Positions 1 to 64,000 of a DNA stretch of 64,000 bases are shown here, one piece after another. The notes under the pieces are model-generated. The model had not been told where the DNA came from, did not search any database, and worked only from the letters and a program-made list of their open reading frames with translations. Source of the DNA: Bolinopsis microptera (lineage: Eukaryota > Ctenophora > Tentaculata > Lobata > Bolinopsidae); the NCBI RefSeq assembly GCF_026151205.1, contig NC_087081.1, forward strand, positions 14,916,340 to 14,980,339. The letters are read 5' to 3'. Made by a program: the position numbers and the translations under genes. How positions within the stretch are numbered: position 1 is the stretch's first letter; each line of letters starts with the position of its first letter.

Positions 1-1042
1 TATCTCCTTGTGTCCTTGTCTCCTTGTCTCCTTGTCTCCTTGTCTCCTTGTGTCCTTGTGTCCTTGTGTCCTTGTCTCCTTGTGTCCTTGTCGCCTCGTG
101 TCCTTGTCTCCTTGTCTCCGTGTCTCCTTGTCTCATTGTGTCCGTGTGTCCTTGTGTCCTTGTGTCCTTGTGTCCTTGTGTCCTTGTAGTTGTATCCTTG
201 TGTCCTTGTGTCCTTGTCTCCTTGTGTCCTTGTCTCCTTGTCATTGTCCTTGTTTCATTGTCTTTGTCTCCTAGTCTCCTTGTCTCCTTGTCTCCTTGTC
301 TCCTTGTCTCCTTGTCTCCTTGTCTCCTTGTCTCCTTGTCTCCTTTTCCTTGTCTCCTTGTCCTTGTCTCCTTGTCCTTGTCCTTGTCCTAGTCTCATTG
401 TCCTTGTCTCCTTGTCCTTGTCTCCTTGTCCTTGTCTCTTTGTCTTTGTCTCCTTGTCCTTGTCTCCTTGTCCTTGTCTCCTTTTCCTTGTCTCCTTGTC
501 CTTGTCTCCTTGTCCTTGTCCTTGTCCTTGTCCTTGTCCTTGTCCTTGTCCTTGTCCTTGTCCTTTTCCTTGTCCTTGTCCTTGTCCTTGTCCTTGTCCT
601 TGTCCTTGTCCTTGTCCTTGTCCTTGTCTCCTTGTCCTTGTCTCCTTGTCCTTGTCTCGTTGTCCTTGTCTCGTTGTCCTTGTCTCGTTGTCCTTGTCTC
701 CTTGTCCTAGTCTCATTGTCCTTGTCTCCTTGTCCTTGTCTCCTTGTCCTTGTCTCTTTGACCTTGTCTCCTTGTCCTTGTCTCCTTGTCCTTGTCTCCT
801 TGTCCTTGTCCTTGTCCTTGTCCTTGTCCTTGTCCTTGTCCTTGTCCTTGTCCTTGTCCTTGTCCTTGTCCTTGTCCTTGTCCTTGTCCTTGTCCTTGTC
901 CTTGTCCTTGTCCTTGTCCTTGTCCTTGTCCTTGTCCTTGTCCTTGTCCTTGTCCTTGTCCTTGTCCTTGTCCTTGTCCTTGTCCTTGTCCTTGTCCTTG
1001 TCCTTGTCCTTGTCCTTGTCCTTGTCCTTGTCCTTGTCCTTC
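1..1042. repeat. CCTTGT hexamer / TCTCCTTG octamer array
   Basis: Nearly pure array of TCCTTG hexamers mixed with TCTCCTTG and TGTCCTTG octamers. The first ~350 bp are mainly octamers; the last ~240 bp (about 800-1040) are uniform hexamers. All frames stay open because the unit has no stop codon, so the long SLSLSPCPC-like and RTRTRT-like readings are artefacts. The array is cut by the window start. Confidence 0.95.
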
Positions 1043-1369
1043 TCCTTATTACCAACATCTTATCATCGTTGTTCAATTTTTGTGGTTGCAAACTTTCAGT
1101 TCTCTGGCAACAAGGATTAAGATAGATCGCTAAATGTTATGTCAATGTGTACAGTGTAACCATATATTTCCATATAACATATAGTGAAACAAATGTAATT
1201 AACTCAAGATTAAGAAGCGGTTGTAATTTATCAAAACGCAAATTATTAAAAATCAAAACGCAAATTATCGTCATGACGGCAAAAGATATATCTTTTATTT
1301 CCAATTTGCTGCGAAAATATTGGCAGATGTGCAAAAAATCCCAAGCTTCCCTAGAATTCATGTTTTACT
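1043..1369. other. AT-rich spacer, nothing recognised
   Basis: Short open stretches on both strands overlap each other and show no family resemblance or splice context. I see no gene, RNA or repeat here. Confidence 0.5.
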
Positions 1370-1560
1370 AGCCTGTCACGTGACCAAAACGGTTTTTTTT
1401 GCTTATAACTCTCCAGGGAAGCATTTTTACCCTACGTCATGGGGGGTGATTCGGAATTAGCGTCCAAAAATACATCGATTTAGATCAATTTCATACCCAA
1501 AGGGCCTTTTCACAAGAATTTTCTTAAAATTTGGGCGAGCGATTTAGTATGAGCGCGCCG
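1370..1560 (-). repeat. Dispersed repeat copy (partner at 37404-37713)
   Basis: The reverse complement matches 37404-37713 in the same order: a CCCAATTTTAAGAAAAT block, GGCC(C)TTTGGGT, TGAAATTGAT, GACGTAGGGTA(T)AAAAATGCT, GAGAGTTAT, and CCGTTTTGGTCACGTGAC followed by AGTAAAACATG. The copies differ by point changes and by extra sequence in the partner before the CACGTG block. No coding potential is seen. Confidence 0.7.
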
Positions 1561-1600
1561 AGCTATGTCATTTATAATTATAATACCTCATAATCGCTTA

Positions 1601-2932
1601 TAGTCCAGTCATTTATGGAAATGAACCTGCAAATTTTCAGATACTCACGAAACTTTGCACAGACCTTCCCAAAGGTATGAATAAACGATTTTCGGTTGGA
1701 GACATTTTTTTACCATGGGGAAAACCCAGGAGGGCCACGCACATATTGACCCAATAATGTAACCGACCCTTTGCTTCTGAAGGTCGTAGAGACTTCAAAA
1801 TAGGCTTAAACGAAGCCGCATATGCATGTTTATATAGAAGTTATTGATCAACACATGGCCTAAAATCCTTAATTTTCGAGAAATTCGCCAAAAACCATTT
1901 TGGGCGAGGCGCTGAGCCAATTTGCTAACTTTTGATATAATCGTGATAGAGTCTTCGGACAAAGTGCAAAAGAACTGCAATTGGCATATTTATAGATGAC
2001 TTATGAGGAAACATGTGCCTTAAAGTGCTTACTTTTTCAGTTATTGGCGAAAAACTGATTTTCGGTTCCAGAAATCATGCAAAAATATGAGTATCTGGTA
2101 AATTGGGCTATGAAGGCCCTAGAGATTTTTGAATGAGTGCAAATTGTGCAGAATGGCCATGTTTATGTGCAACTTATGAAGCAATATGTACCCTAAAATG
2201 CTCACTGTCCGAGTTATTTGGGGGAAAACCAGAGAAAATTTTCACGAAATAGAGCAAAATTGGTTATATCAGCCATTTTTGCCTCCCGTTCTATGTTAAT
2301 AACTCGAACAGTGAGCATTTTAGGGTACATATTGCTTCATAAGTTGCACATAAACATGGCCATTCTGCACAATTTGCACCCATTCAAAAATCTCTAGGGC
2401 CTTCATACATCATAGCCCAATTTACCAGATACCCATATTTTTGCATGATTTCTGGAACCGAAAATCAGTTTCCGCCAATAACTGAAAAAGTAAGCACTTT
2501 AAGGCACATGTTTCTTCATAAGTCATATATAAATATGCCAATTGCGGTTCTTTTGCACTCTATCCGAAGACTCTATCACGATCATATCAAAAGTTAGTAA
2601 AATGGGCTCAGCGCCACGCCCAAAATGGTTTTTGGCGAATTTCTCGAAAATTAAGGATTTTAGGCCATGTGTTGATCAATAACTTCCATATAAACATGCA
2701 TATGCGGCTTCGTTTAAGCCTATTTTGAAGTCTCTACGACTTTCAGAAGCAAAGGGTCAGTTACATTATTGGATCAATATGGGCGTGGCCCTCCTGGGTT
2801 TTCCCCATGGTAAAAAAATGTCTCCAACCGAAAATCGTTTATTCATACCTTTTGGAAGGTCTGTGCAAAGTTTCGTGAGTATCTGAAAATTTGCAGGTTC
2901 ATTTCCATAAATGTCCATTAATAACTGGACTA
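1601..2932. mobile_element. 1.3 kb foldback (long inverted repeat) element
   Basis: Two arms of ~630 bp (about 1601-2226 and 2291-2932) are reverse complements with scattered mismatches, joined by a ~65 bp loop. Outer ends read TAGTCCAG and CTGGACTA, which fits TA-flanked insertion with GTCCAG ends. The right arm carries a ~10-bp indel near its outer end. Shared arm blocks include AAACCCAGGAGGGCCACGC and ATGGCCATTCTGCACAATTT. No transposase is encoded; open stretches in the arms are incidental. It is a non-autonomous foldback or MITE-like insertion of unassigned superfamily. AAGCG-type motifs on both sides (1591-1600 and from 2960) suggest insertion into that motif field. Confidence 0.85.
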
Positions 2933-2959
2933 TTATTATAATATCGCGTAATTTTGTTG

Positions 2960-3600
2960 TTAATTGTGTCCTCGTTCCAAATACGTAAAAAATTAAGCGC
3001 TCATAATCGTTTATAATCGCTTATAGACAGCAAATAAATAAGCGCTTATAAACGCTTTTCAGTAGGAAAATTTCAAGAAAAGCGGTTATAAGCGCTGATC
3101 ATAGTGAAAATATCGCTTTTTAGCAGATTTCAAAAAATCGCTTATTGTCGCTTATAATCGTTTTATAATCGATTTAAACCGCTTATTAACTTAAAATAAA
3201 AAAGCGTTTTTTTAACGATTAGTAGGCGCTTTTTAATTTGGAACTTTCCCTAGTGAATATAATCGCTTATAGTCGATTAAAAGCGTTTTAAAAACGGTCC
3301 AAAAAACGGTTTATAAGCGTTTTTTTGAAAAGCGCTTACGGAGCGATAATATTCGACAACCCTAAAATAAAAGCGTTTTTTTATCACTAATAATTTTAAT
3401 TCGCGATTTATTATCGCTTTTAAAGCGCTAATAATCGCTTTTGCAAAAATATTTTATGAAAAAAGCGATTATAATCGTTTTTAATCGTTTATCAACGGGA
3501 CCGTTTATAATCGCTTTATAATCGCCAAATAACGGTGGGTTTTATCAATAAGCGCTTTTTTAGCGTAAAAAAAGCGGTTATTACCGCTGATCACAAAAAA
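2960..3600. repeat. Field of degenerate AAGCG/TTATAATCGCTT motifs
   Basis: About 640 bp in which almost every 10-15 bp contains a version of TTATAATCGCTT, AAGCGCTTAT or AAAGCGTTTTT on one strand or the other. The motif is close to self-complementary, so the whole stretch can form many alternative hairpins. It is not a regular tandem array: spacing and orientation vary. Nothing coding is seen. Confidence 0.75.
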
Positions 3601-3630
3601 TTAGTTATGGAAACTTGCCGGATTATTATG

Positions 3631-3669
3631 AAAATAACCCCGACGTGCTTTAGCACGAGGGGTTATTTT
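3631..3669. repeat. 39-nt near-perfect palindrome
   Basis: AAAATAACCCC, then a CGTGCTTTAGCACG core, then GGGGTTATTTT. Arms pair almost completely around a short loop. It lies 30 bp before the left end of the 3700-4455 element. It could be an element end or a cruciform-prone site. Confidence 0.8.
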
Positions 3670-3699
3670 AATATAACTTAAGCGTGCCGGTGTTATGTG

Positions 3700-4455
3700 T
3701 TATAAACCCCTCCGGGTTAGTGCTAGGACCGACAAATTTGACATTTTACTCTTAAATATAGCTATATGAGATCATTAAGGAAAATATGAAATGGAATTCG
3801 GGACTACCAAATAAATACAACTAAGGTACTATGACTTTTGAAATTGGCGTTATATCTAAACATTATTCCTCAGTCAGAACGTTGAATGAATATGAATATC
3901 GATAAGGGGCGTCGAGTTAAGCCTGGCAAGCGATAAAAGCTAATAATGATATCGTGTCATGAAGTTTATCAAAGTAGACGACTATAATACATGGCTTATA
4001 TCAAACACGACAAAATTAACCGAACCGGACAAAATCAAATGTAACCGTCGAGACAAGTTTTGGAACTGGTCCAATTAATGTAAGAGTTTAAGTAATGTAA
4101 GCAGTGTGCTGGAGTTTTGCCAGCGCCTGCAATTAGACCGATACGTAGATCGAGTGTATTTATAGTTCTTACGTTAAGCCATAGGTCACGTGACATTTTT
4201 TACCCATGCGCGTCGTAGTAGTTAGTCACGTGATACACGTCATCAAAACACGTGACAGTACGCGGTTGAAATTCTCATGGAATGTCAAAACAAAACAAAT
4301 CTTGTTGAGCCAAATTAGCGGGGCGGGATTATAAAAGCTGTGCCGGGGTTATTTATTCAGCGGGAAAAACTAACAGCGGGAGCCGGGATTATCAGAATCT
4401 ATTTAGCGGGAGCCGGGATTATCAGAATCTTATTCTATCCCGGAGGGGTTTATAA
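3700..4455. mobile_element. 0.75 kb element with TTATAAACCCCTCCGGG ends
   Basis: The left end reads TTATAAACCCCTCCGGGTTA and the right end is its near-exact reverse complement (TATCCCGGAGGGGTTTATAA). Inside are several CACGTG sites (about 4190-4255) and a direct repeat of an AGCGGGAGCCGGGATTATCA-type unit near 4375-4430. There is no transposase ORF, so it is non-autonomous. A lone diverged copy of the end (TTATAAGCACCTCCGGGTTA) occurs at about 4959-4978. TTATAA outside the GC-rich part may be the duplicated target, but no empty site is available. Confidence 0.6.
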
Positions 4456-5437
4456 TAATATTATGATCATATTATATAATTACTAGAAAACCCGTGGTCA
4501 CAGGGAAGTGCGCTAATAGTATTTTTTGTTAGTAAGTTTAAATCGCGTAAAAAAATATCGTACACAACCGTTCAAGATACAGCCGATTAAAATGTTGCTC
4601 GCACTGAACACAACGTAATTACCACAAAACCGATCAAAATGTCGTAACAACTATTATTGCACGTGCACGTGCGTGTAACAATCCTCGTTACTATGGTTAC
4701 TACGCAACTTCCTATTTCTCGTCTGATTTGCACGTGGGCGGTCGAACATACATACAAAGGGAATTCTCTGAATTATAGTAGAGATTACTATGATGATTAG
4801 CGTGAATTATCAAAAGTATCACTTTTCACAGCATGTCATATAATAGCCTACTCACGACTATGATTCTCACAAGGGCTGCAAACTTATTTGAGTATGAGTT
4901 CTATTATATAATATATATGTATTGTAATACTATGAGATTTTAACGTGGGGTGATTAAGTTATAAGCACCTCCGGGTTAGAATAATAAGGAAGGTTTGTGA
5001 AGATGAAAATATAGTTCTTGGAGAAGTACGAAAAAATCGGCACGAAAAATCGGTCACGAATAAGAGATAACGATATTAGTTAGTTCTAGTTATGACGGTG
5101 TTTAGCAGATGAGTCGGACTACCCAGTGATCCTATCACGTGACAGCTAATCAGCCAATCAGGCTTGAGTGGACACGTGGGCGCGGCTCTTGCCCTCTCCT
5201 TGGTTTAGAGCGAGCAGACGGGTATCGTATGTTTACTTTCCTTATCTGTAATTTGACCCTCTGTTCACATTTTTATCCCTACCACAGCTTTGCTCGGCAA
5301 TTTCAAGGTGCTCATATTATCTCCTCACGTGACAAGATACGCGAGATTCGTTCCATCTCGATGTATCATTACCGTTATCTTTATTTCATCATGGCAGTGC
5401 TTATTATATGATAAATAAAGATAACGGCGTCATAGCT
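4456..5437. other. Gene-free spacer with CACGTG sites and a 15-bp hairpin
   Basis: Contains the lone element end near 4965, several CACGTG sites, and an inverted repeat CCGTTATCTTTATTT (5372-5386) / AAATAAAGATAACGG (5413-5427) with a ~26-nt loop. An open stretch at 5139-5411 has no recognisable domain and overlaps the hairpin; I do not call it a gene. Confidence 0.5.
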
Positions 5438-5484
5438 CCCCCCCCTCTCCCCCCCCCCCCCTCTCCCCCCCCCCCCTCTCCCCC
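5438..5484. repeat. Poly-C tract with CTCTC interruptions
   Basis: Three runs of 7-14 C separated by TCT, with period about 16. It is a slippage-prone homopolymer tract. Confidence 0.9.
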
Positions 5485-6045
5485 ATGTAGCTCCTTTAAA
5501 TCCGACTTTAGGTAGTTTGCTACATTACACGATTACAATTGTACACCTAGTACACAAGTAATATATAATATAATATCTACACTTTATTAATATTCAGTTA
5601 GTACTCTTTGTGGGGTAAATATCACTAATTGAACTGTTACACCAATTAAATAACACGACAAGTTATCCACACATCAGATCTCAGCTCAGGGACTCAGCTA
5701 CCAATCAGATCGGCAGAGTGTTAGCAATACAAGGTGCTCGGAACATTTTATTGTCATATTTTTCCTCGTAACGGGCGTTGTAATTAGGACAGCTGAAATA
5801 TAGCTGTAACTTGTGGGCCTCCCTGTAGGCTGATCCTCATTAGAGAACACCTTGGATTATTAGCTCAGTGGGAGATTTTACACGCTAAACAGTAAAAAGA
5901 CAAGCTGCTGGTTACTATGGTTACTGCATGTGGGCGCGGCTCAGCGGCTGCTGGTTTAACTGGTACAGCTGTGTTATGTGAGGAAATTAGAGTTACAACT
6001 ACAAGTCTAGTATGATAGTATGATGAATCTATAATATATATTATA
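5485..6045. other. Gene-free spacer
   Basis: AT-rich with no recognisable gene or RNA. It contains GGTTACTATGGTTACTGC near 5910, a double GTTAC motif of the kind seen elsewhere in the first 20 kb. Confidence 0.4.
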
Positions 6046-6276
6046 TTACCTATGTTACCTGTGTTACCTGTGTTACCTATGTTACCTATGTTACCTGTGT
6101 TACCTATGTTACCTATGAGTATTGCTGAAAGCACAGTGTAAGGCCTACACGGACCGCCTCTAACTAGCCAATCCCTGTTTACATGCCGTGTAGCAGGGGA
6201 CTAGAAAGAGCTAAACTAGTAAACTATGTTACCTGTGTTACCTATGTTACCTATGTTACCTATGTTACCTGTGTTA
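6046..6276. repeat. Two short outlier arrays of the 9-bp TATGTTACC repeat
   Basis: About eight units at 6046-6116 and six at 6226-6276 of the same 9-mer that forms the main array at 6437-7311, separated by unique sequence. They look like islands of one family. Confidence 0.9.
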
Positions 6277-6436
6277 CCTATTAGTGCTTTTCATTCAAAG
6301 AAGTAAAACCGAATCTTTTATGTCATGTTTCCAGGGTTTGGACTGGAATTGCCAGCTTAAAGAACTTCCATCGCATTACATTACATAATTTTCTCAATAA
6401 ATGTAATAGATTTGTAGTGTTGTAATTAGTTTAAAA

Positions 6437-7311
6437 TATGTTACCTATGTTACCTATGTTACCTGTGTTACCTATGTTACCTATGTTACCTGTGTTACCT
6501 GTGTTACCTATGTTACCTATGTTACCTATGTTACCTATGTTACCTGTGTTACCTATGTTACCTGTGTTACCTGTGTTACCTATGTTACCTGTGTTACCTA
6601 TGTTACCTGTGTTACCTATGTTACCTGTGTTACCTATGTTACCTGTGTTACCTATGTTACCTATGTTACCTGTGTTACCTATGTTACCTATGTTACCTAT
6701 GTTACCTATGTTACCTGTGTTACCTATGTTACCTGTGTTACCTATGTTACCTATGTTACCTATGTTACCTGTGTTACCTATGTTACCTACGTTACCTATG
6801 TTACCTATGTTACCTATGTTACCTATGTTACCTGTGTTACCTATGTTACCTGTGTTACCTGTGTTACCTATGTTACCTGTGTTACCTATGTTACCTGTGT
6901 TACCTGTGTTACCTATGTTACCTGTGTTACCTATGTTACCTATGTTACCTGTGTTACCTATGTTACCTGTGTTACCTATGTTACCTGTGTTACCTATGTT
7001 ACCTATGTTACCTATGTTACCTATGTTACCTATGTTACCTATGTTACCTATGTTACCTGTGTTACCTATGTTACCTATGTTACCTGTGTTACCTATGTTA
7101 CCTATGTTACCTGTGTTACCTATGTTACCTATGTTACCTGTGTTACCTATGTTACCTATGTTACCTATGTTACCTATGTTACCTATGTTACCTATGTTAC
7201 CTGTGTTACCTATGTTACCTATGTTACCTATGTTACCTATGTTACCTGTGTTACCTATGTTACCTATGTTACCTGTGTTACCTATGTTACCTATGTTACC
7301 TGTGTTACATA
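6437..7311. repeat. 9-bp satellite, (TATGTTACC/TGTGTTACC)n, about 97 units
   Basis: Strict 9-bp periodicity. The units differ almost only by A or G at one position (TATGTTACC versus TGTGTTACC), with one TACGTTACC. Because 9 is divisible by 3, both strands stay open for ~300 codons (Met/Val-Leu-Pro on +, Gly-Asn-Ile/Thr on -). The absence of any other sequence and the matching length on both strands argue for a satellite and not a protein. The order of A/G variants has internal repeats (see findings). Confidence 0.95.
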
Positions 7312-8474
7312 TATTACCTAAATATAATGTGATGGAAGAGATACATATATTATATCTATAATACAAATTATATCTAGCTCTCGGCTTGCCGATTGAACAC
7401 TGTCAGCAGACGACGCCACCCACAATTATATCTATAACATATATATATGATACTACCTATGTTACCAATGTGCTGGGAGTATGGTGATATATAATATAGT
7501 ATTCTGATGATATTATATTGATCCTCCAATATGTCAACTAATGGACCCTGGCTGATCTGATCTAACTAATATAATATCAAGAAGGGATATCTCACTTTCC
7601 TTCAGTTGAGAACTTGACAGTTGTTAAATGTTAATTAACTGCAGTGTAGTAAATGAGCTGTAAGTAAGTAGAGATGCTGACAATTTTGTCAGCATGAATA
7701 AGAAGTTGTTACTTTGAAACGTCGTTTATCCTAACAGTGCAGTATCATTTGTCGCAAGAAATCAGAATAATCAGAAACTATTTGGAACTCCCAAAAACTG
7801 TCTATAGTAAACAAAAGATACAAAAGGGCCGGAGAAATATGCACAAACGAATGTTCTGATACATTTTAATAATTAGTTTTGATAATTACTAATTAAATTC
7901 ACAAAGAGGTAAGTTTTACCTAATGATAATCTTGAAGTTATTAAGGGGGAGATTTGTTAATTTAAGTTTGAATTTAAGTTTAAATTTGGCCCTGATCCAA
8001 GAAACCCAAATGAAGACTTTCATTTCAATACTTCACTACTTCAATAGTCACTGAATGAAGCACTTTAAATGTGTATTTGTATGCTGAGCGTTTCAGTGTA
8101 ACCTACTATACGCTTACTGAACTAACTAACAATGTCGCAAATAGTTAACTTTTAAAACACACACTAAACCTGGCTGCTCCTACTACTGCTGTTGTTATGT
8201 GTATTAACTGCTGTTTAATAACACTCTTACAATAGAACTGCAGCTTAGTTTTATACTTTATAGTTTATACTGCAAGTTTTATAATATAATGTAATATAAT
8301 ATAATATATAACACTATATATTATATATTATATATTATAGTATAATAATTGAGGGAGAAATAATAATATCATTACTACGTTTTTATTTTTAGTTCGGTAT
8401 GTAAACTACTCAATTCTCTGATTCTGAAGTATACTGTTAAAAAAGCTTCGAACACTTAGCCTGAGTAGTATAGC
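7312..8474. other. Gene-free AT-rich spacer
   Basis: No gene seen. It contains a 9-bp stem hairpin ATGCTGACA/TGTCAGCAT (7674-7695) and a TATA-rich block near 8280-8345. Confidence 0.5.
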
Positions 8475-8589
8475 TTACATTACATTACATTACATTACAC
8501 TACACTACACTACACTACATTACATTACATTACATTACATTACATTACATTACATTACATTACATTACATTACATCACATCACATCACA
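8475..8589. repeat. (TACAT/TACAC)n pentamer array
   Basis: About 23 copies of ACATT, with a block of ACACT near 8500-8520 and ACATC at the right end. It is a simple pentamer microsatellite. Confidence 0.95.
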
Positions 8590-9838
8590 CCGGAAATTTA
8601 ATCAATTATATCAATGACTTTAAAGCTTCATAATTAATCATAGTTGCCGGCAGATTAAATTACTAAAACATTCGCTAGATAAAAAGATAATCATAATAAT
8701 TAGAATTAGATGCGAAGGTATATTATCAACATAACATAAGCGTGATCAATTAGAAAGCCCCTCAGTGATTACGAAATGTAGAAGTAGTAGTATTTACTAT
8801 TTACCATAATAAAACTGATCTCTAGTGTACATAAGGGACTTGTAAACTAAAGATCAGATCTTATAACTTGTGTTGTCATGGTAACTCCAGACTTGTAGAC
8901 CCGATCCTTCTAATGCTTTGTTTAAGTCTCACCACTGAGGCGTGGGGCAATTGTTAGCAGTATATTGTTTGCAGTATATACCAATACCACCCAGTTGTAA
9001 AGAAACCAGTGCTATGGGAACCAATGCCCGGGCTACAGCACCACACGTGTCAATAAAACGTGTCAATAAGAAGTGAGAAGTGAGAACCACGTGACACTCC
9101 ACGTGAGAGTTACCATGACAACACGAGCAAGGCACAGGTCACGTGACTCTGTCTTGCTCGTCACGTGACTTTTATACAATAATTAAAAACGCAGGATACT
9201 GACGAACAGGGGGGGGATATACAAACAAACGTGTGTTTTATCAAAAAACACATGGTTTTTATTATAGAAATACTTTTTACTGTCTCATTAATTCATCTAT
9301 TATTATTGGTGTGTTATAATCAATCAAATTAACTTTCACGGAAATGAATCTCAGGATAATCTCGAATACTTTGCAATTATATAAATTATTTTAAATTGTA
9401 CATCTAATACACTCAAGAATAACAATATAAGCTGATTAGTGATTACGTGATGTATAAGTTTTATTGTGAAAATATTTTTGTTTCTTTGGAAGTTCACGAA
9501 AAAAACACACAGTCATAATATTAAGTATCTAATTATATAAACTAAACTTGTTGTACTTAGCTAAATGAAGGAAGCACTTCACTTTAGTAACAGAGTGTAG
9601 ACTTAGTTGCAGGGAGGAATATATTAGTTGGTCCTAAGAAGACATGTCTCAATTTTAACCTCCCCAGCTACAAGTAAAAGCGCTATTATACTGTTACTAA
9701 TAAGTAACATACTGTTACTAAGCGCTATAGTACAGAAGCATACGTGCGTTATCGTAAGTAAATCAACTGTTTGACGAATTGTAACGAAATTATGTCCTGT
9801 TTGAGCTGGTTATTCTTGTTATACTGCATTTAGTCATG
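8590..9838. other. Gene-free spacer with clustered CACGTG
   Basis: No gene recognised. Between about 9040 and 9170 there are five CACGTG sites, several in the extended palindrome GTCACGTGAC, plus a GTTACCATGACAAC X-box-like site near 9110. Near 9670-9735 a short set of direct and inverted CTGTTACTA copies flanks two AGCGCTAT boxes. Confidence 0.5.
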
Positions 9839-9953
9839 TTATACTGGTTACTACTGGTTACTACTGGTTACTACTGGTTGCTACCGGTTTAGTCATGTTA
9901 TACTGGTTACTACTGGTTACTACTGGTTACTACTGGTTACTACTGGTTTAGTC
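9839..9953. repeat. (CTACTGGTTA)n decamer array
   Basis: Two runs of four to five TACTGGTTAC units, each ending in TTTAGTCATGTTATA or a close version, so the higher unit is about 60 bp. Confidence 0.9.
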
Positions 9954-10385
9954 ATGTTGTAAAGGAAGGTACATTGTTGCAGTACCAGCTCTGTAGCTCA
10001 CTTCTTTACCACTATGTTACCCACTACTTGGTACGTGGTGTTGGTTTGTGGGCTCTCTAAACCTACAGACAATGCTGACAGAGTACACTCTAACTCTCTA
10101 AACCTACACTCTACATACGGCTCGGCTGCACAGTGCACATAGTTACTATGCCATTACTTGTTATGTAAACTAACTGTGATGTGACGAAGTAATTGCAGCA
10201 CTGTAATAATGATACATATAATATAATATAACATTACCTTGTCATACTACAATATTGTTCAGTTCTTACACTTTCTAATACACCACAAACACCTTATATA
10301 CTACCCCTTCAGCACACTTTATATTTGTATGAAGCTCCAACCCTTACTATAGTCCTATATATTGTTGTAGTTCAAAGGAAGGCAG
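9954..10385. other. Gene-free spacer
   Basis: Nothing recognised; AT-rich with scattered CTCTAAACCTACA copies. Confidence 0.4.
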
Positions 10386-11136
10386 TGCTATGATAGGTGC
10401 TACTACTACAGTGCTATTAGTGCTATGATAGGTGCTACTACTACAGTGCTATTAGTATTTAGTGCTATGATAGGTGCTACTACTACAGTGCTATTAGTGC
10501 TATGATAGCTGCTACTACTACAGTGCTATTAGTGCTATGATAGGTGCTGCTACTACAGTGCTATTCGTGCTATGATAGGTGCTACTACTACAGTGCTATT
10601 AGTGCTATGATAGGTGCTACTACTACAGTGCTATTAGTGCTATGATAGGTGCTACTACTACAGTGCTATTAGTGCTATGATAGGTGCTACTACTACAGTG
10701 CTATTAGTATTTAGTGCTATGATAGGTGCTACTACTACAGTGCTATAAGTGCTATGATAGGTGCTACTACTACAGTGCTATTAGTGCTATGATAGGTGCT
10801 GCTACTACAGTGCTATTCGTGCTATGAGAGGTGCTACTACTACAGTGCTATAAGTGCTACGAGAGGTGCTACTACTACAGTGCTATTAGTGCTATGATAG
10901 GTGCTACTACTACAGTGCTATTAGTGCTATGAGAGGTGCTACTACTACAGTGCTATTAGTGCTATGATAGGTGCTGCTACTACAGTGCTATTCGTGCTAT
11001 GAGAGGTGCTACTACTACAGTGCTATAAGTGCTATGAGAGGTGCTACTACTACAGTGCTATAAGTGCTATGATAGGTGCTACTACTACAGTGCTATTAGT
11101 GCTATGATAGGTGCTACTACTACAGTGCTATTAGTG
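10386..11136. repeat. 35-bp minisatellite, about 21 units
   Basis: The unit is AGTGCTATGATAGGTGCTAC plus TACTACAGTGCTATT. Variants (TATTT inserts near 10450 and 10709; a GCTGCTACTACAGTGCTATTC form at about 10547, 10799 and 10972) recur at spacings of ~175-260 bp, pointing to segmental duplication inside the array. 35 is not divisible by 3 and frames are broken, so no coding is inferred. Confidence 0.95.
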
Positions 11137-11507
11137 AGTAAAGCTGGCACACAGGTAAATACGTGCACATATGTTCACTACTACACTAGCTATGTTACAC
11201 GTGTTTACAATAACCAGATCCAGCGAGCACCGTACCAGCGAACACGTGCCTTTATATTAAAAATATATATTATATATATTATATAACACTTTATATATTA
11301 TATCATATTATATTATTATAACAATATTATATAGATGTGGATACTGGCGGGGAAGTGATACTTGTTTGTTTTATTATATTATATTGTAAGCTTGACTCTA
11401 TACTATCCAGTATCCCTCCTTACCTTCCTACCTTACTTACATGACACGTAACACATGGAAGTAGAGGTTCACTACAGGGATATCATTTACAGTGGAGCTG
11501 GGAGAGT
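11137..11507. other. Gene-free AT-rich spacer
   Basis: Contains TATATA-rich sequence (about 11258-11330) and one CACGTG-like site. No gene seen. Confidence 0.4.
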
Positions 11508-11717
11508 TTACTTACAGGGGGACTTACAGGGGGACTTACAGGGGGACTTACAGGGGGACTTACAGGGGGACTTACAGGGGGACTTACAGGGGGACTTACA
11601 GGGGGACTTACAGGGGGACTTACAGGGGGACTTACAGGGGGACTTACAGGGGGACTTACAGGGGGACTTACAGGGGGACTTACAGGGGGACTTACAGGGG
11701 GACTTACAGGGGGACTT
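11508..11717. repeat. 12-bp array (GGGGGACTTACA)n, about 17 units
   Basis: Essentially perfect 12-mers. Each unit carries five G in a row, so the + strand has many G-quadruplex-capable runs. All frames are open owing to the unit length; no gene is inferred. Confidence 0.95.
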
Positions 11718-12200
11718 AAGGCTTCTTTCCAGATAAGAGCCTTTAACTTGTCGCATCAAACGGGATCAATAGAAATTTACCCAAGAAAACACCAATTAAC
11801 TATTATTAGTTTAACTATGGTAACTAGTAGTGTAAATATGGTAACTAGTAGTGTAAATGTGGTATTGTGGAAATATCAAAGATGAAGATCTTGTGCCTGG
11901 AAAACACAACCGTGCTCAAGATCTACTTTTGGTTAAGAATTCCAACTCTGTAGTTCTGTAACAACTCTGTAATACTCTGAATATTTCATTTGATCCATTG
12001 TAACAACAACCCTCGTCTGCCATAATACAAGTAAAGTAAATATATCAAAACATTTTTATCCAATGGAAAATTACCCTTTTCTTCTCCAGATGAAGAAGAA
12101 CAAAGCGTTAGATTCTGTACAGGTGACACTCTACTCTCTACACAAATAAAAACATTTCTAAAATACCAAAAGGGGGATAATGGGCAAGCTGTAAAACAAA
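11718..12200. other. Spacer with solo GGTAACTAGTAGTGTAA units
   Basis: Two copies of the GGTAACTAGTAGTGTAA unit occur near 11818-11860 ahead of the main array. The rest is unassigned. Confidence 0.5.
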
Positions 12201-12515
12201 AGGGGGGAGATAGGGGGAGAAAGGGGTAACTGGTAGTGTAACTATGGTAACTAGGGGGGAGAAAGGGGTAACTAGTAGTGTAACTATGGTAACTAGGGGG
12301 GAGAAAGGGGGGAGAAAGGGGTAACTAGTAGTGTAACTATGGTAACTAGGGGGGAGAAAGGGGGGAGAAAGGGGTAACTATGGTAACTAGGGGGAGAAAG
12401 GGGAGAGAAAGGGGAGAGAAAGGGGTAACTAGTAGTGTAACTATGGTAATTAGGGGGGAGAAAGGGGGGAGAAAGGGGTAACTAGTAGTGTAACTATGGT
12501 AACTAGGGGGGGGGA
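12201..12515. repeat. GGGGGAGAAA / GGTAACTAGTAGTGTAACTAT minisatellite
   Basis: A two-module array: G-rich GGGGGGAGAAAGGGG blocks alternate with GTAACTAGTAGTGTAACTAT. Module number varies between repeats. Runs of 4-9 G make the + strand quadruplex-prone. Confidence 0.9.
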
Positions 12516-14884
12516 AGGGGCACTCTACATTCTACACTCTAGCCTCTATACTCTAGTCTCTACTCTCTACACTCTACACGTAATTGATTACATCATCATA
12601 TTATATAATAATGTAATATTATTACATGGAATAACTACAGACTCATCCCGAATAACAGGTGTGCACACTAAACTACACTACACTAAACTACACTACACTA
12701 AACTACACAACACTGATCTGCATGATCTGCCCTCTTATTGGCCACATCGTCCCGCCTGACTCTCCTTACCAACAATCATTGGTGGTAACCTAGCACGTGG
12801 TCATGACAACCCCGACTAGCATTTAGCACGTGGTCATGACAACACCGACACTAGCTCTGAAGAGGGAGGGGTCTGTGGAGGAGGTATGTAAACTGGGACA
12901 ACGCCACGTTACCATAGTTACACTACTAGTTACCACGTTACCATAGTTACACTACTAGTTACCACGGTAAAATGGTAGGCTATATCACGGGGGGGGGGGG
13001 GGGGGGGGGGGGTTATACACGTCACGTATAATATTGTAGGTTATATTAGTAGGTTAAATAAATTTAAAAGGCTTGGTCTTGACAACAATTATATAACTAT
13101 ATAAGTATATAAGTCTGCGAAATCCTTCTCAAAAAAAAAAAAAAATAGTTATAATATTTTATAGATAAAACATTGAGCTTGTGCTTTAATGAACTTAATC
13201 TACCAATCTTGAATATCTCATCTGGTATGATTTTTGTCTTTGTTAAAACACAAGGAATTATTTCCTAACGTTTCTGACCAATTAGCTCATCTGACTGGAT
13301 TTGTAGAACCATTAGGTAGGATTAGGATCAGGTAATTAATAGTGAAGCAAGGGCAGGCAGCTGTGATTATGGTAATGTCATACTATAAGCACTCCTTCAT
13401 AAACATAACTCTTGCTGCAGTGTGAGCAAGTACAGATTAGTCATGCTTGTTTTGTACAATGTACATTTAGATAAGCGTGTTCAGCTAAATATAGAATTTA
13501 GGTAATGGTCAGGAGGAGGGACTCCTTGACTCCTTCATAAACATATTATACTTCTCCACACTCCGTGATGCTGTGATGTATAAAGACACACGATGTGTTA
13601 TATTGAATTTCCTAGACTCTAGGTAAGTAGGTACTGCAGGGGAGGGGATTAGATAATATATTATATATTAGATAAAGTTAGTAGGAGGAGTAGGAGTGTT
13701 CTCCACTTCCTACCCATGTGACCTTTTCCACAATAATTATCTGTTGAAATCTCGCGTATAAATTGTGAATAAGGTGTACATCTGTTGAACTGGTACTATC
13801 TACACTGGAAAGTTACCCAATATAATATATAATATTTCTGTTACCTAGTTGCCATAGCAACGAGTCACACCTGACTCAACAGTAAAACTAATTACACGTC
13901 CCAGCTACCTGCTTCTAGTCGGTACATAATTGTAATTGCATTCCGTTTTAATTATTACTGTGATTATTACTGTAATTATTTTTTGTGGGGGTGGGCAGGT
14001 TTTATCAACCTCTATAGGTTTTTATCAACCTCTGTAGTCTGTGCGGCATTATTGAACAGATGAATGAGGATGCCACATACTATATTATAATACTGGATAG
14101 AGAGACACTATATTATTAAGTGTGTATATTCCCTCCTCCGCCCAAACCAGTACACATTTATCTAAAAGCCCTTTATTCCACCTGCTAGCTACCCACCTTT
14201 ATTTAAATATAAAGCCACATTGCTCCTTTATAATAACCATTGATTCTTTTGTAGTACTTTTCATGAATAATGAATGTGTGTGACACGATCCTAGTGAGCA
14301 TGTCACGTGACCTAGCGCATTAAACACTAGTCACGTGACCAGAGAGTAGAACACAAAAGAACGAGATCCAGGGCAGCTACAAAACGTGACTTCAACCAAG
14401 TGTTCTCCTTTATCAAACTCTTAAATCAAGTGAGTTCTCTCTCTCTCTCTCCAGTGAGTTACAACAGGTTCCTATTATAATCCTGGTGTATTTTAATTAG
14501 AAGACAATGGAAGTAGTTATAAGCATATAACTCCTGCGGTGCTCTTACTGGTTCCCATATAAATCTATTCAATAATAATAAGACAATGACTTTCTACCGG
14601 AGATAAAACCATTGCCAATTCATCTGCTGAAATTCTTGCCTCTCTCACAACAAAACATCCCATGTTTTACAAACCAGGTTTTATTGTGATATATAATAAG
14701 GACATGATAATAGCATAATACAATCATATTGTTATCCTTATCTTCTTCTAGAATATAAGAATGGCAGCAAAGGAGGCAGTAAAAGTTCTAGTACCGGGGG
14801 CGGGGAACGCCTGCGGAGGATGCCTGTTTTAATAAACTGGTGCAGAGCGTGTGTGAATATGCAGCTGGAACGTGTGACGAAGGC
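12516..14884. other. Gene-free spacer with inverted GTTACC modules and poly-G
   Basis: 12908-12965 carries two inverted copies of the 12201-12515 module (GTTACCATAGTTACACTACT). 12790-12850 carries a duplicated TAGCACGTGGTCATGACAAC. 12988-13011 is a G24 run. 13848-13861 is GTTGCCATAGCAAC, a full RFX X-box-like palindrome. Two extended CACGTG sites lie near 14303-14340. A short start codon in good context at 14761 follows a TTCTTCTAG acceptor-like site but leads to only ~22 codons. No gene can be supported. Confidence 0.5.
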
Positions 14885-15145
14885 TCTTTCGTCCCTAACT
14901 ACTGTAGTCTCTACTATAGTCTCTATCCCTAACTACTGTAGTCTCTATCCCTAACTACTGTAGTCTCTACTGTAGTCTCTATCCCTAACTACTGTAGTCT
15001 CTACTGTAGTCTCTATCCCTAACTACTGTAGTCTCTACTGTAGTCTCTACTGTAGTCTCTATCCCTAACTACTGTAGTCTCTATCCCTAGACCCTAACTA
15101 CTGTAGTCTCTACTGTAGTCTATATCCCTAACTACTGAAGTCTCT
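14885..15145. repeat. CTACTGTAGTCTCTATCCCTAA minisatellite
   Basis: About a dozen irregular copies of TCTCTATCCCTAACTACTG with extra CTACTGTAGTCT modules. CTACTGTAG is self-complementary, so each unit can fold. Confidence 0.9.
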
Positions 15146-15550
15146 ATCAGACTCTATCAGCTGTTTGTTTCTTTACAATACTCGTTCTCAATCTGGTATC
15201 GGAGAATAATCCAACTCAATTCTGAGTGTAAACTCTACTACTACTTAGTAGAGTAGTAGCTACTACTCTCATACTAGATATAATTATCCACAGTCTCTCC
15301 AACAGTTGATTCCTCGCTTAATTAAATAGGTAATTAGTTGGTTAATTAGTTAGCCTGGTAAGTTACCCCTTCTTAATAACGCAGTGTCACTAAAGATGAA
15401 CTCTCAATACAGAATAGTTTATTCCTTCCTGAACTTTAAACTTCTTTGTGATTGTAAGAAAGAGAAACATTTAGACCTCCCTTCCCCGCAATATACACCA
15501 CTACCACTACCCATCTACAATGCCGCCTATTGTACTAAACATTTAGACCT
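15146..15550. other. Spacer
   Basis: Contains a palindromic ACTACTACTTAGTAGAGTAG cluster near 15230-15265. No gene seen. Confidence 0.4.
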
Positions 15551-18500
15551 CACGCGTGTTATATAATAATACTCACACAGTCAGTGACAATGTGACTGTC
15601 ACACGGTATAGTCTACTATTGTCACGCGTGTTATATAATAATACTCGCACAGTCAGTGACAATGTGACTGTCACACGGTATAGTCTACTATTGTCACGCG
15701 TGTTATATAATAATACTCACACAGTCAGTGACAATGTGACTGTCACACGGTATAGTCTACTATTGTCACGCGTGTTATATAATAATACTCGCACAGTCAG
15801 TGACAATGTGACTGTCACACGGTATAGTCTACTATTGTCACGCGTGTTATATAATAATACTCACACAGTCAGTGACAATGTGACTGTCACACGGTATAGT
15901 CTACTATTGTCACGCGTGTTATATAATAATACTCGCACAGTCAGTGACAATGTGACTGTCACACGGTATAGTCTACTATTGTCACGCGTGTTATATAATA
16001 ATACTCACACAGTCAGTGACAATGTGACTGTCACACGGTATAGTCTACTATTGTCACGTGTGTTATATACAATAATACTCACACAGTCAGTGACAATGTG
16101 ACTGTCACACGGTATTGTCTACTATTGTCACGCGTGTTATATAATAATACTCACAGAGTCAGTGACAATGTGACTGTCACACGGTATAGTCAACTATTGT
16201 CACGCGTGTTATATAATAATACTCACACAGTCAGTGACAATGTGACTGTCACACGGTATTGTCTACTATTGTCACGCGTGTTATATAATAATACTCACAC
16301 AGTCAGTGACAATGTGACTGTCACACGGTATAGTCTACTATTGTCACGCGTGTGATATAATAATACTCACACAGTCAGTGACAATGTGACTGTCACACGG
16401 TATAGTCTACTATTGTCACGCGTGTTATATAATAATACTCACACAGTCAGTGACAATGTGACTGTCACACGGTATAGTCTACTATTGTCACGCGTGTTAT
16501 ATAATAATACTCAAACAGTCAGTGACAATGTGACTGTCACACGGTATAGTCTACTATTGTCACGCGTGTTATATAATAATACTCACACAGTCAGTGACAA
16601 TGTGACTGTCACACGGTATAGTCTACTATTGTCACGCGTGTTATATAATAATACTCACACAGTCAGTGACAATGTGACTGTCACACGGTATAGTCTACTA
16701 TTGTCACGCGTGTTATATAATAATAATACTCACACAGTCAGTGACAATGTGACTGTCACACGGTATTGTCTACTATTGTCACGCGTGTTATATAATAATA
16801 CTCACACAGTCAGTGACAATGTGACTGTCACACGGTATAGTCTACTATTGTCACGCGTGTTATATAATAATACTCAAACAGTCAGTGACAATGTGACTGT
16901 CACACGGTATAGTCTACTATTGTCACGCGTGTTATATAATAATACTCACACAGTCAGTGACAATGTGACTGTCACACGGTATAGTCTACTATTGTCACGC
17001 GTGTTATATAATAATACTCACACAGTCAGTGACAATGTGACTGTCACACGGTATAGTCTACTATTGTCACGCGTGTTATATAATAATACTCACACAGTCA
17101 GTGACAATGTGACTATATATAATAATACTCACACAGTCAGTGACAATGTGACTGTCACACGGTATAGTCTACTATTGTCACGCGTGTTATAGTATAATAA
17201 TACTCACACAGTCAGTGACAATGTGACTGTCACACGGTATAGTCAACTATTGTCACGCGTGTTATATAATAATACTCACACAGTCAGTGACAATGTGACT
17301 GTCACACGGTATAGTCTACTATTGTCACGCGTGTTATATATAATAATACTCACACAGTCAGTGACAATGTGACTGTCACACGGTATAGTCTACTATTGTC
17401 ACGCGTGTTATATAATAATACTCACACAGTCAGTGACAATGTGACTGTCACACGGTATAGTCTACTATTGTCACGCGTGTTATATAATAATACTCACACA
17501 GTCAGTGACAATGTGACAGTCACACGGTATTGTCTACTATTGTCACGCGTGTTATATAATAATACTCACACAGTCAGTGACAATGTGACTGTCACACGGT
17601 ATAGTCTACTATTGTCACGCGTGTTATATAATAATAATACTCACACAGTCAGTGACAATGTGACTGTCACACGGTATAGTCTACTATTGTCACGCGTGTT
17701 ATATATAATAATACTCACACAGTCAGTGACAATGTGACTGTCACACGGTATAGTCTACTATTGTCACGCGTGTTATATATAATAATACTCACACAGTCAG
17801 TGACAATGTGACAGTCACACGGTATTGTCTACTATTGTCACGCGTGTTATATAATAATACTCACACAGTCAGTGACAATGTGACTGTCACACGGTATAGT
17901 CAACTATTGTCACGCGTGTTATATAATAATACTCACACAGTCAGTGACAATGTGACTGTCACACGGTATAGTCAACTATTGTCACGCGTGTTATATAATA
18001 ATACTCACACAGTCAGTGACAATGTGACTGTCACACGATATAGTCAACTATTGTCACGCGTGTTATATAATAATACTCACACAGTCAGTGACAATGTGAC
18101 TGTCACACGGTCTCACGCGTGTTATATAATAATACTCACACAGTCAGTGACAATGTGACTGTCACACGGTATTGTCTACTATTGTCACGCGTGTTATATA
18201 ATAATACTCACACAGTCAGTGACAATGTGACTGTCACACGGTATAGTCTACTATTGTCACGTGTGTTATATAATAATACTCACACAGTCAGTGACAATGT
18301 GACTGTCACACGGTCTCACGCGTGTTATATAATAATACTCACACAGTCAGTGACAATGTGACTGTCACACGGTATAGTCTACTATTGTCACGTGTGTTAT
18401 ATAATAATACTCACACAGTCAGTGACAATGTGACTGTCACACGGTATAGTCTACTATTGTCACGTGTGTTATATAATAATACTCACACAGTCAGTGACAA

Positions 18501-18882
18501 TGTGACTGTCACACGGTCTCACGCGTGTTATATAATAATACTCACACAGTCAGTGACAATGTGACTGTCACACGGTATAGTCTACTATTGTCACGTGTGT
18601 TATATAATAATACTCACACAGTCAGTGACAATGTGACTGTCACACGGTATAGTCTACTATTGTCACGCGTGTTATATATAATAATACTCACACAGTCAGT
18701 GACAATGTGACTGTCACACGGTATTGTCTACTATTGTCACGCGTGTTATATAATAATACTCACACAGTCAGTGACAATGTGACTGTCACACGGTATAGTC
18801 TACTATTGTCACGCGTGTTATATAATAATACTCACACAGTCAGTGACAATGTGACTGTCACACGGTATAGTCTACTATTGTC
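15551..18882. repeat. 72-bp satellite, about 46 units, with higher-order structure
   Basis: The unit starts CACGCGTGTTATATAATAAT, continues ACTCACACAGTCAGTGACAA and TGTGACTGTCACACGGTATA, and ends GTCTACTATTGT. It contains inverted CACAGTC/GACTGT arms and the palindrome CACGCGTG. Units differ at a few fixed sites (CACAC/CGCAC; TATAGT/TATTGT; TCTACT/TCAACT; CGCGTG/CGTGTG). 72 is divisible by 3, so a 24-residue repeat reads open in one + frame, but TA insertions and a truncated unit near 17113 break it repeatedly, so I do not regard it as coding. Higher-order repeats are described in the findings. Confidence 0.97.
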
Positions 18883-18950
18883 TGTGTTGGGTAAGAGTTC
18901 CATTCATACAGCTAACTGGATTAGGGCAGTAAGGTAGTACCTCTTCGTGA

Positions 18951-19000
18951 CCAGGTACCATAGCAACCAGGTACCATAGCAACCAGGTACCATAGCAACA
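18951..19000. repeat. 16-bp CAGGTACCATAGCAAC triplet repeat
   Basis: Three exact units. Each contains GGTACCATAGCAAC, which resembles an RFX X-box (GTNRCC-N-RGYAAC). Confidence 0.9.
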
Positions 19001-19424
19001 TGGCCGTGTTCATGTACAATGTTGCAGTAATTAGTAATGTTGCAATGCAGTAAAGATGCAGTAATTAGCAATGCTGCAATGCAACTATGCAAAATACAGG
19101 TGCACCAGAGCACACTACTTCAGCCCACTACTAGTAGTTTACCCTCATTATCAGGTGAAAGGTATTACTATAGGTACTAGGTATACTATATATATTATAT
19201 AATAATATATATAACCAGTTATCCTGCAGGCCTTGCTGAAGCTTTACTCACAGAAGTAGTTATATACATATATTATATATATATAATATATGTTATATAG
19301 TAACTTAGTAATATTCACTCAGACTTACAGTCTTCAACCTTCAAGCTAATCACATAAAACCATGAATAATTGGATGTGCAGAATCTAATTACCCAATAAG
19401 TGAGCTATTGTCGATATGGTTAGT
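19001..19424. other. AT-rich spacer
   Basis: Imperfect repeats of ATGTTGCAATGCAGTAA at 19015-19085 and TATATA blocks at 19190-19300. No gene seen. Confidence 0.4.
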
Positions 19425-19578
19425 GTCGCTGTGCCAGTGCAATGAAACAGTGCCAGTGCAATGAAACAGTGCCAGTGCAATGAAACGGTGCCAGTGCAAT
19501 GAAACAGTGCCAGTGCAATGAAACAGTGCCAGTGCAATGAAACGGTGCCAGTGCAATGAAACAGTGCCAGTGCAATGA
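19425..19578. repeat. 19-bp CAGTGCCAGTGCAATGAAA array, 8 units
   Basis: Eight 19-mers; units alternate CAGTGCC and CGGTGCC in an A-A-B pattern, giving a 57-bp higher unit. Confidence 0.92.
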
Positions 19579-19950
19579 ACAGTGCCTATGTTGACTAAGT
19601 CTACCTACGTAGCCTGTACAGTGTACAGGTGTGTACAGTAACCATGGCAATAGTTCAATCAGGGCCAGCAAATAAAACTACCTCACACCCTGTGTTTTGA
19701 CAGAAGGTGAATATATCTTACACTAGTATATAATATATATAATATTTATAATATAATATAGTCCTATAATAATCAGGACTAATATGGACTGTGCTGCAAA
19801 ATATTGCACCTTTCTGAAAACAGTATTTTATAAAAGTGAGTATTTTGAAGTTGTCCACTGAGAACTGAAAGTCATCTCCAACACTTCTGCATGTAGCTTG
19901 GGTGAAACATTTTCTACAGCTACCAGTTTACCTTAAATAGACTAACTGTT
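19579..19950. other. Spacer
   Basis: AT-rich; a GTAACCATGGCAAT X-box-like site lies near 19638. No gene seen. Confidence 0.4.
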
Positions 19951-20397
19951 AACAGTATTACAGTAACCATAGTAACTGTTACCAGTAACCATTGTAACTG
20001 TTACCAGTAACCATTGTAACTGTTACCAGTAACCATTGTAACTGTTACCAGTAACCATTGTAACTGTTACCAGTAACCATTGTAACTGTTACCAGTAACC
20101 ATTGAACTGTTCCAGTAACCATTAACTTACCATTACCTTTTTCTTTTACCTGAACCATGTTACAGTCCTAAAACCAATTGTATGTTACCAGTAACCATTG
20201 TAACTGTGTACCAGTAACCATTGTAACTGTTACCAGTAACCATTGTAACTGTTACCAGTAACCATTGTAACTGTTACCAGTAACCTTTGTAACTGTTACC
20301 AGTAACCATTGTAACTGTTACCAGTAACCATTGTAACTGTTACCAGTAACCATTGTAACTGTTACCAGTAACCATTGTAACTGTTACCAGTACCATG
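19951..20397. repeat. 22-bp TAACTGTTACCAGTAACCATTG array
   Basis: About 18 units in two runs split by a degenerate stretch (20100-20190). The unit contains the inverted pair GTTACC/AGTAAC. The array runs directly into the assembly gap, so its true length is unknown. Confidence 0.95.
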
Positions 20398-20497
20398 NNN
20401 NNNNNNNNNNNNNNNNNNNNNNNNNNNNNNNNNNNNNNNNNNNNNNNNNNNNNNNNNNNNNNNNNNNNNNNNNNNNNNNNNNNNNNNNNNNNNNNNN
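20398..20497. other. Assembly gap (100 N)
   Basis: Exactly 100 N, the conventional length for a gap of unknown size. Order and orientation across it depend on scaffolding. Confidence 0.99.
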
Positions 20498-22115
20498 GAA
20501 GGAGGGGGGCCCTTTCTGTGCTAAATGTCACGTGACTTTTATATTGTTTATGAAGGAAAACTTTAAAGCTGATGCTAAAATCCCCCCCCCCCCCCCCCCC
20601 CCTCCTGAAGAAGAGGAGGTCTGAGGAGGATGATAAGGAGGAGGATGTCAGGATGAGGAAGAGGATGAGTAGGAACACTGAGAAGGATGAGAAGGAGGAT
20701 GAACCATCTAAATGTTATTTCTGTAACAGTTTTTGTTCGCTCCGAACAAATCATGAACATTTGAAAGGAGTTCAATATTAAATATGCCGGTACCTCCCGC
20801 ACCCCTTCAGTCAACCTCAAAATTGTTAGGAGCTCATTCAATTATAGAGCTCATATATTACTATATTAACGATGTGTCTGTTAAACTATCCTTTCTGAAT
20901 ATTTAAGACCGGGCTGCTGAGAATGATTATAATTAAATGTTTATTAAATTTTAGTTAAGTTTTAGCAGTTAAGGAGCTAATGACAAAGATAAATTGACCG
21001 TCAGCACAATTCGTAGAAACTTGCCTTTGTACCTGTTCGAAGTGTTCGTGCATTGGGGCTTTGTATGAATTATTCGCAGCGATGGCGAGAAGTTTTTAAT
21101 AATAATGTTCCAACCAATGTCCAGGTAAACTTAATGACTTTGCTGTGCTTTTAAGGGCTGGTCATGTTCGAATATTCTTAAAACTCTCACTCACGTTTGA
21201 TTTTAGTTAGGTCTTAACGTTACTTAACTCATACCTATTCTGCTATCATGGTATAAATGTCATGACTTTTGTCCTTGCTCGGTAAGATAAATATATTCTC
21301 TAGTTTTGGTGATCCCGGGATATCTAGACTTCATCTGACTTCAATCCTTTGCATGTTTATAAAACTGTAGCTCAGTAGATGGCTGTTAAATACCATGAGT
21401 CTGATGCTTCTTAAAGCATCAGACTTGTTTGCTCCTTAAATCCAACTAGCAAATTTCTCGTATTATAATCGAATGAGTACGAAAACTGTGCCTCGTTATA
21501 AAACGTAAGCTGCCGTTTTATAAAGACTAGCAGGAACCCGTCTAACCCAGAACCCTAAAGTGGTGTCAAGACTCGAGAGACTAAAATAATTATTACCTAT
21601 TTAATTCGCGTTTTTGACACCACTTGGGAGTCCAAATTTTGGGCACTAAAATTATTATTCCTTGGCCAATTTTTTATTTTTTCATGCTGATTTGAAGGCC
21701 CTTAAAGCATTTGACCCAGTCAAAAAAGTTTCAGTTGTATATCTTTTACGGTTTTTGCGGAAAGTTGCGTTAAAGTTGATACCGTGGTGTCAGTAAAATG
21801 GCACGGATAAACACATCCATATATATCGTCTCGCTTTATATAATATAGTAAGATAGTTTTTTTGAGATTTCTGTCACGTGTGTCACGTGTGTCACGTAGA
21901 ATAGTTTCAGGTGCATAGTATATAGCAGCTCTACCCACCATCTGTTATTTGAAGTGTTATGTAGAAATGGAGAAAATTCATGGAAAAATGTCAATGTTAT
22001 ACTATGCAGATGCTGACTGCTGTCAGCTGTTACCTTTAATCTTGTCAGTTCAATTAAACAACTTGTTTTGTTTGCTCTTCAAGATTAACAGGCTTATTAA
22101 TCGTATCATTATGTC
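20498..22115. other. Gene-poor stretch with poly-C and hairpins
   Basis: 20581-20602 is a C22 run. An open stretch after it (to 20781) encodes a Lys/Arg/Glu-rich peptide ending in a CYFCNSF...H-like segment; it may be part of an exon but has no clear family. 21398-21425 is a perfect 12-bp stem hairpin (AGTCTGATGCTT/AAGCATCAGACT). AAGTGGTGTCAA (about 21557) and TTGACACCACTT (about 21614) form an inverted pair. GTCACGTGAC occurs at about 20528, with tandem CACGTGTGT near 21877. Confidence 0.5.
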
Positions 22116-22565
22116 ATTGAAATATTTAGATTACTCATGAAGTGTCCCATCTGTTTGGAGTTGAAGAGAATTGTGACTGGGAATAAAAGAGTGGGAATAA
22201 AAATAAAAGCGGAATAAATTGTAAGATAATGAAACAGAAACTCTATTGAAATATTTAGATTACTCATGAAGTGTCCCATCTGTTTGGAGTTGAAGAGAAT
22301 TGTGACTGGGAATAAAAGAGTGGGAATAAAAATAAAAGCGGAATAAATTGTAAGATAATGAAACAGAAACTCTATTGAAATATTTAGATTAATCATGAAG
22401 TGTCCCATCTGTTTGGAGTTGAAGAGAATTGTGACTGGGAATAAAAGAGTGGGAATAAAAATAAAAGCGGAATAAATTGTAAGATAATGAAACAGAAACT
22501 CTATTGAAATATTTAGATTAATCATGAAGTGTCCCATCTGTTTGGAGTTGAAGAGAATTGTGACG
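22116..22565. repeat. 129-bp tandem repeat, 3.4 units
   Basis: Units begin ATTGAAATATTTAGATTA at 22116, 22245, 22374 and 22503, exactly 129 bp apart and nearly identical. A 43-residue repeat reads open on the minus strand because 129 is divisible by 3, but it has no start context or domain and is judged non-coding. Confidence 0.92.
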
Positions 22566-22921
22566 ATCTTGGTTGTTGCCCTGATCCTGATCCAAGATGA
22601 TGACAGTGTAACCTTATAATTTATTAAGCAGGCATTGTGATATATATTATTCTGAATTTTGAGGGCAATCGTTTTGTTGACCTAGTTATTCATAAATCTT
22701 TACTTCTATACATCCTTAATATAATCATTATCAACGGAGATAGATATTATTAATGGCTGTAATTAAATTTTGTTGGTTTATTTGTTTGTTTAATCAGCTG
22801 TTACAAGTAGATTATAAGTGAGACATTTTTTCCATTAAACAGTAAGCCATTGACTTGCAACCTTGAAGACATAAATGCAATCTTTTGCGATTAAAAAAAA
22901 AAACTCTTTTTCCGACCCCAG
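22566..22921. other. Upstream region of the small basic gene
   Basis: AT-rich; ends in a pyrimidine-rich tract and CCCCAG, an acceptor-like site used below. No other feature recognised. Confidence 0.4.
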
Positions 22922-24510
22922 ACGATGACAGAGCATCTGACAGATACAGGAGGAACCCACTGACTTACGATTACCTGCCAGACGTACCTCTGCCAGATGA
23001 TCTGACACACATACCTTATCTTGAGATGGTGTCTGGGACTCTGTCTGTAAACCAATTTAGAGAGGTCACTGTGAGGTGCAGATTTACACTAGGAGGAGAC
23101 CATGTTCTTACTTGTGTTCAAGGAATTTATTGGGAGTTCAACTTGTCTTTCAGGTAAGGGCAGACATGATTTTATTTATTTATTTATTATAAAGACTCGA
23201 CAACTTATGATCAGAATCCTGTCGCGCCCCCCCCCCCCCCCCCCTCCCCCCTGGCCCAAGTCCTACCTCAGGCAACGCCCTACTTATGCCATGTACAGCG
23301 AGAAATATCGCCACTCAATCATTTTTTAATTTCGAGATTTTCTTAACCCAGATATATAATATGGGCGATTTCACATAAAGTAATTTACACTTAGCACAAA
23401 AAATTGGCCTTATTCTGACTCTCAAGCATTACACAAACATAACAGAATCATGATAAATTGTATGAAACATCTCCAATGTACTCCACACACAGCTATATTA
23501 AGATTTTGACTCCAACTGCTATGGCTTTTGAGTGAGGCACGTTTGAAAATGTAACGTAATTTACAGGCCCACAAATTGACATTCCTGACCAACGTGTATT
23601 GGAATCTCATTTCGTGCCCAGGTGTGAGAGTATACATTTAAATATTTCTCATGCACACTAGCAAATGTCTTGCCTGTACTGGCGAGGGTTTGTTTTGGTA
23701 AATGGTTAATAGCTGTGTTCTGTAGAAGCCTTTGTTCCTTGTAAAGTAATTTACTCTACTGTGTCTTGAAATAATTTACTCTGTTACACAATCCTTTGAT
23801 TTTAACTGTTTAAAGCTGCCCCTTAGTTTTTAATTCGTTTGCTAAGTGTATGATCTATGTAATATATGATTAATAATGATATATCAGTTTATCATTAGCC
23901 AATTAATTGGTTGTTTGGTCCACTGATTGGGTCCACAGTTAACCCAGTTATACAGAGTAAGTTTTTATTTTGTATGTTGTGCTTCAGGAATATGTCAAGT
24001 CAGTCTAGACAGCTGAAGTTCTGGAAAAATAAGTACAACGATTCCCCAGCATTCCGCAAAGAACAGAGCACAAGAATAGGCAACTTACAAAAGAGAAAGT
24101 GTGCGGAGATGACTGAGGCTGAAAAGGAGAATGACCGGTTGAAGAAGAGTGCATACATGAAGAATTACAGGGCCAAGAAGAAAGCTGAGAAGATCAAGAT
24201 AATCTGTTCCCCTGGCCCTTCTTCGTCACAGGAAGTACAAGTAGTAGCTAATTTATCTCCTTGTAGTAGGATGAAGCAGAGAACGGGGTTTCGGACTAAA
24301 CCTGCCTTGAGAAGAGCAATGAAGAGGATACTTAGCTCTGCACCTGCATTACCGACAAAGAGACAAGGAGCAGTGAGCGAACTGGCTAAACAATGTGGCT
24401 TGGTTGTGGGTCCTCCAAAGGGACCAGATGTTTCTACTGGGTCTCCATTCGTCAGACAAGGGGCACCAGTATATGATGAAAAAAGAAAAAAAAGATGTCG
24501 ATCAATATAA
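22922..24510 (+). CDS. Two-exon gene for a small basic, Lys/Arg-rich protein (5' incomplete)
   Basis: Proposed exons are 22922-23153 and 23988-24510. Seen directly: the first follows a pyrimidine tract and CCCCAG and ends TTTCAG|GTAAGG; the second follows GTGCTTCAG; phases agree (AG + G makes Arg). The first exon gives an acidic, Asp/Pro-rich segment including YDYLPDVPLPDDLTHIPYLE. The second encodes a charged segment (KKSAYMKNYRAKKKAEK), then a segment with RTKPALRRAMKRILSSAPAL and a short tail ending RKKRCRSI. From family knowledge, a charged YRAKK segment followed by a TKPALRRAMKR-like segment recalls the N-terminal part of large uncharacterised families common in cnidarians and other invertebrates; DNA-binding use is only inference. 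If so, this is a truncated member. Translation may instead start at the Met just after the junction (about 23992), leaving exon 1 as a separate or upstream exon. The gene is convergent with ISWI. Confidence 0.5.
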
Positions 24511-24629
24511 CGGACCTTTAGACTGTAGAATGCTCATAATCTCAAAACAGTATACACATACCAACACCAGAGAATAATTATTCACCACCATGAAACCCCA
24601 AATAATTTCCAGATTTCATTCAAACTTAC

Positions 24630-32287
<7,658 letters not shown>

Positions 32288-32554
32288 TCTCAGATCACTA
32301 AATATGGGAATGAGCAAGGACAAAAGAAAATCATGATTAATGTGTCATAATATATTCGTTAACTAGCTTGTTAGTCTAGTTAGATTAGAGAACAATAGGC
32401 GCACCAGAAAAAACAATATCACATAACATAATCTCGAATATATTATTGTTATAAAACAGCATAATGAAAGTTATATTGGTCAATTAAGTGTAGAGTATGT
32501 ACAATTTGTATATCAACTTAGATAAATAAACACCAGCGATTCAAGCTGAAACTT

Positions 32555-35050
32555 ACTTGTCATTACATGAATTATTTGGCAAAGGTCAACTCCCTAGAAA
32601 CAAGGCACACTCACTTAAAGCATTGTATCATTCAAAAAAGCGCTGATTAACAGAAATGAATGAATGGATTCGTGACAGAGTTGAAGCACTAAACACCAAT
32701 GACTGCATCAATTCTGGAGAAACAATATAAACGATTTTCGGGGCCAAAACTGACAACTTCATCTGCAACCTCAAAGACTGTTGACTTGCTGGTCACATCT
32801 GAAAAAGATAAGGAAGAGCTGTTATTTAATTACTTCTTCACAGGAAAACTCCTTCAAAACCAACCAATGACCAAGAGCACGAAATGCATGTAAATAATGA
32901 GTTCAGTAAATTAAAGAATGTTGCAGCAAATCTGCAAGTAGTAGTAGTTTTTTTTAGTACAGTGAAGATGATCGCTGAACAACCATATTTCCTTAGACGA
33001 GTAAAATCGCTTTAGAAAGCAGAAACAAATGACAAAATTCTGTGATGCAGAAAAATATTCACCCCACCATTCCTCAAACACATAAAAACAATTGTCTTCA
33101 CGTCTTGCAGATCATATTTATCTGGTGTATGAGCACAGGAAAAATGGGCTGGGAAATCTTCCGATGTAAACATTCTTGAGGGAATGTAGAAAATCCAGTA
33201 ACATGTTACCTTGGTGGATTATAGACCGAGTTCCATATCACTACTTTGGAAAGATTTGTGAAAGAGTGCTAGATAAAAGATTGAGACTCTTCTGGACATT
33301 GAAGGAACTCTTGTTGAAGTCAGGAAGGTTTTTATTGGAGGGAGATCAACAACGCGATATCTTTTCAGAATGCTGGCTACCTTGTGGGAAGTTAAACGAC
33401 AGAAGCTGGCATGTATATAGTGCTTTTCCTTTGACTTCGATAGGCATTTGACCAGTGTTCATCTTCCATCACTATGTGTCAAACTATCAACTCTCGGTTA
33501 TTCAAGGAAATAGTCTTAACGTGCTGAAAAGTGTTCTGTTCAAACCGGACGATATGTCTAAAAGTGAACAACTATAAAGGAGAAAAAGAAAATGCACAAT
33601 ATTTGGAACCTACCTCGGGGGCTGTACTCTCACCTCTCCTCTTTATCCTATACATAGCAGGACATGACCGCACAACCACCCGGAAGAGGTTAAAAAGATA
33701 TCTAAGCTGCTAGCAAATTTGCTGATGGATGCGTACACTTATGATTTACTTTGAGAACATCTCCCGGATGCCATGCAAAAATGCAGAATGGTTATGTGGA
33801 CCACCTTAGTCAAGGGTGCATCAAGAACAAAGCTAGTAGTGATGATCTGTGATACAATTAAAACAGTAGGCAATAATCTTGAAACTGCAGCTATATTGAA
33901 GAACGAAACAAAATGCTGAATTATGTATTAATGGAAAAGCATCAACTACGTCAAAAGTTCGAAGGTTCTTGGGGTACTACGTAGATGAGAACCCTCAAGT
34001 TCAAGAAAATGCCGTCTCAAAAACTTAAAGAATGCAAATGAAAGTGGGGATTAATAACACTAAATAATAAACCGCAATCTATGGTCTAAACGTTTTACAG
34101 CCTCACTCTCCTCCTTAAGGACAATGGTCCTCAATAAACTGTTCTACGCTCGCAACTATTTGGCTTCACAAGTGTCTCAATCTATTTAAAGAGCTCTGGA
34201 ATAAAATATTCTAAAACTATCTGGATCAGACCTGAAAACCCCCAAAGGAATAAACCGAACTTGCTCTCCACCTACCACCACAGGATGGCAACCTCGAAGC
34301 TCTCTTGGTTAAATTCTGTGCAACAATACTCACACAAGGTGACAATCTTTCAGCTACCTCTACCATGTTGAGAATGAGAATACCTAAGTTTTCATTGTCC
34401 TAACAATGTCACGAAAAAGTACTTCTCTGGAAAGAAAAATAAGGGTAACACGGAACCAGAAATGATAGACCTAACGCCCCCATTTATATGTATATATGGA
34501 CATCCGATCAAGGATCTAGGCCTATTACACTCAGGCAGGACATAATGAGCTCGTCCACACGTTTCATAGGATATGGATTGACAGCATCGAACAAATCTGC
34601 AATGCAGAACTGTCAGTAAGAACAGGAGACCAAGATACTCGGGTGGATCACAAAGATCAAAACAGGGGCTGCTCCTAGACAAAAACAACTTTTTTTATTC
34701 GGGCACAAAACACGAGTAAAATCGGGACAGCCGAATAAGGGACTACATTCACGGCAGTCAACACTCTTTGCGAACATCCAAAAGCTCATGGGTGGTGGCA
34801 GTGGTGTGCCTTGTCGTTTCTGTAACAGCTTCATTGATTCCCCCGTACACCAGGCTCCTATGGTGTCTGGAGGTGCAAGACACCAGTTACCTGCAACCTG
34901 AAAAAGAAGCGCTGGGTGGGCAGACTCACATTCCTATCTGGATGAAGTGTTCAACAAAAGCCAGCACACAAAAAGCATTCTTTAGGGAGAGTCGAATTTC
35001 TTTGGGGACAAAATGTGCTCTCAGGGATTTTTCCGACTGAAGAATCATGA
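32555..35050 (+). pseudogene. Decayed non-LTR retrotransposon (LINE) ORF2
   Basis: Fragments on the + strand, broken by many stops and shifts, follow LINE order: a linker before RT (LPRNKAHSLKALYHSKK at ~32590; TSEKDKEELLFNYFFTGKL at ~32790), RT (DRVPYHYFGKICERVLDKRL at ~33220; SGAVLSPLLFILYIAG at ~33620; a degraded FADD-like KFADGCVH at ~33715), a thumb-like RRFLGYYVDENPQ at ~33965, and a cysteine segment (CRFCNS...) at ~34815. The YADD centre has lost its second Asp. No intact ORF over ~90 codons remains, so it is dead. Boundaries are approximate and no target duplication was found. Confidence 0.8.
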
Positions 35051-36540
35051 AATTAAGGACTCTGCAAAACATCTCAGAGAAAATAAATTACCACCATAAA
35101 GAACCAAAGAGGGAGTATCCGGGACCCCGAAATCCACCACTTTTCTGTACTATCAGAGGTTACCAATGTGGCAGGAAACAGGGGCTCGATGCTGCCGCCT
35201 GAGCTAAAGCAGTAGAGGGGGGATGGCGGCTTCTCTAGGATCCTAACACGTCCTGTAAGCAGACCACACACTATGTCCCAACGCACTGGTGTTGGGAGTC
35301 CGCCCCCGGTGCCTGTCCGGGTCAATAAAGCAGTCAAGCAATCATGGTAAGTTATTTTTTTTGTTGAGCATTCTCAACCAACCAAATGTGGGAACTCCCA
35401 CGAAAGACCAAAACAGATCTAAAGAGACACTTAACAACATTGGAAAAATTGACTTCAATTTGTTTATTATATAATTTATAAAGCGTATAGTAGTGCCCAC
35501 GTTAAGGGGCCTGTCCTGTTAAGCATTTTATTAAATTATTAGCTATTTTAGATTTAATAATAATATTTGGCAATTGGTGTGTGGCACGGAGGCAGGGGTC
35601 TGGGGCGGAGCCCCTGGTCGGGGGTCCAGGGAACAAAGCTCCCGTAAATGTTTTGGCTTTGTGAGTTAAATTATGAATTTTTATTTTAGCAATTAGAAAT
35701 CATCGGTACTGTATAGAAGCACTTTTAGGTAGTAGATACCTGTGGAATTATTGGACACCGTTGATTAAGCATCTTTATGGTTATTGGTTAGAGTGTATCT
35801 GGTGGTGGGAACATCTCCCTGTGCAGTATTATAACCATTAAGGCCACAATCTTTCGCCAGCTCTCTAATATCCACCATGAAGCTGCATTTTATATCCTTG
35901 AACTACACAATATAAACTATGACAGTCCACATAGACCATGCTGTAGCTTAGGTTCCCTATACATTGAACCCTATTCCTGTTACTCTATGAAAAGGAAAAC
36001 GCATTAATAAACTTCCAAGGAATGATAATGGACATTAATAGAAACTATATTTTTACATTAATATGGAGTTTTTGTTGTTCAGTCATTGCCCCGCCTAACT
36101 GTACCCAGAATGGAGACCAAAGTTTAGGAAATTAACCCCAGGAAACCTGGTACTACCATGATTATGTCAATCCCCAAAGACTCCTGGTTAAATAAAAAAA
36201 TTGATTAGTGACTTTGTAGAAAAAATGACAGAAAAATGACCTAGCCTCACATTGACAGTGTTATGCCTCACAAAATGACGGTTTTATTTTATGATACAAA
36301 GATGGCATATTGGATACCCCTTGTCTAATTATTGGTATTCTTGGTAATTATTGGTATTCTAAAACCCAGGCCCAGTAAGCTTATGATGAGCCTAATGTGT
36401 TTGTTTTATCATCAATTTTGATCAAAATGCCTCACAAAATGACACCTAAATGCCTTACCAAAATGACAATGTTTAGATTAATTAACTTTCATCATCTAAA
36501 ATGGATCAGAAACAGTCAATACAAGAAGAGTTAAACAAAA
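35051..36540. other. Unassigned repeat-like DNA
   Basis: 35583-35640 is a G/C-rich GGGGTCTGGGGCGGAGCCCC block. An ATG at 35273 opens ~24 codons (MSQRTGVGSPPPVPVRV...) ending at ATCATG|GTAAGT, so it could be a short first exon, but no partner exon is evident. The rest shows repeated CTCACAAAATGAC phrases (36250-36470) and no gene. Confidence 0.35.
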
Positions 36541-37403
36541 GGGGGGGGGGGAATTTTGGGCCCCAGCCCGTTGTTCGTTTTGGGGCCGGCTAGGATTTCC
36601 ATTTCACATTTACTATAAATTTAAGGATAAGCTCCAATCAGCTCACTTCAATCTTCATGATAGTAATATTGATAAATTTGCATCAAAAATACGGGGGAAA
36701 AATCAGTTCAATTGCCGTTAGAACTTAACTTGTATCTGTATTTCAGAAATTATCAGCAAAGGTAAACTATACTCGTGTTACACATCAATACACTACGCGT
36801 GCACGTACATGCATCATCATACATTAAAACACAGTCGCGCCGCGCATTTATACTTATAGATTCACAAGCTATCTATAATCTCCTCTCCGCAAGCATCCTC
36901 GCGCGCGCAACTTTATTCGTTGCATGGTAACGAACGAAGCAAGGAACACGACACATCCTTCGACCCCACTCGCCCAACTCCTCCCACAACAACTCCAGTT
37001 TTTCTGCAAAAAACCCCCTCCCCATTTCGTACACCTCTTCACTTTAGCCTCCTTCCTTCCCCCCCCCCAACCCCCCAAGGCCCCCCCCCCCCCCCCCCGT
37101 GAAAAGTGAAAACAATATCATAATCTGACTTTAATAATCAGGATTACAAATCGCCCCCCCCCCGTCTACCCACCCACTGCCTTCCCACTTTTTATCTACT
37201 CTACAGCATGTTTTATTCTCTCTGCATCCTGCCCTAGCATTGCCTTCACATGAAAAAACCCCCACACACGGCAAACCCCCCCCCCCCACCCCCCCTCCAA
37301 GGACCCCCGTGCGCCCCCGAGTTGGACCCCCCCTCGTCGCACCCGGTCCCTCAATCACTACTGGGAACACCCTATTTTCTTTACGTAGCCCCCTATCACC
37401 AGT
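36541..37403. repeat. Poly-G/poly-C-rich low-complexity region
   Basis: G10 at 36541, several C-runs of 8-18 between 37060 and 37340, and GCGCGCGC near 36900. Pro/Ser-rich or Gly-rich open frames here are composition artefacts. Confidence 0.7.
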
Positions 37404-37713
37404 TAACTAAATTGCCGCCCAATTTTAAGAAAATCGTGTTGAAAAAGGCCTTTGGGTGTGAAATTGATTCTGAATCGGTAAATTTTGAACGCTGGATTCA
37501 AATCTAATCGGCCCCTACTTGACGTAGGGTATAAAAATGCTCCACGGAGAGTTATGGTCAAAAAACTTGCAACGTTGTATGAAACCGCGCGCACGAATAG
37601 TGCGCGGCTCCCCCTGAGCTGTATCGTCAGGACGATACATAGTGAAACGACCGTGGGGTTGCAACGTGATACAACAAAAAACCGTTTTGGTCACGTGACT
37701 ACTAGTAAAACAT
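37404..37713 (+). repeat. Dispersed repeat copy (partner at 1370-1560, inverted)
   Basis: Carries the same ordered blocks as the reverse complement of 1370-1560, including GACGTAGGGTATAAAAATGC and CCGTTTTGGTCACGTGACTA, plus an inserted GCGCGC-containing stretch (37585-37680). Confidence 0.7.
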
Positions 37714-37915
37714 GGATTGATTGTTTTGGTTGCTCTAACAGAGCCCTCTCGCTTGCCAGGTGCGCGCAGCGCACGCCGCTAATCAATTGTGGAAACAAGC
37801 GCTTCACGCGTAGCGTATTACACATGCTTTTGTGAATGATTTGGCTCGGTTGGATTAGCAATTAGGGTTGTGGGTAGAGGGTTATGGTTAGCTTCGGAGT
37901 TATGGTTTTGGTTAA

Positions 37916-37998
37916 GGGCCGCGCTCAGCCTGTCATTCCGCCTAATCTCTATTCTCTATTTATGTTTATGAACATGATAGCCTGAGGTCCCCAGGTAA
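37916..37998 (+). mobile_element. ~85-bp mini-element, copy 1
   Basis: Starts GGGCCGCGCTCAGCCTGTCA and ends AGCCTGAGGTCCCCAGGTAA. The ends are imperfect inverted repeats of each other (CTGGG...TCAGCCTGTCA versus CCTGGGGACCTCAGGCTATCA). It is nearly identical to the copy at 49834. Confidence 0.7.
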
Positions 37999-38372
37999 TG
38001 TTTATGTAAAACCGTTTTGTACGGCTGCAGGCTTCAAAATCATAAAAATCAAAGTCACGTAAAATTTTTGGGCGAGCGAATTTGACGGATGTTACTCGTT
38101 TAAATTTCTTTGAAGTTATAGCGCGCGCCGCTTTCTTCTCGAAATGGCCGATGGCATGGTGCTACGAAGTTGCGCGCGCCCGTGACCGGGCCAGACCATT
38201 AAACAATGGTCATAGCGAATTAGTCAAGCCCTCATTGAGTTAACAGTTAATGGAACGATGTCAATTCACGGCAGTCGGCGCCGGCACAGTAGCGCATCTC
38301 GCTGTGTGTAGCCTCATGGACGTGCGCGGCGCGGCACAGTACGCATCGCGCTACAATCTAACAACTAGTTCT

Positions 38373-38453
38373 GGGCCGCGCTCAGCCTGTCAGGTCGCCA
38401 AACTTTATCGCATAATGTATATGAACATTAATAGCCTGGGGTCCCCCAGGTAA
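38373..38453 (+). mobile_element. ~85-bp mini-element, copy 2 (diverged)
   Basis: Same ends (GGGCCGCGCTCAGCCTGTCA ... AGCCTGGGGTCCCCCAGGTA) with a different middle. See the copies at 37916 and 49834. Confidence 0.7.
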
Positions 38454-39394
38454 CAACTACGAGTACGTTGTGATCTTAAATTTTCCTTCTGGGGAGGTAA
38501 CGTTACTTTTACTTGTATCACGTGGTGACCCCAGCTGTCGGCTTCACTATAGCATATATAGAGTTTCTACGATAACAGGGTGAGCTGCGCATCTGTGCGC
38601 GGCCGGGTATAACAACGTATGAAAAACTTTTACAAACGAACATGGTGTGCACTTGTATTACACGAAAGTCTCTAAACTCTTTTACTTTCAAAGTTATGGC
38701 CCCATCCAATAATGGTTTCGGGGTGTGCAGCTGACTGACGCCGGTACAGTAGGGTATTTTGGCTGTTGATCAAACTTAAGACTTTTAAGAATTAAAGCAG
38801 CCATATTGATCCTCCAAACCTACAACTTTCAAGACTTTCAAGAGCTAGAATTAGCTGTATTTTGCCGTTTTAAACTACACTAGAACACACCCACCTCCCT
38901 TGAGAGAGAGCCAGTTCTCTACCTCATGTTTGGGCCGCAATTCAAAAGACCATTTGCCAGAGTGGAAGGCCGACACGCTAGTAGTACCCCTGTCGCTCTA
39001 CTTAGTAAGAGCGACACTTGTCTTGCGAACCTATAGGACAGCAATGCAGGGCATTATGATCCTATTACGAAATATTTATATATATAGATATCCTTGTGTT
39101 TGGCATGTAGTAGCCCTGATTGGGTACTTCGTCACCAGTTATGATATAGATTTCAAATCCCCTACAATGTACAAATAGTTGCGAGTTGTTCCTGGGAGTT
39201 ATTGCTAGGTAATAAACCTCAAAACCTAAGGCCTCATCATCCTTCACGTCTTTTACTCACAACAGACGTGTGAAATGGTTGAAATTATTTTATGTATTTT
39301 AGCCGAGATCATTCTCCTCAAAACTATAATGACCGTAGAACGCTTCCTCGTTACAGTTTTGGTAACTCAGCCAATCCCTAGTTCTTCCCTACAG
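38454..39394. other. Unassigned DNA
   Basis: No gene recognised. Contains a CGGTACAGTAG phrase near 38743 resembling CGGCACAGTAG near 38282, and one copy of the ~58-bp repeat noted at 39202. Confidence 0.4.
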
Positions 39395-39993
39395 CCATAG
39401 AATGGAAATCCTCAATTTGACAACGCTGGCAGAGCGGCGAATGTGGGGATCTCATAGAAGCTTATAAAGTAACAAGTGGTTTAACTGATTATGGCTGGGG
39501 ATGTTTAGAACTGCAGATCCGGTCTTAATCTTGTTGCAAGCAATAGATGCAGTAGAAGTTTAATTAAGTTTAACTAAAGTAAAGAATATCCAGAAGTCTT
39601 TTCTCCCGGAGCGAGTTATTCCATATTGGAGTACACTCCCTCCGGACGTCAAGAAATCGGTAACAGTTTTAGGATTTAAAATTAGATTTGAAGGATTTAA
39701 AAAGAGTATGATTTCTTAAAGTTATAAAACAATTGATTGCTTTTTTTTGGAATGTTTCTAATGAAGTTTTTATAAGACATGAGGGAGCCAGTGATGTCTG
39801 TAATAATAACAGTGTGATGATGTGATGTCATAAATTTTACTTTTCGTTCTTTTCTACTTATTTTGACCCCAAGAACTTATAACTTTCAAAAGTCAGCCCC
39901 TTACCAACTTTATGGTTTATCGACTTAGTTCAGCCTTTGCTAGGTAATAAACCCCAAAATCTAATGCATCGTCACCATCATTTTACCACTCAT
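39202..39993 (+). repeat. Two copies of a ~58-bp repeat flanking a LINE tail
   Basis: 39202-39260 and 39937-39993 share TTGCTAGGTAATAAACC(T/C)C, AAAA(C/T)CTAA, CATC and TTTTAC(T/C)ACTCA in order. The LINE tail at 39395-39719 lies between them, so they could be remnants of a longer flanking repeat. Confidence 0.6.
39395..39719 (+). pseudogene. 3' end of a LINE reverse-transcriptase ORF
   Basis: A degraded + strand reading contains RRMWG(D)LIEAYK-type and LPERVIPYWSTLPPDVKKSV...FKIRFEGFKK segments followed by a stop. This is the typical C-terminus of CR1/L2-like RT proteins, where an F..R....WN.LP..V motif precedes the stop. The N-terminal and catalytic parts are absent. Confidence 0.7.
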
Positions 39994-40031
39994 AGGGTGA
40001 ATCCACTTCATTGTTTAATTTGTAGGGGAAG

Positions 40032-40455
40032 TTGGTCGTTTAGCTCGGACAGTATATGCATCGTCTATGCAACGTCCGTGCAACAAACAAAAGAAACCGT
40101 CTATGCGACGTCTATGCACGTCCCTGCACAATGTACACTCTATGCACACTCCCTGCAAGGGCCGGTTAGTAGGCGGTTGTTATGTGATACGTTGTGGGGC
40201 TGTTATTACAAAAAAGGGGCTACTGCCGGCTAGTTGCCGGCTAGTAGCCGGTGTTCATAAGGTACTGTGCAGGGACGTTGCATAGACGTTGCATTGACGT
40301 TGCATAGACGTTGCATGACTGACGTGCAGGGAAGTGTGCATAGAGTGTTCATTGTGCAGGGGACGTTGCATGTGGACGGTGCATAGACGGTTTTTTTGTT
40401 GTTGCTGGACGTTGCATAGGACGTTTGCATAGACTGTCCGGGGCTAAACGACCAA
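40032..40455. mobile_element. 424-bp foldback element built of TGCATAGACG motifs
   Basis: Ends TTGGTCGTTTAGC (40032) and GCTAAACGACCAA (40455) are exact inverted repeats. Arms of ~130 bp pair imperfectly and consist mostly of TGCATAGACG/CGTCTATGCA copies; the right arm has extra units. The ~160-bp centre has CGGCTAGTTGCCGGCTAGTA repeats. No ORF. Confidence 0.85.
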
Positions 40456-40547
40456 GGTTGCCATTTTGTTTGACGATGCTTATATAACTATTTCAATCCT
40501 TGCCATTTGACGTTAGTGTCACCTTTATTTAAGTCTTTTATTTTATC

Positions 40548-40906
40548 GGCCAGGTAGCGAGTTGGTTAGAACGCCAGCTTTGCAATCCGTGAGGTTGCGG
40601 GTTCAAAATCGCCCACTGTTGAACTGGGTCGTGGGGTGAGCGTCGTTGACGTCAGCTAAGTGATCCTGTGTGGTTCTATGCCAGCCCGGTCTATCAGCCG
40701 AATACTCGAGAAATCGGGTGTGAGGGTTAAATGAGGAGCTGCACATTGCAGCCAAAGTTTCGGCGAAGAATGTATGGTACCCACACTACCTTAACCGTCA
40801 CGGGCTAAAAACAAAAATCCTTCGCTTCCTGTAATGGTGGTTGCACTTGTGTGACAATGTGGCTGTTGGATACTCGAAGTAAAATAAGTGTCTTGCATAA
40901 AAATAA
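40548..40906 (+). mobile_element. tRNA-derived SINE
   Basis: The head resembles a tRNA gene: A box TAGCGAGTTGG (40555-40565) and B box GGGTTCAAAATC (40599-40610), ~33 bp apart, matching Pol III consensus spacing. A ~290-bp non-tRNA body follows, ending in an A-rich AAAATAAAAATT tail. The cloverleaf is degraded (no clean acceptor stem), so this is a SINE and not a tRNA gene. The parent tRNA was not determined. Confidence 0.7.
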
Positions 40907-41416
40907 AAATTAATTTTTACAAAAAGTCAACTTTAAATTACGACCATTTCATAAGCCATAATGAGCGACGAGCAATATTGTGCACCTCCTAAGCGTACGG
41001 ACGGCTTTACCATAGTGCATTATGACTATACGTCCTGGTAGGACATTGCCCCAGCTAGTTGCAGAGCTTGAGATAGGCCATTATCAATATATGCTAAACC
41101 AGGCAAATATTTGGTTTATTGGGCGGTCCTGGCATGAGGACTGGAGCCATAATATAATATTCTGATCCGCCGCATGCATGTGCTTGTATCGGTTGCCCTT
41201 TTCCCGTCTTGGTGCTGACTACATCATGATCCAATCTGATAATCTCCCTCATGTCATCGACTCAGTCAACTTCACATCAGGTTATATACACTTTTCTTTT
41301 ATTTATATCAACGTAATTAGCCCTTAGATGATGCTTCGCTGTCGGATATGTACTAGATATCCCAATCCAATGATCTTCACGTTACACTTAGTATTTCGCT
41401 TACTTATAGCCCAGGC
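40907..41416. other. Spacer, nothing recognised
   Basis: No gene, RNA or clear repeat seen. Confidence 0.4.
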
Positions 41417-41680
41417 TTAAAACGCGCGCCTTACAGGAGACTGTAAATTTTCTTGTCTGATGTCATTGAGACCACATAAAATCACGGTGTGCTGGTGGCC
41501 ACAAGAAATGTAAGGGTCAATTTGCTCGATGGTGGGTGCAAAATATTGTTTTCCTGATAGAAACTTCCCAAATGACTTTTTGGGGTCGAGTCCAAATTTA
41601 AGGCCAACAGTGTTCGAGTCTCCAATGATGCAGGTAGAAGCACGATCCAGAGGACTGACTGACCAGGCAAATGTAATCAA
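41417..41680 (-). pseudogene. SGNH-hydrolase-like domain of a retroelement or orphan gene
   Basis: An 87-codon open stretch with ACTIIGDSN-type block (CIIGDSNTVGLKFG) and LCGLNDIR. These fit blocks I (GDS) and III (GxND) of SGNH/GDSL esterase domains, ~45 residues apart. Such domains are known in ORF1 of some LINEs and in retroelement-associated proteins of invertebrates. No C-terminal D-x-x-H block is seen before the stop, so it is partial. It lies 0.8 kb downstream, on the same strand, of the gypsy integrase fragment at 42437-42983, but a link is not shown. Confidence 0.55.
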
Positions 41681-41930
41681 CCCTTTAGCTTATAGGATTG
41701 TTCCCGATCAGCAAATACGCGAGCTGTTGTGTTCAACATTGTCTCATCTGTACTTGATCTATTTCAAGTGGTATAGCACAATAATAAGGCAACGATAATT
41801 ATCGTCAACGTTGGCGTTGCCATGGTCAGCTGGTTAAGCTAACGATAATGTGTGCTAACTGAGGTCTAACCAGATTTTGGTCTGTCTTGGAAGTGGTCTG
41901 AGCTGTGATTGCTTTCTGTTTTGTACAGAT

Positions 41931-42010
41931 ACGGACCTTATTTGGACGGACATTACTTGATCGCTGGAGGCCCTAGCGTTCATCTTAATGTCCGTTCAAA
42001 TAAAGTCCGT
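41931..42010. repeat. Hairpin with ~25-bp arms
   Basis: CGGACCTTATTTGGACGGAC...TTA and TAATGTCCGTTCAAATAAAG...CCG pair with two mismatches around a ~28-nt loop. Possibly a tiny MITE. Confidence 0.8.
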
Positions 42011-42436
42011 TGTCAATTAATGTATGTGACCTCACAAGTTAAGTCCGTTGAAATTTTGTCAAAAATTTTTCCTTTCGAACTTTGTACCCAGAATATGACA
42101 ACTATGAGTACTTTATTGTGCCGGATAGTAGACTACTCTAGTATGTTAGTGTCATCCCTTGAGCTATAGTAGGACCCGCGCTACAGAAATATATCTCTTA
42201 GTATATGATGTTTTCAAGGGTACTTGGCGGAAAAATGAACGAAATCATGGACTCACTCAACAACTTTTGTTCTGAGTGTCCCTCGCCAACATGAAAACAT
42301 GTTCAGCTCTAGATATTACGGTAAATCGTGTTGCAGGACATTGTCCGACGTTTTTTAGTTCATATTACTTGAGGGGAGGTAATGAAACAGTGCTAGGAAA
42401 GCTCCACGTGATGTTAAGATGACATTGATTAGGTAG

Positions 42437-42983
42437 CCCATTCCTAGAAATCCAGGTGTCTAACAATGTTTGTGTGCTATCACTGCACTTGTTATTGTTT
42501 TCAGTGGAACAGCTTCTGCCCAACCGGTGAACTTGTCAATGATGACTAATATCATAGTGTACTTTTCTTTATTATCTGGCAACGGACCCAGAAGATCGAA
42601 CGATATGATATCATTGGGGTGGGTTCCATAAAATGGTGATAAAGGCGCTTTCGGTTTCCTTTTCTGGCTTTTTAAAGTGCAAGAGTCGTTCTCTGATTCT
42701 TCCTAAAGTTTTGTAAATTCTGAGATGCCCCGAAGCGGGAAGATCGTGACAGAATTGTATGACTGTTTCGTGATAATATTTTTGGGCCTTTTCCCTCTCC
42801 TACCCATTTTCTCACAACTGACAGCACAGGGTCATTTTTCTGCGCTTCCAACAAGACAGTTTTTTCAATAATTTTTAAGCTTGATGACTGCTCTTTCGGC
42901 GTGTTATTTTGAATGTCACTTTCGCTCGGACTGTCTCCGGGAAGTGAATTTTGGACGCTCCTCACCTTCTGCTGTGTTTTCAT
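42437..42983 (-). pseudogene. Ty3/gypsy-type pol fragment (integrase)
   Basis: Read on the minus strand in shifted frames: an EAQKNDPVLSVVRKW segment typical of the region before integrase, an HH-type zinc-finger remnant (HDLPASGHLRIYKTLG) lacking a clear CC pair, then integrase core sequence with FDLLGPLPDN, the first catalytic Asp context, followed by VIIDKFTGWAEAVPL. Similarity stops at GLP near 42437, before the second catalytic Asp. Frameshifts separate the zinc finger and core. No LTRs were found nearby. A dead fragment. Confidence 0.8.
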
Positions 42984-43254
42984 AATGCAATACTGAGTTT
43001 ATTGCATTACTCTGCAGTACTGGTTCAACTGTGATGTTATTTGCAGTGGTTATATTCTAAGTAGATATGGCAGGTTTCTCTTCTATTGGAGCGTTTTCAA
43101 ACTTCACCTTTTTATCGTAGTTTTCAAATTCTTCATCATTTTTGTTAAGTCTCTTTGAGAGGGACAGGACAAGAGATACACTTTATTGGTGAAACATGAA
43201 AGGCTAAAATAGTAGCATTTGGTTAGTAACATAAATCAACAATATAACAGTCCT

Positions 43255-43545
43255 CTTCCGCAGGCATTAGGTTGGTCAGACCCAGGCACCTTGGTATTCT
43301 ACAGTATAAAGGAAGGGAAAGCATGGGGTGACGACAACATAGCCCCAGAAGTCTTAAAACGATGCGACCTTGATCAAATTGTCTTAGACTTATGTAACAA
43401 TGCTCTATTGAAAGGTGAGAAACCAGACAAATGGTCAACTGCCAACATTATACCAATTCCAAGGAAGGGCGACCTTAGCGAACCCATGAACTAATACTAT
43501 CGGGGAATAAGCTTTTCATCCCTAGTTGCCAATCAGTTAAGGGGT
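43255..43545 (+). pseudogene. LINE reverse-transcriptase N-terminal fragment
   Basis: GKAWGDDNIAPEVLKRCD, then NNALLKGEKPDKWSTANI, IPIPRKGDLSEPMN and, after an in-frame stop, YRGISFSSL. This is the start of a non-LTR RT domain (KA.G.D.I..E, P..W..., I.PI.K.GD, YR.IS). It lacks all catalytic motifs. Confidence 0.8.
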
Positions 43546-43807
43546 AGCCTGATTTATAGATAGGAGTGATAATACTGGTATGCCATGGAAGTCAAATATG
43601 AGGAGTAGGATTGGTAGACATCAATGTAATACTGAATGGAGTTGGGTTAGAAAAATATAAGAGATACGATGGTTTAACTTGTAGAAGCTTTCAATAAACA
43701 TGTGTTAATCGTCGTCAGCTGAATGTGTTGGGGTGGACAATGCTTATATGTGATGGAGTGGTGTCAAGGATGGAGGGTTGGGGTGGGGGTATGTACAATG
43801 TCAATAA

Positions 43808-44718
43808 AAATTTAGGCTTCTGTTGAGGTTGAGAAGGAAATGCCAGATGGTCTGGACTTTAAGAATTTGGCAATTTTAGGAAGGATGGGGTCCCAGAGGA
43901 AACTACATTTGGGTGCACGGTCTGTTCTGTTCATGGCTGGTTGTCGTATTTGTATAGTTGCGTGTTCTGTGAGGTCAAGTTGGGAGCGTGAGGTGAGAGA
44001 TTTGAGGACTTCGATGTTGTTCCAGGAGATGGTGTGGCCGGTGGTCAGGGCATGATGTGCAGGGGCTGATTTGATTCTGTCTGTGGATTCGTCAATGGCG
44101 TTGTTGAGTCTGTAACATCGTTCGTGTTCTTTCATGCGGTGAATCAAGGGTCTGTAAGTCTGTCCGGGGTATTTTGAGGAGCACTGTGAGCCTAGGAAAT
44201 TTCGTAGATGGTGTTGGGAGTGAGATGAGTAGGGGGTGTGGTCTTCGTTTTGGTGAGGAGGTTGCGGAGGGAGGTAGCCGAGGAGTGGGTGACTTTGATG
44301 TCGTGTTGTCCGAGTATCTTGGAGATGGGTTTGGATAGGGAGGGATGGAAAGGAAGAGAAACACTAAGGGCATGTTCACGGGTCTGTCGGTTGAATGAGG
44401 CTAGGGATTGGTGGCGAGGGGGGTTGGTGAATTTCCGTTGTACTTCGTCCATGATGGTGGTGATGCGGTGGGGAGGGAAGCCGTTCTGGAGGCAAACGTG
44501 TCGTACTGTCTGGAGTTCGTCGTCAAGGTGTTGGGGTGAGCAGATGTTGTGGGCTCTTCTGGTCAGTGATAGGATGACTGCGTTCTTAGATGAGTTGGTG
44601 GTGCAGGAGGAGTACTTGGTGTAGAGGTTGGTGTGGGTGGGTTTTCTGTAGACTGATGTGGATTTGTCAGGGTGGATGAGAACGTCAAGGAAGGGTATAG
44701 TATATATACCCTTCCTAT
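43808..44718 (-). pseudogene. Penelope-like element fragment: RT C-terminus plus GIY-YIG endonuclease
   Basis: The minus strand reads IPFLDVLIHPDK..SVYRKPTHTN near 44700-44620, the end of Penelope RT, then LPFHPSLSKPISKILGQHDI near 44350 and TIYEIS. After a frameshift near 44190 it continues QCSSKYPGQTYRPLIHRMKE then TTGHTISWNNIEVLKS, which is the GIY-YIG region (conserved R and H positions, and the GH.I.W....VL end). Penelope-like elements combine exactly these two domains. 5'-truncated and frameshifted, so inactive. A GGAAGGGTATA/TATACCCTTCC inverted repeat sits at its 5' boundary (44689-44715). Confidence 0.85.
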
Positions 44719-45244
44719 ATATGGGTATATATATCTCAATGTAATATTTTTAAAACTATTTTAGACGATTTGAATAAAAGAAATATTGATTTGAATAATG
44801 GTGACGACTTGACAGACTTAAGGCACTTAGCCTCGAACCGCCAATTGTGGAGAAATTTATTTTGAATTTGTTTAGTTCGATAATTTTAGTTTTAAGTTAA
44901 ATTTTTTGCATAATTTTTGATAATTTCAGTTTTAAGTTCCATTTTTTGCATTTATAGTAAGTTTTCAGTTCTGCAAGTCTTTTAACTTTAAGTAGACTTA
45001 TCAGGTCTTTAGGATGTTCTTAGCAACTACTTTGGATTTGTGTAAAGTTTGATAATAATAATGCCATGGATAGTCCTCTAGAAAAGATGATGCGGTAAAG
45101 TGGTTTTCTTTGACGATAATGAGAAATCGGCTGTCATCTGTGTCATTGCATCAGTACGTGAGTCAATCAAACAAAAAAGCTAAGAGACTTGCATATGAGC
45201 GGGATATAAATACATCATTTCATTTAATAATTCGCTTTGTCAAC
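44719..45244. other. AT-rich spacer
   Basis: Contains a duplicated TTTTAAGTT...ATTTTTTGCAT phrase (44880-44955). No gene seen. Confidence 0.4.
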
Positions 45245-45256
45245 ATCTTGGAAGTC

Positions 45257-48200
45257 TGATGCTTCGTGGCTCGCTCTTAGAGAAAGCAACAAGCAATACA
45301 ACAAGATCCTGTCCAACTCCCAGCGCAATGCGTGGCGGAAATTCTGCGCAGACACAGAATCGGTTAAGGAATCTGGAAGGATGAACAAGATTCTGAAAAC
45401 CTGTACTGACACCAATAACAAACTTGAAGCCGTTTATAAACCAAATGGCGAACTCACAAAAAACGCAGAGGAGACACTGGAGGTCATGACACAAACCCAC
45501 TTCAAGGAGAGTGTTACTGATCCGCCAGTTCCGCCTCTCTGCCCCATACCCATCTCCACAGACTTACTAGACAAAATCTACAGCCCTGAAAGAATCGAAA
45601 AGGCTCTTCTATCCTTCGATCCCTTGAAGGCTGCAGGACCTGACACTCTAAAACCTATCATATTCCAGAAAGCCTGGGCTCATATCAAAGACATAACAAA
45701 AAACATTATGACAAAAAACCATGAAACGCAACACATCCCAACTTTGTGGAGGGACTCTCTTGGAATCTTTCTCCCTAAGCCTGGAAAAACCGACTACAAC
45801 AAAGCTAAGTCATTTCGAACGATCACTCTTTCGCCTGTGATGTTAAAGTTGCAGGAGAAAGTGATCTTATGGCATATGCAACATGACCTCAACATAGCTA
45901 ATGATATCAACAAACGACAATTCGGCTTTAAGAAGGGCTGCTCCACAGAAGCGGCACTTCATAAAGTTACTCACACCATTGAGCGCAGAATAGCCAAGAA
46001 AGGATATGTCCTAGGTGTCTTTCTAGATATAGAGGGCGCCCTCGACAATGTCTCGTTCAAGGCTATCTCTGAAGCAGTCAAGGCTACGAAAGTGGACTTG
46101 GCTACAGTCATCATCAACATGGTAACCAATCGATTCATCACACTAAATCATAAGGATAAGTCGAGAAGGGTACGGATCAGGCGAGGTTGCCCCCAAGGAG
46201 GCATTCTCTCTCCTTTTCTCTGGAACCTGGTAGTCGACGATCTCCTTTCCTTTACCGCAAAAGACATCCCGGGTTACCTGCAAGCCTTTGCGGATGATCT
46301 GTTGTCTCTAGCGGAAGGGGATGATTTAGACATCATCTGGGACCGAACATGCAAAACTATTAAAACGATAGAAAATTGGTGCAGAACCAAAGAGCTATCT
46401 ATTAGCGCCCTTAAAACTCAGATAGTCATGTTTACCTGGAATAGTAAGTGGACTCTAAGACCTATAACAGTTGGCAACAACATTATAGGTCTTTCCAAGT
46501 CTGCTAAATTTCTAGGAGTGACCTTGGACAGCAAACTCAACTTCAATGAACATATCATCAACACCACCAAAAAAGCCACGGCATCCCTCATGCAATGTCG
46601 AAGAGCTGTCGGCCCCACATGGGGTATGAGCCCCAAAACATGCAAATGGATGTACACGGCTGTCATCCGTCCAATCCTATCCTACTGCTGTAGCATATGG
46701 ATCAGGGCCACTCAAACGGACTATAACGCGAAGAAACTCAAACGTGTTCAGGCATTGGCACTCAGAATGATGTCTGGCAGAGACAAAAGGATTTCGCGAT
46801 TATTTTGGCCAAAAATCGCGGTACCGCGAAATTTAACAGGCTATATATTAAACTATACATAAAATTTGTCGCGGAGAATGGGAAATTTCGCGATTTCGTA
46901 CATGCCGCGAAATCCTTTTGTCCCTGATGTCTGGTGCCATGCCAAGCACACCTTTTATCGCATTGAATCACCTCACCGACACTTCTGACATCATACTGTT
47001 CCTGCAAGGTGAAGCAGCAAAGGGTGCGGTCAGGCTACAAGCTTATGGCAGCCTCACTCTTGAAACTATCGCCTTCAGGAAGGGAACTATCAAAAATCAT
47101 ACCACTATCAACAAACAATTCATGGCAGACCTCATTATCCCACCTAGAGCAACAAGAGACCTAACAACACCAACCATGATGCTGGGACGGCACTTCACCG
47201 TCACAACTCCTGGAGCCGATAACACTGAATATAGAAATTCACTTCAAAACACCATTGACAACATTACCAGTGAAACAATCACCTGCTACACTGACGGGTC
47301 ACTCACAGACTCAGGATGCGGGGCTGGCTATATCATCACAACTGACAACAATAACACCACCCTTGAAGAAAGATCATTCAAGCTCCCTGATTATTGCACT
47401 GTTTACCAAACAGAGCTCACCGCCATCATTGAAGCTTGCAAATATCTCTCTACCTATACCAACACACATATCATCATATGGTCTGCCGTCTGACAGTCTC
47501 TCATCTATACAAGCTATCTCTGCGCTTTCAACGCGGAGTAGAACTACAAGAGACTGTTACGACTCTCTTAATGCACTCGGATCCAACAACACGCTAGAGA
47601 TACGATGGATTGCAGCACACATCGGATTGTGGGGGAACGAAAAAGCAGATGAGCTGGCCAAGCTTGGTACAACCAGTGAATCCACTTTAAAGTGTCCAAT
47701 TCCACAATCCTACATCAAGCGTCAAATCGACAACAAAGGCAACAGACTGAATCAGGAAACTTGGTTAACTGACGGTCCCAGACACACCAAACTGACACTC
47801 GGCCACAAGCATACCAAAATCATCAAAAACCTCAACACTACACTCAGCAAAAACAGACAAGATTACAGAACTGCAGTTCACCTCATCACGGGTCACTGCG
47901 GCTTAAACAAACACCTTCACACCATTTGCAAATCAAACACCAGTGCTTGTCCTATGTGCGGCGACGGAGAGGAAACTGTCTCACACTTCCTTGGACAGTG
48001 TCCAGCTATTGCCCAAATTAGAGGTCAATATTTCCAGGACTACTACCTCTCTGTCAATGACATATTCGACAACCAACACATCACCACAATTGTCAATTTC
48101 GCAAACCGCACCAAACGCTTAATTGTGCCGGAAGAGCTGGATCAGACCGGGGTGACTTAAAGTATTATCTCATATGCTGTCTCGTCTCGTTTTACTTTTC

Positions 48201-48401
48201 CAAACCCAGCTGGCATTTAAGCGTATCATTTTGACTCATATTGCATATATCATCTTACACCATCCTCCACCAATCACTCTGATTTCACCGGCAACCTTCC
48301 CCAAGGTTGCCACACCCCAGAGGTAGGCAGAGCATCTCAATGCTATCCTTTCGTGGGCTATCTTGGCCCAACCTCTCTTAAAAATAAAAATAAAAAAAAA
48401 A
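45257..48401 (+). mobile_element. 5'-truncated LINE with RT, RNase H and zinc knuckle, flanked by a 12-bp target duplication
   Basis: ATCTTGGAAGTC occurs at 45245-45256 and again at 48402-48413, directly after an A-rich tail (AAAATAAAAATAAAAAAAAA). This is a textbook target-site duplication. The ORF holds RT: FLDIEGALD (~residue 265), CPQGGILSPF (~320), FADD (~350). After the MITE at 46778-46926, RNase H follows: CYTDGS (47281), TELTAI, SDSLSSI, NEKADELAK. The zinc knuckle is C-x2-C-x8-H-x4-C (CPMC...HFLGQC, ~47950). It lacks the endonuclease. RNase H plus the C-terminal knuckle suggests an I/Jockey-group relative. Broken by the MITE and by a 7-bp duplication at ~47482-47488, but otherwise fresh-looking. 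It lies ~80 bp past the MFS stop codon, in antisense. Confidence 0.93.
46778..46926. mobile_element. 149-bp hAT-like MITE inserted in the LINE ORF
   Basis: Ends CAGAGACAAAAGGATTTCGC and (reverse complement of the other end) CAGGGACAAAAGGATTTCGC, flanked by 8-bp direct repeats ATGTCTGG (46770-46777 and 46927-46934). CAGRG ends with 8-bp duplications are diagnostic of hAT elements. Removing the insert and one duplication rejoins the LINE frame at the LRMMSG/AMPSTPF junction. No ORF; internal CGCGAAAT copies are further inverted repeats. Confidence 0.92.
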
Positions 48402-48494
48402 ATCTTGGAAGTCGATCCACTGTTTTTTAACCATCGCAATGTAAAGGCTGCCTTTAGTTTCAAATTATGGGCATCCATGATGTTTCCGGTTTGG

Positions 48495-50164
48495 TTACCA
48501 TTGCTCTCCCATAGAATTTACTACTATGATCTGAACAACACTCAGCACCAAGCCAGCGATGATAGCAATTTGCGGTGAAGCAAAAGAAACCAAAGCAGTG
48601 CCGGCTACCGCTGCCATCGAACCTGCACCTTGGACTATGCCAGATCCAATAGCCATCCCATTTTTTCCGAAATATCGAACGTCGTAGCTCATGTAAGTCT
48701 TTTCCATTGAGATCATCCCGTATACCAATTTCCCTAAAAATGTCGTGACCAAAATAACGATAAGGTTTTCTTCAATGAGCAGCAACATCATGTAGCTGGC
48801 TAAAATAATCACTGCAAGCAGGGTGTACAAAATTCTAAATCTAATCCTCTTCCTGATTATCGGAGATGCAATTCTTCCTAGTCCTGCTGCTCCCGAGACA
48901 AATGCTAGGAGGAAGAATTGAGTTCCTTGAGTGACTGTTTCACAGTTGGTACCTTCTCCTCCAACTTCTCTTACGTTGAAATGTCGTATCAATGAAGGTA
49001 AGAGTAGAATAGTCCCCCAGCCTTGGTAGCTATTAATAGCGGCAAAAAAGCACAGTTTCAATAGTCTCATTTTAAAATTTGGTACATCCACAGCTTCAGC
49101 TTTAACTTCTCCATTTCCAGTTGGTTCTGTTTGGTTGATTGTTTCCAAATTCGAGTTGTTTGTTAAGAAAATGTGCAGGATCAAAATTGGAGGAATAAAA
49201 ATTGGGATAGAGGCGATAAGCAGGAAAGTTCTCCAGCCGAGCAGATCTAGACTGAAATACGCGATAACTGGAATCCAGATACTACCTACAGAGTAACCTA
49301 AGCTGCTAACCAGTACTAAAGTATTCACAACCTCCTTACTGCTAGCTTTCTCGGCCTGAAACACGCAGGTGACAGAAATGTTTAATCCCACAGTGAAGCC
49401 GATGAGGGCCCTTGAGAGTAGGAGAGTCAGGTAGTTCCCCGCCACAGAACAGACGATGGTGCTCACTATACTACCGTAGATGGACAGGAGGATAGTTTCT
49501 CGTCGGCCGAATCTGCAATTAGGATAATTTGAGGGAATTGAACAGTTCTCAACAACCAAAAAGGAGCAACTTAACACCAAACCATGATGTTGCCTAGTAA
49601 TAGTATAAACGGTACAGTTTTTAACTATTACAAAAGCTCTTACCGAATAGATAAGGGACCTGCAGCAAAGGTAGTAATTCCCATTGTTAAATAAAGAATG
49701 CAGCCAAGAATTCCTTCCTGCCAATCATTTACTCCACTTTCGCAGGCCACGTATTGTGTAATAACACCTGCAGAATTTTAAAGTCATGCAAAATACTTGA
49801 CAATGGGTAGCATAATGTTCACAAGAAATTACTGGGCCGCGCTCAGCCTGTCATTCCGCCTAATCTCTATTCTAACATATTTGTGTTTATGAACATGATA
49901 GCCTGAGGTCCCCAGGTAAACAAGAAACTGCTTAATCTGTTAATTTCAATTCAGTTTTTTCAAAGTTATCATTCTTATGAAGCTCAAATTCCCAAAAATA
50001 CCTGGTAAATATATCTCAATGCCATCCCCGATATTGATAAGCAGTCCAAAGAAAAGAAGAATCCAATCCTTTCTTGTCCAATCCTTTCTTGTCCCATCCT
50101 TTCTTGTCCAAGTATCGTCCGTCTTTTGGAGAAGATCACTTTGTTCGTCTGAGCTTTCTCCCAT
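48495..50164 (-). CDS. Major facilitator superfamily transporter, three exons
   Basis: Exons in transcript order: 50164-50002, 49767-49644, 49512-48495; 434 residues plus stop; both introns GT-AG with matching phases. The start MGESSDEQSDLL is followed by a Thr-Arg-Lys-Asp repeat, then TM1 (WILLFFGLLINIGDGIEIYL). Loop 2-3 signature AGPLSIRFGRR (G-x3-D/R-x-G-R-R type, Asp replaced by Ile) spans intron 2. About 12 hydrophobic segments are visible, with a hydrophilic central loop (NNSNLETINQTEPTGNGEVK). The arrangement resembles SV2/SLC22-like MFS proteins (GDGIE..LPG at TM1), so organic-ion or metabolite transport at a membrane is likely; substrate unknown. Intron 1 carries the ~85-bp mini-element (49834-49919). 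A LINE sits in antisense ~80 bp beyond the stop, probably in the 3'UTR. Confidence 0.88.
49834..49919 (+). mobile_element. ~85-bp mini-element, copy 3, in MFS intron 1
   Basis: Nearly identical to 37916-37998 apart from a short difference at TCTATTCT(AACATATT). Same end structure. Confidence 0.75.
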
Positions 50165-50259
50165 TATATTAGTAGCTGTTAAAATGAGATCTAAGCAAAA
50201 AAAGCAAAGCTGCAGCACAATAGCTTATATTGTTCATGTTGCACTGCCGGCCAACAAAT

Positions 50260-51060
50260 TTTATGTTTTGCTGCTGTAAATAATCCATTTTTGTGGAATA
50301 TTATGCCGAGATAGCAGTATTTTTCGGTGTGCTGGTTGGGCTGACCTCCCAATGCAAATGTTTCACAGGACTGCTTTCTTTTGGGAGGGCTGAATATAAC
50401 AATCTCAGTTTTTAAAATATTTACTTCAAGGCCCATGGAGTTACAGAAATTAAATAAAATGTTGACATTGACGTGGGACTTAGAGCAAGAAGGACAAGAT
50501 CGTCAGCCCAGAGCAGATGTGATATCAGAACATCAGCAAGAGCTGGGTAGTCACCAGCAGATTTCAGGAGAGATGAAAAGTCATTAATATAGATTTTAAG
50601 AAGGTCTGGTGATAGGGGGTGTTCTTGCTTCGTTCCTTTGCCAATATTAATTTAAGGCGACAAGAGTTTGGAAATTTTTATATATGGGCAATTGAGTTTT
50701 TGTAAATATCACTTAAGCAGTTGAAGAAGTTGAAGAAGTTACCGGTTATTCCAAGGAATGCAATTTTGCACAGAAGGAGGTCCATACATACAGTGTCAAA
50801 GGCCTTTCTTAGATCAACAAAGCATGCATAAAGACGAGCTTTTAAACTTTTGTGTATTTGTCAATGACTGTCTTGAGGGTGAAAATGTGATCGTTAGTTT
50901 GGGCACCCTTCGAAAGTCCAAGCTGTTCTTTTGGGTCAGGACAGTAGAGCTTTTTGAAGTGTAAGAGACGTTCAAGTATAATGCTAGAGAACAGCTTATC
51001 CATACAACTGCCAACTGCTAACGCTCTGTAGACTGTAATTGTCTGGGCTGAAGGGGTAGG
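50260..51060 (-). pseudogene. LINE reverse-transcriptase fragment (most complete of three)
   Basis: Minus-strand reading in several frames: CMDKLFSS.ILERLLHFKK, then a TNDHIFTLKTVIDKY-like and YACFVDLRKAFDTV segment (catalytic Asp in FVDLRKAFD), GITGNFFN, DIYKNSIAHIKISK, KQEHPLSPDLLKIYINDFS, SHLLWADDLVLLAL (the YADD-type centre), then GLEVNILKTEIVIFSPPKRK and YCYLGIIFHKNGLF. Frameshifts and stops make it dead. Copies at 54233-54740 and 59635-60140 share only the first half, breaking at AGTCACCAGCAGATTTC. Confidence 0.85.
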
Positions 51061-51390
51061 GCCTGTCGTGATATCATGGATCGCTTAGGTTTCACCAGGA
51101 TCTGGTAGTCCTCATAATTCTACGGCCTATGTGTATCATTCGTCATCTCGCACAACTCATTAAGAATCTTATGAATTTGGCATAAGAAAATTTGCAGCCT
51201 TAAAATTGGGTAACAGGGAGCTGACCAGGCCAGAACCCAGTTGATTGGGTCTGAGGTCACGTGATTATGAGCCTGAGGTCACGTGACTATGACGTCACCA
51301 GAGCTTGTTCTCCGATTCCCGCTCATTGGACCAGGTGAGCTAGCATGCTTGTGAATGTGAGTGTAAGTACAGCTGTACTGTAGTTTATAT

Positions 51391-52140
51391 CCACCAGCGT
51401 GCGCTTTTTCGCATAGCGGGCTCTCACCAGCCCGCTGTCAAAGGGCCCGATATCTCTACAGCCCGCTCATGATATAGCCCGCTAACAAGTGACATTTAAT
51501 TTGACCAGTAGCAATATAGCCCGGAGTTCTCTAAAATATTTTCAGTTTCTGTATCGTCTCCATGTGAAATTCCTTATTACACTGACTATATTATATACAT
51601 TTTATTTTTGTGTCCGGTAGGGCTGCTCAAGCAGCTCGTGAGCAGATGACATGATACTTTGATTTATATCAAAGTTATTATAACACACTACATAATACAC
51701 ATCAGCACTATAATCCCCCTATATTATTGATATTCATCGTCACTGACATTACATTCATTATTCCCACGGCCCAGGAATGCAGTGCATCTCCAGCCCCTAT
51801 ATACGACACAGCCCTTTATGATTGGCTTACATTGAACACGTGACGTGTTACCATGGTTACAACAATTAGTGGCGACCTTTTCTAGAGTTGACTTTTATAT
51901 AAGCTCCATTGTTTATTTATAAAATTATATATTAACTGTAATACGCCCGCTGGTGGATATAATCCACATCACCTCGACCCGCGGGCGGAAAAATCGTATA
52001 GCACTCGGGCCCGATGGGCCCTCCGTGCTATACGAAAATATGTCCTCCTCAGGCTAGCGCCCTCGGGGACATATGAAATATTGCACGCGCGTGCGCGTGC
52101 AATATTTTGTTCCGCCCGCGAGTCTCCGGTGATATGTATA
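51391..52140 (+). mobile_element. 750-bp hairpin-rich element, copy 1
   Basis: Inserted into copy A at TTTATAT|CTAATCCC (compare the uninterrupted site at ~55062), with TATAT repeated on both sides. Left end CCACCAGCGTGCGCTTTTTC; right end CGGTGATATGTATA. Internal hairpins: AGCGGGCTCTCACCAGCCCG near 51415; CGTATAGCAC...GTGCTATACG with GGGCCC arms (51996-52035); ATATGTCCTCC...GGACATAT (52038-52074); AATATTGCACGCGC/GCGCGTGCAATATT (52077-52107). A CACGTGACGTGTTACCATGG block occurs at ~51837. No ORF. Confidence 0.88.
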
Positions 52141-52328
52141 TATATCTAATCCCCCCCCCCCCCCAAACAAAGAACTTAAACTTAAAGAGAACTGAATGTT
52201 AGTGAACTGGAAGTCAGAAGTGGAGCAGCTATATGAGGACAGCTGTGCTCATCGTATTTGGTCTCAACATTCCTCCTTGTCTGCTAACTTGTATCAAGAT
52301 ATATCTGTAGTCGCGTAGTTTAAGCGTA

Positions 52329-52841
52329 CCTTACAAGACTTTTTTGTGGCGGACCAATTTGCGACGACCGAAATTTTGGCGGTCCGAAAATATGGCGAAA
52401 TTGAACAAAAACCGTCACATTTCGGACGTCACAGAAAATAAGGGTATTTTTCATCATTTTTGTGACAGTAAGCAGTAAGGAAATTTCTGAAATTCGGTAA
52501 AATCATGTTCAAACTTAGTCTGTATTAAGACTGTAAAACTTTCATGTTAGCACATACATGTATTTTAATGCAAATTTAAACTGTATTGCTTGACATTCAA
52601 TTCGTCATTGGTGTGGTGATAATTTGTCCCAAGATGCCAGAATTTATTTATTTATTTATTTATTTTACTTGATATTACTTTTTAGAAACAAAATAAAGCA
52701 GTGAAGGCACAGTCATTGAAATAAGCTAAAAGATAATGCGACGGATTTTATTACGACGACCGAAATTTTGGCGGTCCGAAAATATGGCGAAATTTTCGGA
52801 AAACCGCCACATTTCGTACGTTATAAATATGTCTTGTAAGG
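52329..52841. mobile_element. 513-bp TA-flanked MITE with CCTTACAAGAC ends
   Basis: Ends CCTTACAAGAC and GTCTTGTAAGG are perfect inverted repeats flanked by TA (52327-52328 and 52842-52843). The two other units show the empty site AAGCGTAGTTAAAC (~55247 and ~60639), proving insertion into a TA dinucleotide, as for Tc1/mariner-type elements. Two direct copies of GACCGAAATTTTGGCGGTCC lie inside (near 52368 and 52759). No ORF. Confidence 0.95.
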
Positions 52842-53050
52842 TAGTTAAACTGTGATGCACCCTGTTAAAAGAGCGAGGATTGTTTAGTTCATATGATCTA
52901 AATTGTTAAATTTAAATTTGTAAATGTTCAAGTAAAAGAATGCCGTTCTAAATAATAATTCCGCTGTAGTTTGCTTGTATCAAGATACCTTGCTGGCTTG
53001 TATCAAGCTATTACTTATAGCGGGCGGGGTGGGGGGGGGGGGGGGGGGGG

Positions 53051-55466
53051 ACTAACTCTAAGTGCAGTTTTGGAATTTACAAAAAGGACCCACCCACCCC
53101 CTTTACGGTACTAACTGCTTTTTCGGATAATATTTAGGACACCCACCCCCTTTTGCCGGCTTTTGCGGTACTAACTGTTGAGAAATCACGGTACTAACTG
53201 TGTCTTTGTATATAAAATAAGATACCCACCCAGAAATTGCTTTAAACGGCTCATTAAACATTTGAAAATGGGCAAATTATACCCACTATTTAGTAGGGGT
53301 TTTGTTTTCAATGTAGTCGAATTAGATAAAAAGTTACAAAAAACATTTTTAAATAATAAAAAACCCAAAAAAACTCAAAAAAACCTCAAAACCCATTCCC
53401 AAGATTGAAATTTGAGGTAAAATGGGTTTTTTGGAGTTTGACATCCCCTTTAGTACCATGTACTAACTGTTTTTTCTGGGAAATGAGCAGCAGACCCACC
53501 ACTTAGTACACAAATACTAACTGCGTTTTGGAAGAAAATATGACCCACCAACCCAACGTCACGTACGATTCTGACCTTATGATCCCCCCCCCCCCCCCCC
53601 CGCTTATAGTATGGTAGTTGGACTGTGCTACACTTCATTCTGAAGATAAAATTCCGATATTCTTCGGCGTTAAAAAAATTCCGAATTTCCAATGTGTCTT
53701 ATAGAAAGTGAGTGAGAGAAAAACTTGTGGCAATTTTATTTACTGATCCTCTTATTTGTAAAGCTATCCTCAATACATATGCAGTTGCAAAGTGTGATAA
53801 CTGTTTCAACAGGGGTCGAATTCACAAAAATAACGTAAACCATTGATTTAAAGCAACCGCCGCTCCTGTCTCTTGATTGCTGATGATGATCAGGAATACA
53901 TGACGTATCATGACGACGATTATTGGTCACTCGAAATCGACCCGTTAATAATGCAATGTAGGTATGATGGTTGTTTCTGCCTATTTGTTACCTGATACTA
54001 ATTAATCAATAGGATCAAAACGTAAATTATATTGGTAAAAGATGGATTTAAAGGCATAAGGAAGCATTGTTGAGTTCTGAAACCAAGTTTAATCGATTTC
54101 TCGTGCAATTTTAGGTCAGGAATGGTCATCAAAATAAGTTTATAACAAGGTCGATAATTTGGTAAATTTCTAGCTTTCTCTCAGAAAATAAATCTGCGTT
54201 TCTATAGAGGGTAATTAGATATAAACTACAGTCACCAGCAGATTTCAGGAGAGATGAAAACTGAAAAGTCATTAATAAAGATTTTAAAAAGGTCTGGTGA
54301 TAGGGGGTGTCCTTGCTCCGTTCATTTGCCAATATCAATTTTAGGCGACAAGAGTTTGGAAATTTTTATATGGGCAATTGAGTTTTTGTACATATCACTT
54401 AAGCAGTTGAAGAAGTTACCGGTTATTCCAAGGCATGCAATTTTGTGCAGAAGAAGGTCCCTACATACAGTTTCAAAGGCCTTTCTTAGATCAACAAAGC
54501 ATGCATAAAGACGAGCTTTTTTAAACTTTTGTCTATTTGTCAATGACTGTCTTGAGGGTGAAAATGTGATCGTTAGTTTGGGCACCCTTCGAAAGTCCAA
54601 GTAAAGCTGTTCTTTTGGGTCAGGACAGTAGAGTTTTTTGAAGTGTAAGAGACGTTCAAGTATAATGCTAGAGAACAGCTTATCCATACAACTGCCAACT
54701 GATAACGCTCTGTAATTGTCTGGGCTGAAGGGGTAGGGCCTGTCGTGATATCATGGATCGCTTAGGTTTCACCAGGATCTGGTAGTCCTCATAATTCTAC
54801 GGCCTATGTGTATCATTCGTCATCTCGCACAACTCATTAAGAATCTTATGAATTTGGCATAAGAAAATTTGCAGCCTTAAAATTGGGTAACAGGGAGCTG
54901 ACCAGGCCAGAACCCAGTTGATTGGGTCTGAGGTCACGTGATTATGAGCCTGAGGTCACGTGACTATGACGTCACCAGAGCTTGTTCTCCGATTCCCGCT
55001 CATTGGACCAGGTGAGCTAGCATGCTTGTGAATGTGAGTGTAAGTACAGCTGTACTGTAGTTTATATCTAATCCCCCCCCCCCCCCCCAAACAAAGAACT
55101 TAAACTTAAAGAGAACTGAATGTTAGTGAACTGGAAGTCAGAAGTGGAGCAGCTATATGAGGACAGCTGTGCTCATCGTATTTGGTCTCAACATTCCTCC
55201 TTGTCTGCTAACTTGTATCAAGATATATCTGTAGTCGCGTAGTTTAAGCGTAGTTAAACTGTGATGCACCCTGTTAAAAGAGCGAGGATTGTTTAGTTCA
55301 TATGATCTAAATTGTTAAATTTAAATTTGTAAATGTTCAAGTAAAAGAATGCCGTTCTAAATAATAATTCCGCTGTAGTTTGCTTGTATCAAGATACCTT
55401 GCTGGCTTGTATCAAGCTATTACTTATAGCGGGCGGGGTGGGGGGGGGGGGGGGGGGGGGGGGGGG
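53051..55466. repeat. Tandem ~2.4-kb unit, copy B (complete, uninterrupted)
   Basis: Runs from ACTAACTCTAAGTGCAG through six TACTAACTG-type motifs, poly-C (53584-53601), a non-coding middle (53700-54230), the RT remnant (54233-54740), a double GTCACGTGA block (~54945), poly-C (55074-55089) and poly-G (55440-55466). The middle and RT parts match copy C almost base for base. Short open frames here are not genes. Confidence 0.88.
54233..54740 (-). pseudogene. LINE RT fragment in unit B
   Basis: Same reading as 50545-51060: ILERLLHFKKLYCPDP, YACFVDLRKAFETV, GITGNFFNCLSDMYKNSIAH, then DLLK-like sequence ending at the shared breakpoint ~54233, so the YADD region is absent. A fragment carried inside the tandem unit. 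Confidence 0.8.
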
Positions 55467-55659
55467 ATCAAGTACTAATTGCCGTACGTGACGTTGACTA
55501 ACTCTAAGTGCAGTTTTGGAATTTACAAAAAGGACCCACCCACCCCCTTTACGGTACTAACTGCTTTTTCGGATAATATTTAGGACACCCACCCCCTTTT
55601 GCCGGCTTTTGCGGTACTAACTGTTGAGAAATCACGGTACTAACTGTGTCTTTGTATAT

Positions 55660-58612
55660 GGACACATTCATTTGAGTTTGAGGATATTGGTAAACAAAAA
55701 TAATAGCGTTTTCGACGATAGTGGCTTAATTTTGACATATATTAACCTAGCACGTTCAGAAGTTCTGAACATTAGCCACGTAACCCATACTCCCATATGC
55801 ACTGCTCAGAAAGAAAATCTATTGTTGTTAGGTACTATAATGTTTCAAATGTCACATTTTGTGTGACTTAGTTAACTGCAGTTGTCTAATTATCATTCCT
55901 TGGTCTGAAATATAGTATATTAGGTCAACCTAACAATTATGATACAACATTGGTTAAAGGGCACGGATCGAACGGTTACAAGGTAATATTTGGGTAACTT
56001 TGTCACACTCAGAATAACATAGCTCTATTCTACTGTGAGGTGTCCTAAAAACCCTTTCAACTCATTATCTGATGGTTGATCTACCAATCATAGCCCTAAA
56101 ATATGTTGTTTTGATTTTTGAATAGTTAGCTAATACAGGCACTTGGTTATTGGGAAATGAGGTTAATTCTGTCACAATATATGGAATTTTAAATTTTGGA
56201 CGAATTATTTATATCTGATTTTGGAAAACTTTATATGATGACAATGTAGTTGATGCAAGTTGAAAACAGTTGATGTTTACATTGTCACAAAATTGATACG
56301 AAATCGTAAATAGGTTGAAAACAATGATTATAGAATGAAACAGTCTCTTATAATAACTCTTATAATAACTGAGTGACAAAGTAAACATGTCTTGCCCCTA
56401 TTTTGAAGATCTATATTCTACAACTCTATTAGAATTCAACATTCTTTCAGAAAAAATTGGTAGAATATTGTCCAGAATATCAGAGCTTAAGTTTGACAAT
56501 TTTAGGTTAAATTCGTCAAAGTCACTAAAAATGTGTCAAAATTAACTTTTCCTGCCCTAACAATTTCAAGATAGTGTAAAAATTAGCATAGGCTGCTTTA
56601 TTACCTATATAGATCAATCCAAACTACTACAAAGTATATGTTAATGTGATGACGATTACCTAACTCTTATAATAACTGATGTGACAAAGTGAACATGTCT
56701 TGCCCCTATTTTGAAGATCTATAACTCCATTAGAATTTAACATTCTTTCAAAAACGATTGGAAGAATATTGTCCAGAACATCAGAGCTCAATTTTAACAA
56801 TTTTAGATTAAATTGTCAAGAAACTGAAAATGTGACAAAATTTACTTTCCCTGCCCCAAAAATATCAAGATAGTGTGTTAAAATTGGCATAGGATGCTTT
56901 ATTGCCGATATTAATCGATCCAAACTACGAAAAAGATCTGTTAATCTGATGACGATTACCTAACTCTTATAATAATTAATGTGACAAAGTAAACATGTCT
57001 TGACCCAATTTTGAAGATCTATACCTCTATTAGAATACTATGTAAGTTTATCATCAACAAAATTTCGATAAACTAGTTATTTTGCCAGCAAGGAGCTAAC
57101 AGAGTTATAATAATTTTGTTGTGACGAAATTACCCTATTTTTGACCATGTTGCGGTAGTTTAATTGTGACACTGTTAACATATTACCACCTGATAATGAT
57201 TTATGTGACTGGTGCATGGTACTAGCAGTGTTGTTTGATCCATAGTACGCAATATAAGGGGTTTAAGCTGGTATATCATTATTTGTTCAATTTCACACAT
57301 GTTCAGATATCATCAAGATTATGTGACAAAGTAAACTTAGTTGTGCCTTCTGTGTTTTAATTCCTTACGACTATATGATATATATACATATCACCGGAGA
57401 CTCGCGGGCTGAACAAAATATTGCACGCGCACGCGCGTGCAATATTTCATATGTCCCCGAGGGCGCTAGCCCGAGGAGGACATATTTTCGTATAGCACGG
57501 AGGGCCCATCGGGCCCGAGTGCTATACGATTTTTCCGCCCGCGGGTCGAGGTGATGTGGATTATATCCACCAGCGGGCGTATTACAGTTAATATATAATT
57601 TTATAAATAAACAATGGAGCTTGTACTATAAAAGTCAACTATAGAAAAGGTCGCCACTAATTGTTGTAACCATGGTAACACGTCACGTGTTCAATGTAAG
57701 CCAATCATAAAGGGCTGTGTCGTATATAGGGGCTGGAGATGCACTGCATTCCTGGGCCGTGGGAATAATGAATGTAATGTCAGTGACGATGAATATCAAT
57801 AATATAGGGGGATTATAGTGCTGATGTGTATTATGTAGTGTGTTATAATAACTTTGATATATATCAAAGTATCATGTCATCTGCTCACGAGCTGCTTGAG
57901 CAGCCCTACCGGACACAAAAATAAAATGTATATAATATAGTCAGTGTAATAAGGAATTTCACATGGAGACGATACAGAAACTGAAAATATTTTAGAGAAC
58001 TCCGGGCTATATTGCTACTGGTCAAATTAAATGTCACTTGTTAGCGGGCTATATCATGAGCGGGCTGTAGAGATATCGGGCCCTTTGACAGCGGGCTGGT
58101 GAGAGCCCGCTATGCGAAAAAGCGCACGCTGGTGGATATAATAACAATTCCCAGCACTTCCAGGCCATCAAATAAACCTACATTACTCAGCATTGCTTAT
58201 CAAGGCGCCCTAAACATTCATCGCATATTTTCTTTAATGTGTGACAGAGTAAACCTGAGTGCACCATCTAACGAAAAAATTCGTCAAATATGTAGGTAAT
58301 GGTCATATGTACCCATCCAATCAACTGGACACCCACAAATTTGGTCATAAACGGCGGCAAGGGGTCCATATTTACTCCGTCACATGTTTATAGTGTGACA
58401 ATGTAACCATTTCCGTGCCGGCCGTATTTAAGCGATATCTTATCGCCTGATTAAGATATCGTTATGTGACAAAGTTAGCCTAGAGGATGAGACGATTATC
58501 CTAACCATCAAGGGTTTATGTAATTTCATAGTGTGACAAAATCAACTACACTGTGCCTTTTAATAGGGTCACTTATATTTACCAATATCCTCAAACTCAA
58601 ATGAACGTGTCC
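55660..58612. mobile_element. 2.95-kb element with 35-bp terminal inverted repeats, no transposase
   Basis: Left end GGACACATTCATTTGAGTTT then GAGGATATTGGTAAA; the right end is its reverse complement with one mismatch in 35. Flanked by ATAT on both sides; unit B shows the empty site (TGTATATAAAATAAG, ~53208). The interior holds ~300-bp imperfect tandem units (from about 56345, 56655, 56955) and at least eight GTGACAAAGTAAAC-type motifs across the element. A 753-bp hairpin-rich element is nested at 57383-58135. No ORF over ~90 codons, so non-autonomous or dead; superfamily not assigned. Confidence 0.9.
57383..58135 (-). mobile_element. 753-bp hairpin-rich element, copy 2 (inverted, nested)
   Basis: Reverse complement of 51391-52140 with only scattered differences. 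Flanked by ATATA (57378-57382 and 58136-58140), the same kind of target as copy 1. It lies inside the 35-bp-TIR element, so it is the younger insertion. Confidence 0.92.
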
Positions 58613-59634
58613 ATATAAAATAAGATACCCACCCAGAAATTGCTTTAAACGGCTCATTAAACATTTGAAAATGGGCAAATTATACCCACTATTTAGTAGG
58701 GGTTTTGTTTTCAATGTAGTCGAATTAGATAAAAAGTTACAAAAAACATTTTTAAATAATAAAAAACCCAAAAAAACTCAAAAAAAACCTCATAACCCAT
58801 TCCCAAGATTGAAATTTGAGGTAAAATGGGTTTTTTGGAGTTTGACATCCCCTTTAGTACCATGTACTAACTGTTTTTTCTGGGAAATGAGCAGCAGACC
58901 CACCACTTAATACACAAATACTAACTGCGTTTTGGAAGAAAATATGACCCACCCACCCAACGTCACGTACGATTCTGACCTTATGATCCCCCCCCCCCCC
59001 TCGCTTATAGTATGGTAGTTGGACTGTGCTACACTTCATTCTGAAGATAAAATTCCGATATTCTTCGGCGTTAAAAAAATTCCGAATTTCCAATGTGTCT
59101 TATAGAAAGTGAGTGAGAGAAAAACTTGTGGCAATTTTATTTACTGATCCTCTTATTTGTAAAGCTATCCTCAATACATATGCAGTTGCAAAGTGTGATA
59201 ACTGTTTCAACAGGGGTCGAATTCACAAAAATAACGTAAACCATTGATTTAAAGCAACCGCCGCTCCTGTCTCTTGATTGCTGATGATGATCAGGAATAC
59301 ATGACGTATCATGACGACGATTATTGGTCACTCGAAATCGACCCGTTAATAATGCAATGTAGGTATGATGGTTGTTTCTGCCTATTTGTTACCTGATACT
59401 AATTAATCAATAGGATCAAAACGTTAATTATATTGGTAAAAGATGGATTTAAAGGCATAAGGAAGCATTGTTGAGTTCTGAAACCAAGTTTAATCGATTT
59501 CTCGTGCAATTTTAGGTCAGGAATGGTCATCAAAATAAGTTTATAACAAGGTCGATAATTTGGTAAATTTCTAGCTTTCTGTCAGAAAATAAATCTGCGT
59601 TTCTATAGAGGGTAATTAGATATAAACTACAGTC

Positions 59635-60140
59635 ACCAGCAGATTTCAGGAGGGATGAAAACTGAAAAGTCATTAATAAAGATTTTAAAAAGGTCTGGTG
59701 ATAGGGGGTGTCCTTGCTCCGTTCATTTGCCAATATCAATTTTAGGCGACAAGAGTTTGGAAATTTTTATATGGGCAATTGAGTTTTTGTACATATCACT
59801 TAAGCAGTTGAAGAAGTTACCGGTTATTCCAAGGCATGCAATTTTGTGCAGAAGAGGGTCCCTACATACAGTTTCAAAGGCCTTTCTTAGATCAACAAAG
59901 CATGCATAAAGACGAGCTTTTGTAAACTTTTGTCTATTTGTCAATGACTGTCTTGAGGGTGAAAATGTGATCGTTAGTTTGGGCACCCTTCGAAAGTCCA
60001 AGCTGTTCTTTTGGGTCAGGACAGTAGAGCTTATTGAAGTGTAAGAGACGTTCAAGTATAATGCTAGAGAACAGCTTATCCATACAACTGCCAACTGCTA
60101 TTGCTCTGTAATTGTCTGGGCTGAACGGGTAGGGCCTGTC
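59635..60140 (-). pseudogene. LINE RT fragment in unit C
   Basis: Near-identical to 54233-54740 with the same internal breakpoint; shows the FVDLRKAFETV segment and lacks the YADD centre. Confidence 0.8.
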
Positions 60141-60818
60141 GTGATATCATGGATCGCTTAGGTTCCACCAGGATCTGGTAGTCCTCATAATTCTATCGCC
60201 ATCTCGCACAACTCCTTAAGAATCCTATGAATTTGGCATGTGAAAATTTGCAGCCTCAAGATCGGGTAACAGGGAGCTGACCAGGCCAGAACCCAGTTGA
60301 TTGGGTCCGAGGTCACGTGATTATGAGCCTGAGGTCACGTGACTATGACGTCACCAGAGCTTGTTCTCTGATTCCCGTTCATTGGACCATGAGGTGAGCT
60401 AGCATGCTTGTGAATGTGAGTGTAAGTACAGCTGTACTGTAGTTTATATCTAATCCCCCCCCCCCCCCCCCCCCCCCCAAACAAAGAACTTAAACTTAAA
60501 GAGAACTGAATGTTAGTGAACTGGAAGTCAGAAGTGGAGCAGCTATATGAGGACAGCTGTGCTCATCGTATTTGGTCTCAACATTCCTCCTTGTCTGCTA
60601 ACTTGTATCAAGATATATTTGTAGTCGCGTAGTTTAAGCGTAGTTAAACTGTGATGCACCCTGTTAAAAGAGCGAGGATTGTTTAGTTCATATGATCGAA
60701 ATTGTTAAATTTAAATTTGTAAATGTTCAAGTAAAAGAATGCTGTTCTAAATACGAATTCCGCTTTAGTTTGCTTGTATCAAGATACCTTGCTGGCTTGT
60801 ATCAAGATATTAATTATA

Positions 60819-61482
<664 letters not shown>

Positions 61483-61490
<8 letters not shown>

Positions 61491-61587
61491 GTACTTACAC
61501 TTACATTCACAAGCATGCTCTGGTGACGTCATAATCACGTGACCCCAGGCTCATAATCACGTGACCTCAGACCCAATCAACTGGGTT
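61483..61587 (-). repeat. Inverted fragment of the unit's CACGTG block
   Basis: GTGCAGCTGTACTTACACTT ... AATCACGTGACCTCAG ... CAATCAACTGGGTTCTG is the reverse complement of ~54908-55055. Part of the block is deleted near 61520. It abuts the CCCTGA array. Confidence 0.85.
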
Positions 61588-63788
61588 CTGACCCTGACCC
61601 TGACCCTGACCCTGACCCTGACCCTGACCCTGACCCTGACCCTGACCCTGACCCTGACCCTGACCCTGACCCTGACCCTGACCCTGACCCTGACCCTGAC
61701 CCTGACCCTGACCCTGACCCTGACCCTGACCCTGACCCTGACCCTGACCCTGACCCTGACCCTGACCCTGACCCTGACCCTGACCCTGACCCTGACCCTG
61801 ACCCTGACCCTGACCCTGACCCTGACCCTGACCCTGACCCTGACCCTGACCCTGACCCTGACCCTGACCCTGACCCTGACCCTGACCCTGACCCTGACCC
61901 TGACCCTGACCCTGACCCTGACCCTGACCCTGACCCTGACCCTGACCCTGACCCTGACCCTGACCCTGACCCTGACCCTGACCCTGACCCTGACCCTGAC
62001 CCTGACCCTGACCCTGACCCTGACCCTGACCCTGACCCTGACCCTGACCCTGACCCTGACCCTGACCCTGACCCTGACCCTGACCCTGACCCTGACCCTG
62101 ACCCTGACCCTGACCCTGACCCTGACCCTGACCCTGACCCTGACCCTGACCCTGACCCTGACCCTGACCCTGACCCTGACCCTGACCCTGACCCTGACCC
62201 TGACCCTGACCCTGACCCTGACCCTGACCCTGACCCTGACCCTGACCCTGACCCTGACCCTGACCCTGACCCTGACCCTGACCCTGACCCTGACCCTGAC
62301 CCTGACCCTGACCCTGACCCTGACCCTGACCCTGACCCTGACCCTGACCCTGACCCTGACCCTGACCCTGACCCTGACCCTGACCCTGACCCTGACCCTG
62401 ACCCTGACCCTGACCCTGACCCTGACCCTGACCCTGACCCTGACCCTGACCCTGACCCTGACCCTGACCCTGACCCTGACCCTGACCCTGACCCTGACCC
62501 TGACCCTGACCCTGACCCTGACCCTGACCCTGACCCTGACCCTGACCCTGACCCTGACCCTGACCCTGACCCTGACCCTGACCCTGACCCTGACCCTGAC
62601 CCTGACCCTGACCCTGACCCTGACCCTGACCCTGACCCTGACCCTGACCCTGACCCTGACCCTGACCCTGACCCTGACCCTGACCCTGACCCTGACCCTG
62701 ACCCTGACCCTGACCCTGACCCTGACCCTGACCCTGACCCTGACCCTGACCCTGACCCTGACCCTGACCCTGACCCTGACCCTGACCCTGACCCTGACCC
62801 TGACCCTGACCCTGACCCTGACCCTGACCCTGACCCTGACCCTGACCCTGACCCTGACCCTGACCCTGACCCTGACCCTGACCCTGACCCTGACCCTGAC
62901 CCTGACCCTGACCCTGACCCTGACCCTGACCCTGACCCTGACCCTGACCCTGACCCTGACCCTGACCCTGACCCTGACCCTGACCCTGACCCTGACCCTG
63001 ACCCTGACCCTGACCCTGACCCTGACCCTGACCCTGACCCTGACCCTGACCCTGACCCTGACCCTGACCCTGACCCTGACCCTGACCCTGACCCTGACCC
63101 TGACCCTGACCCTGACCCTGACCCTGACCCTGACCCTGACCCTGACCCTGACCCTGACCCTGACCCTGACCCTGACCCTGACCCTGACCCTGACCCTGAC
63201 CCTGACCCTGACCCTGACCCTGACCCTGACCCTGACCCTGACCCTGACCCTGACCCTGACCCTGACCCTGACCCTGACCCTGACCCTGACCCTGACCCTG
63301 ACCCTGACCCTGACCCTGACCCTGACCCTGACCCTGACCCTGACCCTGACCCTGACCCTGACCCTGACCCTGACCCTGACCCTGACCCTGACCCTGACCC
63401 TGACCCTGACCCTGACCCTGACCCTGACCCTGACCCTGACCCTGACCCTGACCCTGACCCTGACCCTGACCCTGACCCTGACCCTGACCCTGACCCTGAC
63501 CCTGACCCTGACCCTGACCCTGACCCTGACCCTGACCCTGACCCTGACCCTGACCCTGACCCTGACCCTGACCCTGACCCTGACCCTGACCCTGACCCTG
63601 ACCCTGACCCTGACCCTGACCCTGACCCTGACCCTGACCCTGACCCTGACCCTGACCCTGACCCTGACCCTGACCCTGACCCTGACCCTGACCCTGACCC
63701 TGACCCTGACCCTGACCCTGACCCTGACCCTGACCCTGACCCTGACCCTGACCCTGACCCTGACCCTGACCCTGACCCTGACCCTGAC
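61588..63788. repeat. (CCCTGA)n array, ~366 units
   Basis: Hexamer CCCTGA (TCAGGG on the other strand) with no interruption that I can see over 2.2 kb. It differs by one base from the metazoan telomere unit CCCTAA/TTAGGG. All frames are not open throughout in any meaningful way; no gene. Confidence 0.97.
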
Positions 63789-64000
63789 GTATTATTTAAC
63801 GCTCCGATCGTACCATTTTAATCTAGTAGAAAATAAAAGCGAGAAGCTGCTAGCGAAAGAAGGTCAGGATCCTTTTCCTAGTGGTCCACGTAAAATAGCA
63901 GGGTTGGTGGATCGATCATGCAAATGGCTTTATTGTGTACTAGAGTTTGATCCTTTTCAGCTCATTGCAATAAAGGTTGAAATCGCTCCACCTTACTGCG
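63789..64000. other. Unassigned sequence at window end
   Basis: No long open frame or recognised repeat. It is cut by the window end. Confidence 0.4.

Follow-up and report, generated by a model that had tools for sequence, protein, structure and literature searches.

A 0.75-kb repeat of the ctenophore Bolinopsis microptera is probably a non-autonomous Crypton-type transposon with an internal copy of its end junction and a predicted cloverleaf near its 3' end

Results

A 0.75-kb repeat in the analyzed window, a stretch of 64,000 nt from the Bolinopsis microptera genome, is very probably a non-autonomous DNA transposon of the Crypton type, mobilized by a tyrosine recombinase (YR) acting in trans and having B'-TATAT-A as its circle junction. 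This assignment follows from a longer relative that has the same ends and contains a YR gene, and from the genome-wide linkage of YR genes, as opposed to RepHel genes, to the 3' modules of the element families. Cryptons are uncommon among the mobile elements of animals.

Table 1. Features of the 0.75-kb element. Coordinates are positions in the 64,000-nt window; + is the forward strand of the window.
Feature	Position	Strand	Basis or remark
Copy 1, 0.75-kb element, probably non-autonomous	51391..52140	+	sequence comparison, genome search
Copy 2, inverted	57383..58135	-	98.9% identical to copy 1
TATAT, 5' boundary of copy 1, putative crossover sequence	51386..51390	+	
TATAT, 3' boundary of copy 1	52141..52145	+	
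TATAT (ATATA on +), 3' boundary of copy 2	57378..57382	-	
TATAT (ATATA on +), 5' boundary of copy 2	58136..58140	-	
Empty site, unit B, single TATAT	55063..55067	+	
Empty site, unit C, single TATAT	60445..60449	+	
Terminal motif A (TATATCCACCAGCGTGCGC)	51386..51404	+	146 exact occurrences genome-wide
Internal site A'B, reverse complement of 3'-end/5'-start junction	51944..52004	+	score 56
5' arm (B), closing stem of cloverleaf	51968..51990	+	DNA fold
Hairpin 1 (GTATAGCAC and GGGCCC arms)	51994..52035	+	repeat search, fold
Hairpin 2 (ATATGTCC/GGACATAT)	52038..52074	+	two pairs changed on both sides between families
Hairpin 3 (ATATTGCACGCGC/GCGCGTGCAATAT)	52076..52107	+	one pair changed on both sides in L097
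3' arm (B'), closing stem	52110..52133	+	four stem pairs changed on both sides
Cloverleaf of copy 2 (L032)	57390..57555	-	position by offset from copy 1

The two copies had been recognized in a sequence-only reading as nearly identical and inverted, and the pairwise alignment, with 5 mismatches and one gap, bears this out. Copy 2, which that reading took to be nested, does not lie inside another copy of the same element, the only kind of host copy considered. The 5-bp TATAT/ATATA repeats claimed for the flanks are present at both ends of both copies, and the empty sites proposed for copy 1 are real, as units B and C each contain a single TATAT at the point that corresponds to the two of copy 1. 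The repeat search in copy 1 found no inverted repeat with one arm at each end of the short element, in line with the earlier description of the ends, and the inverted partner of the 5' end is internal (51944-51968). The element had also been described as lacking an ORF, and the longest ORF touching it has 43 aa; an Rfam scan of the window at gathering thresholds gave no match. When ends and flanks were compared genome-wide, at least 48 full-length copies were found, copy 1 included, with 96-100% identity, near-constant ends, and TATAT flanks. A 1.6-kb subfamily has a microsatellite interior. We rejected the idea that longer copies are cargo carriers, as other sequences have been inserted into them. 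In L059 and L071, the ends of the inserts resemble inverted repeats by eye; in L068, the insert has an RT-like ORF; and in L066, it is 3.3 kb long and has inverted repeats of 1.15 kb.

A longer relative with both ends, which the sequence-only reading had envisaged as the autonomous partner, does exist, although its copy is broken by two adjacent TAG in exon 4. This element, L097, comprises 4116 bp and matches the short element with 96.9% identity over its first 193 bp and 97.5% over its last 198 bp. Its YR gene has four exons with an ATG at 1112 and three GT-AG introns of 193, 209, and 211 nt. The spliced product scored above both Pfam cut-offs for the domains of a Crypton recombinase, with 42.1 bits for DUF3504 (cut-off 29.7) and 30.1 bits for Phage_integrase (cut-off 27.1). 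Four further C-terminal YR exons (L098-L101), read as exons alone, are open. By eye, we assigned a putative R (ALRGG), R (SLRAT), and Y (RYKRP) of the R-H-R-Y tetrad, with an Arg at the expected position of the His in all five C-terminal exons. The short element itself has the ends expected of a Crypton, which are direct repeats of 4-6 bp, here TATAT on both sides, without terminal inverted repeats (TIRs). The earlier statement that no superfamily could be named is correct in that the element does not fit the descriptions of DDE, hAT, or Tc1 elements; it does fit Cryptons by way of the L097 YR gene. Pairing of ends gave further long candidates at C3:20216431-20225780 and C4:9095076-9113603.

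A non-autonomous DIRS-like retrotransposon, in which an internal complementary region (ICR) would guide circle formation from reverse-transcribed DNA before integration by a YR, would also have a YR partner, an internal copy of the circle junction, and a short common integration sequence without duplication, and the element indeed contains a region that is the reverse complement of its joined ends. Such an origin is nevertheless very unlikely. Neither reverse transcriptase (RT) nor RNase H (RH) nor methyltransferase (MT) was found in any of the 18 ORFs of at least 60 aa in the one complete copy of the 4.1-kb partner, where matches outside the YR exons were weak and below the cut-off. In addition, the three introns that the partner YR gene has kept argue against an RNA intermediate, and the short element has no inverted terminal repeat (ITR).

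Five of the six genomic matches to PF00589 (Phage_integrase) lie just upstream of a same-strand 3' module among the 137 that make up our incomplete lists for the element families; in four cases, a family-2 module begins 469-474 bp away, and in the fifth, the distance to the final 21 bp of a family-1 module is 738 bp. By arithmetic, the chance expectation of such an adjacency is about 4e-4 per match. With L097 exon 3 as the query, five of six matches with at least 60% identity, one being L097 itself, adjoin a 3' module, and none of the eight matches with 33-38% identity adjoins a listed one. Two YR copies (C7:2707234 and C2:1440702) have no 3' module within 20 kb among the modules listed, which counts against the linkage; other YR copies are at C11:19842591, C6:3733637, C6:3739943, and C13:1315714. 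For RepHel (PF14214), none of 41 matches has a listed 3' module on its own strand at a distance of up to 1.5 kb, and one has any listed module within 20 kb, on the other strand. Viral contigs gave no match to the 3'-module pattern, and their three matches to the 17-letter end motif (L094-L096) were taken as chance.

On topology, we had favored a non-autonomous Helitron2/Helentron (HINE), a rolling-circle element in which A and A' would be asymmetric terminal inverted repeats (ATIRs) and the 3' hairpin would be enlarged to a cloverleaf. The resemblance to the descriptions of these elements is close, with a 5' ATIR at the end and a 3' ATIR that immediately precedes the 3' hairpin, a 5' hairpin that overlaps or adjoins the ATIR, a microsatellite interior (as in the 1.6-kb subfamily), and tandem arrays; a TC start and an A^T insertion as described for Helitron1 are formally possible, the latter without duplication in the form of ATA^T. 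We dropped this reading when PF00589, and not PF14214, was found near the modules. No RepHel partner with the same ends was found among the modules listed, the relative that has these ends encodes a YR instead, and the CTRR end and the TT target are absent from the element ends and flanks. The Helitron2/Helentron reading is largely refuted by L097, and the probability left to it is slight indeed.

Among 66 distinct 16-nt left flanks, the last five letters are TATAT in 64, CATAT in one, and TAAAT in one, a degenerate internal site. Since the 5 bp beside the element are TATAT in nearly every case, no duplication is required to explain them, and what had been called a 5-bp AT target duplication is more plausibly a crossover sequence. 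The flanking 5-mer pairs of 36 single copies mismatch at 4 letters, compared to 0.72 expected from the private substitution rate of the copies (Poisson P 0.006, in a test chosen after the flanks had been seen), and a single exchange point after the first base can explain all the mismatches, which are those of L022, L058, L036, L027, and, within an array, L024. Most simply, TATAT would thus be a sequence common to circle and target. The same mismatches, with the same reservation on the post hoc test, speak against a DDE-type MITE with a 5-bp target site duplication. Such an element would likewise be short, without an ORF, flanked by 5-bp direct repeats, and present in many near-identical copies, but the lack of TIRs and the YR encoded by the partner reduce its probability to practically nil.

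Just before the hairpins, 61-74 bp are the reverse complement of the junction formed by the 3' end and the 5' start. This internal site reached a score of 56 in copy 1, compared to a maximum of 26 among 200 shuffles, and weaker scores of 36 and 42 in family 2, compared to maxima of 25 and 30 (300 shuffles); it was found in the short, the 1.6-kb, and the 4.1-kb elements. Exact 3'-end/5'-start junctions occur 20 times in the genome, compared to 146 exact copies of motif A. These end-to-start junctions are identical in sequence to the predicted circle junction and are genomic tandems, not circles. In L023 and L028, insertions are located exactly at the internal site of another copy, and in the arrays L035 and L037, a junction is at another TATATC within the element, which counts against the proposed junction.

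The string of four hairpins noted in the right third of the element does contain four stems, but three of the hairpins lie inside the fourth stem, so that one branched structure, a cloverleaf, is predicted. The arms of its closing stem in copy 1 are separated by 119 nt, and the B' arm ends 7 bp before the right TATAT boundary. The DNA fold of the copy 1 module has -60.7 kcal/mol, compared to -26.7 +/- 3.1 in 200 shuffles (z -11.1). In the alignment of family members, seven stem pairs are changed on both sides, five of them by single events between two families. This number is not significant (5.6 +/- 0.7 in shuffles, reached by 47 of 500; with 21 rows, six pairs, reached by 69 of 500), and neither are the 22 further pair types (22.7 in shuffles, reached by 485 of 500). 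The 53 cells changed on both sides (18.8 in shuffles) and the covariation score of 0.088 (0.043 in shuffles) exceeded all 500 shuffles, although relatedness inflates both figures; slid versions of the pairing gave one to five such pairs and one to seven cells. Distinct G.T and A.C departures from the stems number 13 and 10 without the degenerate rows L090, L092, and L093, and 18 each with them, and thus give no sign of selection on one strand and are uninformative.

Within the assignment to a YR transposon, there is a real chance that the internal site and the cloverleaf are accessory double-stranded sites, acting as enhancer, decoy, or regulatory sequences, that never fold. The insertions in L023 and L028 show that the internal site can serve as a target, and the similar numbers of G.T and A.C departures agree with this explanation. 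The seven stem pairs changed on both sides weigh against it, as do the long closing stem and the three hairpins, which have no obvious use as plain duplex.

Discussion

For one family, we define here the ends, the putative crossover sequence, a predicted branched fold with compensatory changes, and a further, inverted site that resembles a recombination site. We propose that the YR is supplied in trans by an L097-like relative and by relatives of the second family. The element would be released as a circle with the junction B'-TATAT-A, which the YR would recognize to swap strands with a chromosomal TATAT, probably between the first T and ATAT, and the exchange would leave one TATAT on each side of the inserted element. 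The internal junction copy and the cloverleaf could be part of the attachment site. Further, though less probably than not, the attachment site in this lineage of Cryptons could be a folded one, either single-stranded or cruciform. If the circle is single-stranded, its B'-TATAT-A junction would anneal to the internal A'B around the three-hairpin cloverleaf and so provide the duplex on which the recombinase acts. If true, a eukaryotic DNA transposon would follow the strategy of integron attC and of the attP site of a filamentous phage, and a structural bridge would lead from Cryptons, which lack RT, to DIRS retrotransposons. The mechanism is testable in a family that has defined ends, a YR gene in a partner, near-identical copies by the dozen, and paralogous empty sites at two loci, and a foldable end with a mirror copy of the joining site could show how such elements circularize and integrate.

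Judged by sequence, the class is probably a known one, the Crypton YR transposons, and the internal junction copy, the cloverleaf 3' module, and the TATAT repeats would be what is new. The animal Cryptons described by Kojima and Jurka (2011; CryptonA and CryptonI, PMC3212892) likewise have a DUF3504/Phage_integrase YR, no RT found, no long TIRs, and non-autonomous derivatives that have both ends in common with the partner and far outnumber it. As that survey, in the parts that concern us, found animal Cryptons without terminal repeats, the TATAT repeats and the inverted internal sites were unexpected, and they, together with the cloverleaf, set our element apart. Short terminal direct repeats are described there for CryptonS and CryptonF of other hosts (oomycetes, a diatom, and fungi), with 5-6 bp, TATGG in most CryptonS, and are thought to be the recombination substrate; these descriptions, unlike our element, include no internal junction copy and no cloverleaf.

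Helitron2/Helentron and HINE elements, as portrayed in PMC3627910, PMC4067079, and PMC7492417, share with our element the ATIRs, the tandem copies, and a 3' hairpin beside the inner repeat, and differ in that here no RepHel partner was found, the partner encodes a YR, the target is TATAT, and the 3' structure is branched. Integron attC sites (PMC4792948) and the attP1/attP2 sites of a filamentous phage (PMC5357621), according to the sections on these sites, likewise are inverted copies of a YR site that can anneal within one strand around a foldable spacer, which has 90 nt in the phage, compared to 119 nt here. These systems are bacterial. In our element, one of the two sites would exist only after the ends are joined, the folding is predicted, and use as a single strand is hypothetical. 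DIRS1-like elements, in the account of PMC3266345, share the YR, the short common integration sequence, and a region near the 3' end that is the reverse complement of the joined ends. They differ by RT, RH, and MT, ITRs, and a 3-bp junction, compared to none of these domains found, no ITR, and 5 bp here, and by the hairpins that, in our element, separate the internal site from the 3' end. An ICR-like arrangement, a hallmark of DIRS elements, in an element without reverse transcriptase bears on the relation between Cryptons and DIRS elements.

Copies, ends and families of the element

In agreement with the sequence-only reading, the window, at C10:14916340-14980339 of the genome, contains two copies of the short element, and both unit B and unit C carry empty sites. 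The genome comprises 264.65 Mb in 232 contigs, with 97.5% of it in 13 contigs of 15-26 Mb. When it was searched with copy 1 and 40 of 312 candidates were scored, at least 48 full-length places including copy 1 were found with 96-100% identity, and one further place covered 746 of the 750 bases. Across 747 aligned columns, singleton substitutions number just 72 (0.2% per site) among the 48 full-length copies of the loci fetched, so the short-element family is young. Its ends are almost invariant, starting with CCACCAGCG and finishing with GTGATATGTATA, with TATAT outside each. TATAT terminates 64 of 66 distinct left flanks; on the right, the minor variants are TGTAT, TTTAT, TATAC, and TATAG. 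Both ends of the short element recur in a 1.6-kb subfamily. A second family, of which two members (1.3 kb and 2.1 kb) were read, shares the 5' terminal motif A, has a hairpin-bearing 3' module about 83% identical to that of family 1, and accounts for at least 36 of the 3' modules listed.

Features in the window and at loci fetched from the genome
Feature	Location	Strand	Observation
Copy 1	window 51391-52140	+	short element
Copy 2	window 57383-58135	-	short element
Tandem repeat	window 15550-18882		72-bp unit; higher-order periods 144 and 203 bp
ORFs	window 45237-48160		by eye, similar to the reverse transcriptase and RNase H of a non-LTR retrotransposon
G run	window 60819-61012		194 G
Hexamer array	window 61588-63788		perfect (CTGACC)n, 366.8 copies, 100% matches
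Longer copy	C3:14282762-14286877		contains a PF00589 match
Array	L062 (C1:10735500-10745499)		head-to-tail 1.51-kb units, each starting with TATATCCACCAGCGGGC, without 3' cloverleaf module
Inverted motifs	L064:4627-4719		93-bp piece between inverted TATATCCACCAGC motifs; flanks also inverted-repeat-like
3' module	L080 (C5:12378268-12378500)		closing-stem arm B partly family 1-like, remainder family 2-like; compensated pairs broken
Arrays	L035:1001-1165, L037:4018-4508		full copy, then element sequence starting at internal TATATC (about position 275-280), one-sided

A tyrosine recombinase gene between the same ends

Some candidate longer copies emerged from pairing 5' ends with 3' ends, among them the PF00589-bearing copy on C3. 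At E <= 0.001, the genome contains six PF00589 (Phage_integrase) matches, of which at least five are followed downstream on the same strand by a 3' module of the family; such neighbour counts are lower bounds, as the modules listed were drawn from 100 of 160 sites and from the 40 candidates scored out of 232. The spacing is 469-474 bp in four cases, and in one case the match lies 738 bp from the last 21 bp of the module. No listed 3' module lies near the open C-terminal exon on C7.

One autonomous copy, the 4.1-kb relative L097, was read whole. Over its full reading, both ends are about 97% identical to those of the short element, and its tyrosine recombinase (YR) gene has four exons with GT-AG introns. 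The gene is interrupted by two adjacent TAG codons, and this sequence was left uncorrected. Outside L097, four C-terminal exons are open, all scoring over the Phage_integrase cut-off. A scan of the 18 L097 ORFs of at least 60 aa found no retro protein. At about residues 565-593, the spliced product has a hydrophobic C-terminal tail beyond the presumed catalytic tyrosine, which is unexpected for a recombinase and may be specific to this disrupted copy.

Kojima and Jurka reported an origin of DUF3504 from the YR of animal Cryptons (PMC3212892). Given the shared ends, the four-exon YR gene, and the lack of a retro protein among the ORFs scanned, we assign the family to the Cryptons, with the window copies as its non-autonomous derivatives.

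Internal site and predicted cloverleaf

The element is ordered A - x - A'B - three hairpins - B', where A is the 5' end, x the middle, A' an inner inverted repeat of A, and B/B' a closing stem. A'B matches, as reverse complement, the junction that would form between the 3' end (B') and the 5' start (A); the match spans 61 bp for the short element and 74 bp for each of the two longer ones (1.6 kb and 4.1 kb). The respective scores were 56, 72, and 72, with maxima of 26, 25, and 28 in 200 shuffles. In family 2 the site is weaker yet present, scoring 36 and 42 where the highest values in 300 shuffles were 25 and 30.

The predicted fold of B...B' is a cloverleaf in which one stem carries three hairpins (z -11.1). 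Across 32 aligned 3' modules, a selected spread that includes the degenerate L090, L092, and L093, pairing holds in 95.9% of cells, and both partners have changed in 7 of the 65 pairs; five of these changes separate the two families, and L060 and L097 have one each. This count by itself does not exceed shuffling, being reached by 47 of 500 shuffles; the cloverleaf does beat slid structures in it. The stems contain similar numbers of G.T and A.C departures, which therefore do not separate the cruciform from the single-strand reading. The L080 module is likely a recombinant between families 1 and 2.

Junctions and proposed integration

YRs integrate circles through exchange inside a short stretch that the circle shares with its target. 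In the proposed model, the YR of this family would act in this way on a putative element circle, with putative folding of the attachment site. The 3'-end/5'-start junction reads GGTGATATG TATA TATAT CCACCAGCG. Exact junctions occur 20 times genome-wide as end-to-start tandems, the outcome to be expected from recombination of circles with element ends already in place. L023 and L028 hold insertions exactly at the internal site of another copy, with both sides seen; comparing distinct flanks by eye, we saw no two-sided insertion at other TATAT sites within the element. In the L035 and L037 arrays, the internal TATATC may have acted, in place of the true 5' end, as an element end or a recombination point.

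Flanking 5-mers are unequal in 4 of 36 single copies and in L024, which lies in an array. The unequal letters fit a single exchange point and, in these few cases, suggest exchange between the first T and ATAT.

Other features of the window and genome

The hexamer array and the G run are either real simple repeats or an assembly or polishing artefact. ORFs resembling, by eye, an ISWI remodeller and the non-LTR retrotransposon point to an animal host. Helitron_like_N matches number 41 in the genome; as several sit in open frames of 1300-3400 codons, intact Helitrons or Helentrons apparently also live there.

Comparison with known systems

YR sites usually have 11-13-bp inverted arms flanking 6-8 bp, and in the animal Cryptons surveyed in 2011 no terminal repeats were found (PMC3212892). 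In the open-licence literature searched, including that on hairpin-rich Helitrons, we found no description of the present arrangement in a Crypton. The internal site, as reverse complement of the end-to-start junction, corresponds to the internal complementary region (ICR) of DIRS1-like retrotransposons, which is thought to aid circle closure (PMC3266345); an ICR-like site is unexpected in an element with introns and without reverse transcriptase. Attachment sites of the attC-like and folded phage types likewise have a pair of inverted YR sites with a foldable spacer between them (PMC4792948, PMC5357621).
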